Assembly (NCBI GenBank): GCA_910574935.1
Contig: CAJTCU010000004.1
Coordinates: 1 to 64,000 of the forward strand
Direction: 5' to 3'
Length of the DNA: 64,000 bases
Source: Oscillospiraceae bacterium
GTDB lineage: Bacteria; Bacillota; Clostridia; Oscillospirales; Acutalibacteraceae
Shown: one piece after another, positions 1 through 64,000 of the stretch
Layout of the letters: every line of letters begins with the position of its first letter
Position numbering within the stretch: position 1 is the stretch's first letter
Translations under genes and position numbers: made by a program
The notes under the pieces: model-generated
Told to the model about the DNA's origin: nothing
Seen by the model: only the letters and a program-made list of their open reading frames with translations
Databases searched by the model: none

Positions 1-153
1 CTCTGTGCATACTGGGAATCTTCCTTATACGGCGCAGGATATCTCTCATAACATTCATTCATTTATGCGTCGGCTCCAGCATAATCCCTCTCGGGTTATT
101 CGTTTTTTCCTCCATCCGCTTCTTTCCTATCTTTCGGCGGAGGAGTAATATAT

Positions 154-660
154 TTGATTGTGACCAAATCTCATCTAATAACAGAGCCAGAATACCTAGA
201 AATCCTGGACAAAGACCTTGCACATATACAGATATCAGTAACGTGCTTAGATGATGATAGGGCATTCAGCTATGAAAAGGCAAGCCCACCATCCAAACGA
301 ATCCAATCTATTCTAAAACTACAAGACTTGGGTTTTGACGTATCTATCCGGCTAAGCCCTTTAATTCCGGACTTCTTTGATTTTGATAAATTGGCCAGCT
401 TGAAAATCGAAAAAGGTATTATAGAGTTTTTGCGGATCAACGCATGGATAAAGAAATGGTTATTTAATGTGGATTTTTCAAAGTACACTCTCCGCCAAGG
501 AGGATATTCACATCTTCCTTTAGATGAAAAAATGCGTATCCATAGTAAAATCAAAATTCCGTGTATTACTGTATGCGAAGACGTTACTGAGCATTACCTG
601 TATTGGCGCGATCATTTCAATCCAAATCCACTTGACTGTTGTAATTTGCGAGTTTTATAA
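154..660 (+). pseudogene. N-terminally truncated radical-SAM protein (SPL/photolyase-like family), C-terminal part
   Basis: The 168-residue reading frame resembles the second half of the radical-SAM proteins related to spore photoproduct lyase. Typical pieces are VTKSHLI near the start, VTCLDDDRAFSYEKASPPSK in the middle, and a C-terminal CEDVTEHYLYWRDHFNPNP followed by DCCNLR. The family's N-terminal CxxxCxxC cluster motif is absent, and the frame is closed by a stop at 82-84. The TTG at 154 has a good ribosome-binding site (AGGAGT at 141-146), so the fragment could still be translated, but without the cluster motif it cannot be a working radical-SAM enzyme. Its codon use is more AT-rich than the housekeeping genes. 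A sequencing frameshift just left of the window could also explain it. Confidence 0.55.
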
Positions 661-702
661 CCCTTCACTCTATTTCAACTTTAATAAGTCAGTTGGTACA
701 GG

Positions 703-737
703 AAGAGCAGATTCAAAGTGATCTGCTCTTTTTTCTT
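703..737 (+). terminator. Rho-independent terminator
   Basis: A perfect 10-bp stem, AAGAGCAGAT (703-712) pairing with ATCTGCTCTT (721-730) around an 8-nt loop, runs into a T-rich tract. It lies 43 nt after the stop of the radical-SAM fragment. Confidence 0.8.
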
Positions 738-739
738 AT

Positions 740-772
740 ATTAAAAAGGAGGATTGCAAATACAATCCTCCT
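740..772 (-). terminator. Rho-independent terminator of the decayed minus-strand gene
   Basis: A 10-bp stem (747-756 with 763-772, arms AGGAGGATTG and CAATCCTCCT) is followed on the minus strand by TTTTTAA. It begins inside the stop codon of the decayed frame ending at 771, so it is the terminator of that former gene, tail to tail with the plus-strand terminator. Confidence 0.7.
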
Positions 773-893
773 AGTCTATAAACGCTTCTGATTGCCAATC
801 TCCCTGAACGTAAATTACACGAATTCCGCCACAACACCACTATCGGCCACAAAAGTAAAACCGTAATTTTGGTCCCTGCTGGTATTAATCGAA
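771..893 (-). pseudogene. 3' remnant of an unidentified gene, frameshifted
   Basis: Two minus-strand frames join into a plausible protein end. The first reads DQNYGFTFVADSGVVAEF and then hits a stop. A shifted frame continues VIYVQGDWQSEAFID and ends with TAG at 771-773, directly in front of a terminator. The shift lies around GCGGAATTCGTG. I do not recognise the family; the interpretation as a gene end rests on protein-like composition and on the terminator position. No intact 5' part is present. Confidence 0.4.
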
Positions 894-960
894 CACTATA
901 TATTGTGTTTTCATCGCGCAACACACACTAAATAAGACGAAATGGTACGACTCAAACTTC

Positions 961-1106
961 CTATACATACAGATCCGGAAAACAGAAAGCAAAACGCACT
1001 TCCACATCCTTTTTTCTTTTATAACCGACTGTGCCTCACCACCCACATAACGGCCAGGCTTTTGGACCTTCAGCAGTAGCTTTTCAACCTCTTTTGGGTA
1101 CATCAT
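961..1106 (-). pseudogene. 5' remnant of a TIGR03960-type B12-binding radical-SAM gene
   Basis: The frame starts EVEKLLLKVQKPGRYVGGE, the characteristic beginning of the TIGR03960 radical-SAM proteins that in Clostridia usually sit near cell-division and ribosome genes. After QSVIK the frame is lost in the A-rich run GAAAAAAGG. One frame over, the expected continuation DVEVRFAFCFPD is readable and then stops at 961-963. Of a gene that is normally about 600 codons only the first ~50 remain. It is a deletion remnant now abutting another gene's 3' end. Confidence 0.6.
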
Positions 1107-1165
1107 TCATCCCTTTTTCTCTGTTTTTGCTCATTATACCCTGTTTTCTGTTTTTTTGCAAGAGG

Positions 1166-1768
1166 TCAGGGCAATGAGTAATCTTTTCCCAAAACCATAT
1201 ATAGCATTAAATAGACACTCAGTGCCAGCAGAGAATAATTATATCTGGTATTTAGCAAAACCAAAAATCCCAATACTGATAGAGGCAGCAGAAGCGCCAA
1301 GGAAACAATCCGGCTGACTCTCTCCGCCGTTCCCTCTTCCAGCTGGCTTTGTAGAAAATACCGCAGGGCCAACCCGCCGTCCAGCGGCTCTATGGGTAGA
1401 CTATGGGCGATCCCCAAGGCAAGGTTGACTCCTGTAAAGTCACCGTTCTTTCCGGCCAGGGCGGTCATCCCAAAACATAGCAAATTGATGGCTGGCCCTG
1501 CCAGAGAAATTATCATTTGTTGATAGTCCGTGGTTCCCCAGCCGCTTTGCCGCACCACCCGGCAGCCCAAAGCGGATACTTCTACTCGGTCTGGTGGCAC
1601 ATGAAAAGCCCACATAACTGCCAAATGCGCACATTCATGTAAAAAAATTGCCAACAAACAGGCTGCGCTGCTCTCCATTCCTGTGAACAAGCAGCAGGCG
1701 GACAACAGCGCAAAGCAGGAAAAACCTATGCCTATCTGGCAGCGACCCACACAGAATTCCAACTTCAC
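1166..1768 (-). CDS. Site-2 protease family M50 peptidase, SpoIVFB-like
   Basis: A 200-aa polytopic membrane zinc metalloprotease. The zinc motif HExxH is seen as HECAH (residues 44-48) in a hydrophobic segment, and the second motif of the family is SLPIEPLDGG near residue 125, whose Asp is the third zinc ligand. In Bacillus the homologue SpoIVFB cleaves pro-sigma-K in the outer forespore membrane. Its place at the end of a spoIVA-containing block supports a sporulation role here, although the substrate cannot be read from the sequence. It overlaps the preceding one-TM gene by 4 nt (ATGA), so the two are probably translationally coupled. At 200 aa it is short for SpoIVFB (about 290 aa) and has no CBS domain. 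Confidence 0.75.
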   Translation of the reverse strand: MKLEFCVGRCQIGIGFSCFALLSACCLFTGMESSAACLLAIFLHECAHLAVMWAFHVPPDRVEVSALGCRVVRQSGWGTTDYQQMIISLAGPAINLLCFGMTALAGKNGDFTGVNLALGIAHSLPIEPLDGGLALRYFLQSQLEEGTAERVSRIVSLALLLPLSVLGFLVLLNTRYNYSLLALSVYLMLYMVLGKDYSLP

Positions 1769-2145
1769 AGTATATGTGCCGCCGTACTCTCTAGTCCTGA
1801 GGGTGGTGGTGTTTCAGCGGGTGCTGGCTCTGGAGAAGGAAAAGGAGTGGCAGCAGGCCCAGATCCTTTAATCTGCGGCAGTTCTATTTCTTGGGCCATC
1901 TCTTGCCGGTACCACTGGGCAATCTGTTCATATTGCTCTTTGCCGGCAACTTTTAAATACACCATTCCTACAATTAGTAGCGCACAAAGCGCTGCCTGTA
2001 AAAGAGGTACGCCACCCCAGGCCGGTTTTTCAGGTGAGTCCTCTTCCCATTGTCCCTGAAAATCCTCCTCCTCTCCCAGGTTGTCTATTTCCCGCAGCTC
2101 ATCCCGGTCCTGCATTACAGTATAATACAGATCAGGCCGCTGCAT
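1765..2145 (-). CDS. Single-pass membrane protein between spoIVA and the SpoIVFB-like protease
   Basis: A 126-aa protein with an acidic N-terminal region, one transmembrane segment (about residues 47-66, LLQAALCALLIVGMVYLKV), and a C-terminal tail rich in Pro, Ala and Glu. I recognise no named domain. It starts inside the end of spoIVA (31-nt overlap) and its stop overlaps the start of the site-2 protease by 4 nt. In Bacillus the protease SpoIVFB is encoded next to its membrane partner SpoIVFA, so this protein may be a functional counterpart that holds or inhibits the protease. That is inference from position and topology only; the M23 domain of SpoIVFA is absent. Confidence 0.6.
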   Translation of the reverse strand: MQRPDLYYTVMQDRDELREIDNLGEEEDFQGQWEEDSPEKPAWGGVPLLQAALCALLIVGMVYLKVAGKEQYEQIAQWYRQEMAQEIELPQIKGSGPAATPFPSPEPAPAETPPPSGLESTAAHIL

Positions 2146-3590
2146 CCATCATTGATAATTCTTTCAATGGTCTCGCGCACCTTTTCTCGAGCATCGTTAG
2201 GCATACGGTATAATTTGTTGTGCATTCCCTCATTAACCAGGGAATGCAGGGACTTTCCAAAGATATTGGACTCCCATATCTTCACCGGGTTTTCCTCGAA
2301 CTCCTTAAGCAGATATAGTACCAGTTCCTCCGACTGCTGCTCGGACCCCACAATAGGCGTGATTTCTGTGTTGATCTGAGTACGCAGCATATGAATAGAC
2401 GGCGCAGTTGCCTTTAGTCGGATGCCGTATTTGCCGCTTTGCTTTAAAATCTGCGGCTCTTCCAGGGTAAGCTCTTCTACATCGGGCATGACAATGCCGT
2501 AGCCGGTTTCCAGGACGTCATCATAGGCTTGGCGCAGCTTTTGAAAAGTCTTTTTGATCTGGGTCATTTCGATAAGCTGGGCTAGCAGTTCTGACTCATC
2601 TTGGATTTCCAGTTCTGTTTTTTCACTGAGGATTTTATAGAACAAGGATTGGTCAAAGATTAGCTCCGCACTGGCCCGGCCGCTGCCCAGGTCAATCTTC
2701 CGGACGTTCACACTCTCCACTGGCTCACAAGTGCGCATGTTCTCTAGCATGAACTTTACTTCCCGCATACGCTGAATGCCACAGCAGTCCTTGATCGTCC
2801 CAAATACAGATGAGTACAGCCAGTGGTCTGCCCCCAGGCCTGCCACCCATCCGGGCACTGCCAGCTCGACCTCCCGTACAGGGAACTGGTACAGCAGGCT
2901 GGCAATGATTTCCTTAATCCCCTGCTCTGTAATGTCAATACAATTCACAGGAAGAACGGGCACGCTATATTTTTCCGAGAGCCTTCCGGCCAGCTCTTTG
3001 GACACCGGATCCCCTGGGTCAACACAGTTCAACAGCATTACAAAAGGACGGTTGGTCTGGTTTAGCTCGTCAATTACCCGTTCCTCTGCCTCTTCATACT
3101 CATCCCTGGGAATATCGCTAATACTGCCGTCTGTGGTAATCACCAAGCCGATGGTGGAATGCTCGGTAATCACTTTTTTGGTTCCGATCTCTGCCGCCAT
3201 ATTAAATGGGATTGGCTCTTCAAACCAAGGCGTGCGTACCATGCGGGGCTGGTCCTCTTCTATGTAGCCAATGGCACTGGGCACAATATATCCCACACAA
3301 TCGATCATCCGCACACTGAACATTGCGTCACTGTCGATCTGCACCGAAACCGCCTGCTCTGGGATAAACTTTGGCTCTGTAGTCATAATGGTACGTCCGG
3401 CCGAGGACTGAGGCAGTTCATCCACTGCCCGCTCCCGCTGAAGCCCGTCGGGAATATTGGGAATTACCACTGTGTCCATAAACTTTTTGATAAATGTAGA
3501 CTTTCCAGTACGGACCGGACCCACCACGCCAATATAGATTTCGCCATTAGTACGGTCCTGGATGTCCTTATATACGTTAAAATCTTCCAT
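2115..3590 (-). CDS. spoIVA: Stage IV sporulation protein A, spore coat morphogenetic ATPase
   Basis: SpoIVA binds and hydrolyses ATP and polymerises into the basement layer on which the spore coat assembles. The Walker A motif GPVRTGKST is near residue 24, followed by the switch-like MIDCVGYIVPSAIGY segment. The C-terminus ends with the hydrophobic GLICIIL that in this family contacts the membrane anchor SpoVM. I chose the ATG at 3590 over the one at 3599 because AAAGGA ends directly at 3599 but is 9 nt from 3590. This gives 491 aa starting MEDFNVYKDIQDRTNG, matching the family's usual length (492 in B. subtilis). The 200-nt upstream gap holds a CACATATT box that could be a weak sigma-E -35. 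Confidence 0.96.
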   Translation of the reverse strand: MEDFNVYKDIQDRTNGEIYIGVVGPVRTGKSTFIKKFMDTVVIPNIPDGLQRERAVDELPQSSAGRTIMTTEPKFIPEQAVSVQIDSDAMFSVRMIDCVGYIVPSAIGYIEEDQPRMVRTPWFEEPIPFNMAAEIGTKKVITEHSTIGLVITTDGSISDIPRDEYEEAEERVIDELNQTNRPFVMLLNCVDPGDPVSKELAGRLSEKYSVPVLPVNCIDITEQGIKEIIASLLYQFPVREVELAVPGWVAGLGADHWLYSSVFGTIKDCCGIQRMREVKFMLENMRTCEPVESVNVRKIDLGSGRASAELIFDQSLFYKILSEKTELEIQDESELLAQLIEMTQIKKTFQKLRQAYDDVLETGYGIVMPDVEELTLEEPQILKQSGKYGIRLKATAPSIHMLRTQINTEITPIVGSEQQSEELVLYLLKEFEENPVKIWESNIFGKSLHSLVNEGMHNKLYRMPNDAREKVRETIERIINDGCSGLICIIL

Positions 3591-3797
3591 CAAATTCATT
3601 CCTTTCCGTGGGTATTGGAACTTGTACCGATAGGATACTAGGCATATCTTTCAGGCACCCGGCAGCTGTTCATCGCATTGCAAATCATTACCGGTTACAG
3701 GGTTTGCAAACATTTTTATACTTTTACGTCTTGTTACCGACTGAATATGTGCCAAAGGCCAATTCCTTTCGGTTCAAGTTCATAGCTCCCCTCTTTT

Positions 3798-5333
3798 TCA
3801 ACGGTTACAAATAATGATTGGCCTAGACTCCGGCACGGTGTCCTCAAATAGCTCATTTTGGTTTCTCAGGTCCGTGAGCAGCGCTCGGTGATTTTTAGCG
3901 ATGTCCCACAGCTTTTCCCCCTGAGAGGCGTAGTACACCAGAAACCGTGGACGCACATCAAAATCTTTGGCGTTCTCTTCCATGCCCGCCGAGGTCAGAT
4001 ATTTCACATTATCCATACTCATCAGTAGCGAGGTCACAGAGGTTTCAGCAGAAATCTCTACTGTGTTCCGGTCTAGGATCCGATACTCCCACAGTTCCGT
4101 GTGCCATACGGTATCGCAGCGCTTGGCTAGCTGGTTCTCTAACTCCACCGTAAAATTGTGATCAAACTGCTTTTCCGCGTAGAGAATCCTTCCTTGGGCA
4201 TTTACATATAGCATACAGATCGTATACTTAACCCGGTAGTTTATCTTGGTCTTTTCACAAGTGGACTGTACATTGTCCTGTTCACACCAAACATCCAATA
4301 CTCGCTGGATCTCGTCATCAGAAACCGTTAGGCTACACTTTTTTTTCAACACTTCAGAAGATACCCCATGGATTTGGGTAAAAGAGCTTTGGGCGTAACG
4401 CAGTTCCAGCGGCGCTTTCACCGAGTATGCGTCATTGATGATCTCCACCTCGCAGGCCTTGTACAAAAAGGCCATCAAAAACACCTTTACCACCACGCTG
4501 ACCCCTGTGTATTCCCCCACGTCGTCCTCTCGGGGCTGGATGCTGCTTTCCCCTGTTACAATCCGCAGGTCGCAAATACAGTCCTCTGAAGCTCCCGAGC
4601 ATTCAATAATCTGGCTGAAATCAATTGAGGCGGAAAGCTTTTCCACATTGGTACTATCGACCGCCGAAGTATAGAGAAAAGAAATATCCGCTGTACCGTT
4701 CACAGTCAGTCGTTCCTCTGAAAGGCGGCTCTCAATCACCCGGCAAGAAACATCCCGACGCAGGATAGCCTCTATGGGCGGCTTGCCGTTCTTTACCGGC
4801 AAGGTATCTTCAATGGTAAATTGATGGCATACCGCGTTCACCGCCTGATGGGCCTGGAAGGAATCTCCCCGTTTTTCAATGGACTCGTCTTCTAAACTAC
4901 AGGTGATCAGTTCTTTTCTTTGTACAACAGCCAGCACATGCAGGGACACTGCTGCGTGTAGATCGACTCTTCTGGCACTGACCGCCCGGCAGGTTAAATG
5001 TGAAATGGATGCCTGCACACAGGCTATGGCCTTTTCCTCAGAAGCTTTTAGCTTGATAGAAGCGGAGAATTCCTTTGTAAACTCACAGCAGCGGACACAG
5101 TCACCCTTACTGTCCAGATACATCACCCGAATATCGCATACCCCATCACAGGTTAGGGTATCTCCCGTAATGATGTAAGATGATACCTCTGGAACTACCC
5201 GGCATTTCAGTATCTTTTGAATGTCCGCGCAGTAATCCGGCAGATTGTATTCGGTGTCAACCGGCGTTTCGTAACGGCCGTCAAATACGGGGTCAAAGTA
5301 TTCATAGGGCGCGGTCTTTATTTGGGCCTGCAT
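3798..5333 (-). CDS. sipL: SipL-type SPOCS/LysM spore coat protein
   Basis: A 511-aa protein with repeated SPOCS (DUF3794) modules (roughly residues 25-125, 160-270 and 310-420) and a C-terminal LysM domain from about residue 462 (VYYASQGEKLWDIAKNHR). This is the architecture of Clostridioides difficile SipL (517 aa), which binds SpoIVA through its LysM domain and is needed for coat attachment. Its position directly upstream of spoIVA in the same orientation fits that partnership. The start at 5333 has an AAAGGAGAGG ribosome-binding site. A sigma-E-like promoter lies 35-63 nt upstream, consistent with mother-cell expression. Confidence 0.88.
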   Translation of the reverse strand: MQAQIKTAPYEYFDPVFDGRYETPVDTEYNLPDYCADIQKILKCRVVPEVSSYIITGDTLTCDGVCDIRVMYLDSKGDCVRCCEFTKEFSASIKLKASEEKAIACVQASISHLTCRAVSARRVDLHAAVSLHVLAVVQRKELITCSLEDESIEKRGDSFQAHQAVNAVCHQFTIEDTLPVKNGKPPIEAILRRDVSCRVIESRLSEERLTVNGTADISFLYTSAVDSTNVEKLSASIDFSQIIECSGASEDCICDLRIVTGESSIQPREDDVGEYTGVSVVVKVFLMAFLYKACEVEIINDAYSVKAPLELRYAQSSFTQIHGVSSEVLKKKCSLTVSDDEIQRVLDVWCEQDNVQSTCEKTKINYRVKYTICMLYVNAQGRILYAEKQFDHNFTVELENQLAKRCDTVWHTELWEYRILDRNTVEISAETSVTSLLMSMDNVKYLTSAGMEENAKDFDVRPRFLVYYASQGEKLWDIAKNHRALLTDLRNQNELFEDTVPESRPIIICNR

Positions 5334-5367
5334 ACAGCATCCTCTCCTTTGGCTTTCTTTTGCTTAA

Positions 5368-5396
5368 TATGTATGCGTCCCAAAGAAAATTATGCG
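5368..5396 (-). promoter_or_regulatory. Sigma-E-type promoter of sipL
   Basis: Reading the minus strand, CGCATAAT (-35) and CATACATA (-10) are separated by 13 nt. This matches the sigma-E consensus (GKCATATT, 13-15 nt, CATACAMT) in most positions. It sits just upstream of the sipL start, the expected regulon for a mother-cell coat gene. Confidence 0.6.
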
Positions 5397-5446
5397 GACA
5401 AAAGCGCCCCCTGCTGATTTTAAGCGGCAGCGCTCCTGCTCTTTAC

Positions 5447-5479
5447 GCAAAAAAGAACAGCGCCGCTGGCTCACGCTGT
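5447..5479 (-). terminator. Terminator of the membrane-anchored XRE gene
   Basis: On the minus strand ACAGCG (5474-5479) pairs with CGCTGT (5457-5462) around an 11-nt loop, followed by TTCTTTTTTGC. It lies right after the XRE gene and before the sipL promoter, so it separates the two units. The stem is short. Confidence 0.55.
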
Positions 5480-5489
5480 CCTTTTCTTC

Positions 5490-5873
5490 TTATGACTCCC
5501 CGGTTTTTTCCATATTGCCAGGGCCGCATACTCCTTTTAGCAGTTCTTCCGCCGAAACGCCAAAGAGCTTGGCCAGGGCGAACAAGTTTGAGGTGCTGGG
5601 GTCCGAGGCCCCGCTTTCCCACTTAGAGACCGCCTGACGGCTGACACCCAGGCTCTCGGCCACAAACTCCTGGGTCATTTTGCAGCGGCTGCGGTACTCT
5701 CGAATGGTCTCGCCCAAGGACCTTTGCGCCTGGGACACCTCTTTTTTTACCTGGGCAGACCGCAGGTATTTGCGCAACGCCCGGATAATCAGCACCAGCA
5801 CATAGATTGCCAGGCCAAAAAACAGCAGGCCGATCAGTATGGCGGGGATTGCCACGAAAAAATTCAAACCCAT
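5490..5873 (-). CDS. Membrane-anchored XRE-family HTH regulator
   Basis: A 127-aa protein with one N-terminal transmembrane helix (about residues 4-28, ending AIYVLVLIIRAL), a basic linker, then a complete HTH_3 domain at about 60-115 (MTQEFVAESLGVSRQAVSKWESG). The first ATG of the longer frame (5990) is unlikely. The ATG at 5873 has GAAAGGAGG 7 nt upstream, so that start is used. The DNA-binding domain would lie on the cytoplasmic side, tethered to the membrane, which is an uncommon layout for this family. Target genes are unknown. It is a single-gene unit closed by its own terminator, between the small sporulation genes and sipL. Confidence 0.75.
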   Translation of the reverse strand: MGLNFFVAIPAILIGLLFFGLAIYVLVLIIRALRKYLRSAQVKKEVSQAQRSLGETIREYRSRCKMTQEFVAESLGVSRQAVSKWESGASDPSTSNLFALAKLFGVSAEELLKGVCGPGNMEKTGES

Positions 5874-6072
5874 CCTTTTGCCTCCTTTCTTTATTTTGTC
5901 CTCATAGTAGCATAAACCCGCTGGTTTCCTCCACCAACTATCGCGCAACCTGGGAAAAATCGGGCATTTTTGCGGCTTACAAGGGACCAAAAAACGCGAA
6001 AAAGCGGCGTTTGGGACCAGGCCCGCACACCGCCTCTTCCGCTCGGATCAAAACAACCCTCTTAAGTACTTT

Positions 6073-6162
6073 TTAGGCCTCTTCTACCTTTCTGATCCCA
6101 TACAGCTTCCGCAGAAAAAAGCCCCAAAAACCTTTTCTCTTCTCTAAAATGACCACTTTCAT
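6073..6162 (-). CDS. spoVM: SpoVM-like 29-aa amphipathic membrane peptide
   Basis: A 29-codon frame beginning MKVVILEKRKGFWGFFLRKL and continuing YGIRK. SpoVM of Bacillus is 26 aa, starts MKFYTIKLPKFLGG and is an amphipathic helix that recognises the curved forespore membrane and anchors SpoIVA. Length, the MK-V-start, the basic/Phe-Gly pattern in the middle and the basic end agree. AAAGGAGA lies 8 nt upstream of the ATG, an excellent ribosome-binding site. It is transcribed after thiN, the position of spoVM in B. subtilis. The Pro that is important in Bacillus SpoVM (KLPKF) is replaced (EKRKGF), so identity is likely but not certain. Confidence 0.72.
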   Translation of the reverse strand: MKVVILEKRKGFWGFFLRKLYGIRKVEEA

Positions 6163-6177
6163 CGCGTTATCTCTCCT

Positions 6178-6351
6178 TTACTGCCGTAATAGCGAGAACC
6201 CCAGGGCCACCAATATAACAGCGGAAAGAAAGAGCGTGAACCCTACGGGGCAAAAGCAGGAAATGGTCATTCCCAAGCCAAAACAGACCGTACACATATT
6301 CCGGCAATGGCAGTCTTTCAAGCAGGTACAGTTGAGCTTTCGTTTTGACAT
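6178..6351 (-). CDS. 57-aa cysteine-rich single-pass membrane protein
   Basis: A 57-codon frame with eight cysteines in the first 34 residues (positions 8, 10, 14, 16, 20, 23, 32, 34; pattern NCTCLKDCHCRNMCTVC, later CFCP), then a hydrophobic helix (about 38-54, FTLFLSAVILVALGFSLL) and a short basic end. GGGAGG lies about 9 nt upstream of the ATG. The stop codon TAA overlaps the ribosome-binding site of the spoVM-like gene, so the two are almost surely cotranscribed. I do not recognise the family. The paired cysteines suggest metal or Fe-S binding or disulfides at the membrane; sporulation involvement is inferred only from its neighbours. Confidence 0.7.
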   Translation of the reverse strand: MSKRKLNCTCLKDCHCRNMCTVCFGLGMTISCFCPVGFTLFLSAVILVALGFSLLRQ

Positions 6352-6550
6352 GGTATCCGGCCTCCCCCGGGCAATTTACTCGCTAGGCGGTTGTCTACAT
6401 GCGTCAGACAAGCAGTTTTATCTGTTCTAAAAGAGCAGCAGACCGAGGGGAATTTCATTAACCCAAAACAAACTAAACCGGTCAAAACACCTGCTTGCAG
6501 CTCCCATGTAAGTGCCGCCTAGTTCAGTATATACACTCAAGAAAAAAGTG

Positions 6551-7168
6551 TTACTGTACCACGACCACGAGAGCGGTGCCGTTATGCACCCGCACCTCTG
6601 CTGGGTCTCCCGCCACCTGATTACTTACTCCCATGGGGAAACCACCGCAGCTCAATTGTTCCCGGTTCAGCGGATATTTCAGCCCTGAATAGCTTACCGT
6701 ACAGGCAGAACCATTATAGGGGAACACAGACACTGTCGCACCGCTCATACCAGTCATCTTCAGCCGTTCGTCATGAAGCAGGAATATTTTTGTACTGGCA
6801 TCGGCAATAATCCCGTGTCCGCCGTGTTCCCGAATATATTGCAACACCTCTAGGTTGGCCAGGCTATGGTCTACCCGCCGGCCCCCCAAGCATCCCAGCA
6901 GCAAAAAACTGCGAAACCCATAGCTAAATCCCTTCAGCACTGCGAACATGGTATCTGTCACATCCTTCTCCACCGGTAAAGCCATACATTTAATGCTCTC
7001 CGGAGGAGGCTGTTTAGCTGAGTCAAAGTCGCCTACAATTAGGTCCGGCTTGATTCCGGCCCGAATGGCCGTCTCATACCCAGCATCCGCGCAGATCACA
7101 TAATAATGCCTAGGATCAAATTCTTTAAAGATCCGGCCGCTGTCCAAAGGCGCAGCGCCGATGATCAT
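6551..7168 (-). CDS. thiN: Thiamine pyrophosphokinase
   Basis: Transfers pyrophosphate from ATP to thiamine, giving the cofactor TPP. Diagnostic segments are ICADAGYETA (near 28), PDLIVGDFDS (about 41-50), KDVTDTMFAV (ATP/thiamine site), and LGCLGGRRVDHSLANL, all in the normal order of the TPK catalytic domain. The C-terminal beta-sandwich follows. I prefer the ATG at 7168 (start MIIGAAPLDSG), which overlaps the rsgA stop as ATGA. An upstream ATG at 7192 would add eight residues but lacks a ribosome-binding site. Order prpC-prkC-rsgA-thiN is the usual Firmicutes one (rpe is missing here). Confidence 0.92.
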   Translation of the reverse strand: MIIGAAPLDSGRIFKEFDPRHYYVICADAGYETAIRAGIKPDLIVGDFDSAKQPPPESIKCMALPVEKDVTDTMFAVLKGFSYGFRSFLLLGCLGGRRVDHSLANLEVLQYIREHGGHGIIADASTKIFLLHDERLKMTGMSGATVSVFPYNGSACTVSYSGLKYPLNREQLSCGGFPMGVSNQVAGDPAEVRVHNGTALVVVVQ

Positions 7169-8067
7169 ACACGCTTGCTTTTCAGCTCCCATTGTTTAAC
7201 ACCCTTTATTTCTTGATACATTTCCACATAGCTTTCAAATCTCGACCGGGCGATCTTCCCTTGCCGCAGGGCCTGTAGGACCGCGCATCCTTTTTCACAG
7301 GTATGGGAACAGGAAGTAAACTGGCAATCTTGGGCAAAGGCGGCGATCTCTCGAAAACCAAGGACCAGCCGCTCCTTATCTGTCAGCTGATACCGCTCCA
7401 AATCGAAAGTGGAAAAACCCGGCGTGTCTGCCACATAGCCGCTTTCCAACTTATAGAACTCTACCTGCCGGGTGGTATGCCGACCCCGCCCCAACTTTTG
7501 GCTGATCTCTCCTGTAGTTAACTTTAACCCAGGAAAAACCGCGTTAAGCAGGGTGGATTTTCCCACACCGGAATTTCCGATAAAGGCGGAGACCTTCCCC
7601 TGTAGCAGGACTCGGACCCGTTCTACCCCAACGCCAGTCTTGGAAGAAGCAACACAGCAGTCGATGCCCGCCATGTGATAAGCATCTTCTAACGGCTCCA
7701 CACCGCCCAAGTCGGCCTTGGTAAGAACCACTACAGGACAGATACCTTTCAGCTCGGCGGCGGCAATCGTCTTATCAATAAGAAAGGTATTAGCCCCAGG
7801 TTCTTGTACTGATGCCACAATAAACAGCTGGTCCAAATTAGCTACCGGAGGACGAATCAAGTGGTTTCTTCGAGGTAGAATCTTCGCCAGCGCACCTGCG
7901 CCATTCTCTTCTACCAAAACCACTACCCGGTCACCAGCGCAGGGAGAAATCTTCTCTTTGCGAAATCTCCCCCGGGCCGTGCAGGTATACAGCCCTAAAT
8001 CCGTCTCCACTGTATAAAAGCCGCCCACACATTTGCGCACAAATCCTTCTATTTCCATTTGCCCCAC
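7165..8067 (-). CDS. rsgA: Ribosome small-subunit-dependent GTPase A
   Basis: A circularly permuted GTPase that matures the 30S subunit. It has an N-terminal OB fold, then G4 (LTKAD), G1 (GNSGVGKSTLLNAV) and G3 (DTPGFS) in permuted order, and a C-terminal zinc finger with Cys and His ligands (CQFTSCSHTCEKGC). Length 300 aa is normal. The GTG at 8067 has GAGGAA spaced 7 nt; the ATG nine bases later is an alternative. It follows the prkC stop by 2 nt, so translation is probably coupled. Confidence 0.94.
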   Translation of the reverse strand: MGQMEIEGFVRKCVGGFYTVETDLGLYTCTARGRFRKEKISPCAGDRVVVLVEENGAGALAKILPRRNHLIRPPVANLDQLFIVASVQEPGANTFLIDKTIAAAELKGICPVVVLTKADLGGVEPLEDAYHMAGIDCCVASSKTGVGVERVRVLLQGKVSAFIGNSGVGKSTLLNAVFPGLKLTTGEISQKLGRGRHTTRQVEFYKLESGYVADTPGFSTFDLERYQLTDKERLVLGFREIAAFAQDCQFTSCSHTCEKGCAVLQALRQGKIARSRFESYVEMYQEIKGVKQWELKSKRV

Positions 8068-8069
8068 GA

Positions 8070-10124
8070 TTATTCCTCAGAGGTGGAGTTATCAGAGCTA
8101 CCTCCATCCTCGCTGCTGGAAGGGTCAGGGTTATTGTCAGGGGGCGCAAATTCATTGGTCCGTTCTATAATGACCTCTTGGGTATCGAAATTAAAGGTAA
8201 GGTACATATAGTCCTCGCCGTTCAAATTTACTACCACCGTATCCTGGCCCGAGGTTCCACTGAAGCTTAAGGTATAAGTCCCCGCATAGGTGGGATTAAT
8301 CGGCTCGTTGATAACTACAACGCCGTTGCGGTACACCTTGAGGTCAAGATCCTGGTCCACATTGGGCAGGGTAATGTCTTTAGTAAGGCTCTTGGTTGCA
8401 CCTTTACCAGAACTGATTACAATATCCACCGTAGCCCCCTCTGAAACCTCGGAACCCGGGGTTGGGTTGGTACTGATCACTGTATCTGCCGGCTCAATAC
8501 TCGTATCGTCTGTCTTGACACTGCCTATCTCCAACTTCTTTTCCCGCAATAAGGCTTCCACCTCGTGGCGGCTCTTACCCACCAGGTCCTCTGGTACATG
8601 AACCTTCTTTGTAGCAGGCCCTTTGCTGACCTTTACAGTGATAGTAGAGCCCACATCTACCATCGTATCTTTTTGAGGGTCGGTAGCCACCACATTGCCA
8701 ATCTTCACCTCGTCGTCCGCCACATTCTCTGTCTTGAACTTCAAGTCCATCTCTTTTAACAGCGCAATGGCGTCCGCCTGGGAATAGTTGATGATATCCG
8801 GTACTCGCACCTGTTCGATTTTTCCGTTAACCAACAGCTCGATCTCGTATCCCTTTTTCACCGAAATACCCGCCTCGGGGGTCTGTTTCATCACTTCTCC
8901 CGGCTGTAAGTCGGGGTCATTGCCCTCTGTGCGCTTAAACTTAAAGTTCTCAGAATACTGGGGATTGTTTAAAATGCTGTCATAAAGCTCCCCCTTAAAG
9001 TTTGGCACCTCCACCTGTTCATCCTCCGGAGGGGACAGCAGAGTATCCCAGTTGTTCATCAGCACTACCGCGCCCACCGCCAGCAGGATGATAATGGCCG
9101 CAGCAACGATCCCCTTTACCACCATGGCCCCCCGGGCGCCCCGTTGGGACCGCACATATTCTTCCTCATACTCATAGCTGTCATTATATGCGGGGGTGAA
9201 GCGCGCAGAGTCATAGGACTCTAAATTGCGGGCCGCATTGGAATTTGAACTGTAGCTAGCCCGGCCTGACTGTAAATCATAGTGGAACACCATGCCAGGG
9301 TTGCGCCGGAAGCGCTCCAGATCGTCCAGCATTTCACCGGCAGACTGGAAGCGGTCTACAGGATTTTTTTCCATGGCCTTTATAGTGATCTGCTCCAGAC
9401 CTCTGGGGAGGTTGGGGTTCAGCTCTCGGGGCATCACTGGCTTGGCTTGAAGCTGCATCAACGCCACAGATACCGCATTGTCCGCTACAAAAGGCAGCTG
9501 GCCGGTAATCATCTCGTAAAGCATTACACCTACGGAGTAAATGTCAGCCTTGTCAGTGATATAATCCCCCCTGGCCTGCTCTGGGGCAATATAGTGTACA
9601 GAACCAATAGCCTTGTCGGTCATGGTTTGGGTCTCGCTCTGAGAGAACCGGGCGATGCCAAAATCCGTCACCTTAATCGTGCCGTCCTGTAACAGCATGA
9701 CATTCTGGGGTTTAATGTCCCGATGGATGATCCCTTTTTCGTGGGCGTGTTCTAGGGCCATCAAAATCTGCACCGTAAAGTGTAGAGCCTCATCCAGCCG
9801 GAGTACCTGTTCCTGCTCGATATACTGCTTTAGGGTAATGCCGTCAATGTACTCCATCACGATATATTGTAGCCGGTCTCCAAAGCTGACGTCAAACACG
9901 TCCACAATGTTGGGATGAGACAGCACGGTTATGGCTTTTGCCTCATTGCGAAACCGCCGAAGAAAATCACTATTATCGGAAAATTCTTCTTTTAGAATTT
10001 TGATGGCAACCCAGCGGTCCTCGACCCGGTCATAGGCCCGGTATACATAGGCCATGCCCCCCACGCCTACCAAATCATGTATTTCATATTTGCCGTCTAG
10101 TCGTTTGCCAATAAACCTATCCAT
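8070..10124 (-). CDS. prkC: Membrane Ser/Thr protein kinase with PASTA repeats
   Basis: A eukaryotic-type kinase that senses peptidoglycan fragments and phosphorylates translation and cell-wall proteins. The kinase domain covers about residues 11-270, with the glycine loop VGVGGMAYVY, the lysine in VAIKIL, HRDIKPQNV and DFG (VTDFGIAR). A transmembrane helix at about 335-357 follows a basic juxtamembrane region. Outside are three PASTA repeats beginning near VPNFKG, VPDIINY and VPEDLVGKS, then a C-terminal beta-rich region of about 100 aa and a Ser/Asp/Glu-rich tail. It lies 16 nt downstream of the cognate phosphatase gene. 684 aa is typical. Confidence 0.95.
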   Translation of the reverse strand: MDRFIGKRLDGKYEIHDLVGVGGMAYVYRAYDRVEDRWVAIKILKEEFSDNSDFLRRFRNEAKAITVLSHPNIVDVFDVSFGDRLQYIVMEYIDGITLKQYIEQEQVLRLDEALHFTVQILMALEHAHEKGIIHRDIKPQNVMLLQDGTIKVTDFGIARFSQSETQTMTDKAIGSVHYIAPEQARGDYITDKADIYSVGVMLYEMITGQLPFVADNAVSVALMQLQAKPVMPRELNPNLPRGLEQITIKAMEKNPVDRFQSAGEMLDDLERFRRNPGMVFHYDLQSGRASYSSNSNAARNLESYDSARFTPAYNDSYEYEEEYVRSQRGARGAMVVKGIVAAAIIILLAVGAVVLMNNWDTLLSPPEDEQVEVPNFKGELYDSILNNPQYSENFKFKRTEGNDPDLQPGEVMKQTPEAGISVKKGYEIELLVNGKIEQVRVPDIINYSQADAIALLKEMDLKFKTENVADDEVKIGNVVATDPQKDTMVDVGSTITVKVSKGPATKKVHVPEDLVGKSRHEVEALLREKKLEIGSVKTDDTSIEPADTVISTNPTPGSEVSEGATVDIVISSGKGATKSLTKDITLPNVDQDLDLKVYRNGVVVINEPINPTYAGTYTLSFSGTSGQDTVVVNLNGEDYMYLTFNFDTQEVIIERTNEFAPPDNNPDPSSSEDGGSSDNSTSEE

Positions 10125-10140
10125 ATTTTACCTCTCTGTT

Positions 10141-10878
10141 TCAGGAATTGTTAACCACAGCAATGGTAATATTATCCGAGCCGCCACATTTTACGGCATA
10201 TTCAATCAACCTGGAAGCCAACTCGCTTCCGTCGTGGCCGTGGTTCTTAATGTACTCCTCCATCAGGCTGTCCTCCATATAATTGGTCAAACCATCTGTG
10301 CATGCCAAGGCAATATCGCCGGGGTGAAAGTCCCACACGGCATAATCTGCCGATACCTGGTCATGTACACCCAAGACCCGGGTAATTATGTTCCGGCGTG
10401 GGTGGGTTCTGGCCTCTGCCTTGGTAATCTGTCCAAAGTTTACTAGGTCCTGCACATAGGAGTGGTCCATAGTCAGCTGGCTCAAACCGTTCTGGTTCAT
10501 CAGGTAGGCACGGCTGTCACCCACATGAGCCACATGCAGTCTATTCTCAGCAGCCAAAATCACCACCGCCGTAGTGCCCATGCCCCGCAGCTCTGACTGC
10601 TGAAGAGACTTTTGGTAAATGGCTAAGTTGGCCTGGCCAATGGCATTAAGAATTAAACTTTTCAGATTCCCCTGGCCAGCACCTTGGGTATACTTGCTCT
10701 TCAACTGTTCTTCTATGCATTCAGTCGCTATGGCGCTGGCTATATTTCCTCCATTAGCGCCTCCCATACCATCACACACCACCGCCCAGGCGCCACTGTT
10801 TGAAAATGTTCCGCACCGGCAGGCGTCCTGGTTCGAACTGCGTACCGCGCCGGTATCCGTGGCAAAATCAACCCTCAT
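10141..10878 (-). CDS. prpC: PP2C-family Ser/Thr phosphatase
   Basis: Dephosphorylates PrkC and its targets; Mn/Mg-dependent. PP2C metal-binding motifs are in order: VRSSNQD, VCDGMGGANGG, HVGDSRAYL, and later LACTDGLTNY with GGSDNITIAVV at the C-terminus. I start at the ATG at 10878 (MRVDFATDTG), which has AGGAGG 8 nt upstream; the longer frame's extra six codons contain that ribosome-binding site. The start overlaps the rlmN 3' end by 11 nt. 245 aa is the family's normal length. Confidence 0.94.
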   Translation of the reverse strand: MRVDFATDTGAVRSSNQDACRCGTFSNSGAWAVVCDGMGGANGGNIASAIATECIEEQLKSKYTQGAGQGNLKSLILNAIGQANLAIYQKSLQQSELRGMGTTAVVILAAENRLHVAHVGDSRAYLMNQNGLSQLTMDHSYVQDLVNFGQITKAEARTHPRRNIITRVLGVHDQVSADYAVWDFHPGDIALACTDGLTNYMEDSLMEEYIKNHGHDGSELASRLIEYAVKCGGSDNITIAVVNNS

Positions 10879-11911
10879 ATCCATCCCCTCCTTCATGTTT
10901 TCTTCGAAGTTGTCCGCAGGAAGCTTCTATATCAGAGCCTAAGGTCCTGCGCACCGTGGCCGTGCACCCAGCCCTTTCCAAAATAGCCACAAACCTTTTT
11001 TGCTGCTGAGGTTTGCTTTTCTGATACCCCGCACCAGTCACGTCATTGACTGGAATCAGATTCACATGAGCAGGCATCCCCCGCAGTTTCGCCGCCAGTT
11101 CTCGGGCGCACCAGTCCATATCGTTCACGCCGCTGATCATTGCATATTCAAAGGAAATTCTACGCCCCGTTTCCCGAGCATAGTGCCGGCAGGCCCTTAA
11201 TAATTCTTCCATATTCCAACGCCGGTTTACCGGCATGGTCCGCACCCGAATCTCATCATTAGGCGCGTGTAGAGATACTGACAGAGTTAACTGTAATTTC
11301 TTTTCCGCTAAATCATATATTTTATCTACCAAACCGCAGGTGGATAGCGAAATATGCCGCATTCCAATATTCATCCCTTTTGGATCCGTAACCAGACGCA
11401 AAAACCGCAGGACATTTTCGTAATTATCCAAAGGTTCTCCCATTCCCATAAGCACAATATTAGCAACCCGCTCGTTTGCCTCTATCTGAACCGCCTGCAC
11501 TTGGCTTAGCATCTCTGAAGGCAATAGATTACGGGAAAAACCACTACGGCCAGTGGCGCAGAAAGAACAGTTCATCTTACAACCCACCTGGGTGGAGATG
11601 CAAACCGAAATACCATGATGGTAACGCATGAGCACTGATTCCACCAGTTCGCCATCATTCATGCGAAACAGGAACTTCATGGTACCGTCCTTAGAGGTCT
11701 GTTTCCGGACAGTCTCCGCCCAAGTGATCTCATATCGTTCTGCCAGTTGGAGCCGCAAGTCCTTAGAAAGATCTGTCATATCTTCAAAACTCTTTGCTCC
11801 CCGGTGCAACCAGCGATATACCTGCTTTGCCCGAAATTTTGGCAGTCCGGCGCTAAGAAATTCCTCTTGCAATTCCAGAAGCGTCCTAGATTTAACGTCC
11901 GCCTTCTTCAC
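10868..11911 (-). CDS. rlmN: Dual-specificity 23S rRNA/tRNA adenine-C2 methyltransferase RlmN
   Basis: Radical-SAM enzyme methylating A2503 of 23S rRNA and A37 of some tRNAs. The cluster motif CKMNCSFC follows ISTQVGC, and further conserved segments are NIVLMGMGEPLDNY and SVSLHAPNDEIR. The second catalytic cysteine lies in the C-terminal RRTLGSDIEASCGQL. The frame can be extended to 11962, but the GTG at 11911 (giving MKKADVKSRTLLELQ) matches the family's usual start and avoids a 41-nt overlap with rsmB. A GGGG stretch precedes it. 347 aa. Confidence 0.93.
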   Translation of the reverse strand: MKKADVKSRTLLELQEEFLSAGLPKFRAKQVYRWLHRGAKSFEDMTDLSKDLRLQLAERYEITWAETVRKQTSKDGTMKFLFRMNDGELVESVLMRYHHGISVCISTQVGCKMNCSFCATGRSGFSRNLLPSEMLSQVQAVQIEANERVANIVLMGMGEPLDNYENVLRFLRLVTDPKGMNIGMRHISLSTCGLVDKIYDLAEKKLQLTLSVSLHAPNDEIRVRTMPVNRRWNMEELLRACRHYARETGRRISFEYAMISGVNDMDWCARELAAKLRGMPAHVNLIPVNDVTGAGYQKSKPQQQKRFVAILERAGCTATVRRTLGSDIEASCGQLRRKHEGGDGYEG

Positions 11912-11921
11912 AGCCGCGCCC

Positions 11922-13253
11922 CTATCCTTGTTTCTTTTGAAAAGCCGCCGCAAAAAAACCATCCGAGGCCCCAGTGAAGGGCGTCATGGTCAGCATATAA
12001 GGCGGCTCGACGACGCAACGCGTCACTTCCAAATCGATATTCATCGCTTCAAAGTCGTTATTTTCCTGTAAAAAACGTTCCGCTACCTCCCTATTTTCCG
12101 CTGGGTTTAGCGTACAGGTAGAGTAAACCAACACACCACCAGATTTCAATGCACGGGATGCTTGGAGCAGAATATTATACTGTAGCTTAGGCAGATCACG
12201 GATCTCTGCCAATGGCCGGTAGCGGATCTCCGGCTTGCGCCGGATCACCCCAAAGCCAGAGCAAGGTACATCACATAGTATTCGATCAAACCGGGGAAAA
12301 TTCTGAAACCCCTTGAATGCGTCGTTTACACTAGCCTCAACATGGTCAAGTCCCAGACGTCTTGCACCATCTCGTATAAGGCGGACCCGACTTTCGTATA
12401 AATCAAAGGCATATATCCTTCCGCCAGGTGCTTCCTGAGCTAATGTAAAGCTCTTTCCTCCAGGCGCCGCGCAGCAGTCACAGATTATATCGCTGGGGTT
12501 AGGCGCAAGAATTTGACATATCATCTGAGCGGACAAGTCCTGCACATGAAACAGCCCTTCTTGAAAAGCCGCCAGATGGGCAGGGGCGCCACAGCCACGC
12601 AAAATTGCGGCGTAATCCATATTTTCTATTAGATCAAGCTCCATCCCACCTGCTTCGAGCTGAGCTTTCAGCTGTTGGGGCGTTGCTTTCATTTTGTTAA
12701 TCCGCACATACAGCGCCGGTTTTTCCATAAGGCTTTCCAACAAGCTTCTGGTAAACTCATCCCCATAGCTCTGCTGCCATAGTCCAATAAGTTCCTGAGG
12801 AACCCCATACCGTAGACTCCTTGCCCTTAGACTATCCCCATCTGGCGGTTTGATCTGTTCCTTCCTGCGTATCAGTCCCCGCAGCACACCATTTACAAAT
12901 CCGGAAAACTGCGCTTTCTCCATATTTTTAAGGGCATTTACTGTCTCATTAACCGCCGCGGCGTCTGGTACACGGTCTAAAAACAGAATTTGATAAGCAC
13001 CACAGCGTAAAGCCGCTTGTACGGTAGGGTCTAGTTTCTTCCTCGGATCCTTTAGGCACTGGGAGAGATAATAGTCCAAAGTGATCCGGCGCTCCAGGAC
13101 CCCATAGACAATGGCTGAAGCAAGCGCTCCATCTCGACTGTCTAGGCCGGAAGTGTTTAAAGCCTGGTCCAACACAATATTAGAATATCCATTTTGTCTG
13201 TGGATCTGCAAAAGCGCTCGTAACGCCACATCTCTGGCTGTCTGTTTCTTCAT
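11922..13253 (-). CDS. rsmB: 16S rRNA cytosine-967-C5 methyltransferase RsmB
   Basis: An N-terminal NusB-like RNA-binding domain (about 1-130) is followed by a Rossmann methyltransferase. The SAM-binding motif is CCAAPGGKSFTLAQ, one catalytic cysteine lies in DVPCSGFGVIRRKPEIR, and the other in YSTCTLNPAEN. 443 aa is typical. It stands between fmt and rlmN as in most Firmicutes. Confidence 0.94.
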   Translation of the reverse strand: MKKQTARDVALRALLQIHRQNGYSNIVLDQALNTSGLDSRDGALASAIVYGVLERRITLDYYLSQCLKDPRKKLDPTVQAALRCGAYQILFLDRVPDAAAVNETVNALKNMEKAQFSGFVNGVLRGLIRRKEQIKPPDGDSLRARSLRYGVPQELIGLWQQSYGDEFTRSLLESLMEKPALYVRINKMKATPQQLKAQLEAGGMELDLIENMDYAAILRGCGAPAHLAAFQEGLFHVQDLSAQMICQILAPNPSDIICDCCAAPGGKSFTLAQEAPGGRIYAFDLYESRVRLIRDGARRLGLDHVEASVNDAFKGFQNFPRFDRILCDVPCSGFGVIRRKPEIRYRPLAEIRDLPKLQYNILLQASRALKSGGVLVYSTCTLNPAENREVAERFLQENNDFEAMNIDLEVTRCVVEPPYMLTMTPFTGASDGFFAAAFQKKQG

Positions 13254-13316
13254 TCAAATATTCCTTACGCCCAGCGCTGTGAAGTTATACCACTTTGCAG
13301 CGCTGCGTATTCTTCT

Positions 13317-14237
13317 CTATTGAAATTCCGCTTCTTCCAAGGAATGTCCCACCAGGTATTCCCGGCCACCCATCCGCTTACCATTTTCTGTTTGTAGCTC
13401 CACAATACGCAAGGCCTGCTGACCACAAGATACCATCATTTCCCCATTTTGAACATATACGCGGCCTGGCGGCAGGTCATTTCCCTCAATTACTCGCGAA
13501 CTTAATAGTTTTAAGCGCTTTCCATTTAACATAGCTATTGCGCAGGGCCAGGGGTTTAAGCCACGAATCTGGTCATGGAGTATTTGCGCAGGCAGGGTCC
13601 AGTCTAGAACAGACATCTCTTTTTTCAACATAGGTGCTAACGTTGCCTGCGCTTCGTCCTGGGGTATTGGGGCTAAACATCCTAAATTTAAATAATCCAA
13701 TGTTTCCACCAGCAGTTTTGCGCCCAATATTTTCAGCCGATCAAACAGCTCTCCAGCGGTTTCCTCCTGCCCCACTGTCACTTCAGCTTTTAGCAGTATA
13801 TCGCCGGTATCCATACCTTCAGCCATATACATAGTGGTCACGCCTGTGGTGGATTCTCCATTGAGTACAGCCCACTGTATGGGTGCAGCGCCCCGGTATT
13901 TGGGAAGCAGCGAACCATGAACATTGATACACCCCAGCTTGGGCATAGCTAGTACCTCCCGAGGGAGCATCTTCCCATAGGCTACCACCACGATCACATC
14001 TGCGGAAAGACGGGCTATTTCCTCTTGAACTGCTCTATCCCGCAATGTATCTGGCTGATAAACAGGCAGCCCCTGCCGCAAGGCAAGTTCCTTTACAGGA
14101 GGAGCTTGCAGCTTGTGCCCCCGTCCCTTGGGACGATCTGGCTGTGTAAACACGCCACATATGGTATAACCATGAACAATCAGACTTTCCAGCGTTGGAA
14201 CAGCAAAGTCCGGGGTGCCCATAAAGATAATCCGCAT
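13317..14237 (-). CDS. fmt: Methionyl-tRNA formyltransferase
   Basis: Formylates initiator Met-tRNA using 10-formyltetrahydrofolate. It begins MRIIFMGTPDFAVPTLESL and has the signature CINVHGSLLPKYRGAAPIQWA, whose Asn, His and later Asp (GMDTGDILL) are catalytic. The C-terminal OB-fold tRNA-binding domain is present (NPWPCAIAMLNGKRLKLL). I start at the ATG at 14237 because the additional 19 upstream codons do not resemble the family. 306 aa. It is next to def, the gene that removes the same formyl group. Confidence 0.95.
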   Translation of the reverse strand: MRIIFMGTPDFAVPTLESLIVHGYTICGVFTQPDRPKGRGHKLQAPPVKELALRQGLPVYQPDTLRDRAVQEEIARLSADVIVVVAYGKMLPREVLAMPKLGCINVHGSLLPKYRGAAPIQWAVLNGESTTGVTTMYMAEGMDTGDILLKAEVTVGQEETAGELFDRLKILGAKLLVETLDYLNLGCLAPIPQDEAQATLAPMLKKEMSVLDWTLPAQILHDQIRGLNPWPCAIAMLNGKRLKLLSSRVIEGNDLPPGRVYVQNGEMMVSCGQQALRIVELQTENGKRMGGREYLVGHSLEEAEFQ

Positions 14238-14373
14238 GGAGGTAAAACCGTTCCTTTCCACATTAAAATATTTAGAGTCTGCCCTGAAAAGCAACGCATC
14301 TTGGAAGTTATCTTTTTTATCGTCCCAACTTGATTTGTTGCTAGGGTACGCGCCGCAGGAAACTCCAGGCTTT

Positions 14374-14853
14374 CTAACTTTCTTTTAATGCCTCAATTTC
14401 CTCTGGGGTTAGCATACGACTGGCTCGTTTGGTAAAGACCACGCCATGCAAATGGTCGATTTCATGACAAAAAGCTCTGGCGCACAGTTCATCGCCGGTT
14501 ATTTCAAACCATTTTCCCTTTCGATTCTGGGCCTTAACAGTAACCTTCATAGGCCGGGTAACCATCCCCCATTCCTCTGGAAAGGACAAGCAGCCCTCAG
14601 GACCATCCTGTTCACCCTCTGTGGCGACAATTTCCGGATTAATTAGTTCAATGGGACCATCTCCCACATCCACAATGCAAATTTGCCGCAGCACCCCTAC
14701 CTGGGGACCTGCCAGCCCGGCGCCATTTGCCTGGCTCAGGGTCTCCTGCATATCGTCCAGCAGCTGGTGGAGCTTATCGTCAAACCTTTCTACCAGTCGA
14801 CACTCCTTATTTAGAATATCGTCTCCAACCTGCACTATGTTTCTAATTGCCAT
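14374..14853 (-). CDS. def: Peptide deformylase
   Basis: Removes the formyl group from nascent proteins. All three metal-site motifs are present: GAGLAGPQVG, EGCLSFP (Cys ligand) and HEIDHLHG (HExxH). I start at the ATG at 14853 (MAIRNIVQVGDD): AAAGGA is 9 nt upstream of it but immediately abuts the alternative ATG at 14862. 159 aa, type I-like. It lies 25 nt after the priA stop. Confidence 0.95.
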   Translation of the reverse strand: MAIRNIVQVGDDILNKECRLVERFDDKLHQLLDDMQETLSQANGAGLAGPQVGVLRQICIVDVGDGPIELINPEIVATEGEQDGPEGCLSFPEEWGMVTRPMKVTVKAQNRKGKWFEITGDELCARAFCHEIDHLHGVVFTKRASRMLTPEEIEALKES

Positions 14854-14878
14854 TGTGACCATTCCTTTCTTGCATGGC

Positions 14879-17320
14879 TTATAATATTCGATTGGGATTG
14901 GGGTCCGCGTAAACGCTTACCTGTTGAAATTCCCTTTGCCCCGCAAAACGGGTAAGCAGCTGGGCCGTCATCTTTCGAAGCTCCGGGCTGTTTCTACATT
15001 TTATAATTAGTTTATAGCGGTACTTTCCAGAAACCCTTGCCACCGCTGCCGGCGAGGGCTGGAGCACACGCAGAGGCAAATTTGCAAATTCTCTCTCCGC
15101 TAAACCGCTGAACTGTTCCAAAAAATTTTGCGCTGCCTGACGGGTCAGCGCCTCTTCTGCACCCACAAAACCGATCACTAGCAGATCCACATAGGGCGGA
15201 TACAGCAGGGCCTTTCGATAAGCCAATTCCTCTTGGACAAAGCTAAAATAGTCCTGCTTTGCGGCTAAATGCAGCACAGAGTTCTCTGGTGTAAAGGTTT
15301 GAATAATGGCCCGCCCCGGATACTTTCCCCTTCCTGCCCGACCCACCACCTGAGTGAGCAGGTCGAAGGTACGTTCATTGCTGCGAAAATCATCATTATA
15401 TAAAGACTGGTCTGCTGATAGAACTCCCACCAGCGTTACATTTTCAAAATTAAGCCCTTTGGCCACCATCTGCGTACCCACCATAACCTGATACTCTCCC
15501 CGGGCGAAATCCTCTAAGCGCCGCTCTAAAGAGTACTTCGCTGAAACCGAATCGGTGTCCAGGCGCAGCACCTGTGCCTCGGGCAGCAGCTCCCGCAGTT
15601 GCTCCTCTGCTTTTTGGGTACCTAGCCCACGGAAGGTCAGGGTTTCTTGTCCACAGGAAGGACACTTTTTACTAACAGAGACAGAGTATCCGCAATAGTG
15701 GCACATCAAACGCCGGTTAGCGCTGTGGTAGGTCATAGAAATGCTGCAATGGGGACAGTTTACTACCTGACGGCAGGACCGGCAAGTAATAAAAGTATGG
15801 TACCCTCGTCGATTCAAAAGCAAAATAGACTGCTTTCCCTGAGCAAAATTATCTTGTAGGGCCTGGGCCAGGGTTTCTCCAATAGGCTTACCAGGAATGT
15901 CCTCCCAATTCATGTCTACCAGCTCGACTTCCGGTATCTTTGCAGTACCAAAACGGTTTGCTAGCTTATGGAAGAAAAACCGTCCTTCCTTGGCCAGGCG
16001 AAACGTCTCTATCGAAGGGGTTGCTGAAGAAAGCAAGCAAAAGGCTTTTGCAGATGCGCACCGGTACCGGGCTACTTCTCGGGCATCATAGCGGGGGCTG
16101 GCCTCTGATTTATACGTATGCTCCTGTTCTTCATCAATGACAATGAGGCCTAAATTCCGCACTGGAGCGAACACCGCAGAGCGGGTTCCCACTGCGATCT
16201 TCGCCTCGCCCCTGCGCACACGCTTCCACTCATCCATACGCTCTCCCAAAGAGAGACCACTATGAAATACTGCCACTTGGTCGCCAAAAATTTTTCCAAA
16301 CTGCCGCAGGGTCTGACTGGTTAAGGAGATCTCCGGCACCATAACGATGGCCCCCTGGCCCTGGGCCAGCACATATTCCATAAGCTTTAAAAAGACCGAG
16401 GTCTTTCCGCTGCCGGTCACGCCGTATAGCAGCGCACACCGGCTACCAGAACCCGACATTTCATACTCCTGTTTCAGTTCCTCCAAGATCTGCTGCTGAG
16501 CCAGAGAAAGCGTTAGTTCTTTCCCGTCTCCTTCCTGTACATAAGCCGTTTCCGGTCTGCGGTATACCTCATACTCAAAAATTTCTGCCGCGCCCTTATC
16601 TGCCAAAGCCTTTACCACGGAAGAAGAGGCTCCGGTAAAATAGCACAGCTCCTTTTCCGAAGCTTCTCCCACATCGGTTAATACTTGGTAGACTTCTTTT
16701 TGCCGAGAGCTCAGCTTGCCAGAAAAGCCATCTATAGGACGTACCATTTTGGTAAAGGCGTCCCGCATTTTGCTGGCAGCCATATTTACTTTACAAACGA
16801 TTCCTTTTTCCAGGAGCGCCAGAAACTCCGGGCACTCCCGGTTAATTCCCAGCGTACCAGAAAGCTTTTCAAAAGGCACCGCTCGACCTGCGGCCCGCAA
16901 AGCCATAATAATCTGCCAGGATAGACTGTCATAGCTTTCCCGGTCAAAATCGGTAAAGCCACTGCTTAGCACATAACTGTCTCTCACCCGGAATTGCAGC
17001 CCTGCGGGAATCATCAGCTTTACCGCCTCAAACAGCGTACAGTAACAGCGGTCTTTAAGCCACTGGGCCAGACCCAGCATTTCCTGGTCCAGCACAGGCT
17101 CCTTGTCCAGCAGAGAGTCCACCTGTTTCGGCTTTGTCATTAAATCGCCCTCTAGAGCAAATACCATACCAATGCGCTTTCGGTTTCCAGCGCCGAATGG
17201 CACCATTACCCGCATGCCTGGTACGATGTGCGCCCGAAAGGGTTCCGGCACCTGATAGGTGAACAGCTTGTCAAAATGATAGACTGTATTCTCTACCGCC
17301 ACCTGGACTAGTTCTGTCAT
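14879..17320 (-). CDS. priA: Primosomal replication-restart helicase PriA
   Basis: Recognises stalled forks and reloads the replicative helicase. It has an N-terminal 3'-end-binding domain, Walker A (YGVTGSGKTSVF), a DEEQEHTYK helicase box, and a zinc-binding insert with two sets of paired cysteines (CRSCRQVVNCPHC, MCHYCGYS, KKCPSCG). Next come GLGTQKAEEQL and the GRAGRG motif. 813 aa is normal. The ATG overlaps the rpoZ stop (ATGA). The coaBC gene often found between rpoZ and priA is absent. Confidence 0.96.
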   Translation of the reverse strand: MTELVQVAVENTVYHFDKLFTYQVPEPFRAHIVPGMRVMVPFGAGNRKRIGMVFALEGDLMTKPKQVDSLLDKEPVLDQEMLGLAQWLKDRCYCTLFEAVKLMIPAGLQFRVRDSYVLSSGFTDFDRESYDSLSWQIIMALRAAGRAVPFEKLSGTLGINRECPEFLALLEKGIVCKVNMAASKMRDAFTKMVRPIDGFSGKLSSRQKEVYQVLTDVGEASEKELCYFTGASSSVVKALADKGAAEIFEYEVYRRPETAYVQEGDGKELTLSLAQQQILEELKQEYEMSGSGSRCALLYGVTGSGKTSVFLKLMEYVLAQGQGAIVMVPEISLTSQTLRQFGKIFGDQVAVFHSGLSLGERMDEWKRVRRGEAKIAVGTRSAVFAPVRNLGLIVIDEEQEHTYKSEASPRYDAREVARYRCASAKAFCLLSSATPSIETFRLAKEGRFFFHKLANRFGTAKIPEVELVDMNWEDIPGKPIGETLAQALQDNFAQGKQSILLLNRRGYHTFITCRSCRQVVNCPHCSISMTYHSANRRLMCHYCGYSVSVSKKCPSCGQETLTFRGLGTQKAEEQLRELLPEAQVLRLDTDSVSAKYSLERRLEDFARGEYQVMVGTQMVAKGLNFENVTLVGVLSADQSLYNDDFRSNERTFDLLTQVVGRAGRGKYPGRAIIQTFTPENSVLHLAAKQDYFSFVQEELAYRKALLYPPYVDLLVIGFVGAEEALTRQAAQNFLEQFSGLAEREFANLPLRVLQPSPAAVARVSGKYRYKLIIKCRNSPELRKMTAQLLTRFAGQREFQQVSVYADPNPNRIL

Positions 17321-17526
17321 ATGCCCTCTTTGGTTTCCGGCTCAATGATGGTAACTTTGTCCTTCACAAAATCCTGCACCGCAAGATCTACCGGTTTTTC
17401 CACCAGCTTGATTCCCTCATTTTCAGCCCTTTCTGTAATCTGCCTGGCACGTTTTGCCACAGCAATTACAAGCGAATACTGGTTCAAATGAGGTGTTTTA
17501 ATGATGTTTGCAGACGGTTTTAACAT
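17317..17526 (-). CDS. rpoZ: RNA polymerase omega subunit
   Basis: A 69-aa protein with the omega core SLVIAVAKRARQI and the KPVDLAVQDF segment typical of Firmicutes omega. It stabilises beta-prime in RNA polymerase. It lies between gmk and priA, the canonical place, and overlaps priA by 4 nt. Confidence 0.92.
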   Translation of the reverse strand: MLKPSANIIKTPHLNQYSLVIAVAKRARQITERAENEGIKLVEKPVDLAVQDFVKDKVTIIEPETKEGI

Positions 17527-17572
17527 TTTATATCACATTCCTTTCTCAAAATATCCTGTTTTTCCTATTAAT

Positions 17573-18178
17573 TCAGCCATTTAACACAGCTTCTATCATT
17601 TCTTGATTTCTGGAATACCGTCTTTTTTCTCCCCGCAGAATAGCTTGCAAATCGTCTACCGCATCTTCCAGACGGTCATTGATTACAATATAATCATAAT
17701 CCTTCGCTTGAGTCAACTCTTGCCGGGCAGTCTCAAGGCGACGGCGGACTGTCTCATCGTTTTCTGTACCCCGGTCCCGCAAGCGTTTCTCTAAGATGCT
17801 CATAGAAGGCGGCACGATAAACACCGAGACACAATCCGGCATCAACCGTTTGATCTGTGCGCCGCCCTGCACCTCTATCTCCAAAACCACATCTTTCCCC
17901 TGACTAAGCCAGTTTTCTACAGGAAGTTTTGGCGTACCATAGTAGTTACCCACATACTCGGCATACTCTAAAACCTTCCCCCCCCGGATCATCTCTTCAA
18001 ACTCTTCCCTGCCAACAAAATAGTACTGTTTTCCATGTTCCTCTCCAGGGCGGGGATTCCGAGTGGTGGCTGATACCGACAGCACCAGGTTGCTGTTCCT
18101 TTTAAAAAGTTCGCCTAAAATGGTACCCTTTCCTCCGCCAGACGGCGCGGAGACAACTAATAGCAGTCCTTTATTCAT
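17573..18178 (-). CDS. gmk: Guanylate kinase
   Basis: Phosphorylates GMP to GDP. P-loop [11 protein letters not shown] at residues 9-19, GMP-binding TTRNPRPGE and the [16 protein letters not shown] segment, then [14 protein letters not shown] and a lid region RLRDRGTE. 201 aa, complete. Its start overlaps the remA 3' end by 8 nt. Confidence 0.96.
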
Positions 18179-18425
18179 TTTCTTCCCCCTCTAGGCCATT
18201 AAAGCGCCCGGCCACGGTTTCCGGCAGGATGGCTGACAACACTATGCTGCCGCTGTCCATAATTATAACCGTTTTTGTTTTGCGGCCAAAAGTAGCGTCT
18301 ATCACAGCCCCGCGCTCTTTGGCTTCCTGGACCATACGCTTGATAGGCGCGGACTCATTACTGACCACTGCCACCACTTTTTCCGCAGAAACCATATTGC
18401 CAAATCCAATATTTACTAGTTTCAT
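18171..18425 (-). CDS. remA: RemA-family (DUF370) regulator
   Basis: An 84-aa protein starting [20 protein letters not shown] with [20 protein letters not shown], the highly conserved RemA body. In Bacillus RemA is a DNA-binding activator of biofilm matrix genes; many Clostridia keep it in this operon regardless of biofilm genes. It follows yicC and precedes gmk as in most Firmicutes. Confidence 0.92.
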
Positions 18426-18452
18426 GGGCAGCGCCCCCTTAAATATTTTGCG

Positions 18453-19331
18453 CTATTCCACGTTCTGCACTTGTTCGCGTATTTTCTCTATCGCAGACTT
18501 TATGTCTACTACTAAATAAGCAATTTCCGTATTTTGAGACTTTGAGCCAATGGTATTGGCCTCCCGGTTCATCTCTTGTACCAGAAAGTCAATTTTTCTG
18601 CCCACCGGCTGGTTGGACTCCACCAGTTTTTCCAGCTGGGCAAAATGGCTGCGTAGCCGTACGGTTTCCTCGTCTACCGCTACCTTATCGGCAAACACCG
18701 CTACCTCGGTAAGAACCCGCTGTTCATCAAAGCGGTTGTCCTCTAACAACTCCTGGATCTTGCCGCGCAGACGCTCTCGGTACTGCGCCACCGTTTGAGG
18801 TGTTAGGGCCTCTACCTGTTTCACCATACCCAAAACGCTACTGGCTTTTTCCATAAGGTCCGCCTTTAGGCGCTGTCCCTCTGCTTCTCGCATACGCAGG
18901 AATGATTCTAGTGCGGGTTCCATGGCCACCTGGACAATCTGCCATACGTTCTCTTCATCTTCTACTGATTTTCGGACAGTAAACAGGTCCTGGTACCGGC
19001 TAAGCAGTGTCAGCGAGGGACCATCCGGCAGCTGATAACGCTCCTGAAGCTCCGCCAACGCCTTATAATACCCTGCAGCCAGGGCGTGGTTTACTTCAAC
19101 TTCCACACTGGTCTCGTTCAAGTTCTCAATTTGAAGAAAAACGTCCACCTTTCCCCTGGCCACCCGGCTCTGTAAATACGTCTTTAGCTTGTCCTCTAAA
19201 AACAGATAGCCCCGGCTGATTCGGGAATTGAACTCAAAAAATTTATGATTGACTGATCTTACCTCAAAAACAATGTGCCAGCCCTCCACAGTACTCTCGC
19301 TGCGTCCATAACCAGTCATACTTTTCAGCAT
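18453..19331 (-). CDS. yicC: YicC/YloC-family endoribonuclease
   Basis: A 292-aa protein beginning MLKSMTGYGRSES and ending in DIKSAIEKIREQVQNVE, both YicC-family signatures; KIDFLVQEMNREANTIGSKS is the conserved DUF1732 part. Family members have been reported to cleave RNA. It is the first gene of the long housekeeping operon, with a good promoter about 140 nt upstream. Confidence 0.92.
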   Translation of the reverse strand: MLKSMTGYGRSESTVEGWHIVFEVRSVNHKFFEFNSRISRGYLFLEDKLKTYLQSRVARGKVDVFLQIENLNETSVEVEVNHALAAGYYKALAELQERYQLPDGPSLTLLSRYQDLFTVRKSVEDEENVWQIVQVAMEPALESFLRMREAEGQRLKADLMEKASSVLGMVKQVEALTPQTVAQYRERLRGKIQELLEDNRFDEQRVLTEVAVFADKVAVDEETVRLRSHFAQLEKLVESNQPVGRKIDFLVQEMNREANTIGSKSQNTEIAYLVVDIKSAIEKIREQVQNVE

Positions 19332-19472
19332 ATCGCTTCATTCCAATCTGCTTGTTGATATATCGTGGATCTTTTTAGTCATGTCTCTAAAGAAAAACTG
19401 CGCTCTCTATAAATAAACGCGAATGTTTGCCTCTTCAAGTTTTTTCTTGACTACAACATCCCTAACCAAAAG

Positions 19473-19501
19473 ATTTTACCATTTCCTGGCTCTTCATGCA
19501 A
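19473..19501 (-). promoter_or_regulatory. Sigma-A promoter of the yicC-to-thiN operon
   Basis: On the minus strand TTGCAT and TAAAAT are separated by 17 nt. The start site would leave a leader of about 135 nt before yicC. This is the only strong promoter seen upstream of the 13-kb gene run. Confidence 0.65.
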
Positions 19502-19525
19502 CTGATTTCACAAATATTTCATATT

Positions 19526-19563
19526 TTTTTAAGAAAGCCCACGGCTAAAAAAGAGGCCGTAGG
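19526..19563 (-). terminator. Terminator of the division/lspA operon
   Basis: On the minus strand CCTACGGC (19556-19563) pairs with GCCGTGGG (19538-19545, one G-T pair) around a 10-nt loop, then CTTTCTT follows. It sits just after the GNAT-like gene and before the yicC promoter. Confidence 0.65.
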
Positions 19564-19574
19564 CAGTAAGCTGC

Positions 19575-19967
19575 TCAATGAAATTCATACTTGACAATGG
19601 TGCTCATCGGCGTAAAAGCATGGCTTTCGTCAAAATCAAAGCCCCTGGCAGCAAAAAAGCCGAAAAAGTCGGGAAAACAGGTTGCAATTTTTGTAGCGCC
19701 AAAAGTTTCTCCGTACGACGCAGCCGAACGCATCAAAGAATCCAGAACGAAAACCTCCTCTCCCTGGGGCTTTCGAGAAACGTCATAACCCTCTGCCGCC
19801 ATGTGCAGAATATACAAGACCTCCTTACTTAATTCTAGGGCCACCCAGCCAAGGGTTTGCCCCCGCTCGCACATAGCAAGGATCCGAGCCTCTGGGCCGG
19901 CCTTCTCAATCTGCGCCAGAAGCACCTCTTCTGCTTTTCGGTCCTGCATGGGCAGAATCTCAATCAT
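19575..19967 (-). CDS. GNAT-like small protein
   Basis: A 130-aa protein with the weak shape of a Gcn5-related acetyltransferase: a central strand GWVALEL, a VFVLDSLMRSAASYGE helix region and a late FFAARGFDF segment like the family's FYxxxGF. The acetyl-CoA P-loop (Q/RxxGxG/A) is not clearly present, so activity is uncertain. It overlaps the end of the pseudouridine synthase gene by 4 nt and ends the operon. Confidence 0.6.
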   Translation of the reverse strand: MIEILPMQDRKAEEVLLAQIEKAGPEARILAMCERGQTLGWVALELSKEVLYILHMAAEGYDVSRKPQGEEVFVLDSLMRSAASYGETFGATKIATCFPDFFGFFAARGFDFDESHAFTPMSTIVKYEFH

Positions 19968-20896
19968 TCGGTATTACCTCCTTTTTTTCCAATCTTTGTC
20001 AAAAATTTGTCAAAATATTCTGGGACAGCCGCGGAAAACTCCAAATATTCTCTGGTACGAGGATGAATAAAACCAATTCGTCCCGCATGGAGGCATTGTC
20101 CTCTTAGCTCGGTCAAAACTTTTTTGGGGCCATACACAGGGTCGCCCGCTACTGGGTGTCCCAAATAGGCCATATGAACTCGAATCTGGTGGGTCCTGCC
20201 GGTCTCAAGCCTCAGCCGTAAAAGAGTAAAACCAGAAAATTGATCCACCACAAAAAAATGGGTCACTGCCTCACGGGCACTGGGCGATTGGGGCAATACC
20301 GCCATCTTTTTGCGCTCCACTGGATGACGTCCTATGGGCGCGTTCACTACGCCATTCTCCCGTACATTGCCATATACTACGGCCTGATATTCACGGGTCA
20401 AACTGTGGGACTGAATCTGCGCCGCCAGACCCTGATGGGAAAGATCATTTTTTGCTACTAGCAAAAGCCCACTGGTATCTTTGTCAATACGGTGGATAAT
20501 ACCCGGGCGCATGACTCCGTTGATTCCAGAAAGGCTCTTCCCACAATAAAACAACAGTGCGTTTACCAGAGTTCCTGTATAATTTCCGGGAGCCGGGTGC
20601 ACCACCATGCCTTTAGGTTTATTGACTACCAATAAATCTTTATCTTCATAGACAATGTCTAGAGGAATGTTTTCTGCCACTATTTCCATAGGCGTCGGCT
20701 CTGGAATCTCCACAGTAAGCTCTTGCCCAGCTCGAAGCTTCACACTTTTGGCAAGGGACATCCCCTTAGAGCAAACTTTTCCCTGGGCAATAAGGTTTTG
20801 CACCGCAGAACGGCTCATTCCCCCCAGGCGCCGCGTCAACAGTTGGTCCAGCCGCTGGCCCTCTTCCTCTATTACTAGTGAAATTAACCGGCCCAT
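19964..20896 (-). CDS. RluA/RluD-family pseudouridine synthase
   Basis: An S4 RNA-binding domain (about 1-75, GQRLDQLLTRRL) is followed by the synthase domain with the catalytic Asp in GIIHRIDKDTSGLLLVAK, then ETGRTHQIRVHMAYLGHPV. It isomerises uridine in rRNA; B. subtilis YlyB is the counterpart next to lspA. The ATG at 20896 has AAAGGAG 7 nt upstream, so the 14 extra codons of the longer frame are not used. 310 aa. Confidence 0.92.
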   Translation of the reverse strand: MGRLISLVIEEEGQRLDQLLTRRLGGMSRSAVQNLIAQGKVCSKGMSLAKSVKLRAGQELTVEIPEPTPMEIVAENIPLDIVYEDKDLLVVNKPKGMVVHPAPGNYTGTLVNALLFYCGKSLSGINGVMRPGIIHRIDKDTSGLLLVAKNDLSHQGLAAQIQSHSLTREYQAVVYGNVRENGVVNAPIGRHPVERKKMAVLPQSPSAREAVTHFFVVDQFSGFTLLRLRLETGRTHQIRVHMAYLGHPVAGDPVYGPKKVLTELRGQCLHAGRIGFIHPRTREYLEFSAAVPEYFDKFLTKIGKKGGNTE

Positions 20897-20942
20897 AGGG
20901 CTGCTCCTTTCTGCACCATCCGCCAGCCGGCTGCACAAATTC

Positions 20943-21443
20943 TTACTCTTTCAGCTGCGAGGAGGCTTTATTTTCTTTTGAAAGATATAAAATATAATGT
21001 ATCAGCAGGCACACCACACCAACGGTCACACAACAGTCTGCCACATTAAATACATAATCAAAAAACATTACGTGGATAAAATCCACCACATAGCCTCTAC
21101 TCATTCTGTCTATCAAATTTCCCAACCCGCCGGCCAGCAGCAGCGCAGCCGCTGTGTAGCTAAAAAAGTCATGTTGCTTGTATCGAAACAAAAGCACAAC
21201 AATCCCTATAGCAACCACTACTGTTAGAACCGCTATTAACCAAATGATATTTCCAAAAAGTCCAAAAGCTGCCGCCGGGTTTTCCAGATACTGAAGCTCC
21301 AAAAGTCCCGGTAGTACTGGCTGAAAAATCTGGCCGCTATCCTTTAGTCTTTCTACCACCAAAATCTTTGTTGCTTGGTCCAAAAATATTAAAGCTACTG
21401 CAACAGCCAACACAACTATTTTCTTAATAATGCTTTGTTTCAA
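20943..21443 (-). CDS. lspA: Lipoprotein signal peptidase (signal peptidase II)
   Basis: Cleaves lipoprotein signal peptides. Four membrane helices; the catalytic Asp pair is in GNLIDRMSRGYVVDFI and FNVADCCVTVG, with ENPAAAFG upstream. The GTG at 21470 overlaps the divIVA stop, but the TTG at 21443 has AGAAGGAG 8 nt upstream and starts directly before the first helix, so I use it. 166 aa. The substrate-binding lipoprotein at 56226-57854 would be one client. Confidence 0.93.
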   Translation of the reverse strand: MKQSIIKKIVVLAVAVALIFLDQATKILVVERLKDSGQIFQPVLPGLLELQYLENPAAAFGLFGNIIWLIAVLTVVVAIGIVVLLFRYKQHDFFSYTAAALLLAGGLGNLIDRMSRGYVVDFIHVMFFDYVFNVADCCVTVGVVCLLIHYILYLSKENKASSQLKE

Positions 21444-21466
21444 TGACGCTTCTCCTTCTCTGCCAG

Positions 21467-22564
21467 TCACCTTTTTCGCTTCCGCCCATTTACGTCTACT
21501 CCCTCTCCAAATTCCAGATGACTGTAGTTTGTACTCTTCTCCTTGCGCAGCGTTTCCGGGATATTACTGTATGCGTTCAGGTCAATGCCCACTGAGGATA
21601 AGTCGTTATCTTCCAAATAGTCCTCTGGAGGTTGCGAGGGCTGCAATTGCTCCTGTACATAGTTGACCCGGTCATTTAGGGTCGGTGTGGGTACAGGTTG
21701 AGAAGATCCTGTAGAGCGAACTGCCGGCCGGGTCGCAGCCGGCTCTTCGACAGGCGGCTGATGGTAAACCGGCTGCCGCTCTCTAGGCTGCTGAACCGGC
21801 TGAGGTGCCGCTGGCACAGAAACGGGCTGAGGCTCTGGCTGGGGCTCCGGCGTCGTATTGGCAGGAATGGGCTCTGGCCTTTTCTCCTGTATCATCGTCT
21901 TTTCCGGCTCTTCACGGGCCGGAACTTCGGCCACAGGTTCTGGTTCTGGAGTGTGGGTACTTTTTTCTGCTCGGTCCTCCTTCTGGCGGAACACGGGAAT
22001 ATGATCAATACATTCCAAATGCTTTTTATACATCTCCAACAAAGAAGCCCGAAAGGCGGTGACCTGCCGCTTTACTTCTTCCAGCTCCGACTTTTTTGCG
22101 TCTACCTGCTGGGCATATTCCCGGGCCGCCTTGGCGGCGTCATTGGCCGCGTTAGAAGTGATACGTCGGGCTTCCTCATCGGCGTCCCGCAGCTTCACAT
22201 CCGCTTGTTCTCGGGCGTCCCGTAAAATAGAATCTGCCCGGCTTTGGGCCTCTTGGACCAAATTTTTTGACATTCTTTGGGCATTGAGAATCGCTTCTTT
22301 AATTCCTTCTTCCTCCTGGCGGTACTTTTCTACCTTCTGAGCCAAAATCGCCAACTTTTTTTGAGAATCACCATTTCTGGCCGACAAATCATTGTTCATT
22401 GCAGCTAAGTCATTAGCCTGCTTTACGGCAGCATCCCGCTGTGTCAGCAATTCTTGAAAGGACGCAGCCACCTGATCGATAAAATTATCCACATCCTCTG
22501 GCTTATAGCCGGAAAAGCCTGCTTTCCCAAAACTCACCTCATTTATTTCCTTCACAGTCAGCAT
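21467..22564 (-). CDS. divIVA: DivIVA-family cell pole/division protein
   Basis: The N-terminal membrane-curvature domain is clear (VSFGKAGFSGYKPEDVDNFI), followed by a long coiled coil (about 30-180). The C-terminal part (about 195-330) is rich in Pro, Glu and Gln, and a conserved short end DVNGRKRKR follows. In Bacillus DivIVA marks poles and septa. At 365 aa it is about twice the Bacillus length because of the proline-rich region. It lies between ylmH and lspA. Confidence 0.9.
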   Translation of the reverse strand: MLTVKEINEVSFGKAGFSGYKPEDVDNFIDQVAASFQELLTQRDAAVKQANDLAAMNNDLSARNGDSQKKLAILAQKVEKYRQEEEGIKEAILNAQRMSKNLVQEAQSRADSILRDAREQADVKLRDADEEARRITSNAANDAAKAAREYAQQVDAKKSELEEVKRQVTAFRASLLEMYKKHLECIDHIPVFRQKEDRAEKSTHTPEPEPVAEVPAREEPEKTMIQEKRPEPIPANTTPEPQPEPQPVSVPAAPQPVQQPRERQPVYHQPPVEEPAATRPAVRSTGSSQPVPTPTLNDRVNYVQEQLQPSQPPEDYLEDNDLSSVGIDLNAYSNIPETLRKEKSTNYSHLEFGEGVDVNGRKRKR

Positions 22565-22580
22565 TTGGAAGTTCCTCCCC

Positions 22581-23327
22581 CTATTGATATTTCCTACATT
22601 TTACCGTCAGCCGCCCTTTACTGGTAGGAGGGCCGAAACTATCTATTACAAACTTCCCATGTCCACGCACGGAAATAATATCGCCTTCATGAATCCGGGC
22701 AGATCCCTCCAGGATTTCCCGGTGATTAACCATAACCAGCCCAGCAGAAACAAACCTTCCGGCTTTTTCCCGGCTAGTATGGCATAGCAAAGCAGACATG
22801 CAGTCCAAGCGGTTAGAGGCAATTACACCCGTGATGTCCTTGTATTCCCGGATAACAGGCAGAGGACCCTCGATCCCTTCACTGATCTTTACACCGGTAC
22901 GGCCGATCTTTCGCAGATTATCCTGGACATACCGGCTTATCTCCTCTTTCAGAAATACAACCGCTTTTCCCTCTCCAATCAATATATCCCCCAGTACGCT
23001 GCGCTCAATGCCCAGCCCCATTAAACTTCCCAAAAAATCTCTGTGCCCCAACGCATCTTCTTTTCGAAAGCGAACGGTCAGCGCCCTTAGAGGAAACTCC
23101 TCCGGGACGGGGCGTATATAGTCAGGGAAAAAACCCGCCATTACCCGTTCTGCTTCCTCATAACCGCCCCAAAGCATCCAGGCGGTCTCCTCCCGTTTTA
23201 AGAATTCTCGACAAAAAGCAGCTTCACTTTCATCCAAAAATCCCAAAAAGCAAGGCCGGCGCAAAGACCTTTCCAGGCAGTCCCCCAATTTAGAAACTAA
23301 TAGCTCTCTCTCTCGTTCCACGCTCAA
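22581..23327 (-). CDS. ylmH: YlmH-family S4-domain RNA-binding protein
   Basis: A 248-aa protein with an N-terminal YlmH domain and a C-terminal S4 domain (about 175-245, NRLDCMSALLCHTSREKAG, then GLVMVNHRE). Family members bind stalled 50S subunits or peptidyl-tRNA and sit in the division cluster. Its start overlaps sepF by 4 nt. Confidence 0.88.
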   Translation of the reverse strand: MSVERERELLVSKLGDCLERSLRRPCFLGFLDESEAAFCREFLKREETAWMLWGGYEEAERVMAGFFPDYIRPVPEEFPLRALTVRFRKEDALGHRDFLGSLMGLGIERSVLGDILIGEGKAVVFLKEEISRYVQDNLRKIGRTGVKISEGIEGPLPVIREYKDITGVIASNRLDCMSALLCHTSREKAGRFVSAGLVMVNHREILEGSARIHEGDIISVRGHGKFVIDSFGPPTSKGRLTVKCRKYQ

Positions 23328-23851
23328 AAATATAGACCGTTACTTTCCAGTTCGTCCAAAACATCATCGCCAGTCAGGTCCACTGTATAGGGGGTTATAA
23401 TAAAAGTGCCTGTGGCGATTCGTTTGATCTTCCCATTATTGGCATAGGCCACACCGCTGAGAAAGTCCACAATCCGCCTGGAAACGTCCTTCTCGGTCTT
23501 TTCCAGGTTCAGTACCACGGTGTGACGGCGCAACAGTTCGTCGGCAATGGAGCGTACCTCATCTCCAAAAGACACAGGTTTGCACACCACCACTTGCAGC
23601 TGGGTTTTTGCGTTAATATTTACCACCTTACCCTCAGAGGCAGTTCGCTCTCTGGGGGTATAGTTAGAGGTAGCATAGGATGTATAGGAGGAAAAAGAAC
23701 TAGTCCGGCGTGGCTCGCTAAAAGACGTCACCACACTGGGCTGCGGTGTTTCCTCTGGTTCTTTTACTTCTTCCTCGGGATAATCCTCGTACTCATACTC
23801 GTCCTCCGGCGGATTCCACATTTTTTGCAGCTTATTCATAAATCCTGCCAT
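23324..23851 (-). CDS. sepF: Cell division protein SepF
   Basis: A membrane-binding N-terminal helix (MAGFMNKLQKMW), an acidic and Ser/Thr-rich linker, and the SepF fold (about 75-170; VVVCKPVSFGDEVRSIADEL, GKIKRIATGTFIITP). SepF bundles FtsZ filaments and anchors the Z-ring. 175 aa. The ylmE-sepF-ylmH-divIVA order is standard Firmicutes; ylmG is absent. Confidence 0.93.
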   Translation of the reverse strand: MAGFMNKLQKMWNPPEDEYEYEDYPEEEVKEPEETPQPSVVTSFSEPRRTSSFSSYTSYATSNYTPRERTASEGKVVNINAKTQLQVVVCKPVSFGDEVRSIADELLRRHTVVLNLEKTEKDVSRRIVDFLSGVAYANNGKIKRIATGTFIITPYTVDLTGDDVLDELESNGLYF

Positions 23852-23874
23852 AATTGAATTCGACCTCCCTTAAG

Positions 23875-24597
23875 TTAACGGGCCCTGGCCCCAAACAGAG
23901 AAGAGCCTACGCGCACCATGGTAGCGCCGCATTCGATCGCCTGGACAAAATCGGACGACATGCCCATCGAAAGCGTTTCCATGCTAACATTATCCATTGT
24001 TTTTCCCTTTATGTCAACATAATATTGCTCCATTAAAGAAAAATAGCGGAAAAGATCCTTTTTATCACTACATATAGGGGGAATAGCCATGAGTCCCTGT
24101 ACGTGCAGTCCAGGCAAAGCGCGGATCTCGTCCACAAATTCCAGTAGAGCATCTGGGGCCACGCCGCCTTTATTCTCCTCTCCCCCTATATTGACCTCCA
24201 CCAGCACTTTCATAATTTTACCATTCTTTTGGGATAAACGGTCAATCTCTTTCGCCAGCTTTACGCTGTCCACAGATTGGATACAGCTGACCTTATCCAC
24301 CAAGTACTTTACCTTGTTGGTCTGTAGCTGTCCGATAAATTGTAGGTCACAGCGGGTCTTGTCCAAAACGCCGTATTTGTCCAAAAGTTCCTGCACCCGG
24401 TTTTCCCCTAGACAGCGAAGTCCCTTAGAAATGCCGTAGTTGATCACCTCCACTGGCACAGTCTTAGTAGCTGCCAGCAGCGTAATCTCATCTAAGCTTC
24501 TTCCAGAACGTTCCGCCGCCCAGGCGATCTGTTCCAGAATCCTTTGATAGTTCTCATCAAACGTAGCCAAACGACTATCGAATAACTTTTCCGTCAT
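23875..24597 (-). CDS. yggS: YggS-family PLP homeostasis protein
   Basis: A PLP-binding TIM barrel. The PLP lysine is in LLAATKTVPVEVI, and GENRVQEL, EVNIGGEENKGG and SMGMSSDFVQAIECGATMVRVG follow in the usual order. 240 aa. Proteins of this family buffer free PLP. It overlaps the HlyD-like gene by 23 nt and precedes sepF, as ylmE does in Bacillus. Confidence 0.92.
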   Translation of the reverse strand: MTEKLFDSRLATFDENYQRILEQIAWAAERSGRSLDEITLLAATKTVPVEVINYGISKGLRCLGENRVQELLDKYGVLDKTRCDLQFIGQLQTNKVKYLVDKVSCIQSVDSVKLAKEIDRLSQKNGKIMKVLVEVNIGGEENKGGVAPDALLEFVDEIRALPGLHVQGLMAIPPICSDKKDLFRYFSLMEQYYVDIKGKTMDNVSMETLSMGMSSDFVQAIECGATMVRVGSSLFGARAR

Positions 24598-25903
24598 ACA
24601 AATCCACCCCTCCTATTACCACATCGTCGTATAATTGCACAGTTCGCTCCGTAACCAGCATACTCTGCTCTTCTTCACTTAGCTCGGTTTTACATACTGC
24701 GTAACCATTCACGTTTTTCTCTGTAAATACCTGGACAAATTCCAGTCGCTCACCATACACTACGTAAACACCCTTTACATTCTCATGTACTTTTGTAACA
24801 GTGTTTCCATTTTCGTCTTTCTCTGTTACCTCAATATCCTGAAAGCGCAGAGCTTTTTCGCTAACCAGCACGCCGCTATAATCCTTCACATTGATCTGTA
24901 CCATCTCATTGCGTACTGTGGCAATGTCTGCGTCCATGTAGGAACATTTTAGTACCACTGCGGTTTTTGCCTTGCTGGAGTCTCTATTTTTGGCAACCAC
25001 CTTTGCTGGTATCGTCTCTGTGCTGGCAAAGGGAATATCCAAGCTGACGTCCTCTACCCCCTCAAATTTGATCATATCATTGTCATCAAATTCACAGACC
25101 AGGTACCATTTAAAGTCGCCGCAGATCTTTCCCACCGGCGAATAGGCTCCTGAACCATGTTCCAAGGACAGCAGTTCCTCTACCTTAGCAGGAGTAATCT
25201 TCTCCACATCCTGAATGTCAAACACACTCTCAAAGCTATCAGTGAACCCAATAAAATACCCGGCATTGGGCGCCTCAATCACGTCCACGGCCTCCCCCGC
25301 CGAGGCACTTAGACTGTCCCGCTCCGCCTTTAATTCTTCAATACGTTGGGCATAGTCTTCCGCACTCTCCTGCCCGGAAATAACCATCTTCCGGCTTAAT
25401 GAGGTGAGCAGCCCTTCCTTACGCCGTGAGATGTCCGCAAAATCATTTCTTTGTATATCGGTTAATATGCTTCCCAACGCGTCTAAAATTTGGCTGCCCA
25501 CAGCATTAGGCGTAGAGGCAAAATAGTTTAACGGCTGAGAAAGCGCCTGCAAACTGGCGATCTCACTATCGATTCGGTCAATCCTATTTTGAGCCGCGGC
25601 ATCCCCTTCGCTGTTGTAGATGTCTGCAATCACGCCTCCCTCGGAAACCCGGGAACCATTGGAGACCCGGTAATTGACTACGCCGCTGTAACTTTGGTCA
25701 ATAATGGACTCCTCCCGTATGGCAAACCCCCGGGTCTGCAAAGAATCGAATACCTCACCATACATGGCAGTTTCGGTGGTAATCCCTTTGACCGAATTAC
25801 CGGACTGCAAGTTGATGAAATAGAAGGCCACATACATCAAAATCAGCAGAGCGATACTAATTCCTGCCGCTGTTCGTATTTTTTTAGACTCCACCGCTAC
25901 CAC
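24575..25903 (-). CDS. HlyD-like membrane-anchored adaptor protein
   Basis: A 442-aa protein with one N-terminal transmembrane helix (about 11-30) and an extracytoplasmic part that begins with a biotinyl-lipoyl-like segment (GVVNYRVSNGSRVSEGGVIADIYN), followed by a helical hairpin and beta domains. This is the general HlyD/MFP adaptor plan. Clostridia often carry such a protein next to sepF/yggS; its role is unknown. No ABC or RND partner is adjacent. The GTG at 25903 overlaps miaA; a GTG at 25894 with AGAGG upstream is an equally good start. Confidence 0.75.
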   Translation of the reverse strand: MVAVESKKIRTAAGISIALLILMYVAFYFINLQSGNSVKGITTETAMYGEVFDSLQTRGFAIREESIIDQSYSGVVNYRVSNGSRVSEGGVIADIYNSEGDAAAQNRIDRIDSEIASLQALSQPLNYFASTPNAVGSQILDALGSILTDIQRNDFADISRRKEGLLTSLSRKMVISGQESAEDYAQRIEELKAERDSLSASAGEAVDVIEAPNAGYFIGFTDSFESVFDIQDVEKITPAKVEELLSLEHGSGAYSPVGKICGDFKWYLVCEFDDNDMIKFEGVEDVSLDIPFASTETIPAKVVAKNRDSSKAKTAVVLKCSYMDADIATVRNEMVQINVKDYSGVLVSEKALRFQDIEVTEKDENGNTVTKVHENVKGVYVVYGERLEFVQVFTEKNVNGYAVCKTELSEEEQSMLVTERTVQLYDDVVIGGVDLYDGKVIR

Positions 25904-26864
25904 CTCTCATTCTAAGTCCCCGCTCTTCCAGCACCCGCAGGCACTCCGCCAAAGCGTTTTCAACGGTACCAAGATCATCCATGTAGAGAAATACCGCCTG
26001 GGGTTCCCGAAAAAACCAGGTAAGCTGCCGTTTTGCGTACCGGCGGCTTTCCCGTTTGATGTCCTCTACTGCCTCCTCCAAGCTAATCTCTCCCCGAAAA
26101 TAGGGGAACAACTCTTTATACCCAATGGACTGCGCTGCCGTGGGGGGCCTCTGGGCCTCTGTACAATAGTCAAACAGCCGCTTTGCCTCTTCTAAAAGCC
26201 CCCGCTCCATCATCCAATCCACCCGAACGTTAATGCGGCTATAAAGCCGCTTCCTGTCCCGGTAAACGGGGCAAAACATTACATGGTTGTAGGGAGGCTC
26301 CATCTGCTGGGAACGCTGGGCCTGGCAAGAGAAGGGTTCGCCTAAAAGCTCCCAATATTCCAGGGCACGCAGGACTCGTTTTACATTATTGGGGTGAATC
26401 TCTTCTGCCGAATGAGGATCCACTTTTGCCAGCCGCCGGTGCATTTCTACCGGCCCCAGCGCCTGTGCCTCTCGGATTAGGCGTTCCCGCACCGTGTCGT
26501 CCCGGCAGGCCTGAGAAAAGGCAAATCCTCGCAGAAGTGAACGGGCGTATAACCCTGTTCCCCCCACCAGCACCGGCAGGCTTCCTCTGCCATATATATC
26601 CTCAATAGCCCGTCCGGCCAGCCCCACATAGTCAGAAACACTGAAGTCCTGGTCCCAGGGCAAAAAACCCACCAGATGATGCCTGGCCCGGGCCAGTTCG
26701 TCCTGGTCTGGCTGAGCGGTACCCACCTCTAAATTTTTGTACACCTGCATAGAATCACAGGAGACGATTTCACCTCCCAGTTCCTCCGCCAACCGGACCC
26801 CCAAAGCGGTCTTTCCTACGGCTGTAGGACCTGTCACAGCCACCACTGGTATCTTTTCTGTCAT
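25884..26864 (-). CDS. miaA: tRNA dimethylallyltransferase
   Basis: Adds the isopentenyl group to A37 of tRNAs reading UNN codons; MiaB then thiolates it. P-loop GPTAVGKTALG (about 11-21), DSMQVYKNLEVGTA, and GGTGLYARSLLRG. The open frame extends to 27050, but that part overlaps mutL and does not resemble the family. The ATG at 26864, overlapping the mutL stop, gives 326 aa. miaB is encoded 10 kb upstream in the same orientation. Confidence 0.95.
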   Translation of the reverse strand: MTEKIPVVAVTGPTAVGKTALGVRLAEELGGEIVSCDSMQVYKNLEVGTAQPDQDELARARHHLVGFLPWDQDFSVSDYVGLAGRAIEDIYGRGSLPVLVGGTGLYARSLLRGFAFSQACRDDTVRERLIREAQALGPVEMHRRLAKVDPHSAEEIHPNNVKRVLRALEYWELLGEPFSCQAQRSQQMEPPYNHVMFCPVYRDRKRLYSRINVRVDWMMERGLLEEAKRLFDYCTEAQRPPTAAQSIGYKELFPYFRGEISLEEAVEDIKRESRRYAKRQLTWFFREPQAVFLYMDDLGTVENALAECLRVLEERGLRMRGGSGGV

Positions 26865-28786
26865 CATATTCTCCCAAACTGTTTTTCTATCTCTTTCTTC
26901 TTTAAAAGAATATACACTGGCCTGCCATGAGGACAATACCGCACCTGAGGATTTTGCTCTAGCTGTTCTGCCAGGGCCGCCAGCTCTTCCCGGCTGCTGT
27001 GGTCCCCGGCTTTCATCGCAGCCCGGCAGGCTACGTTGTGGTACAACCAATCCATATGCTCTGTGGTGATCTCTGTTTTGAAACCTGCCAAATATCCGGC
27101 AATCTCCATTACCGCAGCGGCGGCGTCTCCTCCGTCCAGCAGCATGGGCGCAGAGCGCACCAGCACGGTCCCTGAACCAAAATCTGATATTTCAAATCCC
27201 GCCCGCAGCATTTCCTCCTCATGGGCCAATAAAGCGGAATACTCGTCCATATCCAGGTTCACCGCTATTGGTTCTAAAAGCTTCTGGGCTTCACTGCCGC
27301 GTTCACTGGCTTTCAGTCGCTCATAAATTAGCCTCTCATGAGCAGCGTGTTTATCTATCAGCATCAGCTGGTCAGAGCTATACTCTACAATAATATAGGT
27401 TCCAAATGCCTCCCCCAATATACGCCGGTGAAAATTCACTGGAAAGACAGAGGAATTTGGCTGGGGCGGGAAATCTTGCGGTGATGGAGACTGGAAAGGT
27501 GGCTGGGGCTTCGGCCGGGGCCGCTCTACCAACTGAGGACGGGGTATGGACTCCGTATACAACGATTCCTGTGACTTGCTATTCTGGGGCAGCGGTACAG
27601 GCTGTGGTACTTGTTCCAAAATTTCCAGTATTGGATCGGAGCGCTCTGGCTCCCGGAGGACAACCGCGCCGCTGTCTCGTAAAATCAACGGCCCGTCTGT
27701 GGGATTCAGCGTGTTTATCTTCATCTGATCCGGCTTTTGTAGTTCCGGTGTATAAGGTGAAAGTACTGGACGTTTTATTTCCATCACCTTAGGCCGGTCC
27801 CCCTGATTGAGTGCAGAGCGCACGCCATGATACACTGCGTCGAAAATAGGCCGTTCATTAACAAAGCGCACTTCCAGCTTAGCCGGATGCACATTGACAT
27901 CTACCGCCCCACAGGCCACCAGCATGTGCAACACACAGGCTGGAAATTTTCCCACCATGATGGATCCCTTATAGGCCTCTTCCAAAGCGGCCATAGCAGT
28001 ACGGCTGCGGATAAATCTTCCGTTAATAAAAATATTCTGCATACTCCGGTTAGGCCTGGTAGCAGCAGGAGTACAGACAAAGCCGCTGATATGGACGTGA
28101 TCTAATTGGTAGTCAACAGGAATTAATCCCGAGGAAAATTCTTTTCCGTAGACAGCATATACTGCCGAAGCCAGCTTACTGTCCCCAGGAGTACGCAGCT
28201 GCTCCCTACCATCCCGAATGAGCCGAAAGGATATTTCCGGGTGAGACAGGGCCAGTTTATCCAGTATACCCGCCACCGCGTTGCCTTCGGTAGAATCCTT
28301 TTTTAAAAACTTCATTCTAGCTGGAGTATTAAAGAATAGGTCCCGAACCACAATCGTGGTTCCCTGCGGGCACCCTGCCTCTGCCAAAGTAGGCAACTCC
28401 TCGCCTCCGCAGGTGTAACGCGTCCCCGTGGCATATTCTGCCGCTCGAGTCAACAATTCAACATGGGACACCGCCGAGATGGAAGCCAACGCCTCCCCCC
28501 GAAAGCCCAGGGTGCCAATGGCGTTCAGGTCCTCCTGACTTACTACTTTACTGGTCGCGTGACGCAGAAAGGCCGTACTTACATCCTCTGGAGCTATTCC
28601 ACAGCCGTTATCTGTGACCCGCATATAAGTCACACCGCCCCGGCGGATCTCTACCGTAATTACAGTGGCTCCGGCGTCTACCGAATTCTCCACCAGCTCC
28701 TTGATCACCGCTGAAGGACGTTCCACCACCTCGCCAGCGGCAATCAACTCTGCCACCTGCTTATCCAGCACTTGAATTTTAGGCAT
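26864..28786 (-). CDS. mutL: DNA mismatch repair protein MutL
   Basis: GHKL ATPase: ELVENSVDAGA, DNGCGI and GFRGEALASISAV in the first 100 residues. A Pro/Gln-rich linker (about 370-440) precedes the C-terminal dimerisation domain, which has the endonuclease motif in the form DKHAAHERLIYE (Lys replacing the usual Gln) and the accompanying CRAAMKAGD and CPHGRPV motifs. It is therefore a nicking MutL, as expected where MutH is absent. 640 aa. Confidence 0.96.
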   Translation of the reverse strand: MPKIQVLDKQVAELIAAGEVVERPSAVIKELVENSVDAGATVITVEIRRGGVTYMRVTDNGCGIAPEDVSTAFLRHATSKVVSQEDLNAIGTLGFRGEALASISAVSHVELLTRAAEYATGTRYTCGGEELPTLAEAGCPQGTTIVVRDLFFNTPARMKFLKKDSTEGNAVAGILDKLALSHPEISFRLIRDGREQLRTPGDSKLASAVYAVYGKEFSSGLIPVDYQLDHVHISGFVCTPAATRPNRSMQNIFINGRFIRSRTAMAALEEAYKGSIMVGKFPACVLHMLVACGAVDVNVHPAKLEVRFVNERPIFDAVYHGVRSALNQGDRPKVMEIKRPVLSPYTPELQKPDQMKINTLNPTDGPLILRDSGAVVLREPERSDPILEILEQVPQPVPLPQNSKSQESLYTESIPRPQLVERPRPKPQPPFQSPSPQDFPPQPNSSVFPVNFHRRILGEAFGTYIIVEYSSDQLMLIDKHAAHERLIYERLKASERGSEAQKLLEPIAVNLDMDEYSALLAHEEEMLRAGFEISDFGSGTVLVRSAPMLLDGGDAAAAVMEIAGYLAGFKTEITTEHMDWLYHNVACRAAMKAGDHSSREELAALAEQLEQNPQVRYCPHGRPVYILLKKKEIEKQFGRI

Positions 28787-28902
28787 AAGACGCCGCCTTT
28801 CTTTTTAAGAATAATCTATTCATAACTAACCGACCTGTTTTGACATTTAAAAATTTTAGAAAGCCCTGCCAAACGTAAGGGTGGTTTACTTTACAGTGTT
28901 GA

Positions 28903-29307
28903 CTATATATCTTTATAAAAGAAAATTTCTAATGGTTCTCCTGGTAAAAGCCATGCCCCACAGTCCACATAACCATGTTTGCGGTAAAAGAACTGTCCCC
29001 GCTCGTCCGACCGCGAAGACGTCATGACCCGCTTATAGCCCTGGGCTTTCATCTCGCTTTCCCAAAATGCCGTCAGTTTTCCTCCAAGCCCCCTGCCTCG
29101 GTACTCCTCTAGAAAAAACAGCATATCCATAAAGGGAATATGCGACCAAAACAGGTGGTACCGCAGTCAGCCGGCAAAGGTTTCTTCCTCAAACAGCATC
29201 AGCACTTGGTTCCTTCCGATACTGTAAAGCAATTCTCCTTGTGTAACATGGCGATCATGGGAAAGAAGAAGCGAGGTATCCGCCCTATTCGCATAGCGTA
29301 TCGTCAT
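28903..29307 (-). pseudogene. GNAT acetyltransferase interrupted by one in-frame TGA
   Basis: From the ATG at 29307 the frame reads MTIRYANRADTSLL and on to EEETFAG, meets TGA at codon 47 (29167-29169), then continues without frameshift as LRYHLFWSHIPFMDMLFF, EEYRGRGLGGKL (the acetyl-CoA P-loop), RKHGY and ends LPGEPLEIFFYKD. The complete 134-codon length matches a common GNAT subfamily, in which this position is Trp (GWLRYNLFW). TGG to TGA is a single change. It may be a recent nonsense mutation, a sequencing error or a readthrough codon. The part after an internal ATG (29130) lacks the first strands and is unlikely to work. The start overlaps the ParB-like gene as ATGA. Confidence 0.75.
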
Positions 29308-29924
29308 GTTTCAGCTCTCCTCTCAAAAAAATCGTCGCAAAACTGATTCCACTTTATCTCATACTCAGAATGAGATAGTATTTTTAGGTCATTGGGTGAA
29401 AAAATTTCTCTTTCTTGGGCCTCTCGTACAAAGTCTTTCATATATTCCCCAGCTCGAGTCCGAAAGGCCATTACCTTGTCAAAGCCCAGTTCTAGAGCCA
29501 GGGCCAGCCTGGTGTGACCGTCCAAAGAAATATAACCCGTTTCCCCACGTATCACTGGTACCACAATATCCTCCGGCTGCGTCACAAAGGTCTTAACCGC
29601 CGCCAGCTTCTCCTCATCCACATAAAACTGCGAGGGCTGTATTTCTGAAAGATCCACCCAAAACAGCTTTACCGGTGGGTATTCCCTTACCAGCTGGCCT
29701 ATCTCATTATAAAAGTAACAAATATGCTCTGCAAAGAACCGGAATAATTCGATCACTTCTGGGAAAATCGAGGGATTCAGCCCCCGTACCACCGCTGTAT
29801 GAGGTCCGGTGATCTCTACCTCATAGGGCTGCCCGTCCGCCAAAAAGGCCCCGTGCTGCCACAGCACCCGCTGGGAAAACCGAGGGTCACTGTATGTGTT
29901 AATACGCTGAACATCCGCCTGCAT
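29304..29924 (-). CDS. ParB/Srx-fold-like protein of unknown function
   Basis: A 206-aa protein. The segment IVVPVIRGETGYISLDGHTRLALALELG has the shape of the ParB/sulfiredoxin fold (a G-H-x-R motif after a strand giving VDGHRR in ParB). The first half, with WQHGAFLADGQPYEVEI and PEVIELFRFFAEHI, is unfamiliar. There is no HTH domain, so a chromosome-partition role is unlikely. ParB-fold enzymes include nucleases and nucleotide- or serine-kinases; which applies here is not determinable. It is coupled to the broken GNAT gene and follows the methyltransferase by 4 nt. Confidence 0.6.
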   Translation of the reverse strand: MQADVQRINTYSDPRFSQRVLWQHGAFLADGQPYEVEITGPHTAVVRGLNPSIFPEVIELFRFFAEHICYFYNEIGQLVREYPPVKLFWVDLSEIQPSQFYVDEEKLAAVKTFVTQPEDIVVPVIRGETGYISLDGHTRLALALELGFDKVMAFRTRAGEYMKDFVREAQEREIFSPNDLKILSHSEYEIKWNQFCDDFFERRAET

Positions 29925-29928
29925 CGAT

Positions 29929-30687
29929 CTATTCCTCCTTTACAGCTCTGGTGGCCAGAAAGCAAGGGATGTTATGCTCATGAAGCACCCCGTAGCCATT
30001 GGTGTCCTCATAGAGATGCGTTAGCCGAAAACCCGCCTCCAGCTGACCTCCAATCTGTTCATCCATGGTATGGGAAAACTGCATTCCGTCATCCTCCGCC
30101 TCCAGCTGCGCCCGCTGGTCCGGGTTCGCCACCGGGTCAAAGGGAAATGTGCACAGCTGCGAGCGATCGTCTTCATCCACGAATAAAAAATTAATACCAT
30201 TGTCCAGACCGGAAAGCAGCGCACCCCCTGGGGCCAACACCCGGTAGCACTCCTTGAAGATAGGTTTGACCTCCCGGACATAGCAGTTGGAGACTGGGTG
30301 GAAGATCAGGTCAAAAGAGTTATCTTCAAAGGGCAATGGCTTAGTCATGTCCCCCCGGATGATGCGGATAGGATAGCCCTCCCGCTCCGCCAACAGGTGT
30401 TCACTTTCTAACTGGCGAGGCGAGTAGTCCAACACTGTACACTGGGCCCCCAGTGCCGCAAAGACGGGCATCTGCTGGCCGCCGCCGCTGGCAAGCCCCA
30501 GCACCCGCTTGCCTTTTAGGTTGCCAAACCATTCCTTAGGCACCGGCTTTGTGGGGGTCAACAGCACCTTCCACTCACCCTTTAGAGCATTCACGTACTC
30601 CTCATGAGAGATGGGCTTCCCCCACTCCCAGCCATTTTCCACCCACTGGTCAATGGTACGGGCGTTAATATCTTGATAGCTTTCCAT
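29929..30687 (-). CDS. Class I SAM-dependent methyltransferase
   Basis: A 252-aa enzyme with the SAM-binding glycine motif VLGLASGGGQQMPVFAALG (about 61-79), motif II TVLDYSPRQL, and PFEDNSFDLIFHPVS as motif IV, then FKECYRVLAPGG. The substrate cannot be told; related proteins act on small molecules (ubiquinone/biotin-type methyltransferase superfamily). It directly follows mutS (25 nt). Confidence 0.85.
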   Translation of the reverse strand: MESYQDINARTIDQWVENGWEWGKPISHEEYVNALKGEWKVLLTPTKPVPKEWFGNLKGKRVLGLASGGGQQMPVFAALGAQCTVLDYSPRQLESEHLLAEREGYPIRIIRGDMTKPLPFEDNSFDLIFHPVSNCYVREVKPIFKECYRVLAPGGALLSGLDNGINFLFVDEDDRSQLCTFPFDPVANPDQRAQLEAEDDGMQFSHTMDEQIGGQLEAGFRLTHLYEDTNGYGVLHEHNIPCFLATRAVKEE

Positions 30688-30712
30688 TTATATCTCTCCT
30701 AAACATTCCATA

Positions 30713-33328
30713 TTATTTTAACATACTACTCAGTTCAAACAGCGCGTTCATACATTGGATGGGTGTCAGGGCATTCACGTCCAGGCCCCGCAGCTTTTGC
30801 AATACTTCGCCCTCGGTACTCTCCATTGTTAGCTGCACCGGCTCTTCTACGGAGTGTGCTGCCGCTTGCTGGGCTGTGTATTCCCCGCTGGAGCCCTCCA
30901 GCTCGGCCAGCACCTGCTTGGCCCGGCGAATCACCTTATCCGGCACCCCAGCCAGCTTGGCCACCTCAATACCAAAACTGTCATCTGCCCCGCCCCGCAG
31001 GATGCGCCGCAAAAAGGTAATATCGTCCCCCCGCTTTTTTACCGCAATGTTAAAGTTCTTCACCCCAGGCAGCAGGCTTTCCATCTCGGTAAGCTCGTGG
31101 TAATGGGTGGCAAACAGGGTCTTGGCTCCAATTTGCTTGGGGTCCTGTACATATTCCAGCACCGCCCGGGCAATGCTCATGCCATCAAAAGTGGAGGTGC
31201 CCCGGCCGATCTCATCAAAAATAATCAAACTTTTTCCAGTGGCGTTTTTCATGATCTCCGCCACCTCGCTCATTTCAATCATAAAGGTAGACTGCCCCGC
31301 CGAAAGATCATCGGAAGCCCCTACCCGGGTGTATATGCCATCCACAATGCCGATCTCTGCCACAGCCGCAGGCACAAAACAGCCGGTTTGTGCCATAATG
31401 GTGATCAGGGCTGTCTGCCGCATATAGGTGGATTTCCCCGCCATATTGGGCCCAGTGATAATGGCCACCCGGGTGTCGTTCATGTCCATATCCACGTCAT
31501 TAGGTACAAAGGGCGTGTCGTGAAGCAGGGCCTCCACCACCGGGTGGCGTCCGTCTTTTATGTACAGCTTACCGCTAACATTTACCACAGGCCTGGTATA
31601 ATCGTTCTTCACTGCCACAGTGGCAAAGGAGCCCAGAACATCCAAAGCAGCCACTGCCTTGGCACTGGACTGGACCCGAGTAAGCTCTTGGGCCACTTTG
31701 CGGCGAATTTCCTCAAAAATTTTACCCTCCATCTCAATGGAGCGGTCATGGGCCCCTAACACCCGATTTTCCAGGTCCTTCAGCTCTTGGGTAATATACC
31801 GCTCACTGCCGGTGAGAGTCTGCTTGCGGATATAGTCCTCGGGTACCTGGCTCTTGTAGGAGTTGGTTACTTCAATATAATAGCCGAACACCCGGTTAAA
31901 GCCCACCTTTAGTTTGGGAATACCGGTACGTTCCCTCTCTCGGGCCTCTACCGAAGCGATAAGGGCCTGCCCGCCGGTCATGTCGCTACGTATGGCGTCC
32001 AGCTCCGGGCTAAAGCCCTTGCGGATCAGCTTACCCTCGCGGATGGTAAACGGCGGGTTCTCGTCAATGGCTTCGTCAATAAGCTGGGCCACGTCCTCCA
32101 GACCGTCAATTTCGCAGTTCAAGTCCCCCAGCAAGGTAGCCTGACAGCTGTCCAAAATAGCTTTCAGTCCCGGTAGCTTTTGCAGGGCTGCACACAAAGA
32201 CCGCAGCTCCCGGCCATTGGCGGAGCCGTAAACAATACGGGTCATAATGCGTTCCAGATCGTGGATGCCGGTAAGCTGGGCGTCCAGGTCATCCAGCAAC
32301 CGCTGAGACTGGGTCAGTTCCTCTACAGCGTTCAGCCGCAGAGTAATCTTAGCAGGACTTAACAGCGGCCGTTCCAGCCATGCCCGAATCAGCCGCTTGC
32401 CCATGGGGGTCCGGGTGCGGTCCAGCACCCACAGCAGGGAGCCCTTGCGCTCCTTGTTGCGCATGGTCTCCACCAGCTCCAGATTTCGCACAGTATTCAG
32501 ATCTAAGGACATATAGGCGGCATCTGCCTCCAGCTCAATCTCCGTCATGCGCTCAAGCCCAGTGATTTGGGTCCGGCTTAAATAGTCCAGCAGTGCGGCA
32601 ATGGCCAACACTGTCAAGGGCTTGTCTCCCAGGGAGAGCTGCTCCAGGTCCTTGCCGCCAAACTGCTTCACTACCACCGTTTGGGCCATCTCTGACTGGT
32701 AAATCTCCTGATCCATACATTCCACTGAAGCGTGCAGCCGGTCTCGGATAAATACGGCTAGCTCCGTCAGGTCCGTAGCCTGAGGGTTGATCAAAATTTC
32801 TCTGGGGCCGTACCGGCTCAGTCTGTTTTCCAGCTCCCGGGTCATATCTTGGGGAGAAGCTGCGTCCAGCCGCCCCGCATAGAGTTCTCCGGTGGAAACA
32901 TCCGCAAAACAAATCCCCGCCTCACTGCCGTGGTAACAGATAGAGCAGATATAATTATTTCTGGATTCATCCAGCATACTGCCTTCCAGCACTGTTCCTG
33001 GGGTGATCACCCGGACCACCTCTCGTTTCACCAGTCCCTTAGCCAGTTTGGGGTCCTCCACCTGGTCGCAGATGGTCACCCGGTAACCTTTGACCAGCAG
33101 CCGGCTAATGTACCCCTCGGCGCTATGAAAAGGAATGCCGCACATGGGAGCTTTCTCATCCTGGCCGCATTCCTTGCTGGTTAGGGTCAGATCCAGCTCC
33201 TGTGAGACGGTTTTTGCGTCATTAAAGAACATCTCATAAAAATCGCCCAGACGGAAAAACAAAATGGAATTCGGGTGTTCCTTCTTCACCTGGAAATACT
33301 GCTTCATCATGGGGGAATATTCTGCCAT
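30713..33328 (-). CDS. mutS: DNA mismatch recognition protein MutS
   Basis: Full-length 871-aa MutS. Mismatch-binding domain with FFRLGDFYEMF (the Phe-x-Glu wedge) near residue 25, the clamp and lever regions, and the C-terminal ABC-type ATPase with GPNMAGKSTYMRQ, DDLSAGQSTFMIEM and IFDEIGRGTSTFDG. Together with mutL and the miaB/ymcA-like genes it forms the same gene group as in Bacillus. Confidence 0.97.
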   Translation of the reverse strand: MAEYSPMMKQYFQVKKEHPNSILFFRLGDFYEMFFNDAKTVSQELDLTLTSKECGQDEKAPMCGIPFHSAEGYISRLLVKGYRVTICDQVEDPKLAKGLVKREVVRVITPGTVLEGSMLDESRNNYICSICYHGSEAGICFADVSTGELYAGRLDAASPQDMTRELENRLSRYGPREILINPQATDLTELAVFIRDRLHASVECMDQEIYQSEMAQTVVVKQFGGKDLEQLSLGDKPLTVLAIAALLDYLSRTQITGLERMTEIELEADAAYMSLDLNTVRNLELVETMRNKERKGSLLWVLDRTRTPMGKRLIRAWLERPLLSPAKITLRLNAVEELTQSQRLLDDLDAQLTGIHDLERIMTRIVYGSANGRELRSLCAALQKLPGLKAILDSCQATLLGDLNCEIDGLEDVAQLIDEAIDENPPFTIREGKLIRKGFSPELDAIRSDMTGGQALIASVEARERERTGIPKLKVGFNRVFGYYIEVTNSYKSQVPEDYIRKQTLTGSERYITQELKDLENRVLGAHDRSIEMEGKIFEEIRRKVAQELTRVQSSAKAVAALDVLGSFATVAVKNDYTRPVVNVSGKLYIKDGRHPVVEALLHDTPFVPNDVDMDMNDTRVAIITGPNMAGKSTYMRQTALITIMAQTGCFVPAAVAEIGIVDGIYTRVGASDDLSAGQSTFMIEMSEVAEIMKNATGKSLIIFDEIGRGTSTFDGMSIARAVLEYVQDPKQIGAKTLFATHYHELTEMESLLPGVKNFNIAVKKRGDDITFLRRILRGGADDSFGIEVAKLAGVPDKVIRRAKQVLAELEGSSGEYTAQQAAAHSVEEPVQLTMESTEGEVLQKLRGLDVNALTPIQCMNALFELSSMLK

Positions 33329-33372
33329 GCCCCTTTAACCCACCTTATCTTTAATAATCTAGCTTTAGCCTT

Positions 33373-33780
33373 TTAGTGGCACCCCGCGCAGCTGGAACAG
33401 TCCCCGCCACAGCTGGCCGCGTCATAATCGCAAGTCGCCGGATCCCCACCGTCGGCACACAAACTTAAAATGCCTGTCACCCGCTGGAATATAGCATCAA
33501 ATTCCGTCTTTGCCGCATTGTAGCGGATCATATGCTCATTGGCCATAATCTTGGCGTATACGTCTCGGAATTCCTGGTTCAGCCGCTGCATCGTTTCGTC
33601 GTTACGGTCAGGTTTCGCTGCCTCGTTGCTGATGGCCATGCGCTTAAGGTTAAACTCTCCAATGGCGTCCTGTAGCTCCTGGTCCTCGTCACTTTGCTGG
33701 CGGGCCAGCTGCATCTCTATATAGCGGGGGTCCGCCTGAATCGCCTTGCCCAGTTCTCGTGTCAGTTCGATGATGTCCAT
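33373..33780 (-). CDS. ymcA: YlbF/YmcA-family protein with cysteine-rich tail
   Basis: A 135-aa helical protein of the YlbF/YmcA (RicF/RicA) family: N-terminal IIELTRELGKAIQADPRYIE and FNLKRMAISNEAAKPDR. In Bacillus miaB-ymcA-cotE-mutS-mutL are adjacent, and the gene here lies between miaB and mutS, which supports the YmcA assignment. The Bacillus RicAFT complex promotes RNase Y-dependent mRNA maturation and carries [4Fe-4S] clusters. The last 20 residues hold five cysteines (CDYDAASCGGDCSSCAGCH), so cluster or metal binding is likely here too. Confidence 0.82.
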   Translation of the reverse strand: MDIIELTRELGKAIQADPRYIEMQLARQQSDEDQELQDAIGEFNLKRMAISNEAAKPDRNDETMQRLNQEFRDVYAKIMANEHMIRYNAAKTEFDAIFQRVTGILSLCADGGDPATCDYDAASCGGDCSSCAGCH

Positions 33781-33880
33781 TTTTGTTTCCTCCTAAGAAT
33801 TATAATCCATACTTTTTATGGAACTCGTCCATATCTATTTTAAAAACCTACGCCGCCACCCGCTTTTCGTTCTCCCAGGT

Positions 33881-34213
33881 TCAGCGCTTTTCCCTATCCA
33901 CCATGCGGACGCCCTCCTTGAAGCCGGGCTCTGCCGGAACGATGGCGTAGGGATAGTCTTGACAGTAACCACAATGCTCATACCCTCTTTTCCTGCACAC
34001 ACATTTACGCGTCGCGCAGTTTTTGTCAAAAAACACGGCTTCCTCTGCCCGACTGGAGCAGCTGTCGCAGAGCAGTATGGCCAAATTGTCGGTAAAGGCG
34101 GTTTTTTCCATCCTACACAGATCTCCTGGCGCCGGTCACGCACCTCCACATTGGGACGGTACAATCGGCACAGGCCGAAGCGCTCCCTATTTTCTAAAAA
34201 TTCCCATTGGCCT
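33881..34213 (-). pseudogene. Frameshifted DUF3795-family zinc/cysteine protein
   Basis: Two overlapping minus-strand frames make one protein. The first reads FGLCRLYRPNVEVRDRRQEI up to CVGWKK, and the second, after the run GGAAAAAACC, reads AILLCDSCSSRAEEAVFFDK, then NCATRKC and YEHCGYCQDYP to the stop at 33881. DUF3795 proteins show CxxC early and CDGC, DKNCxxRxC and NCAYCxxYPC later, the same pattern. The A-run is a typical slippage site. No convincing start codon exists for the first half (it begins right after the TAG of the upstream gene), so both 5' loss and frameshift are suggested. Confidence 0.6.
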
Positions 34214-34215
34214 TC

Positions 34216-34548
34216 CTATTTGACCCGGTATTTTTTCTCGATAACTTTCTTATAAATAAGTACCAGCGCTACCGAGCCCGCTCCACATATAACGCACATC
34301 AGCACTGTTGCCTCTATAGGCCGCCACAGCGCCACCAGACCCGAAATAAAGTAGGGCGCACTGTAGCTGCCCCACAGCCACCCCATGGCCCGGTTGTAGC
34401 CAGGAAGGTCGCTGATACTTTCTTTGGGCACCTCCTGGCCAGACCAGAAATTCATAGGCCGGCCCCGCAGCCTGTGGGCATAGACGCCTATACCCAGAAA
34501 GATGACCCCCGAAATCCAACACACTACAAAGAGAATCCATTTCTCCAT
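34216..34548 (-). CDS. Small polytopic membrane protein
   Basis: A 110-aa protein with three probable transmembrane helices (about 3-20, 55-75 and 78-98) and a cytoplasmic basic end KKVIEKKYRVK. The segment PMNFWSGQEV after the first helix recalls the small SdpI/DUF3784-like membrane proteins of Firmicutes, but I cannot assign the family firmly. The ATG at 34548 begins just before the first helix; the additional 14 codons of the longer frame are not membrane-like. Confidence 0.6.
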   Translation of the reverse strand: MEKWILFVVCWISGVIFLGIGVYAHRLRGRPMNFWSGQEVPKESISDLPGYNRAMGWLWGSYSAPYFISGLVALWRPIEATVLMCVICGAGSVALVLIYKKVIEKKYRVK

Positions 34549-34601
34549 GCTATTCGCCCCCGGATTATACAAAAGATTTATTATATTCAATCTGCCTTTG
34601 C

Positions 34602-35054
34602 TTACGATTCACTTGCGTACCGCAGGATGGAGTTGTACTCATCCCCAGAAATCTCATAGATGCCATTATACGGCTGCTCAATAAAGAATTCGCCGTCTCT
34701 CCTGGGCTGATGGTAAACAAACACCGTGGATACACCGCCGCCTGTGTGGAGAAAATCCACCTTTATCAACGCCCCTTCCTCCACATTTACCGGCGCATCT
34801 TGAACACTCTCGGCTTTAGTACTTCTCTTGTTTCCTTTGAGAATAAAGAGTACGTCCTCCGCGAACGCCCCCTTCTGTTCCACCTCTTTCCCTTTATAGG
34901 TCAAGGCCACCCCTTTAAGATCGTTATAGTCCGGCAAAATCAGCTCATAGCTCCGAAAACTGACAAAATGGAAAAACACCCAGGCGGCAACTAGGAGCAA
35001 TCCGGTCCCGACGCAGCACAGAACGATGACTAGACTTCTCTTTTTGGCATTCAT
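34602..35054 (-). CDS. Membrane-anchored extracytoplasmic protein, DUF5301-like
   Basis: A 149-aa protein with a basic start (MNAKKR), one transmembrane helix (about 8-28) and a soluble outer domain (ILPDYNDLKGVALTYKGKEV, KVDFLHTGGGVSTVFVYHQP). The outer part resembles small clostridial proteins labelled DUF5301, whose function is unknown. The start at 35054 is preferred over 35129 because it places the helix at the N-terminus and avoids overlap with the flavodoxin gene. Confidence 0.55.
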   Translation of the reverse strand: MNAKKRSLVIVLCCVGTGLLLVAAWVFFHFVSFRSYELILPDYNDLKGVALTYKGKEVEQKGAFAEDVLFILKGNKRSTKAESVQDAPVNVEEGALIKVDFLHTGGGVSTVFVYHQPRRDGEFFIEQPYNGIYEISGDEYNSILRYASES

Positions 35055-35098
35055 ACGCCATGCACCTCTCTTTGACAAAACAAATTTAGAACGATTCC

Positions 35099-35659
35099 TT
35101 AATGGTCCGTCCCCGCCGGGCCCAGCCACTGCTGGGCCTTTTGCCAGAGCATTTCCTTATGCGGCTCTATGTCCTCCTTCCCCCCTATACCGCAAAAGTA
35201 GAGGCTGTCCGCCATCTCGATGCCCATATGTCCGCACCAATGGGCAATGGTCTCGATGATATGCTCACACTCGGCGGGCCTTTGCCCCGTGCGCAGGGCT
35301 AGAGCGTAGCAGAGCTTTCCCGACCGCAACCGAGGATGTTCAGAGTCGGGATTGGTGTCGCTGTAGGGCGTGCAACGGTCGATGAAGGACTTGAAGATTC
35401 CTGGCACATCCGCCCAGTAGGAGGGCGCGGCAATCACCAGCCGGTCCGCCTGGTCCATTTTTTCCAGCAGTCCCTGCATATCGTCTTTGCGCACACAGGC
35501 GCGGGTTGTATAGCAGGCCTTGCAGCCTAAACAATCATTAATTTGGTAATCCCCTAGGCAGACCAGTCCGGCCTCTGGAACTACTTCCTGCATGGTTTGA
35601 AGAATTTCCTGGGTGGCCCCATTGTTTTTAGGGCTGGCATTGACAAGCAGCGTGATCAT
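35099..35659 (-). CDS. Flavodoxin-family NAD(P)H:FMN oxidoreductase
   Basis: A 186-aa protein with the flavin phosphate loop VNASPKNNGATQEI (about 6-19), a CLGCKACY pair of cysteines typical of the iron-sulfur-flavoprotein-like branch, and AAPSYWADVPGIFKSFIDR. Likely a small flavin reductase; electron partners unknown. It overlaps the miaB 3' end by 32 nt. Confidence 0.82.
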   Translation of the reverse strand: MITLLVNASPKNNGATQEILQTMQEVVPEAGLVCLGDYQINDCLGCKACYTTRACVRKDDMQGLLEKMDQADRLVIAAPSYWADVPGIFKSFIDRCTPYSDTNPDSEHPRLRSGKLCYALALRTGQRPAECEHIIETIAHWCGHMGIEMADSLYFCGIGGKEDIEPHKEMLWQKAQQWLGPAGTDH

Positions 35660-37046
35660 ATTTCTCCTCCTTCAAACATCCTCTCAGGCTCCAGCCTCTG
35701 GCCTCGGTGATCTGTACCTGGGCAAATTGGTCCAGCCAATCATCCCCTCCTGGGAACAAGACTACCAGACTGCCCGCCGTCCGACCCGAAAGCAACCCGG
35801 TCTTTTGGTCCCGGCCCTCTACCAGCACTTGCTGGTTGCTGCCTACCAGAGCGGCACAGTGCTGGGCGGCGATCTTTTCCTGCACTTTTAAGAGTTCCGC
35901 GAACCACCGGGTCTTTTCCTCATGAGACACCGGGTCCGGCATACTGGCAGCTTTGGTGCCTGGACGAGACGAGTAGATGAAAGTGAACAAGTTGACAAAT
36001 TCCACCTCTTTAATCAAGGTAAGAGTGTCCTGAAATTCCTCATAGGTTTCACCAGGAAAGCCCACAATTACATCTGATGTAAAGGTGATGTCCGGCATAA
36101 CCTTTCGGGCGTAGGCAACCAGCGATAGATACTTTTCCCGGTCATACCGGCGATTCATCTCCCTTAGCACCCGGTCGTTACCAGACTGGAAGGGCAGGTG
36201 GATATGGTGGGGAATATGACGGCTCTGAGCCATTGTGTCAAACAGCTCTTTAGAGGCGTCTTTGGGGTGAGACGTCATAAAGCGCAGCCGCCAGTCTCCA
36301 TCAATAGCATCCAGTTGCCTTAGCAGTTTGGAAAAATTAGTGGGTTCCGGCAGGCCCTTTCCATAGGAGTTCACATTCTGCCCCAATAGGGTGATCTCCT
36401 TATACCCCGCCTCCACTAGAGAACGGCATTCGTCAATGATATGCTCCGGGCGGCGGCTCTTCTCCCGGCCCCGTACGTAGGGTACGATACAGTAAGAGCA
36501 GAAATTGTCACAGCCGTACATCGCCGTGACCCAGGCCCGAGTCTCGCCATCCCGGCGCACCGGCAGGCCTTCCCGAAGAACGGTTTCCTCCTCCCCCAGC
36601 ACCAGAACTTGCTCCTGGCGGTCCAGCACCTGGTAAAGCATTTCTGGCAGCCGGTGGATTACATGGGTACCAAACACCAGATCCACAAAGGGAAAGGTCT
36701 TTTGCAGTCGCTGGGCTACCGGCTGCTGCTGGGTCATGCAGCCACAAACCGCGATAATTAGCCCAGGTTTTTTTCGCTTTAGATGCTTCAGCGCTCCCAC
36801 ATTTCCAAACACCCGGTCCTCAGCGTGCTCCCGCACGGCGCAGGTATTAAAAAGAATAAGGTCTGCGTCTTTATCACACTCTGTAAAGCCAAAACCCATT
36901 TCAGCCAGCAGCCCTTTAATTTTCTCCCCATCTGCCACATTTTGCTGGCACCCATAGGTACGTACATAAGCCAGCGGCACACCCTCTATTCTCTCCTGCA
37001 TCATCCTACGGACCTCCGCCTTGTAGGCGGTCCATTCTCTATCCAA
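35628..37046 (-). CDS. miaB: tRNA-2-methylthio-N6-dimethylallyladenosine synthase
   Basis: Radical-SAM methylthiotransferase acting on the A37 already modified by MiaA. UPF0004 domain with TYGCQQNVADGE, NTCAVREHAEDRV and VCGCMTQQ (three cluster cysteines), radical-SAM motif CDNFCSYC followed by IVPYVRGRE, and a C-terminal TRAM domain. The TTG at 37046 has AAAGGAG upstream at 11 nt. 472 aa. It heads the miaB-ymcA-mutS-mutL-miaA gene run. Confidence 0.95.
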   Translation of the reverse strand: MDREWTAYKAEVRRMMQERIEGVPLAYVRTYGCQQNVADGEKIKGLLAEMGFGFTECDKDADLILFNTCAVREHAEDRVFGNVGALKHLKRKKPGLIIAVCGCMTQQQPVAQRLQKTFPFVDLVFGTHVIHRLPEMLYQVLDRQEQVLVLGEEETVLREGLPVRRDGETRAWVTAMYGCDNFCSYCIVPYVRGREKSRRPEHIIDECRSLVEAGYKEITLLGQNVNSYGKGLPEPTNFSKLLRQLDAIDGDWRLRFMTSHPKDASKELFDTMAQSRHIPHHIHLPFQSGNDRVLREMNRRYDREKYLSLVAYARKVMPDITFTSDVIVGFPGETYEEFQDTLTLIKEVEFVNLFTFIYSSRPGTKAASMPDPVSHEEKTRWFAELLKVQEKIAAQHCAALVGSNQQVLVEGRDQKTGLLSGRTAGSLVVLFPGGDDWLDQFAQVQITEARGWSLRGCLKEEKYDHAACQCQP

Positions 37047-37097
37047 AAAAGGCCACGCTCCTTTACTACCATCTGCCTATAAAAACCCATTTTATAT

Positions 37098-37126
37098 ATT
37101 TTAGCACAAGACCGCTAAAACTGCAA
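37098..37126 (-). promoter_or_regulatory. Sigma-A promoter of miaB
   Basis: On the minus strand TTGCAG and TAAAAT are spaced by 17 nt, leaving a leader of about 45 nt to miaB. Confidence 0.7.
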
Positions 37127-37397
37127 GATTGTTCCTTATGTCTAATGCAGATAAAGCGCACATTATGGTTTATTGAAGAATAGTATAGAACATCCCGCCT
37201 GTCCTCGTCTGCGTTCAAAATTTCTCTTTTCAACTTTGCTCTTTCAAAGATTCACTCCTTCGCTTCCGAAGCACCGTTGCGTACCATACTGGTCCTAATC
37301 ACCCTTATGGTAGGAAGCAGGCTATGTTTATCTAAATTCTTAATTCAATTTTAACTAAATAAATTTTATTTTCCATGTAGAATGCTGCACTTAATAA
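37127..37397. other. Intergenic region between divergent miaB and hemerythrin-REC genes
   Basis: About 270 nt between two outward-facing promoters. I see no open frame with a ribosome-binding site and no recognised riboswitch or RNA gene. The segment GCTTCCGAAGC (37262-37272) is a short palindrome, and ACCATACTGG and TTATGGTAGG near 37287-37314 form a weak inverted pair. Nothing more can be supported. Confidence 0.4.
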
Positions 37398-37426
37398 TGG
37401 ACATTCCTTTTGGAACGTGCTATAAT
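37398..37426 (+). promoter_or_regulatory. Sigma-A promoter of the hemerythrin-REC gene
   Basis: TGGACA (37398-37403) and a perfect TATAAT (37421-37426) are 17 nt apart. The leader to the ATG is about 150 nt. Confidence 0.75.
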
Positions 37427-37581
37427 GTATGCAAACTGTACATTCGGCGCTTCCACAGATGGCCAAGCAGTCCTTTTTACTTGGTCAAAATATGGTAAGC
37501 TCCAAATGGGTTTCATTCTCAATCATTTTTTAACCTAATCTTTTAATCACAAAAGGGCTAACGCAGAGGAGGATCATTTCG

Positions 37582-38952
37582 ATGGACAATCAATTGGTGT
37601 GGTCGAATGAGTATAATCTCGGTGTAGAGATTATCGACAAAGAACACCAGCGACTATTCAAGATCATCAACAAGCTTTTCGCCTTTGGAGAAGAGGAAAA
37701 GAAAAACCAGCGGACATGCCAGGAGGGAATCAAGTATTTTAAAGGCCACACCGTGAAACACTTTGCCGACGAAGAAAGCTACATGGCGTCTATCAACTAT
37801 GAGGGACTGGAGCGGCACATCCACATCCATCGTGGGTTTCGGGAAAACACCCTGCCCGCGCTGGAGCAGGAGCTGGAGCAAAGCGGTTATTCCCCAGAGG
37901 CTGTAGACCATTTTCTGGGTGTTTGTACCGGCTGGCTGATTGGACACACTTTGACCGAGGACCAGGCGATTGTTGGCCGGCACCAAAGCAAGTGGGACGA
38001 CCTGTTGCCAGAGAACGAACTGAAGTCCATAAAGAAGCTGATTATACAGCTGATATTCGATTTGTTCCACCTGGAGTCACAGGTGATCAGCGACACGTAC
38101 AGCGGGGAAAAGTTTGGTAAAGGGGTATACTACCGGCTGGTTTGCCGTTCTAAGGACGATGAGGAAAAGCGGCAGGAAATTATTTTAGTTTTCGAAGAAA
38201 AGCTTTTAATTAATACAGTGGGAAAAATCATGGGCGTCCAGACCAACCGTATGGACAGCATGCTCATACACGCGGCCAGGTATACAGCCCGGCAGTTTGT
38301 GGGGCGGGTGTTGGAGCATCTGCCAGGCGGTAAGTTCTGTGAACTGGAAGAAGAAAACCTGATGACCTATGAGCAGTTTCAAGAGGTGTTCACCCAGGAA
38401 AAACCACAGGTCAGCCTATTACTCAATACCGGCGCGGGCTATTTTGCGTATTGCTCCATTGCCCCTAACATGCTTCAGGGCGGCCATCTGACACCTATTG
38501 AAAATCAGAATGCCATTAAGGAAGTAGAGAAGTATTTATCAGAACGGAAGCATCAGGCCGAACAGGAAGAAGCCGCGCACAAGAAAAAGATATTATTAGT
38601 GAACGATTCTTTAACCATCCGCCAAGGAATGAAGCAGTTGCTAGAAAACGATTATGATGTTTCTCTGGCAGATTCCGGGGCTTCTGCCTTTCGGGTCATT
38701 ACTCTGGAGCAGCCCGATTTGGTGCTTCTAGACTATGAAATGCCGGTCTGCGATGGCCGCCAGACTCTGGAGATGCTTCGGACTGTCAAAGAGTTTGACC
38801 ATATTCCTGTAATCTTTCTTACCGGAAAAAGAGATCCGGAAAGCATGATCAAAGTCATGCCATTAAATCCGGCAGGTTACTTTTTAAAGCACCTAAAGCC
38901 CCAAGAAATCAAGAAAAAAATCGATGACTTTTTTGAGGGAAACAAATCCTAA
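37582..38952 (+). CDS. Bacteriohemerythrin / CheX-like / response-regulator receiver fusion
   Basis: A 456-aa three-part protein. Residues 1-140 are a bacteriohemerythrin with all di-iron ligands (H22, H60, E64, H79, H83, H122, D127), so it should bind O2 or NO-related ligands. The middle (about 145-330) resembles CheX-type phosphatase domains (VISDTYSGEKFGKGVYYRL, then MDSMLIHAARYTARQFVGR); this part is inferred. Residues 334-456 are a receiver domain with phospho-acceptor D384 (LLDYEMP), T414 and K436; the acidic pair reads N341-D342 rather than DD. There is no DNA-binding output. AGGAGG lies 9 nt before the ATG, and the gene has its own promoter and terminator. It probably links oxygen or redox sensing to a phosphorelay. 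Confidence 0.88.
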   Translation: MDNQLVWSNEYNLGVEIIDKEHQRLFKIINKLFAFGEEEKKNQRTCQEGIKYFKGHTVKHFADEESYMASINYEGLERHIHIHRGFRENTLPALEQELEQSGYSPEAVDHFLGVCTGWLIGHTLTEDQAIVGRHQSKWDDLLPENELKSIKKLIIQLIFDLFHLESQVISDTYSGEKFGKGVYYRLVCRSKDDEEKRQEIILVFEEKLLINTVGKIMGVQTNRMDSMLIHAARYTARQFVGRVLEHLPGGKFCELEEENLMTYEQFQEVFTQEKPQVSLLLNTGAGYFAYCSIAPNMLQGGHLTPIENQNAIKEVEKYLSERKHQAEQEEAAHKKKILLVNDSLTIRQGMKQLLENDYDVSLADSGASAFRVITLEQPDLVLLDYEMPVCDGRQTLEMLRTVKEFDHIPVIFLTGKRDPESMIKVMPLNPAGYFLKHLKPQEIKKKIDDFFEGNKS

Positions 38953-38992
38953 GCATTTTCAGTAAGCCCATAGATTCAAAAATAGATCGCAT

Positions 38993-39022
38993 AAAAAGCA
39001 GAGCCAGGTGGCTCTGCTTTTT
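38993..39022 (+). terminator. Terminator after the hemerythrin-REC gene
   Basis: AAAAAGCAGAGCC pairs with GGCTCTGCTTTTT around a 4-nt loop. It can act on both strands but lies 40 nt after the plus-strand gene and 190 nt beyond the minus-strand antiporter. Confidence 0.85.
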
Positions 39023-39211
39023 CATTTGTATTATAGCTTCCCCTATGACTAGCTACACTTTGGAATCACTTACCCCATAGGTGCTGCCCCAATTAACCGT
39101 ATCTGTAAATCTCTTCAAAGGGCCCTTTATCATCCTATCGCTTATTTCGGCTATTTTCCCCTGTCGGGTGGAAAGCTCCACCATTTGGGGAATTCCATAG
39201 ACCAGGAAGTA

Positions 39212-40735
39212 TTAAGCGCCTTCCTCGCTGGCCGTTTTTTCCTTGCCGCTATACTTCTGCAAAACAGCCGCGCCCCCAAGGACCAGCCCCAGTATTAATA
39301 TGGAAACTGCAATGGTAATTATTGGGTTTTGGACAAAGCCCGCCACCAGATATCCAAAGAAGCACACCACAGCTACCAATGTAGCATAGGGCAGCTGGGT
39401 CTCTACATGGCGGATATGGCCACACTGCGCGCCGGTTGAGGCCAAAATGGTCGTATCAGAAATCGGCGAACAGTGGTCGCCGTATACAGACCCTGCCAAG
39501 GTGGCCCCTAAAGATGGGATAAGCACCTCTGCGGCCTCAGGAGAGGCGCAAATCATGGACACAATGGGCAGCAAAATACCAAAAGTGCCCCAAGCCGTCC
39601 CCATAGAGAAGGATAAAAATGCCGCCACCGCGAACACAACGGCTGGAACTAGGCCAAAGGACAGCCCTCCGCCGGCTACTACCTGGCTAACAAAAGTACC
39701 AGTACCAATCATTTCCCGACATACGCCGCCCAAGGCCCAAGCCAAAATGAGAATGGTTAAAGCAGGAATCATCGTCTTGATTCCATCAATAATGCCGGTC
39801 ATAAACTCCTGCATAGACATAATCTTTCTGGGCAGATATAAGAGCAGCGCCACCAGCAGGCCCGCAAAAGTGCCTAACGTCAGCCCAGCCGTGGGGTTGG
39901 CCCCAATTGCCTCTGAAAAGCTGACTCCCTCAAAAAAGCCTCCCACATAGGCCATACCCAAAATAGCTGTGACAATCAGCGTAACAATGGGCAGCACCAA
40001 GTCTAGTACGCTGCCTCTTACAGGGACCTCCTCCGTCTCATCTGTGGTTTCAGAGACATTCTCCAGTTCCACCTCGGCCCGCTTCATGGGGCCAAAGTCA
40101 AAGTTTGTGGCACTGAGGAACAGTACCATGGCAATGGTCAGAAGGGCATATAAATTATATGGAATGGTCTGCACAAAGGCATTGAGCCCGCCGGCTTCCT
40201 CCACCTCCGAAGCCACCGCCACCGCCCAGCTGGAAATGGGCGCAATAATACAAATGGGCGCCGCGGTAGCATCCAAAAGATAGGCCAGCTTCTCCCGGGA
40301 GATCTTACATTTGTCGGTGATTGGGCGCATTACAGTGCCTACCGTCAGACAGTTGAAGCCATCATCCAAAAAAATCAGCAGCCCCAGTAGAGCCGTGGTC
40401 AGTTTTGCACTGCGCTTGGTTTTAATACGGCGAATGGCCCAACGCCCGTAAGCCGCCGTGCCCCCAGAGCGGTTAACCACCACTACTAAAGAGCCCAACA
40501 GCACCAGAAAGATAATCATATAACCGTTTTGGCCAATCTTCCCGGCCATCATATCAAAAATATATGTAACCGCCTGTAACAGACTCCCACCGGTGGAAAA
40601 ACTGTATATGCACATACCGGTAAAAATCCCCAAAAACAAGGATGAATATACCTCCTTGGTCAGCAGAGCCAGGGTGATAGCCACTACCGGCGGCAATATG
40701 GACAGCCAACCGGCGTCGATCATTTCCAATCCCAT
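39212..40735 (-). CDS. NhaC-family Na+/H+ antiporter
   Basis: A 507-aa protein with about 12 hydrophobic helices. NhaC-family traits: LPPVVAITLALLTKEVYSSL near the start, GLLIFLDDGFNCLTVGTVMR, and TAAPICIIAPISSWAV; later SMGTAWGTFGILLPI and GSVYGDHCSPISDTTI. Members exchange Na+ for H+, or amino acids such as tyrosine/tyramine or malate/lactate in some branches; the substrate is open. The ATG has GGAGGG about 9 nt upstream. Confidence 0.85.
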   Translation of the reverse strand: MGLEMIDAGWLSILPPVVAITLALLTKEVYSSLFLGIFTGMCIYSFSTGGSLLQAVTYIFDMMAGKIGQNGYMIIFLVLLGSLVVVVNRSGGTAAYGRWAIRRIKTKRSAKLTTALLGLLIFLDDGFNCLTVGTVMRPITDKCKISREKLAYLLDATAAPICIIAPISSWAVAVASEVEEAGGLNAFVQTIPYNLYALLTIAMVLFLSATNFDFGPMKRAEVELENVSETTDETEEVPVRGSVLDLVLPIVTLIVTAILGMAYVGGFFEGVSFSEAIGANPTAGLTLGTFAGLLVALLLYLPRKIMSMQEFMTGIIDGIKTMIPALTILILAWALGGVCREMIGTGTFVSQVVAGGGLSFGLVPAVVFAVAAFLSFSMGTAWGTFGILLPIVSMICASPEAAEVLIPSLGATLAGSVYGDHCSPISDTTILASTGAQCGHIRHVETQLPYATLVAVVCFFGYLVAGFVQNPIITIAVSILILGLVLGGAAVLQKYSGKEKTASEEGA

Positions 40736-40824
40736 AGTCCGAACCCTCCTTACATAAATCGGAAAGTAACTTTAAACCTCTTAATAAAGCAAACCAGGCA
40801 GGCGCCGTTATCCGCTTGGCGTAC

Positions 40825-40853
40825 ATTATATCACATTCTATTTTGAAATGCTA
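40825..40853 (-). promoter_or_regulatory. Probable promoter of the NhaC-family gene
   Basis: A perfect TATAAT on the minus strand (40825-40830). The -35 at 17 nt spacing is poor (TAGCAT), so an activator may be needed. Leader about 85 nt. Confidence 0.45.
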
Positions 40854-40954
40854 CTGAAAAATGTGCCTCTTACCCGTTTGTTTCCGCATCTTTGTCGTCC
40901 ATATTATGAAATGGCCTATTTAATAGGCATATGTTTAGCTTCTCTTCTAAATCC

Positions 40955-40983
40955 TTGCAATTCACATTTAGATGTGTTATGAT
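40955..40983 (+). promoter_or_regulatory. Sigma-A promoter of the UROD-family gene
   Basis: TTGCAA (40955-40960) and TATGAT (40978-40983) at 17 nt spacing; leader of about 115 nt. Confidence 0.65.
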
Positions 40984-41103
40984 ATTTTCCAATATATGCC
41001 AATGATTTTGTGCGATTTTACAGCCATTTTGCCGCCACCCTGGTTTTTTTTGGGGACGGTAGAACAAAAAATCATCCGCTGTATTCGCAGAAAGGAAGCT
41101 ATC

Positions 41104-42066
41104 ATGAATAAAGTAGCAAGAATGCAAGCTGTATTCCACAACCAAACTCCCGACCGGGTGCCGGTTGGGTTTTGGCGGCACTACCCCAAAGAGCTTACTG
41201 TGGAGGAGCGTGCCCAGGCCCATGTGGACTTTTTCCGGGAAACCGGCATGGACGTGGTCAAAATTATGGACGATAACTTTGGCCGCTTTTTGACCGACGG
41301 TATCAAGATCACCAAGCCCTCCGATTGGCGCAGCATCCGTCTGCCCGGCAAGGACTGCCGGCATTATCAGGAAATGATCCAGCTCATCCAGCGCATTTTG
41401 GAGATGCTGCAAGGTGACGCTATGACGTTCCCAACCATGTGGAGCCCCTTTAAGATCGGTTCCTTCACCTATGTGCTGGCAGGCAGCACGGATCAGCAAT
41501 TCATGGCCGACTGCGCCGAAGACCCTGATTCTGTGATGGAAGGCATGAAGCGGATTGCAGAGAGTTTCCAGGAATGGGCAGCGGACTACCTGCGGCTGGG
41601 CAGCAGCGGTATCTACTATTCTGGCCAGTTCAGCGAACCCCAGCGTTTTGCGGAAGAAACTTGGCAGAAACTGGTAAAGCCTTGGGACCTGGCCGTGCTG
41701 CATGTAACCCGGGAGTTTGAGGGAAAATATAATATCGTACACATCTGCGGCGAGGAGGAATTTGGATTTAACTCCTCTCCCCGGCGCTATGCCGGCTACC
41801 CTGGCGACCTATTCAACTGGGACGTGCACCGGGGTGGCATGAGCCTGCAAGAGGGACGTGATTGGTTCAAAACTCCTATTTTGGGCGGCATGGACAACCA
41901 TGGGGTCCTAATAAACGGCAGTATGGAGGAAATTCAGGCCCAAGCCAAAGAGGTCATTGCCAGTTTTGGTAAACAGGGCTTTATGCTGGGCGCGGACTGC
42001 ACAGTACCTGCCGACATTGATCTGGCGCGGCTGCGGGCGGCTGTAGAAGCCGCGGCTCAGGCTTAA
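41104..42066 (+). CDS. Uroporphyrinogen decarboxylase (URO-D) family protein
   Basis: A 320-aa TIM-barrel protein. The N-terminus (MNKVARMQAVFHNQTPDRVP) and the late GGMDNHGVLINGS and FMLGADCTVPADID segments fit the UroD/MtaA/CmuA superfamily. Members other than HemE are mostly corrinoid methyltransferases or demethylases. HemE's substrate Arg/Asp pattern is not apparent, and no heme genes or corrinoid protein are nearby, so heme synthesis is unlikely. The ATG at 41104 has AAAGGAAG upstream; the 44 additional codons before it include the promoter and are excluded. Confidence 0.8.
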   Translation: MNKVARMQAVFHNQTPDRVPVGFWRHYPKELTVEERAQAHVDFFRETGMDVVKIMDDNFGRFLTDGIKITKPSDWRSIRLPGKDCRHYQEMIQLIQRILEMLQGDAMTFPTMWSPFKIGSFTYVLAGSTDQQFMADCAEDPDSVMEGMKRIAESFQEWAADYLRLGSSGIYYSGQFSEPQRFAEETWQKLVKPWDLAVLHVTREFEGKYNIVHICGEEEFGFNSSPRRYAGYPGDLFNWDVHRGGMSLQEGRDWFKTPILGGMDNHGVLINGSMEEIQAQAKEVIASFGKQGFMLGADCTVPADIDLARLRAAVEAAAQA

Positions 42067-42108
42067 CAAATATCATTCCAGTAATTCATAATCAAGGAGA
42101 TATTTCTC

Positions 42109-43029
42109 ATGAAACAACTTTCTACCGGCGGCGGAACGCTGAAGGTCCCCGCCATTGCCCTGGGTTGTATGCGCATTAATTCCCTTAATGAGGCCGACGC
42201 CCAGCGGTTAATTCACACCGCGCTAGAAAATGGGATCAACTTTTTTGACCATGCCGACATCTACGGCGGCGGCGAGGCGGAGCGCTTTTTTGCTAAGGCG
42301 GCCCAAATGACTCCCGCTTTGCGCGAAAAAATGATTTTGCAAAGCAAGTGCTCCATCCACCCCGGCGTCTCCTATGATTGCTCTAAAGAGTATATTCTCT
42401 CCTCTGTAGAAGGTATTCTGGAACGGCTGAATACCGAGTATTTGGATGTACTGCTGCTCCACCGTCCGGATGCTCTGATGGATCCAGCAGAGGTGGCGGA
42501 GGCCTTTGATGCCTTGGAAGCCAGCGGTAAGGTGCGCCATTTCGGTGTTAGCAACCAAAATCCGGGACAAATTGCCCTGCTGCAAAAGTACTGCAAGCAG
42601 CCCCTGTTATTTAATCAGCTCCAGCTAAGCGTTACTAACTGCGGCATGATTGACGCGGGCCTTAATGTGAACACCGAGAGTCCCCTGGCTACAGACCGTG
42701 ACGGTGGCGTACTGGATTTCTGCCGCTTGCACGACATTACCATTCAAGCCTGGTCTCCCTTCCAGTATGGCATGTTCCAGGGCACTTTCCTGGGCTGCGA
42801 CAAGTTCCCGGAGCTGAACCAGAAGATTGACGAAATCGCCGAAAAATATGGTATTACCAATAACGCGGTAGCCGTAGCTTGGATTCTGCGTCATCCGGCT
42901 GGGATACAGACCATTGTGGGTACCACCAACGCTCAGCGGCTGGCGGATGTTTGCAAGGCGTCAGAGATTACCCTGTCCCGCACCGAATGGTATGAGCTTT
43001 ACTGCGCGGCGGGGAAATCCTTGCCGTAA
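42109..43029 (+). CDS. Aldo/keto reductase
   Basis: A 306-aa AKR barrel: GCMRINSLNEADAQRLI, FFDHADIYGGGEAE (catalytic Asp and Tyr), Lys in LQSKCSI, His in LLLHRPD, and the NADPH-binding HFGVSNQNPGQI and IVGTTNAQRL. It resembles the E. coli YdhF branch. Starts 43 nt after the UROD-family gene with AAGGAG upstream, so the two form an operon; a joint substrate is not known. Confidence 0.9.
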   Translation: MKQLSTGGGTLKVPAIALGCMRINSLNEADAQRLIHTALENGINFFDHADIYGGGEAERFFAKAAQMTPALREKMILQSKCSIHPGVSYDCSKEYILSSVEGILERLNTEYLDVLLLHRPDALMDPAEVAEAFDALEASGKVRHFGVSNQNPGQIALLQKYCKQPLLFNQLQLSVTNCGMIDAGLNVNTESPLATDRDGGVLDFCRLHDITIQAWSPFQYGMFQGTFLGCDKFPELNQKIDEIAEKYGITNNAVAVAWILRHPAGIQTIVGTTNAQRLADVCKASEITLSRTEWYELYCAAGKSLP

Positions 43030-43120
43030 TAGGTGCGTTTACCCGCTTTGACCGTCAAGGCCAAGGGACCACCGTTTTATCAATGATTAGAGCAAAAGCC
43101 TTTCTTTAGCTATAAGTGCA

Positions 43121-43160
43121 GGCGACGGGCCCTTAACCGGGCTTGTCGCCCACAGTTTTC
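43121..43160 (+). terminator. Probable terminator of the UROD/AKR operon
   Basis: A 12-bp stem with two G-T pairs (43121-43132 with 43139-43150) around TTAACC, followed only by CACAGTTTTC. The weak T tract makes it a less certain terminator. Confidence 0.55.
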
Positions 43161-43225
43161 TACGAAAAAAATATCCTTCCAGCTAAGTACAGTTACCGTA
43201 ATTCAGCGTCGTCTCCCCAAAAATG

Positions 43226-43573
43226 CTGGGGCTTATTTAAAAATAGAGGAAATGACGGATTTTTGACTAGGACTTGTTTGAAAAATCGAAAACGTCGTCT
43301 TTTTTGCCATAAGAGGCCACTTTCTACGTCGAAAATCCTCGTCAATCGCCAGATTGCCTTATCGCCAGATTGCCTTGCGGTTTTCTCCTTGAAATTGTCC
43401 CCTTCTGGCCCAAAATTCGTCATTTCCTCTATTTTCAAACAAGCCCTAGAAGTGGTCAGCTTCAAGGAAAAAGCCGCAAGTAATACTTGCGTATTACGAG
43501 GATTTCCGACGCGGAAGATGGCCGCCTCTGGGCAATCAGACAGTGTTTTCGTTTTTTCAAACAAATCCTAGTC
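43226..43573. repeat. MITE-like element with interleaved inverted repeats
   Basis: Four copies of the motif CTRGGRYTTRTTTRAAAA occur: two on the plus strand (from 43226 and 43267) and two on the minus strand (ending 43446 and 43572). Copy 1 with copy 3 gives a ~36-nt inverted repeat including AATAGAGGAAATGACG; copy 2 with copy 4 gives a ~30-nt one including CGAAAAC. The interior has a direct repeat of GGCAATCTGGCGAT and a GTAATAC hairpin. Long open frames on both strands here have no ribosome-binding site and look incidental. No transposase is present, so it would be non-autonomous or an intergenic repeat. Confidence 0.65.
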
Positions 43574-43613
43574 CAGGAATATTTCGCTTTAAATGGACTT
43601 GTGTATGTTTGAA

Positions 43614-43642
43614 TTGACATCTGCGCAGAATGCATTTATAAT
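43614..43642 (+). promoter_or_regulatory. Consensus sigma-A promoter of the CoADR-rhodanese-SiR fusion gene
   Basis: TTGACA (43614-43619), 17 nt, TATAAT (43637-43642): a perfect consensus. The transcript would start about 47 nt before the ATG. It begins just 41 nt beyond the repeat element. Confidence 0.88.
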
Positions 43643-43695
43643 ATTTTATAATAATGTCTTGGAGCTACTTTACACATCTGAAAGGAATGACTTTT

Positions 43696-46278
43696 ATGAA
43701 ACTACTGGTCATCGGTGGTGTAGCCGCCGGTACAAAAACCGCCGCCAAATTCAAACGCGAAAACCGTTCGGCCCAGGTAACACTGCTTTCAAAAAGTGCC
43801 GACATCTCCTATGCTGGCTGCGGCCTCCCCTACTATGTAGGCGGTGCTATTCAGGACCAAAGCGAATTGATCGTCAATACCCCCCAAAAGTTCCAGGGAC
43901 TTACTGGTGTTGAGGTACTTACCCACCGGGAAGCTGTGAAGGTGGATCCTGCCAAGAAGCAAGTGGAGGCGAAAAATCTTTCCACCGGTGAAACAGAGAT
44001 CTACTGTTATGACTCTCTAGTGATTGCTGTAGGCGCCTCCCCTGTAGTGCCTCCTGTAGAAGGCGTAGATTTGCCTGGGGTCTTTCAGATTCGTACCCCA
44101 GAGGACGCTGTTTCTGTGCGGAGCTATCTGGAACAAAACAGCGTAAAAAAAGCCGTGGTGGTGGGGGGCGGTTTTATCGGCCTGGAAATGGCTGATAATC
44201 TTCTCTCAAAGGGCGTTTCTCCCACTGTTGTGGAGTTCACCTCCCAGCTGCTTCCTGGGGTGCTGGACCCAGAAATGGCTGGCTATGTAAAAAAACATCT
44301 ACAGGCCGCCGGGGTACGCGTACTCACTGGTGTAAAGGCCGAGGCCGTTACAGGCCAGAGCAAAGTGGAGGCAGTGCGAACCTCTGCGGGGAACCTTCCC
44401 TGTGGGGCAGTAGTATTCTCTGTGGGTATACGGCCCAACACACAATTTTTGGCTGATTCTGGCCTAGTTATGGACCGGGGAGCCATTGTGGTAAACGAGA
44501 AATTGTGTACCAACCTGCCGGACATTTATGCCGCTGGTGACTGTGCTCTGGTAAAAAACCGCCTTACTGGACAGCCCCAATGGTCCCCTATGGGCTCTTC
44601 TGCCAACCTGGAAGGCCGCACTTTGGCTCAGGCTCTAGCGGGTAAAAACAAATCTTTTGCCGGAGTACTGGGCACCGCTGTGTGCAAACTGCCTGGTCTA
44701 AACTGCGGCAAGACCGGTTTGACCGAGAAGTCCGCCCGGGAGGCAGGCTTCGACGTGGAAACCGCCCTAATTGTTACAGATGACAAAGCGCACTACTATC
44801 CAGACTCCGCTTACTTTATTATCAAACTAGTGGCCGACCGGACCAGCCGGAAGCTGCTGGGTGTACAGGTATTGGGTCCCGGCGCGGTGGATAAGATCGT
44901 TGATCTAGGCGTTCTCGGCCTTTCTATGGGCGCGAAACTTTCTGACTACGAAAATCTGGACCTGGCCTATGCCCCTCCCTTCTCCACTGCCATCCATCCC
45001 TTTGTACAGGCAGTATATGTGCTGGAAAATAAGCTGGACGGTATATTAAACAGTATGACCCCTACCCAGTACGCTGCCGGAGCTGCCGAGGGCTACACCA
45101 TACTGGATGTAAATCCTCAGCCTTCCATCCGAGGGGCTAAGTTTGTGGATTTAGCCGCTGTCAATGGATCTATAGAGGGAATTGCCCCAGATGAAAAACT
45201 GCTGCTGGTCTGCGCCAAGGGCAAGCGGGCCTATTTCCTGCAAAACCGTTTGAAGAGCCTGGGCTATACCAGCACCTTGGTGCTGGAGGGTGCCACCTTC
45301 TTCAATGACGTGCGCATTAAATCTGCGGGGGCCACAGTACCGCCAGAAGAAGTCACCCGTGTAAAAGGTCTGGGCTTCCTATGGGATAAACGTACCCCCG
45401 ACTGTTTTAACGGCCGGGTCATTACCCGCAATGGCAAAATTACAGCTGAAGAAATGCGGGCCATTACCGAAGCTGCCGAGAAATATGGCAGCGGAGAAGT
45501 GGCCATGACTTCTCGGCTGACACTAGAAATTCAGCATGTGCCCTTTGACAACATTGATGCTCTGCGGGAAGACCTGCAAGCCGCCGGCCTGGAAACAGGC
45601 GGCACTGGCAGTAAGGTGCGGCCTGTGGTCTCCTGTAAAGGTACCACCTGTCAGTATGGCCTTATTGATACCTTTGCTCTGTCCGAGGAGATTCATGAAC
45701 GCTTTTTTCACGGCTATGCAGGGGTAAAGCTGCCCCATAAGTTCAAAATTGCTGTGGGCGGCTGCCCCAACAACTGCGTAAAGCCCGACTTGAACGACTT
45801 GGGCATTATCGGCCAGAAAGTACCTCAGATTGACCTGGAAAAGTGCCGGGGCTGCAAGGTCTGCCAGGTGGAAAAAGCTTGCCCCATCAATGTGCCGGTG
45901 CTCAAGGATGGTAAAGTGATTATAGATGACAGTACTTGCAACCATTGTGGACGCTGTGTGGGGAAATGTCCTTTTAAGGCGGTAGAGAACTTCGTGCCCG
46001 GCTACCGGGTTTATATCGGCGGGCGCTGGGGCAAAAAGGTGGCCCACGGCCAGTATCTGGAAAAAGTGTTTACTGACAAGGACGAGGTTATGGACGTTAT
46101 AGAAAAGGCAATCCTTTTGTTCCGGGAGCAGGGTATCACAGGTGAGCGCTTTGCCGATACTATTGCCCGTTTAGGTTTTGAGAATGTCCAGGAGCAGTTG
46201 CTTTCAGACGGATTGCTGAACCGTAAGCAGGAAAACTTGTCTACTCAGAAGCATATGCAGGGTGGCGCTACTTGTTAA
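43696..46278 (+). CDS. CoA-disulfide reductase-like flavoprotein fused to rhodanese, sulfite/nitrite reductase-like and ferredoxin domains
   Basis: An 860-aa fusion. Residues 1-450 are a pyridine-nucleotide disulfide oxidoreductase of the single-cysteine type (FAD motif VIGGVAAGTKTA; redox C42 in SYAGCGLPYYVGG; NAD motif VVVGGGFIGLEMA), as in CoA-disulfide reductase. About 465-555 is a rhodanese domain with C506 (LLVCAKGKRAYF). From about 570 comes a ferredoxin-like half domain, then a siroheme/[4Fe-4S] site of the sulfite/nitrite reductase family (C647, C652, and C690, C694 in GGCPNNC). Two [4Fe-4S] ferredoxin motifs follow at 717 (CRGCKVCQVEKACP) and 748 (CNHCGRCVGKCP). It probably moves electrons from NAD(P)H to a sulfur compound. 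The ATG at 43696 is 9 nt after AAAGGA. Confidence 0.88.
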   Translation: MKLLVIGGVAAGTKTAAKFKRENRSAQVTLLSKSADISYAGCGLPYYVGGAIQDQSELIVNTPQKFQGLTGVEVLTHREAVKVDPAKKQVEAKNLSTGETEIYCYDSLVIAVGASPVVPPVEGVDLPGVFQIRTPEDAVSVRSYLEQNSVKKAVVVGGGFIGLEMADNLLSKGVSPTVVEFTSQLLPGVLDPEMAGYVKKHLQAAGVRVLTGVKAEAVTGQSKVEAVRTSAGNLPCGAVVFSVGIRPNTQFLADSGLVMDRGAIVVNEKLCTNLPDIYAAGDCALVKNRLTGQPQWSPMGSSANLEGRTLAQALAGKNKSFAGVLGTAVCKLPGLNCGKTGLTEKSAREAGFDVETALIVTDDKAHYYPDSAYFIIKLVADRTSRKLLGVQVLGPGAVDKIVDLGVLGLSMGAKLSDYENLDLAYAPPFSTAIHPFVQAVYVLENKLDGILNSMTPTQYAAGAAEGYTILDVNPQPSIRGAKFVDLAAVNGSIEGIAPDEKLLLVCAKGKRAYFLQNRLKSLGYTSTLVLEGATFFNDVRIKSAGATVPPEEVTRVKGLGFLWDKRTPDCFNGRVITRNGKITAEEMRAITEAAEKYGSGEVAMTSRLTLEIQHVPFDNIDALREDLQAAGLETGGTGSKVRPVVSCKGTTCQYGLIDTFALSEEIHERFFHGYAGVKLPHKFKIAVGGCPNNCVKPDLNDLGIIGQKVPQIDLEKCRGCKVCQVEKACPINVPVLKDGKVIIDDSTCNHCGRCVGKCPFKAVENFVPGYRVYIGGRWGKKVAHGQYLEKVFTDKDEVMDVIEKAILLFREQGITGERFADTIARLGFENVQEQLLSDGLLNRKQENLSTQKHMQGGATC

Positions 46279-46327
46279 CGGGCAGTTTGTAAACGCCAGT
46301 TAAATAATTCTATGTTTTCCATTTTGA

Positions 46328-46373
46328 TCCCCGCTATACCCGTTCATTTGTTGGGTACGGCGGGGACTTTTTC
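46328..46373 (+). terminator. Terminator of the fusion gene
   Basis: TCCCCGC-TATACCC pairs with GGGTA-CG-GCGGGGA (46328-46341 with 46353-46366, small interior mismatch), followed by CTTTTTC. Confidence 0.8.
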
Positions 46374-46522
46374 ATACATATTGCTAGTATCATAAAAATC
46401 CATGCTAGTTTTTGTGGAGAATGTCCTCTATTTTTCTCTTGCACAGCGTTTTAGTTTCTGGTATCATTTATAATATACAATTTATTTTATGCGACGCATT
46501 TTTTACAGAGGAGGTTCACTTA

Positions 46523-48376
46523 ATGACAAAAAAAGAAGAAGCGCTTTTTCAATCTCGCCTAAGCCGCCATCTGGATGAGCTTAAATGGCTATATATGGAG
46601 CTGTATGATAACTCCTCCATGTTTGCCGAACTCTGCCAACAGCTGCATGACTTTGCCGACAAACGGGCCGCTGCCCTAAAAAAGCGGGACATAGACCGAG
46701 AGGCCCAGTCTGAATGGTACCGGTCTCAAAATCTGATTGGCATGATGATGTACATTGATAACTTTGCTGGAAATCTTCGCGGTGTGCGGGAAAAGCTGCC
46801 CTATTTAAACTCTACCGGCGTAAACTGCCTGCACCTGATGCCCTTTTTAGATACGGTTCCCGGCCGCAGCGATGGCGGATATGCTGTAGCAAACTTCCGC
46901 AAAGTCCGCCCGGACTTAGGTACTATGGAAGATCTGGAAAAGCTTACCGCCGCCTGCCATGACAGAGGTATCAATGTATGTATGGATTTTGTTATGAACC
47001 ACACCAGTGAAGACCATGAGTGGGCCAAAAAGGCCCGGGCCGGTGACGGAGAGTATATGAGCCGCTATTTCTTCTTCGCGGATTCCTCTATTCCTACCGA
47101 ATATGAAAAGACTGTTCCCCAGGTGTTCCCCACCACAGCCCCGGGCAACTTTACTTGGCTGCCTGAGTGTAGCCACCATGTAATGACTACCTTCTATCCC
47201 TATCAATGGGACCTAAACTATCGCAACCCCCGAGTATTTAATGAGATGATGTACAATTTTCTCTACTTGGCCAACAAAGGTATGGACATTATCCGTATTG
47301 ACGCGGTTCCCTATATTTGGAAGGAGCTGGGCACCAGCTGCCGTAACCTGCCCCAGGTACACACCATTGTCCGCATGATGCGGATGATCGGCGAAATTGT
47401 TTGTCCTTCAGTGATACTTCTAGGTGAGGTGGTTATGGAGCCCGTAAAGGTAGTTCCCTACTTCGGCACAGTGGAAAAACCGGAATGCCATCTCCTTTAC
47501 AATGTGACAACCATGTGCACCACCTGGCACACTGTGGCCACCCGGGATACACGGCTGCTGAGAATGCAGCTGGATGCCGTGAACTGTCTGCCAAAAGAAT
47601 ACGTATTTCTCAACTACCTGCGCTGCCACGATGACATTGGCTGGGGTTTGGATTTTGAGACTTTGAAAACCTGGGACATGGAAGAGGTCCCCCACAAAAA
47701 ATTCTTAAACGACTTTTTCCGGGGCTATATAGAGGGCAGTAACAGCCGGGGCGAGCTATACAATGATGATCCAGTAACCGGTGACGCCCGATTCTGTGCC
47801 ACCACGGCCAGTCTATGCGGAGTGGAAAAGGCGGGCTTTGAAAAAGATAAGGACGCCATGGAACGGGCCTTGCGCTTTGACCTGACCTTACATGCTATGG
47901 TCTACTTGCAAAGTGGCATACCCATGCTCTACAGCGGTGACGAGCTGGCCCAGGTAAACGACTATACCTATAAAGATGACCCGGAAAAGGCCGCAGACAG
48001 CCGGTACCTGCACCGTGGCAAGCTAAACTGGGATCTGGCCGCTAACGTGAAAGACAAATCCTCTCCGGAAGGCATTATCTTTAACGGTTTGAACACGCTG
48101 GGCCAGCTGCGGCGAAATAATCCGGCCTTTGCCACTGCCGCCGAAGTATGCACCCTGGATACCGGTGACAACGGCCTGCTGGCTATGCGGCGTGTACACA
48201 AGGGCCAGAAAGTGATTGGCGTGTTTAACTTTACCGAGTTGGACAAAACGGTGTCCTTCCCCAGCGAGTCAGGCCTCTTTACCGAGATGCTTTCTGGCAA
48301 GAAACAAAGTCTAGTAGAACTAACCATACCGGCCTACGGTTTCTACTATTTGGAGCAGGCTGGCGGCAAATCCTAA
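46523..48376 (+). CDS. Amylosucrase (GH13 subfamily 4)
   Basis: A 617-aa alpha-amylase-family enzyme without signal peptide. Amylosucrase traits: YPYQWDLNYRNPRVFNEM, nucleophile Asp in MDIIRIDAVPYIWKELGTSC, acid/base Glu in VILLGEVVMEP, and LRCHDDIGWG. It transfers the glucose of sucrose to an alpha-1,4-glucan and frees fructose. Sucrose hydrolase or sucrose-phosphate-type activities are alternatives within the subfamily. The ATG at 46523 has GAGGAGG 8 nt upstream; the longer frame is ignored. A TATAAT at 46469-46474 is a possible -10 but lacks a clear -35. Confidence 0.88.
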   Translation: MTKKEEALFQSRLSRHLDELKWLYMELYDNSSMFAELCQQLHDFADKRAAALKKRDIDREAQSEWYRSQNLIGMMMYIDNFAGNLRGVREKLPYLNSTGVNCLHLMPFLDTVPGRSDGGYAVANFRKVRPDLGTMEDLEKLTAACHDRGINVCMDFVMNHTSEDHEWAKKARAGDGEYMSRYFFFADSSIPTEYEKTVPQVFPTTAPGNFTWLPECSHHVMTTFYPYQWDLNYRNPRVFNEMMYNFLYLANKGMDIIRIDAVPYIWKELGTSCRNLPQVHTIVRMMRMIGEIVCPSVILLGEVVMEPVKVVPYFGTVEKPECHLLYNVTTMCTTWHTVATRDTRLLRMQLDAVNCLPKEYVFLNYLRCHDDIGWGLDFETLKTWDMEEVPHKKFLNDFFRGYIEGSNSRGELYNDDPVTGDARFCATTASLCGVEKAGFEKDKDAMERALRFDLTLHAMVYLQSGIPMLYSGDELAQVNDYTYKDDPEKAADSRYLHRGKLNWDLAANVKDKSSPEGIIFNGLNTLGQLRRNNPAFATAAEVCTLDTGDNGLLAMRRVHKGQKVIGVFNFTELDKTVSFPSESGLFTEMLSGKKQSLVELTIPAYGFYYLEQAGGKS

Positions 48377-48394
48377 ATTCCTATCCACGAAATG

Positions 48395-48433
48395 AAAAAG
48401 AGTCCGCAGCCAAAAAGCTGCGGACTCTTTTTT
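48395..48433. terminator. Bidirectional terminator between amylosucrase and melA
   Basis: A 16-bp stem (AAAAAGAGTCCGCAGC / GCTGCGGACTCTTTTT) with a CAAAAA loop and T tracts on both strands. It ends 2 nt from the melA stop, so it serves the convergent genes on both sides. Confidence 0.92.
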
Positions 48434-48434
48434 C

Positions 48435-49757
48435 TTAGTGGTACTTGGGCAGCCAGTCACCATGCGTAGCAATCAGGTCATCCACCATTTTTATAATAGT
48501 ATCAATATCCAGTTCGCTGCCTGTGTGGGGATCCAGCATAGCGGCCTGGTAAATGTGCTCCTTCTTCCGGGTAACGGCGGCCTCAATGGTCAATAGCTGT
48601 ACATTGATGTTGGTCATATTCATAGCCGCGCACTGCACCGGCAGCCTGCCCACCCGGCAGGGATTCACACCCATGTTATCTACCAAGCAGGGTACTTCAA
48701 CGCAGGCATCCTGAGGTAGATTTTCAATAAGCCCTCCGGTATTCAGCACGTTGCCGCCGATTTTGTAAGGATCTCCGGTGACAATGGACTCCATAATATA
48801 CGATGCATACTCCCGGCTGCGCTCATGGTTCAGCTGGTGGCTTTCTTGCAGCTGGTCCCGCTCTTTGGCCCAGCCGGCGATCTGGTTTACACAGCGGCGG
48901 GGATACTCGTCCAAAGGAATATTGAATCGCTCAATGAGCTCAGGATACTTTTCTTTGATGTAGAACATGTTGTACTCTGAGTTATGTTCGCTGGACTCGG
49001 TACAGTAGTAGCCCAATTTATCAATATAATCGTAGCGCACCATGTCATTATGCTTTTCAGCGGCATTCTTTTCTTTCGCCCGACGGCGGATCTCTGGGTA
49101 CAGGTCGTTGCCATCTTTGTCCTGAATCTTCAGCAGCCATCCCATATGGTTGATGCCCGCGATCAGCTCTTTGCGGCCCTCCAGCTTATCCTCCATACCC
49201 AGAGCTTTCAGCAGTTCCTGCGAGCATACCTGTACGCTATGGCACAAACCCACGGTTTTAATCCCGGTATAACGCTGCATAAAGCCAGAAAGCATGGCCA
49301 TGGGGTTGGTATAGTTCAGGAACCAGGCGTCTGGACAGACCGCCTGCATATCCTTGGCAAAATCGTCCATAACTGGAATAGTGCGCAGAGCCCGCATAAT
49401 ACCACCAATCCCCAGGGTATCTCCAATGGTCTGGCGCAGGCCGTACTTTTTTGGCACCTCAAAGTCAATAATAGTGCAGGGGTCGTATAGACCTACCTGA
49501 ATAGCATTTACCACAAAGCTTGCCCCCCGCAGAGCCTCCTTGCGGTTTTCCACGCCCAGATAGGTGGTAATCTTTCCATGGCCACCCAGAGTGTCGTTCA
49601 TGGCGCCCAAAATTTCCGCACTTTCTGAAAGACGCTTGCCGTCAATGTCATACAGGGCAAACTCTGCTTCGCGAAGCACCGGACTGCACATGCAGTCGCC
49701 TATGACATTCCGGGCAAATACTGTGCTACCCGCCCCCATAAATGTAACTTTCAGCAT
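48435..49757 (-). CDS. melA: Alpha-galactosidase, GH4 family (MelA)
   Basis: A 440-aa NAD- and Mn-dependent GH4 glycosidase. The Rossmann start MLKVTFMGAGSTVFARN, IGDTLGIGGIMRALRTIP, LNYTNPMAML, the metal-site GLCHSVQ, and GINHMGW appear in order, and the C-terminus (AAMLDPHTGSELDID, LIATHGDWLPKY) matches MelA-type alpha-galactosidases closely. It splits melibiose or raffinose-type sugars inside the cell. The ATG at 49757 has AAGGA upstream; 40 extra codons of the longer frame are rejected. With amylosucrase opposite it, raffinose could be processed to galactose plus sucrose and then glucan (inference). Confidence 0.9.
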   Translation of the reverse strand: MLKVTFMGAGSTVFARNVIGDCMCSPVLREAEFALYDIDGKRLSESAEILGAMNDTLGGHGKITTYLGVENRKEALRGASFVVNAIQVGLYDPCTIIDFEVPKKYGLRQTIGDTLGIGGIMRALRTIPVMDDFAKDMQAVCPDAWFLNYTNPMAMLSGFMQRYTGIKTVGLCHSVQVCSQELLKALGMEDKLEGRKELIAGINHMGWLLKIQDKDGNDLYPEIRRRAKEKNAAEKHNDMVRYDYIDKLGYYCTESSEHNSEYNMFYIKEKYPELIERFNIPLDEYPRRCVNQIAGWAKERDQLQESHQLNHERSREYASYIMESIVTGDPYKIGGNVLNTGGLIENLPQDACVEVPCLVDNMGVNPCRVGRLPVQCAAMNMTNINVQLLTIEAAVTRKKEHIYQAAMLDPHTGSELDIDTIIKMVDDLIATHGDWLPKYH

Positions 49758-49848
49758 ATTGTTCCTTGTCCTTTCCCGCAAAAATAATTTTTTGCTGCAA
49801 CGCCAGGGGTTACACTTTCCTACCTTCCGGCACAGCCAGCTTGCTAAA

Positions 49849-49877
49849 AGGATAGCACAGCGCCCGAAAAATGGCAA
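49849..49877 (-). promoter_or_regulatory. Sigma-A promoter of melA
   Basis: On the minus strand TTGCCA and TATCCT at 17 nt spacing; leader about 85 nt. Confidence 0.55.
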
Positions 49878-50068
49878 GAGAAAACATGAAAATCACAACA
49901 TTTCTAATAGATTTTCCACCCAAAACTAAAGAAAGTAATAGGGCTTCGTGTCAAATGTTCTACCATCTAACAGCATATTCTATTTCTTTTGTGCTTGTGT
50001 CTGATTCGCCTTAGTACATCTTGTTTCCTATCAGGCAACTTTCCCCCTTAAACTTTCCTAGCGCTCCC

Positions 50069-50097
50069 TTGTATTCCTGTTGGACAGGGCTTATAAT
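50069..50097 (+). promoter_or_regulatory. Sigma-A promoter of the XRE-ABC operon
   Basis: TTGTAT (50069-50074), 17 nt, TATAAT (50092-50097). The start site would lie very near GGAGGTG, the ribosome-binding site, so the leader is short. Confidence 0.65.
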
Positions 50098-50117
50098 CAT
50101 ATGGAGGTGAATGCTTC

Positions 50118-51239
50118 GTGCAAGAAATTAATATAGGCCAGGTGATTATTGAAAACCGCCACAAGCGCGGCATTACCCAAGAAGAACTGGCAGAACACAT
50201 AGGCGTTTCAAAAACAGCGGTATCCAAGTGGGAAACCTCCGCCACCTACCCGGACATCCTCCTTTTGCCCCGGCTGGCCGCTTATTTTAACATTACTCTA
50301 GATGAACTCATGGATTATAGGCCTCAAATGAGTCAAAAAGAGATTCGAAAACTCTGCGAGAAATTGGCGCGGGAGTTTTCGGAAGAACCTTTTGACCAGG
50401 TTATGGGCCGCTGCCGGGAGATTGTGCAGGAATACTTTTCTTGCACAGACCTGTTACTTCAGCTGGCTTGTCTTTGGGTAAACCACTGTTTTTTAGCCGG
50501 CACAACCGAAAAGGCCCTGCAAATCCTGGAAGAAGCCCGTAAGTTGTTTGTCCGAGTTAAGCAGGAAAGCAACAACGCCTCACTGGTGGACCAGGCCGCC
50601 AAGTTGGAGGGGTATTGCCTATTAAATCTAGGCCGCCCCCAAGAAGCCATCGACTTGTTAGAAGCCAACCTGTCCCTACGCCTAACCCCAGAGCCTCTGC
50701 TGGCCGAAGGTTATCAGCGAACCGAAAGACCAGAAAAGGCAAAACAAGTCTTACAGGCCGGGATATACCAGTCTCTGCTGGAACTAGTAAACCTCCTTCT
50801 GTCCTATATATCCCTCTGTCGAGGAGAAAGCCTTGCCTTTGAAGAGACCATTCGGCGTACTCTTTCACTGACAAAGAGCTTCCAGCTGGATGCTCTGCAC
50901 CCAACCCTGGCAATCTCTATATACCTGTCCATTGCCCAGGAATATGCCCTATGCGGCCAGCAGGAACGGGCTCTGGAATTTTTAGAGCGCTACCAGGTGT
51001 TGGCACTGTCTGACATCTATCCCGTTCAGCTTCACGGCGACGCTTTTTTCGATCTATTAGAGGATTGGTTGGAGGAGACCCTGCCTCTGGGCAGTAATCT
51101 TCCTAAAGAGGAAACTGTGCTGCGAAAAAGCCTATATGAAGCACTGTCTGCTAACCCAGCCTTTGCCCGTTTGGCAGAAGATCCGAGGTTTCAAAAGATC
51201 GTCTCAGAACTCAATATGGAAGGGAGAAATCACAGATGA
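50118..51239 (+). CDS. XRE-family regulator with helical-repeat C-terminal domain
   Basis: A 373-aa protein with an N-terminal HTH_3 domain (about 9-63, ITQEELAEHIGVSKTAVSKW) and a long helical part (about 75-370) with TPR-like repeats (AGTTEKALQILEEARKL, GRPQEAIDLLEANLSL, CGQQERALEFLERYQ). The layout resembles peptide- or antibiotic-responsive regulators of the RRNPP type, though assignment to a subgroup is not possible. Start is GTG at 50118 (GGAGG 10 nt upstream). The stop overlaps the ABC ATPase start (ATGA), so it probably controls its own exporter. Confidence 0.82.
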   Translation: MQEINIGQVIIENRHKRGITQEELAEHIGVSKTAVSKWETSATYPDILLLPRLAAYFNITLDELMDYRPQMSQKEIRKLCEKLAREFSEEPFDQVMGRCREIVQEYFSCTDLLLQLACLWVNHCFLAGTTEKALQILEEARKLFVRVKQESNNASLVDQAAKLEGYCLLNLGRPQEAIDLLEANLSLRLTPEPLLAEGYQRTERPEKAKQVLQAGIYQSLLELVNLLLSYISLCRGESLAFEETIRRTLSLTKSFQLDALHPTLAISIYLSIAQEYALCGQQERALEFLERYQVLALSDIYPVQLHGDAFFDLLEDWLEETLPLGSNLPKEETVLRKSLYEALSANPAFARLAEDPRFQKIVSELNMEGRNHR

Positions 51240-52147
51240 ACGCTGTGGAACTGAACGCCTTGACAAAAATCTATCCCGGCGGCAAAAAAGCAGTGGATTC
51301 TATTGATATTGTTTTACCCGCTGGAATGGTATTCGGTTTTCTGGGCCCCAACGGCGCGGGAAAAACTACCACCGTAAAATTGCTGAACGGAACCCTTTCC
51401 CCTACCCAGGGCCGCTGCACCATATTTGGCGTTGACCCTGCTCAAGAGCCTGAAAGGCTTCATGCCCTTTGTGGAGTGGTGACTGAGCACGCGCAAATGT
51501 ACGACAATCTCAGTGGGCTGGAAAATTTAACTTTCTACGGCAGTCTGTATGGGCTTAGTATGGCCCAGTGTAAAGACAGGGGTGAAGCGCTTTTAAAGCA
51601 GCTAGAACTTTTTGATGCAAAGGACCAAAAACTTTCCGCCTATTCCACCGGCATGCGCCAGCGTCTCTCGTTGGCCCGGGCTTTGATTCACCAACCAAAA
51701 ATTCTTTTTCTGGACGAGCCCACTTCTGGTCTGGACCCGGAGAGCGCCCAGAATGTTCACACCATGATTCGTCAGCTGGCCAACCAGCAGGGCATCACAG
51801 TTTTTCTCTGCACCCATCAGCTACGCTATGCTCAGGAGGTTTGCACATGTTATGGCCTAATGGACCAAGGCCGGCTGTTGGCAAGGGGCGATTTGGATTC
51901 TCTACAGTCTCTGGCCGGCGGAAGAATAACTGTAAAGGTTAACGCACAGGGCGTTCCAGAGCGATGGCGTAGACTTCAACAGAAAGACGGCAGCTGGGAA
52001 ATCCCTATTCAATCTCAAGAAGAAATTCCCCAGATCGCCCAGGAGATTGTGGAAAACGGTGGGAGACTCTATCATATCTCCGCTCATCGACCCTCTCTGG
52101 AGGAAATCTATTTTCAGCTGACCAGTAAAAAGGAGGAGAACCTATGA
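51236..52147 (+). CDS. ABC transporter ATP-binding protein
   Basis: A 303-aa ATPase: Walker A GPNGAGKTTTVK, signature YSTGMRQRLSLARAL (STGMR in place of LSGGQ, common in DrrA/CcmA-type ATPases), Walker B ILFLDEPTSGLDPES, His switch in CTHQLRYAQEV. The C-terminal extension is typical of multidrug or bacteriocin-immunity exporters. Coupled by 4-nt overlaps on both sides. Confidence 0.93.
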   Translation: MNAVELNALTKIYPGGKKAVDSIDIVLPAGMVFGFLGPNGAGKTTTVKLLNGTLSPTQGRCTIFGVDPAQEPERLHALCGVVTEHAQMYDNLSGLENLTFYGSLYGLSMAQCKDRGEALLKQLELFDAKDQKLSAYSTGMRQRLSLARALIHQPKILFLDEPTSGLDPESAQNVHTMIRQLANQQGITVFLCTHQLRYAQEVCTCYGLMDQGRLLARGDLDSLQSLAGGRITVKVNAQGVPERWRRLQQKDGSWEIPIQSQEEIPQIAQEIVENGGRLYHISAHRPSLEEIYFQLTSKKEENL

Positions 52148-52929
52148 ACCGGCCCATGGTCGCCATTATCCAAAAAGATATTCGGAGTATTACCGCCAAC
52201 AAGCGTATGTTCTCCACACTTCTAATTGTCCCTCTGGTACTCGCCGTCTTTCTGCCCAGCGTATTCATCCTGACGCTTCACTTTATGCCGGAAGAAGGCG
52301 GCGACTTGCTAAAGCTGATGAAAATGTTGCCGTTGACCGTGCAAGAAAGCAGTTCCCTATCTACCCTCATCCAACTTATGCTAAATTTTATTCTGCCTGT
52401 TTTTTTTCTGATCATTCCCATTATGGCATCCTCTGTCATGGCGGCCAGTTCCTTTGTAGGAGAGAAGGAAAGGCGTACCCTAGAGACTCTTTTGTATTGT
52501 CCTCTGTCACTCCAGCAAATTTTCCGTGCAAAAGTATTAGCTTCCTTTTTATTGAGTATGGCGGTATCCGCTGCCTCTTTTGTCGCCATGCTAGCCTTCG
52601 TTGAAGTAGAGACCTTTTGTGTCACTCTCAGTTTAGTGCTGCCGGACGCTAAGTGGTTTTTAATCTTACTACTCATATCCCCCGCCATTTCTCTTATCTC
52701 CATTACACTTACCGTGCGGGTATCCGCCAAAGCCCAAAGCGTAGAGGACGCTCAGCAAGCTGCGGTATTTCTATTAATGCCCCTTCTACTAATGATTATT
52801 GGACAGTTTACCGGTATCTTGCTTATCAGCGGCTGGTTCCTTCTGGTGATTGGCGTCGTTTGTGCAGTATTAGCGGCTATACTGCTAAAAAGCTCTATAC
52901 GCGGCTTTACCTATGAAAAATTATTGTAG
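52144..52929 (+). CDS. ABC-2 type transporter permease
   Basis: A 261-aa membrane protein with about six helices: an early one at 22-42, then LPVFFLIIPIMASSVMAASSFVGEKERRTLETLL, the ABC-2 signature (SxFVGEKERRTLE) contacting the ATPase. Substrate unknown. It ends the three-gene operon and is followed by a strong terminator. Confidence 0.88.
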   Translation: MNRPMVAIIQKDIRSITANKRMFSTLLIVPLVLAVFLPSVFILTLHFMPEEGGDLLKLMKMLPLTVQESSSLSTLIQLMLNFILPVFFLIIPIMASSVMAASSFVGEKERRTLETLLYCPLSLQQIFRAKVLASFLLSMAVSAASFVAMLAFVEVETFCVTLSLVLPDAKWFLILLLISPAISLISITLTVRVSAKAQSVEDAQQAAVFLLMPLLLMIIGQFTGILLISGWFLLVIGVVCAVLAAILLKSSIRGFTYEKLL

Positions 52930-52960
52930 AAAGAGCCCCCACTGGGGGCTCTTTTTCTGT
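52930..52960 (+). terminator. Terminator of the XRE-ABC operon
   Basis: An 11-bp perfect stem AAAGAGCCCCC / GGGGGCTCTTT with an ACT loop followed by TTCTG; it directly follows the permease stop. Confidence 0.9.
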
Positions 52961-53017
52961 TAATAGGACTCTCTCATTCCATCATAACTCTTTGCATGTT
53001 TTGCAAAAATATAGCGG

Positions 53018-53926
53018 TTACAGAAATACCACCATGCTCCATAGGGCAATGCTTGGGAGAGAAAGCAGCGTGGAAAAGATCACCAGCTTAGTGCTAAACT
53101 CTGGTTCCATCTGATATTTTTCTGCTAAGATGCTGGTAGTGGCTCCTGCAGGCATAGCCGCCAGGATTACACAGACCCCCAGCGTGGTCTTGTCTATGGG
53201 AAGGCACCGGCATACCAGAAACACAATGGCAGGTATTACAACCAGTCGGTGGATGGAATACTTCAACACGGTCTTGTCCCATAGGCGGCGCAGATCAATC
53301 TGCGCCAGAATCATCCCAATAACCAACATGGAAAGTGCGGTGTTGCAACTACCCAAAGCGCTCACCACACCGCTAAACCCTGCCGGCAGCCGCCAGCCAG
53401 CTATCATAAACACAATGCCTAAAACACAGGCCACGATACACGGGTGGAAAGCCACCTTCTTTACCAGCTGCCTGCGGTCTTTTATGCCAGAGAAGATGGG
53501 CAGACCATTGCTCCACATCATAATCCGCAGAGGAATCAGATAAATACTAGCCAACACGAGCCCCTGAGAGCCGTACAGCCCCTCGGCCACCGGATTACCC
53601 AAAAAACCAGAATTAGAACAGATTGTGGCATATTGTAAGCACTTACGCCGGCTCTCGGGTTCTTTATGATAAGCCAGCTTACCATAGACCACACATAATG
53701 CTTGTATACCAATAGAAATCAACAGTACGCTACCATATGTGCCAAAAAGTTCTGCACCAGATCCATCTAGAAAAGCCTTGAAAATATTGCAGGGCAAGAT
53801 TACGTTGAGAACCAGGTCGTTCAGATTCTTTTGGCCTTGGTCCTGAATCAGACGGATTCTCTTAAGCAAAAAGCCTATGGCAATAAGCAAAAAGATCGTT
53901 ATTTGCAGAGAAATTAATGTTTCCAC
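53018..53926 (-). CDS. AEC-family (auxin efflux carrier-like) transporter
   Basis: A 302-aa protein with about ten helices in two bundles. AEC-family traits: LISLQITIFLLIAIGFLLKR, KNLNDLVLNVILPCNIFKAF, GFLGNPVAEGLYG and the C-terminal MPAGATTSILAEKY. Bacterial members export organic acids such as malate. The GTG at 53926 has AAAGGAG 6 nt upstream and starts next to the first helix, so the 19 upstream codons are excluded. Confidence 0.85.
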   Translation of the reverse strand: METLISLQITIFLLIAIGFLLKRIRLIQDQGQKNLNDLVLNVILPCNIFKAFLDGSGAELFGTYGSVLLISIGIQALCVVYGKLAYHKEPESRRKCLQYATICSNSGFLGNPVAEGLYGSQGLVLASIYLIPLRIMMWSNGLPIFSGIKDRRQLVKKVAFHPCIVACVLGIVFMIAGWRLPAGFSGVVSALGSCNTALSMLVIGMILAQIDLRRLWDKTVLKYSIHRLVVIPAIVFLVCRCLPIDKTTLGVCVILAAMPAGATTSILAEKYQMEPEFSTKLVIFSTLLSLPSIALWSMVVFL

Positions 53927-53983
53927 AGAGTACTCCTTTGGGACAAAATTAGAAATCTTCGTAATACATATAATAAAATCCAC

Positions 53984-54338
53984 TCCGTAATCAGGTTTCG
54001 TTTTGGGAGCCTGACCACATCAGCTCCACATGCTGCTCACACCTCTTACCAAGAATAGGAGGCAGAGTCACATAAGCGCTTTTTTCCAATTTATTGTCAG
54101 CCTGCTCACGGTCGTTTAGAGAGTCCTCCATTCCCAACTAATCTACCTTTGTATATGTTTTCTTCCCATCGTCTAACGCAACCAGTAATTAAGACATACT
54201 GGCTTGCTTACTTGCTTGATATTCGCACTTTTAGAAAAGGCACTATAAGCTCTGTTAATTGGATACATAACTTTCCTTAACTTTCTAAAAAGCGATCTAC
54301 AAATATTTCCTTTTCCCGCTGCCGGAAAACCTTATGAG
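53984..54338. other. Gene-free region between the AEC and VOC genes
   Basis: About 350 AT-rich nucleotides. The only candidate is a 46-codon minus-strand frame (53991-54131, starting MEDSLNDREQ) that has no ribosome-binding site and no recognised similarity. I see no clear terminator or RNA gene. Confidence 0.4.
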
Positions 54339-54692
54339 TTATCCTTGAATGAGTTGGACCTGAACGCCACTGGGATCTTTCACAAAGAAAAACTTCACGT
54401 CAGGAGCGGGACAGATCATATCCGTAGGGTGCAGACCCAATTTAGACAAACGGCCATGTTCTGCCTCTACATCATCTGTATGAAAACCAATGGCCAGTCC
54501 ACCGCCAGTATAAGCCTGTTCAACGGGTGTCTCAATTAGCTCAATGGCTGTCTCCCCTTTCTGGTTTGCTAAAAACACTATGGCCGCATCTGGGCGACGG
54601 TCTGACACGATTTGCAATTGAACAATGTCCTGATAAAAGGCAACGGAAGCATTTAGCTGAGTTGTGTAGATGGTTACGTGCTGCATGAACAT
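54339..54692 (-). CDS. VOC-family (glyoxalase/dioxygenase-fold) protein
   Basis: A 117-aa single VOC module: MQHVTIYTTQLNASVAFYQD, a central AIELIETPVE strand, FHTDDVEAEHGRL, and C-terminal FFVKDPSGVQVQLIQ whose Glu is replaced by Gln-x-Gln. Possible activities include glyoxalase-like or resistance-type binding; not determined. The start at 54692 has GGAAGG 7 nt upstream. Confidence 0.82.
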   Translation of the reverse strand: MFMQHVTIYTTQLNASVAFYQDIVQLQIVSDRRPDAAIVFLANQKGETAIELIETPVEQAYTGGGLAIGFHTDDVEAEHGRLSKLGLHPTDMICPAPDVKFFFVKDPSGVQVQLIQG

Positions 54693-54803
54693 GTAAATAC
54701 CTTCCTTCATTTTAATTTTCATTTCAAATCATAGCATAAATTGAAATGAATATCAAGTAATATTAAAAGCGTCTGTGGTGGTAGTATCATATTTGCAATA
54801 TTT

Positions 54804-54844
54804 GCACAAAACAGCCCCTGATACCACCAAAGGTACCAGGGGCT
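54804..54844 (-). terminator. Terminator of the sugar-uptake locus
   Basis: On the minus strand AGCCCCTGGTACC pairs with GGTATCAGGGGCT (one mismatch, 54813-54844), followed by GTTTTGTGC. It lies about 145 nt after the Gfo/Idh/MocA stop. Confidence 0.7.
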
Positions 54845-54989
54845 AGAGATGCAACAATATATAAACAAAGCACATGAAAGAGCTGTACTAAATCCTCCGC
54901 AAAATTTTATGCCGTGCGGGGTGATCGCTTACTTTTATTATATCAACGGAAAATGCTTTTTTAGCAGTAAGCCAGTTCAACTTATTTAT

Positions 54990-56075
54990 TCATTCATCTG
55001 CATTACTTAGTCTGACTTCCATATGTTGTTCCGCAGAATCATAAACTGCCTGCATCAATTCTGCCGTTTTCGAGAAAGTCTCAATATGAGAGGGAAGCTG
55101 CTCTCCGGTTCTAATACAGCGCACAAAAGCATTGATCTCATTCTGGAATTTCTCCCGCTCATTGGCCCCAAAGTCATTGGCAGTATACTGGGGAACATAC
55201 TGAATCAAGGCGCCGTTTTCCGCTGTAAAGTAGGTAAAATCCTTTCCATAAATAAAGCGGATGCCGCCCTTATCCCCCATAAAATCAATAAATTCCTCAT
55301 CCATATTGATGTTCTGTGCCCATGCACCGTTCAGGGTGATCACGGGCCCAGTGGTGCGGACTAAAGCGGTAACCGAGTCATCCACATCATAGGTGCCATT
55401 ATAGTCCGGCGGTCCTGCCCACATTTTGGTAAACACATAATCTTCCATATTTTTTCCCAGCTTGCAAAAGGTCTCACCACTGACGGTTTTTATATCCGGG
55501 TCTCCGCAGCAGTACATCACAATGTCCAAATAGTGTACGCCCCAGTCGATTAAAGCCCCACCTCCCGCCAGAGCCTTGGTGGTAAAGGCGCCACCCAACC
55601 CTGGGATAGAGCGGTGTGCCCGAAAACTAATGTACACATGATGCACCTCACCCAGCTTACCCGCATCAATATATTCCTTAATGTGGTTGACATTGTCCGC
55701 AAAACGATTCACAACACCTATGTTCAGCACTTTGCCGGTCTCCCGCTGAACCTTTAACATCTCCAGGGTTTCAGCATAAGTTCTGGCAGCAGGCTTTTCG
55801 CATAGCACGTTTTTTCCGGCATGCATAGCATCTATGGAGATTTGAGCATGCACGTGGTTTGGAGTGCACACAGAAACCGCCTCCACCTCTGGGTCGGACA
55901 ACACGTCATGATAGTCTACCACTGCGGCGCCGCAGTGATATTTCTTCACAGCGGCCTCTGCTCGGGCGGGGATAATATCACAAAAGTACTTGATTTCCGC
56001 GTCAGGATTATTCAGATAGGATGGGATATGGGCGTGGTTTGCAATAGACCCGCATCCAATAATACCTACTTTCAT
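54990..56075 (-). CDS. Gfo/Idh/MocA-family oxidoreductase
   Basis: A 361-aa NAD(P)-dependent sugar or inositol dehydrogenase: Rossmann VGIIGCGSIANHAHIPSY, VSVCTPNHVHA, catalytic Lys in GKNVLCEKPAA, and GGGALIDWGVHYLDI with the His of the active site. It is last in the uptake locus, after the binding protein, so it likely converts the imported sugar; the specific sugar is unknown. GAGGAA precedes the ATG. Confidence 0.92.
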   Translation of the reverse strand: MKVGIIGCGSIANHAHIPSYLNNPDAEIKYFCDIIPARAEAAVKKYHCGAAVVDYHDVLSDPEVEAVSVCTPNHVHAQISIDAMHAGKNVLCEKPAARTYAETLEMLKVQRETGKVLNIGVVNRFADNVNHIKEYIDAGKLGEVHHVYISFRAHRSIPGLGGAFTTKALAGGGALIDWGVHYLDIVMYCCGDPDIKTVSGETFCKLGKNMEDYVFTKMWAGPPDYNGTYDVDDSVTALVRTTGPVITLNGAWAQNINMDEEFIDFMGDKGGIRFIYGKDFTYFTAENGALIQYVPQYTANDFGANEREKFQNEINAFVRCIRTGEQLPSHIETFSKTAELMQAVYDSAEQHMEVRLSNADE

Positions 56076-56115
56076 TTCTATCTATTCCTCTCTTTTTCTT
56101 GATTTATTTTAGAGA

Positions 56116-56172
56116 GAAAGACCTTTTGGAAAAGGAATTTCATGGGGCTGTTTTCCTTCCAAAAGGTCTTTC
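56116..56172. repeat. 16-bp inverted repeat between the binding-protein and dehydrogenase genes
   Basis: GAAAGACCTTTTGGAA (56116-56131) is perfectly inverted at 56157-56172 with a 25-nt loop. On the minus-strand transcript it follows the binding-protein stop and precedes the dehydrogenase. No T run follows (TCTCTCTAAAA). It more likely stabilises the upstream mRNA or attenuates than fully terminates. Confidence 0.6.
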
Positions 56173-56225
56173 CTTTCGCACATATATCTAAGAGCTTTTA
56201 TTACATTATAGAAGAAGCCTTGGGC

Positions 56226-57854
56226 TTATTCCAGCGTATAACCATAATCAGCATAGTAGGTATCCCGATATTCTGCCCACCATGCGTTGACTTCCTCCTT
56301 CACTTCCGCACCACCGTCATTCATGTACTGCTGGGCAAAGGTCTCTAGGGTATCCACCGAGGCGGTACCACAGATCACGCTCACCTCAAAATCACTGACA
56401 GCCTGCTCCAGACTAGTGGTATATTCGCAGTAAATAGGCAGCAGAGGAGAAATCTTCATGGGATCGATCTGCACAATATTAGTGCCTTCCATCATCTTCA
56501 CAGCCGCATCGTAATTGCGAATATCCTTCTTCAAGCGGCACTGCTTCCAGTAAATAGGATACATCTCATCGTCGGCGCCTATCAGGAAGTTAGAGCCATA
56601 GTTCAGCTCTTCCAGGAAGGTGGGAGCAATGGGCTCATACTCTGTATCCGAAATCTTTTTGTGAGTATAACCCTCTTCGCCAATGGTAGAAATCTTAAAG
56701 GTTTCATCCTCCAACTTGGCGTTAATATACTTCATAGCGTCTTCCTGATGAACCGAAGCAGCCGGAATAGCGGAGATGGCATTTAGACCAGTGGTTCCAC
56801 CCGCTGCGGCCTTGCCTTTAGCGTTTTTAATGGGCCCAAAAACATCCATGGCGGCTCCTTCAATAGCGCCTACCAAAGCATCTTCTGTGGTACCGTAGTT
56901 ATTAGTGGAAATGCCCATGACCACAGCAGCCTTGCCAGAGGTGAACTTCTCCACTACAGTATCGGCCAGGTTGGTGGGATAATCCACATCCAAAAGCCCT
57001 TGAGAATATAGATCTGCCATAAAAGTCAGATATTCCTTATAGCGGGGATCCTCAACCAAAGATGTAAGAGTGCCATCCACATCATTCCACTTAAAGTATA
57101 GGTCAAAAGCACCCATCAAATAAGACATATCACTGGTGGGACAGATGGAGAAAGGCGCCACAGAATCTCCATATTTTTCCTTAATAGCCTTCAAATACTC
57201 TACAAAACCATCTCGAGTATCCGGAAATTCCATGTTGATTTCTTTAGCCATATCCGTGCGCACATAGAAAGGACACCAGGCATTGCCCTCCGGCACCACA
57301 GAAGGCTCCAGATTGGCAATAATAAAGCGTTTGCCATCCACTGCGGTCATATCCCAGCATCGCTGATTCACCTTTGCTTCAAGGTTTGGGCCATATTGAG
57401 CGATTAAATCGTCCAACTCGGCTAAAGCACCCTGGCGGGCCCATTTATCCATTTGAGAACGCACAGCAGTGGAATAACTGATAGTAAAGATGTCGTAGTC
57501 AGAGCCGCCAGCCAGCTTTAGATTCAGCACGTCCAGCATATTCTCCTTGGGCAGCATCTCATAGTTAACAGTATAGCCTGTTAGCTCCTTCATTTTCTTG
57601 GTAATATAATACTCGTTAGGATCATAATCGCCGGACTGAATCAGCATTTTCAGCTCAGGTAAATCATCCTGAGTATTTGCGTCCGAGCTGGCAATGCTTT
57701 CCTCTTCTTTTTCTTTGCTACTCTCTGAAGAAGAGGTTGTACTGCTGTTCGGGGTAGTGGCGGAAGAACCGCTATCTCCGCCGCAGGCAACTAAGGTCAG
57801 CAGCATGGCCAGACACACTGCAAAAGCAATGGCCTTTTTCAGGTTCGTTTTCAT
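56226..57854 (-). CDS. Extracellular sugar-binding lipoprotein
   Basis: A 542-aa solute-binding protein. Signal peptide with lipobox LTLVACG (Cys near residue 24), then a Ser/Thr/Glu-rich linker (about 28-60) and the binding domain (YDPNEYYITKKMKELTG, GGSDYDIFTISY, FTSGKAAVVMGIST). It resembles LplA/YtcQ-type proteins that work with LplB/LplC permeases for oligosaccharides such as rhamnogalacturonan fragments. It would be lipidated and processed by LspA. No ATPase gene lies here; such systems use a shared MsmX-type ATPase. Confidence 0.9.
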   Translation of the reverse strand: MKTNLKKAIAFAVCLAMLLTLVACGGDSGSSATTPNSSTTSSSESSKEKEEESIASSDANTQDDLPELKMLIQSGDYDPNEYYITKKMKELTGYTVNYEMLPKENMLDVLNLKLAGGSDYDIFTISYSTAVRSQMDKWARQGALAELDDLIAQYGPNLEAKVNQRCWDMTAVDGKRFIIANLEPSVVPEGNAWCPFYVRTDMAKEINMEFPDTRDGFVEYLKAIKEKYGDSVAPFSICPTSDMSYLMGAFDLYFKWNDVDGTLTSLVEDPRYKEYLTFMADLYSQGLLDVDYPTNLADTVVEKFTSGKAAVVMGISTNNYGTTEDALVGAIEGAAMDVFGPIKNAKGKAAAGGTTGLNAISAIPAASVHQEDAMKYINAKLEDETFKISTIGEEGYTHKKISDTEYEPIAPTFLEELNYGSNFLIGADDEMYPIYWKQCRLKKDIRNYDAAVKMMEGTNIVQIDPMKISPLLPIYCEYTTSLEQAVSDFEVSVICGTASVDTLETFAQQYMNDGGAEVKEEVNAWWAEYRDTYYADYGYTLE

Positions 57855-57924
57855 GTTTTTTACCTCCTTAAAAATATATTGTCAATTCCGCAAAAGCGAA
57901 ACAGCGACAACCAAAACTAGAGTT

Positions 57925-58830
57925 TTATCCCTTTACAGATCCCATGGTAATCCCCTTAACAAAGTACTTTTGCACAAAAGGATATACAATTAAAATAGGA
58001 ACTGTTACAGCTACTACCGCTGCGGAACGGACTCCCTCTGGAGATGCATTCATCTCATCATCTATGTTCATTTGAAGGGAATTCGCCATCTGAGAGGACT
58101 CCAAAATCATCTCTCGAAGATACAGCTGCAAAGGCTTTAGCTGGGGTGCAGTAATGTAAATCATAGCGTTAAAATAGTCGTTCCAATACATCACCAAATA
58201 GAACATTCCGATGGTGGCAATCACGGGGGTTGACAGGGGAAGAATAATCTTTAGCAGGATTGTAGGGTTAGAGGCACCATCAATCTTTGCGGCCTCTTCC
58301 AAACTTTCCGGGAGCCCCTCATAATAGTTTTTGATAATCAGCATATTATAAACACTAAGCATAATGGGCAGAACCAGGGCGAAGATATTGTTAATCAATC
58401 CCAAGTTTTTGATTAACAGATAGGTAGGAACCATTCCACCGTTAAACAACATAGTGAACACAAAAAACACTAAGACTGGCTTAATAAAAGGCAAGTGTTT
58501 TTTGGAAAGAGGATACGCAGTTAACACTGTAATAATCAGGGACAATATGGTACCCATCAAAGTGACAATTACCGAAGTTTTAAAGGCATTCTGAAACACA
58601 TTAGAGCCCATAATACTCTTTAAAGTACCCATCTGAAACTCTACAGGATGGAAAGTAACTCGTCCAGCAATAACAGCAGATTCAGAGCTAAATGCTTTTG
58701 AAACCACATTCAAAAATGGGAACAGAGTGGCTGCCACCATAAGTAAGACTACAAAGTGACAGATCACAATAAACACCATATCCTGAATCGGATCCTTAAT
58801 TCTTTTTCTCTCAATCTCTCTGGTTTTCAT
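57925..58830 (-). CDS. Carbohydrate ABC transporter permease, LplC/YtcP type
   Basis: A 301-aa permease with six helices; the binding-protein-dependent motif EEAAKIDGASNPTILLKIILPLSTP (the EAA loop) at about 185-205. N-terminal basic start before the first helix. Partner of the gene encoded immediately upstream. Confidence 0.92.
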   Translation of the reverse strand: MKTREIERKRIKDPIQDMVFIVICHFVVLLMVAATLFPFLNVVSKAFSSESAVIAGRVTFHPVEFQMGTLKSIMGSNVFQNAFKTSVIVTLMGTILSLIITVLTAYPLSKKHLPFIKPVLVFFVFTMLFNGGMVPTYLLIKNLGLINNIFALVLPIMLSVYNMLIIKNYYEGLPESLEEAAKIDGASNPTILLKIILPLSTPVIATIGMFYLVMYWNDYFNAMIYITAPQLKPLQLYLREMILESSQMANSLQMNIDDEMNASPEGVRSAAVVAVTVPILIVYPFVQKYFVKGITMGSVKG

Positions 58831-58855
58831 ATATAAAATACCCCATTTCTTATCA

Positions 58856-59803
58856 TCACCAAATACTGCGTCCGGAAACTTTTTTACTGATAAAATTACC
58901 TAAGACGGTTAAAACAAATCCAATCACAGAGTTGAACATACCTACGGCAGCAGAAAAACTATATTGCTGTTTTCCCAGGCCTACCCGGTATACATAGGTC
59001 TGAATAATATCCGCCACTTCATAGACAGCCGGATTGTACATGGTAAGCACCTGATCGAATCCTCCGGACAAAATACTACCCAATTTTAAGATAAACATAA
59101 GAACAATTGTGGAAGAAATTCCCGGTAAGGTAACATGCAAAATCTGTTGAATTCGGCTGGCGCCATCCACTCGGGCGGCCTCATATAGTTCCTGATCCAC
59201 CCCAGCAATGGCTGCAATATAAACAATAGCGCTCCAGCCCATCTCTTTCCAGGTATCGGTAATAACCAGTACAGAGCGGAACCAACTCGTATTGCTCATA
59301 AAGGCAATAGCTTCACCACCGCATGCTTTTATAATCTGATTTACAATACCATTAGACGCAGATAAAATATTGATAAATAGCCCCGACACAATAATCCAGG
59401 AAAGAAAATGCGGTAAGTACACAATAGTCTGAGATACCTTCTTTAGCGGCGTGAAACGGATCTCATTAAGCATAATTGCCAATAAAATCGGCAATGGAAA
59501 TCCAAAGATAATTTTATAGCTATTAATTAGCAGTGTATTTCGAAAGATCCTGTAAAAATCCGGCGATGCAAAGAGCTTTTGAAATTGTTGAAGTCCCACC
59601 CATTCACTCTCTAAAAACCCCTTAAACACATTAAAATCTTGGAAAGCCATGACCAGACCGCCAATGGGGATATATTTAAAAACAATCAGATAAGCAATGC
59701 CGGGAACCAACAATAAGTAGAGACTAATATTTTTGCGGACAATGGTCAGAGCACCAGAATGATTCAGACCTCCACAGTCCTTTTGTTGTATTTTTTTTCT
59801 CAT
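58856..59803 (-). CDS. Carbohydrate ABC transporter permease, LplB type
   Basis: A 315-aa permease; EAA loop YEAARVDGASRIQQILHVTLPG and the N-terminal LVPGIAYLIVFKYIPIGGLVMAFQDFN typical of LplB/YtcP partners. I use the ATG at 59803 (GGGGGAG 8 nt upstream) rather than the one at 59824. First gene of the transport operon. Confidence 0.92.
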   Translation of the reverse strand: MRKKIQQKDCGGLNHSGALTIVRKNISLYLLLVPGIAYLIVFKYIPIGGLVMAFQDFNVFKGFLESEWVGLQQFQKLFASPDFYRIFRNTLLINSYKIIFGFPLPILLAIMLNEIRFTPLKKVSQTIVYLPHFLSWIIVSGLFINILSASNGIVNQIIKACGGEAIAFMSNTSWFRSVLVITDTWKEMGWSAIVYIAAIAGVDQELYEAARVDGASRIQQILHVTLPGISSTIVLMFILKLGSILSGGFDQVLTMYNPAVYEVADIIQTYVYRVGLGKQQYSFSAAVGMFNSVIGFVLTVLGNFISKKVSGRSIW

Positions 59804-59964
59804 GAAAATATCTCCCCCAAACAATGTGTTTCTCCTAAACTAGAAATATTTTATCAAATTCGAAAGTGAATTTGAATGGAATTTTTATCGATTTCTTGGA
59901 CAATCTTCCTTATCTCAAACAATATTGCTATTTTTCCATAGATAAATTGCAAATTTTTTACCTT

Positions 59965-59992
59965 TTTATACCCAGCGTTCTAGAGGTGTTAA
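59965..59992 (-). promoter_or_regulatory. Promoter of the Lpl-type transport operon
   Basis: On the minus strand TTAACA and TATAAA with 16 nt between. The leader to lplB is about 155 nt and AT-rich. The upstream YesN-like regulator is the probable activator; its binding site cannot be recognised. Confidence 0.55.
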
Positions 59993-60068
59993 CTTTTTAA
60001 AAAATTCATCACTCTATCACAACATGAATGTTTCTTTCAAGATTACTGGGTGTATAAAGGCCAGCTGG

Positions 60069-61817
60069 CTACAGTTCTAAAGTGATTTCTACTTCTGTGC
60101 CTGCCTCATCTGAGCGAAAATGAAGCACTGGATCTGTACCCAAAAAGAGCTTGAGTCTTTCGTAAATATTGTGCAATCCAAAGCCATCCTTTCCTCCTTG
60201 CAACATAGATTCCTGTAGACGCTGCACATCAAAACCCACTCCATTATCCCACACCTTTACTCTTGTTGTGGTCTCTGTCTGCTGAGCTAAAACTAATATC
60301 TTTCCTTTGTGATTTCGTTGTTTTAAAACCCCATGTATCAATGCATTTTCTACAATGGGCTGTATAGACATTTTAGGCAAAGTAATATCCCGTATCAACT
60401 CATCTGTATTAATTTCAAAAGTAAATTTTCCCGCATTGATTTCATTCTGAATCTGCAAATAAACCCGACAAAATTCCAGTTCTTCACTCATATGAATATT
60501 AATGTTTCCATTGTTTAGAACCAATCTAAAATATTGTGCAAGTAAACCAATCTGCCGATTAGCTACCATGTCTCCCCGCTTAATTGCTGCCCAGTTTATT
60601 GTATCTAACGCATTATATAGAAAATGGGGATTTATCTGGAATTGCAGTGCTTTTAGTTCGGCCTTTTTCTCATTGATTTCCCTCTGCACAGATTGTTCTG
60701 TCATGTCTTTTACTTTCAACATCAGTCGATTAACATTTGCAGTAAGAAAGTCTAAATTATTAACTCTCTTTCTCAAATTCGGCTCTAAATCACTTACATT
60801 ATGAGCATCCAGACTATCTGTGATGGCCTGGATCTTTCTGTCATAATGATGGGTAACAATTAGAACAAGACATAAAACCATTACCAAGAAGAACACGGCA
60901 AAAAGAGTAATAATTAATATAGTTGTTGTTAAAAAAGAAGATGTGGTATCTGTGCCAAGCGCGTTAACATCAACAAGATAAACAATAAACCATCGAGATG
61001 AGTCCATCTGCGAATAGGCATAATATGCATTTCCTTTTTGAAACACGCCTTGTTTTTGTCGCAGCTCATCTGTCGTAAAAATATTTTCTCTCTGATCCTC
61101 CACACTGGAATAAAGGGTTTTCCCAGTGTGATCTACTAGAAAGTAATCAAACGTGTTGGAAAGGGAAATGTTTGTAAACAGTTTTTCGATATCGGAATAT
61201 TTCATATCAACTTTCAAATATGCGATTACTTGCGTGATGTCATTTGAACTATAGACCGGTGAAATATAGCTTATACTGGACGGAGGCCCGCCATCTGTTT
61301 GATTACATACCCAGGATAGCTGTGATGGCAAACTACCGTCCTCTGCCACATCATACATTTCATAAAAGGTTTCGATATTATGAAAATAAACCCTTTGACT
61401 GGAATAGCTTTTTTTACTATCTACATATAGCTTTGCCTCTAAGCCTTGAGAGATATTGATGATCTCTTCCATAATCATTTGCATCTTCTTCGCGTCACAA
61501 TAATCTGTATAAATATCAGTATTTTGACGTGATAAAAGCTCGCGCACATTGCTATTTGTACTAATTGTTAATGAAATATTTGCCATTTGTTGAAACTGAA
61601 ATGAGGCGTTTGAACTTATCTGGGAGACCATTTCCTCTGCGGTTTGCAATGTGACATCTTGAATTTTTTCATTTGCCGTGCGAGACATTAATAGCAACGC
61701 GGCAAGTGTAGGAACTAAAACAAATAAGGAGTACACCAAAACAAACTGCATCTTCATGGAGTTATTCTGGTAGACTCTGCTAAGAAATGACTTAAGTTTC
61801 CGTTTCTTTCGTTTCAT
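60069..61817 (-). CDS. Sensor histidine kinase, YesM/LytS type
   Basis: A 582-aa kinase: first transmembrane helix about 22-44, an extracytoplasmic cache-like domain (about 45-290), a second helix (about 292-316), HAMP, then the His_kinase domain with QFQINPHFLYNALDTINWAA (phospho-acceptor His) and a C-terminal ATPase with PIVENALIHG and GKDGFGLHNIYERL. Senses a sugar-related signal outside and partners the response regulator encoded 16 nt upstream. Confidence 0.92.
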   Translation of the reverse strand: MKRKKRKLKSFLSRVYQNNSMKMQFVLVYSLFVLVPTLAALLLMSRTANEKIQDVTLQTAEEMVSQISSNASFQFQQMANISLTISTNSNVRELLSRQNTDIYTDYCDAKKMQMIMEEIINISQGLEAKLYVDSKKSYSSQRVYFHNIETFYEMYDVAEDGSLPSQLSWVCNQTDGGPPSSISYISPVYSSNDITQVIAYLKVDMKYSDIEKLFTNISLSNTFDYFLVDHTGKTLYSSVEDQRENIFTTDELRQKQGVFQKGNAYYAYSQMDSSRWFIVYLVDVNALGTDTTSSFLTTTILIITLFAVFFLVMVLCLVLIVTHHYDRKIQAITDSLDAHNVSDLEPNLRKRVNNLDFLTANVNRLMLKVKDMTEQSVQREINEKKAELKALQFQINPHFLYNALDTINWAAIKRGDMVANRQIGLLAQYFRLVLNNGNINIHMSEELEFCRVYLQIQNEINAGKFTFEINTDELIRDITLPKMSIQPIVENALIHGVLKQRNHKGKILVLAQQTETTTRVKVWDNGVGFDVQRLQESMLQGGKDGFGLHNIYERLKLFLGTDPVLHFRSDEAGTEVEITLEL

Positions 61818-61833
61818 ACTTATACCCTTTCAG

Positions 61834-63432
61834 TCAAATGTTCAAGTTCTTACGGTACTGTGATGGGCTGATGCCAAAGTGTTTCTTAAATATTCTAGTA
61901 AAATATCCGGGGTCGCTGTATCCCACCATATCCCCTACTTCGTTGACCTTGCTTTTTGGGTCTCGCAATAAATCTGCGGCCTTATAAATTCGGATTTTTG
62001 AAAGATAATCCATAATGGTTTGGCCCGTGCTCTGTTTAAACAATGTGCATAAATACGCCTTACTAATATTCATTTGTACCGCCAGCTCATCCAGAGTCCA
62101 CTGCTTTGCATATTCATTCTGTAGCAACCGCTTCACTTGATTGGTTACATTTCCATATGTTTTGTTCTGGCTTTCCCACATGTTTTGAACAGCGCCATGA
62201 AAATATGAAACCAGGCACTTCTTCAAACTCTCCACATTTGTCTGTCGGAATATCTTCCCTATGGTCTCGTTCTGCTTTTTCATATCCATTGTATCCTGAT
62301 CGCTGAGAGCTGTATAAATCTTCTGCACAAAATGAAAGCAAAAGTTCTTAATATCTTTTTCGTCAATAGCGTCCACGGACAGAAGCCTAATAAATATTTG
62401 CTCAACTTCTGTTTCAATCTTTCCCTCTTCCATATAATTGCCAATGTCCAGATGGAGGCCGTCCAGATAGTGGTACATGGAGTTCATATCCGCAGGTTCC
62501 TGCTTCTGAGCATCTGTTGCAATATAAACGCCGCTTCCGTGAATAAACTGGTCTCTTTGAACCGAGAGTGCCATCTGAAATGAATTGGCTAAATCCATAA
62601 AGCCATGTCCTAAAGTCCCCGCCACAATAGAAACAGGTATTTGTAAGGTGTCAAATATAGTCTCTCTAACTCTCTCGTAGAACTTTGTCACACCTTCTAA
62701 TTCCAGATCCACCCCTTGAACAAAACCCACCAGCTGTTCTTTATCCTCTTGACAAACAAAGCCTCTCCATTCTTGGCTGATGAGCTCCGATACAATATTT
62801 CCTACCGCAAAAGTGTAGAGATACTTTTCTTTTTCCGAACTGCTGAAAGTCTCATACTCTGTAACACGGAGAATAAAGACATTAACCGGCTCTTCTTCGT
62901 CAATATCCAGCCCAAGAAATTCCAAATCTCTACGGGTGGATTCAACACTCTTTGCCCTTGAGCCCAGTAGGCGGAGAAAATACTTTTCCTTTAATAATGG
63001 AATACTACGGTAGAGGAGCACTTCCATTTTCTCTAGTTCATTTTTCCGAGCCCGATTTCCATCCAGTTGTGTTACAATCCGCAGAATCGCCTCCTCTAAT
63101 TCCGCAAAATTTACAGGCTTTAGGATGTAGTCCTCGGCATGAAACCGCATGGCCGTTTTCAGCATCTGTACATCAGAATATCCGCTTACAAAGAGCACCG
63201 GGATCCGCAGTCCCGCCTCCCAAAGTTTTTCGATCAATACGGTCCCGTCCATATGGGGCATTTTCACGTCGCAGATCAAAATATCTGGGCGGCAGGCCAA
63301 AATTTTTTCCAGGGCAATGTCCCCATCCTCCGCATCACCAATAATCTCTATTCCATACTTATTCCAATCAAAATAGTTTTCCAGCCCTGTGCGCACTGTT
63401 TCTTCATCGTCTACGATAAAGGCTTGATACAT
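61834..63432 (-). CDS. Response regulator, YesN type, with AraC DNA-binding domain
   Basis: A 532-aa regulator: receiver domain (1-120) with D8-D9, phospho-acceptor D55 (ILICDVKMPHMDG) and Lys in DYILKPVNF, a long middle region (about 140-420), and a C-terminal AraC-type double HTH (WTLDELAVQMNISKAYLCTLFKQSTGQT, VGYSDPGYFTRIFKKHFG). It probably activates the downstream permease operon in response to the kinase. GGAGG precedes the ATG. A perfect 10-bp inverted repeat lies just upstream. Confidence 0.93.
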   Translation of the reverse strand: MYQAFIVDDEETVRTGLENYFDWNKYGIEIIGDAEDGDIALEKILACRPDILICDVKMPHMDGTVLIEKLWEAGLRIPVLFVSGYSDVQMLKTAMRFHAEDYILKPVNFAELEEAILRIVTQLDGNRARKNELEKMEVLLYRSIPLLKEKYFLRLLGSRAKSVESTRRDLEFLGLDIDEEEPVNVFILRVTEYETFSSSEKEKYLYTFAVGNIVSELISQEWRGFVCQEDKEQLVGFVQGVDLELEGVTKFYERVRETIFDTLQIPVSIVAGTLGHGFMDLANSFQMALSVQRDQFIHGSGVYIATDAQKQEPADMNSMYHYLDGLHLDIGNYMEEGKIETEVEQIFIRLLSVDAIDEKDIKNFCFHFVQKIYTALSDQDTMDMKKQNETIGKIFRQTNVESLKKCLVSYFHGAVQNMWESQNKTYGNVTNQVKRLLQNEYAKQWTLDELAVQMNISKAYLCTLFKQSTGQTIMDYLSKIRIYKAADLLRDPKSKVNEVGDMVGYSDPGYFTRIFKKHFGISPSQYRKNLNI

Positions 63433-63457
63433 TCTTCATCCTCCTGATCTGTGATCC

Positions 63458-63488
63458 CATTTGCTAATAGGCAAATTGTTAGCAAATG
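63458..63488. promoter_or_regulatory. Possible operator upstream of the yesN-like gene
   Basis: CATTTGCTAA (63458-63467) is perfectly inverted at 63479-63488 with 11 nt between, 26-56 nt upstream of the start codon. Symmetry and location suggest a protein-binding site; no -35/-10 was clearly seen next to it. Confidence 0.5.
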
Positions 63489-63508
63489 ACCGGTAAACAA
63501 ATTTCCAA

Positions 63509-63539
63509 ATAAGGAAAAGCGGGAGAACCAACCTCCCGC
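63509..63539 (-). terminator. Terminator after the FAD oxidoreductase unit
   Basis: On the minus strand GCGGGAG (63533-63539) pairs with CTCCCGC (63519-63525) around a 7-nt loop, followed by TTTTCCTTATTT. It separates the oxidoreductase transcript from the two-component genes. Confidence 0.75.
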
Positions 63540-63701
63540 CCTTTGTCTATCTTACCGGGAACAAGGAACAATCTCAATAATCCCCGCCACCCTCGTTATC
63601 TTAGCCTTTGCAAAACAATGGACGCACCCATGTCATGCTCTCTAAAACTAAGTATTACTTAAATATCTTGGACTTATCTCCCCATAAAATTTCCAATTTC
63701 T

Positions 63702-63881
63702 TTAAGGCAATACCGCACAATTCTAAGTACCGTATTGCACAGTCAGATTTTTCTTCAGAGTGTACAGATTGAGCGCCGTCCATCTCACCATTGACCAGCG
63801 AAAGCTGTGCGCTATCACGGAAAATCTGCAAGCAAGACGGTGCTTAAGGCGCCACCCGCGAATGGTGCGGGGTTGCCTTAA
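63702..63881. repeat. 180-bp MITE-like element with 21-bp terminal inverted repeats
   Basis: The left end TTAAGGCAATACCGCACAATT (63702-63722) is inverted at 63861-63881 with 18 of 21 positions equal. A third, partial copy of the same end occurs at 63844-63859 in plus orientation, so the right end also folds into a hairpin. The interior has no open frame. The outer TTAA overlaps the stop codon of the neighbouring oxidoreductase gene (63878-63880). Size, ends and lack of a transposase fit a miniature inverted-repeat element. Confidence 0.7.
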
Positions 63882-64000
63882 TACATAGCGCCGTTCTTCT
63901 TTAGCAGCCCATGCAGGGCATCAATCTCCACCTCTTTGGGAGAAACTGATTTTTTCACAGCCAAAGAAGCTGCCAAGCCCGCCGCTTCGCCCAGGCAGCA
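63878..64000 (-). CDS. FAD-dependent oxidoreductase, C-terminal 40 residues (gene continues beyond the window)
   Basis: The readable end, CLGEAAGLAASLAVKKSVSP, then KEVEIDALHGLLKKNGAMY, is the typical C-terminus of FAD_oxidored-type proteins (GQAAGTAAALA, then LRxxGA). In these the glycine-rich part binds FAD. These enzymes often accompany sugar or polysaccharide loci. The stop codon lies in the terminal repeat of the MITE-like element. Confidence 0.65.
   Translation of the reverse strand, partial: CCLGEAAGLAASLAVKKSVSPKEVEIDALHGLLKKNGAMY

Follow-up and report, generated by a model that had tools for sequence, protein, structure and literature searches.

In a 64,000-nucleotide stretch of an Oscillospiraceae genome (hereafter, the window), a gene on the forward strand (43696..46278, stop codon included) encodes an 860-residue fusion protein that may be a sulfite reductase equipped with a module for handling persulfide, working in the window's lineage with imported siroheme. 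Our confidence in this reading, which is the one we prefer, falls slightly short of even. More tentatively, it is possible that siroheme is shared among gut Clostridia, with lineages that no longer make any tetrapyrrole keeping a siroheme sulfite reductase through import of siroheme or sirohydrochlorin by a dedicated FecCD-type ABC system and with the C860 arm of the enzyme feeding its own rhodanese and persulfide reductase. If the preferred reading is right, many gut Lachnospiraceae and Oscillospiraceae possess an enzyme that turns sulfite into sulfide and includes a persulfide relay, and the importer, if real, would make siroheme a cofactor common to gut bacteria. A title-level literature search found no published description of this fusion.

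The original prediction described the protein as a four-part chain with a role in sulfur redox chemistry, and this description has held up. Pfam recognizes the flavoprotein (Pyr_redox_2, 2.4e-62; Pyr_redox_dim, 3e-14), the siroheme part (NIR_SIR_ferr, 6.5e-15; NIR_SIR, 1.2e-32) and the ferredoxin (several Fer4 models), the rhodanese is recovered by alignment, and the sulfite-binding residues of the Fsr type together with the fold of a persulfide reductase agree with the proposed role. The predicted cysteine positions (C42, C506, C647/C652, C690/C694 and two ferredoxin motifs) were also correct. The fusion is not a chance or frameshift product because these cysteines are all conserved, without exception, in 81/81 aligned homologs; 80 relatives (kept of 443, with 67-88% identity) are fused likewise, and internal stops are absent. 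The mechanical open reading frame opens at 43654, but the homologs start at the 43696 ATG.

Judging by its motifs and predicted fold, the C-terminal half belongs to a sulfite reductase of the siroheme type; it has two [4Fe-4S] motifs and is closest to Fsr. The NIR_SIR_ferr half domain (residues 572-630; 45409..45585, forward strand, as are all features below) contains R574 and R607, and the siroheme/[4Fe-4S] domain (residues 638-835; 45607..46200) contains C647, C652, C690 and C694 as well as R642, K682 and K684. The four cysteines map to C428, C434, C468 and C472 of Fsr (7np8), the sulfite-binding R642, K682 and K684 map to R423, K460 and K462, and R607 maps to R388; R574 is matched to Fsr R355 only via R108 of NirA (1zj8), whose own equivalence to R355 we infer. 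The siroheme-cluster cysteines and the sulfite-binding Arg/Lys residues are invariant in 61 aligned sequences. The inserted ferredoxin (C717-C758; 45844..45969) has the motifs C717/720/723/729 and C748/751/754/758, and its eight cysteines fall on Fsr C495-C534. According to the original prediction, a model with no siroheme cavity, or homologs without the siroheme cysteines, would leave the protein a CoADR-rhodanese with an attached ferredoxin; the model of the C-terminal half is matched best to Fsr (7npa, E 4.7e-19), its 39 Foldseek matches at E<=0.001 are sulfite or nitrite reductases, and the cysteines are kept. A CoADR-rhodanese with nothing but a plain ferredoxin attached is rejected, the siroheme site being complete.

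The resemblance to Fsr, which extends to the siroheme site, the two inserted ferredoxin clusters, the sulfite residues and the fusion of an electron or redox module ahead of the siroheme half, has its limits. The front module of the fusion is a persulfide reductase, whereas that of Fsr is an F420H2 oxidase, and only the fusion has a C-terminal cysteine tail. The canonical assimilatory/Fsr motif C-x5-C-xn-C-x3-C is absent, the C647/C652 pair being spaced C-x4-C in 81/81 aligned homologs as against C-x5-C in Fsr; the loop between the two cysteines (648-651) has low confidence in the predicted model. NirB, whose TIGR02374 profile scores 248 bits on the fusion, also places a Pyr_redox flavoprotein ahead of its siroheme domain, but the fusion differs from it by the rhodanese and the inserted ferredoxins. 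The flavin and siroheme parts of NirB are joined by a Fer2_BFD domain, which a Pfam search of the fusion up to E 1 did not find; this absence, and a score far under the TIGR02374 cut-off of 578, rule out a NirB nitrite reductase. By sequence, the chain appears to have all the attributes of Group III Dsr-LP, i.e., the siroheme site, the sulfite residues and two extra [4Fe-4S] clusters; the group is defined by a siroheme site and two [4Fe-4S] clusters in PMC3448663. It shares these features with Group III Dsr-like proteins and AsrC (TIGR02912, 4.4e-32) and differs from them in being joined to a CoADR-rhodanese and in forming its own subclade with C-x4-C. Its score stays under the AsrC equivalog cut-off (111.3 vs 324.1 bits), and therefore searches limited to dsr and asr could miss what would, on the preferred reading, be a source of sulfide.

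The N-terminal half is, by its domain chain, active-site residues and modelled fold, a predicted CoADR-rhodanese persulfide reductase. It consists of a flavoprotein (residues 1-440 with C42; 43696..45015) and a rhodanese domain (residues 455-540; 45058..45315) with C506 in CAKGKR. The rhodanese Pfam match is weak (20.3 bits vs a cut-off of 22.2); residues 1-536 can nevertheless be aligned to solved CoADR-rhodanese chains (3icr and others), whose rhodanese cysteine is matched by C506. C42, Y367/Y368, Y425 and C506 align with residues of 3icr and do not vary among 61 aligned sequences; in the rhodanese loop, which has the form C-x-x-G-x-R, R511 is likewise invariant and G509 almost. The model is closest in fold to persulfide and CoA-disulfide reductases with a rhodanese (TM to target 0.89-0.93), and 6pfz of A. 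fulgidus, 8a56 (CoAPR) of E. faecalis, 3ict (CoADR-RHD) of B. anthracis and 3nta of S. loihica resemble the entire half in fold (0.88-0.93) and domain order. The single active cysteine, the tyrosines and the rhodanese cysteine are shared with CoADR-rhodanese enzymes; the fusion is set apart from them by its additional siroheme half and its invariant tail, and it scores under the cut-offs of both the TIGR03385 CoA-disulfide reductase equivalog (378 vs 578.8 bits) and a second CoADR profile (372.5 vs 458 bits).

The chain ends in a tail (residues 839-860; 46210..46275) whose last residue, C860, is invariant in 81/81 aligned homologs; this cysteine, the missing siroheme genes of the host and the linked importer had all gone unnoted in the original prediction. 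A GGA[T/S]C end, GGATC in the window, is present in 86/86 fusions and in a split operon (G096) but in only one of 37 relatives without an intact N-terminal half, the other 36 being tail-less (L209, with an incomplete enzyme ORF, and L213, the same gene as L094, were left out of the count). G531 has kept the tail though its N-terminal half is a relic, and G449 has no tail even though its neighbourhood contains a CoADR-rhodanese gene, if a distant one (31%). The tail-less G536, G453 and G488 are nested within the fusion clade (fork 100/99), and therefore the tail and the N-terminal half seem to have been lost together. The tree has four label changes, three of which are forced by well-supported branches, and the three losses are not necessarily independent; L126 is placed differently in two trees and lies inside the fusion clade in both. 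Residues 854-860 have pLDDT below 50, so that the invariant cysteine sits, as in a DsrC-like arm, in the terminal region of a flexible tail, and the tail is probably a sulfur-carrying arm. DsrC, which serves the siroheme enzyme DsrAB, similarly bears a C-terminal sulfur-carrying cysteine on a flexible tail. DsrC works with two cysteines, whereas the tail of the fusion is covalently part of the enzyme and has one invariant cysteine; the comparison with DsrC is one of proposed function.

In the mechanism that we propose, we infer the substrate, the electron route, the presence of sulfur on C860, the direction of its travel and the cargo of the importer. Sulfite (or nitrite) would be bound by the Arg/Lys set and reduced at the siroheme-[4Fe-4S] centre; the electrons, whose probable donor is reduced ferredoxin, would come in by way of the two ferredoxin clusters. 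Part of the sulfur would leave siroheme at the zero-valent level; assimilatory sulfite reductases are reported in PMC13188885 to form zero-valent sulfur first. This sulfur may be caught, in the fashion of DsrC, as a persulfide of C860, where the flexible tail ends, and transferred from there to C506 of the rhodanese; the CoA/C42-flavin reductase would then use NAD(P)H to free it as sulfide. The siroheme or sirohydrochlorin itself would be imported, in the window's lineage, through a FecCD-type ABC system. The invariant tail makes the departure of sulfur from siroheme testable within a single polypeptide.

An HMM search of the window's genome gave no match to TIGR01469, TIGR01470 or TIGR00212, i.e., no SUMT, precorrin-2 dehydrogenase or HemC; siroheme synthesis is therefore not expected, and the organism should be unable to make siroheme. 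HemC is missing in 10 of 23 genomes, and all ten also lack SUMT. SUMT-less lineages would need to import B12 or heme as well.

A candidate siroheme/sirohydrochlorin importer is suggested by gene content: a FecCD-type system, composed of Peripla_BP_2, a FecCD permease and an ABC ATPase, occurs where synthesis is absent and is tied to siroheme enzymes. Its binding protein was found in 20/20 SUMT-less vs 2/23 SUMT-bearing genomes tested; the family sample alone (120 genomes) gave 18/106 SUMT-less vs 0/14 SUMT-bearing, a non-significant difference (p 0.13), and the Fisher values take no account of shared ancestry, many of the genomes being MAGs. With those 18 of 106, an importer universal in tetrapyrrole auxotrophs is rejected. 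In the window's genome the importer is located on another contig (G000:C5), not beside the fusion, and in G536 it is not adjacent to the enzyme. It is quite possible, if short of probable, that the system carries corrinoids or heme, which these lineages need because they make no tetrapyrroles, and that its nearness to siroheme enzymes reflects shared regulation or chance. Its make-up is that of BtuFCD, HmuTUV and FhuBCD, and its transporter superfamily includes BtuFCD, HmuTUV and IsdE; in G412 it is found among cobalamin genes beside SUMT, and the SUMT-bearing G248 has weak homologs, one of them by TIGR01469-like and CbiK genes. The binding proteins score far under the IsdE (heme), BtuF (B12) and siderophore cut-offs. 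Against a corrinoid or heme cargo, the importer is linked to siroheme enzymes in SUMT-less genomes: it lies immediately downstream of the fusion in five loci (L061, L067, L073, L077 and L082), behind a CbiK-like gene in G546, and next to standalone siroheme enzymes in 9/15 family genomes, links that were found with the unlinked binding protein of the window's genome as the query. In G546 and G459, both without SUMT over the cut-off, CbiK is a neighbour of the binding protein; as a general partner CbiK is rejected, being missing from the window's genome and most SUMT-less genomes. We know of no earlier siroheme importer. Among open-licence PMC full texts, nothing was found on siroheme or sirohydrochlorin uptake or auxotrophy apart from one Aspergillus paper, whose abstract is on siroheme biosynthesis.

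For the enzyme itself, thiosulfate reduction is a plausible though rather unlikely alternative. The rhodanese would cleave thiosulfate, giving a persulfide for the CoADR half to reduce with NAD(P)H and a sulfite for the siroheme, so that both sulfur atoms end as sulfide. The two halves, with a persulfide reductase fold and a full sulfite site, fit both cleavage products, the C-x-x-G-x-R loop with its invariant R511 suits this chemistry, and PMC5497025 reports thiosulfate reduction by rhodanese and sulfite reductase in Halanaerobium. However, thiosulfate cleavage does not by itself call for a tail cysteine whose loss accompanies that of the N-terminal half, and relatives without the rhodanese keep the siroheme half.

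It is doubtful that the siroheme half, in the clade of the window, works with a different scavenged tetrapyrrole (heme, for instance) or is a structural remnant without any cofactor. The absent siroheme genes would agree with this; the ligands and sulfite residues are, however, invariant, and the siroheme domain is the segment of the fusion under the strongest purifying selection, in SUMT-less members too. Its dN/dS is 0.040 in seven SUMT-less members vs 0.038 in a comparison group in which many pairs are dS-saturated and which includes L020 irrespective of its SUMT status. Still less probable is the relay of the original prediction, from NAD(P)H through FAD and the ferredoxins to a siroheme-like centre that reduces rhodanese-delivered polysulfide or persulfide, which is favored by the invariant C42 and C506 and by analogy with Fsr and NirB, where an electron module is joined to a siroheme domain, and is disfavored by the complete sulfite-binding set, by the lack of a Fer2_BFD match, by structure titles that name CoADR-rhodanese chains alone as persulfide reductases, and by flavoprotein-less relatives that keep the siroheme and ferredoxin half. 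The flavin/rhodanese half has been lost from three relatives nested within the fusion clade, and the siroheme-ferredoxin half that they retain can therefore be supplied by other means.

Most gene clusters that flank the fusion across loci are housekeeping or local, for which reason a general conserved operon is rejected; the recurrent neighbours are limited to DUF134, LysR and the importer. A DUF134 gene precedes the fusion on the same strand in 42/80 loci, within 150 nt in 37 of them, and was not found in the window. The gene had been predicted to stand alone behind a perfect promoter: it is solitary in the window but not in its relatives, and the sigma-70 promoter, TTGACA-17-TATAAT (43614..43642), does match the consensus at 12/12 positions. 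In an alignment of eight upstream regions from the window's clade, seven contain TTGAC and that of L014 does not. A probable terminator hairpin with a T-run (46329..46372) was read from the sequence, a terminator scan making no call here. The ribosome-binding site AAAGGA (43681..43686), likewise read from the sequence, has a GAAAGGA-like counterpart at the same position in relatives.

Widespread and conserved, the 860-aa protein is a variant built on known parts, a persulfide reductase joined to a group III siroheme reductase, and what is new in it is the architecture together with an invariant cysteine arm. Translation confirmed the ORF at 43696-46278 (+) and every cysteine position proposed for it, and Pfam recovered the predicted four-part domain chain: Pyr_redox_2 (residues 1-287), Pyr_redox_dim (335-433), a sub-threshold rhodanese (465-532), NIR_SIR_ferr (572-630) and NIR_SIR (638-835), with ferredoxin models at about 716-765. 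The perfect consensus promoter claimed upstream was also found (12/12 match), and TTGAC is present again in seven of eight aligned upstream regions from the window's clade. A genome scan found 443 relatives, of which 80 (67-88% identity) were retained; 78 of these match residues 1-860 and the other two 3-860, with no internal stops in any of the 80. The window's own genome, G000, has one copy. Full-length fusions occur in 3/398 genomes sampled across the phylum and 4/120 sampled from the family, where a tally of five also counts a standalone form (the siroheme half without its CoADR-rhodanese N-half) in G536. No description of a CoADR-rhodanese/siroheme-reductase fusion was found in open-licence PMC papers.

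The solved chains nearest to the C-half by sequence are 9tn7 and the F420-dependent sulfite reductase Fsr (7np8/7npa); its fold is nearest Fsr, and 39/39 structure matches at E<=0.001 are sulfite or nitrite reductases. The Fsr paper (PMC10229431) gives R355, R423, K460 and K462 as sulfite-binding residues, R388 as an assimilatory residue and C-x5-C-xn-C-x3-C as the motif. In a HMMER alignment, fusion R607, R642, K682 and K684 occupy the places of Fsr R388, R423, K460 and K462, C647, C652, C690 and C694 those of C428, C434, C468 and C472, and the eight ferredoxin cysteines align to C495-C534; R574 corresponds to the first sulfite Arg via NirA (1zj8). The siroheme-type site of the original prediction is supported, and its mapped Arg/Lys and the cluster and ferredoxin cysteines are invariant across 61 sequences. 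The C-x4-C spacing noticed in the first cysteine pair is invariant in 81/81 fusions and is the mark of a subclade to which standalone relatives also belong, most farther relatives having C-x5-C; structure-model confidence is low at this loop. Going by PMC3448663, the C-half is of the group III Dsr-LP type. Because the sulfite site is complete, the sequence argues for sulfite or nitrite as the substrate; thiosulfate may be another.

The N-half is like the CoADR-rhodanese persulfide reductases 6pfz, 8a56, 3icr/3ict and 3nta in sequence and fold (TM to target 0.88-0.93), and its C42, Y367/Y368, Y425 and C506 each pair with a residue of 3icr in the alignment. It scores under the cut-offs of the NCBIfam CoADR models.

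The protein ends in GGATC, and C860 is invariant in 81/81 fusions while the preceding residues vary. The same ending in five further fusions (one GGASC), two with deletions right before it, brings the total to 86/86. GGATC also terminates the separate siroheme half of the G096 split operon, where a CoADR-rhodanese gene (its N-terminal part lost at the contig end) is followed by a stop, a ribosome-binding site and the ATG of that half. The tail is absent in 36/37 relatives without an intact N-half; the lone exception, G531, has a CoADR-rhodanese relic (L208, 7515-7910, +) immediately upstream of an intact siroheme half ending in GGATC, which fits recent N-half loss. Caution comes from G449, where the tail is absent despite a distant CoADR-rhodanese gene (31%) in the vicinity. 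On the tree, the fusion clade (fork 100/99) contains three standalone proteins that lack the tail, from G453, G488 and G536, the last of which belongs to the same genus as the window; the tail label changes four times, three of them forced by well-supported branches. Loss of the N-half thus seems to go with loss of the tail at the opposite end of the protein, a sign that the two work together. Both structure models show the tail as disordered.

Since lineages devoid of the flavin and rhodanese parts retain the siroheme-ferredoxin half, electrons probably reach the siroheme from ferredoxin and the N-half would deal with sulfur. The occurrence of the tail cysteine only with the N-half suggests that it may act as a carrier linking the siroheme to the rhodanese/CoADR sites. 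Zero-valent sulfur, which PMC13188885 reports as the first product released by assimilatory sulfite reductases, would be cargo for such an arm. An assimilatory setting surrounds the distant standalone relative in G365: TusA (Pfam-confirmed) and ThiF-, JAMM- and Cys/Met-type genes (by eye) are found to one side of it, HemB/SirC/HemL/SUMT-like genes to the other.

The host must apparently acquire siroheme from outside. G000 (completeness 99.97%) has no match to TIGR01469 (SUMT) or TIGR01470 (precorrin-2 dehydrogenase), both of which were found in G069, G248, G096, G034, G316 and G365. In a set of 43 genomes, made up of G000 and 42 of the 80 that carry the fusion, 23 have a SUMT match over the cut-off; the remaining 20 do not, although two of them show sub-threshold matches. 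HemC is absent from 10/23 genomes tested, including G000 and the L006, L012 and L014 isolates. Each of these ten is SUMT-less, and all 13 HemC-bearing genomes have SUMT. In seven SUMT-less members the siroheme domain has the lowest dN/dS of the compared segments (0.040; CoADR 0.109), as it does in the comparison group (0.038), these values being rough with dS near saturation. The window encodes a URO-D domain protein (40972-42066, +; 7.9e-17) in a genome lacking HemC; proteins with this domain often turn out to be corrinoid methyltransferases.

In five SUMT-less loci (L061, L067, L073, L077, L082) the fusion is followed by a binding lipoprotein gene, which overlaps the fusion stop in L067, L077 and L082, and then by a FecCD permease; three of the five also have the ATPase. 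Directly behind the L061 permease, in the expected ATPase place, two ORFs (4805-5943, -) resemble an IS3-type transposase pair by eye. G546, in which neither SUMT nor HemC was found, has the order fusion, CbiK-like, binding protein, FecCD, ATPase. A search of 50 genomes with the binding protein of L073 found a homolog in 20/20 SUMT-less vs 2/23 SUMT-bearing genomes of the set of 43 (Fisher 2.6e-10, shared ancestry ignored). The other seven comprise two SUMT-less genomes, each with a homolog, four SUMT-bearing genomes with none, and G248, whose homologs are weak. In G000 a consecutive binding protein, FecCD permease and ATPase on a contig other than the fusion's (G000:C5, L154, 6586-9342) form the candidate tetrapyrrole importer. 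Its unlinked binding protein matches in 18/120 family genomes and in 0/14 with SUMT (p 0.13 for the family sample alone). Around the importer in 15 of the 18 (G000, G536 and G546 left out), a siroheme enzyme adjoins in nine (the enzyme of G378 being known beforehand), lies about 1 kb away in two and 6 kb in one (these three at 34-38% identity), and was not seen in three. Against a siroheme-only importer, that of G412 sits amid cobalamin genes with SUMT adjoining, and scoring the binding proteins against named families fails to tell heme, B12 and siderophore apart. In G459, where TIGR01469-like matches stay below the SUMT cut-off, a CbiK-like gene lies just 5' of the importer (L205, about 7254, +), which could bring in sirohydrochlorin for B12. 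No description of siroheme import was found in open-licence PMC papers.

The non-coding stretch 43226-43573, upstream of the fusion promoter, contains a 16-nt tandem duplication as well as long, imperfect inverted repeats whose arms measure 88 and 45 nt; it may be a small mobile element or a repeat element. In 42/80 loci (for example L060, 5591-5926) the fusion is preceded on its own strand by a gene for a cysteine-rich, DUF134 regulator-like protein, the L137 version being 260 aa long.
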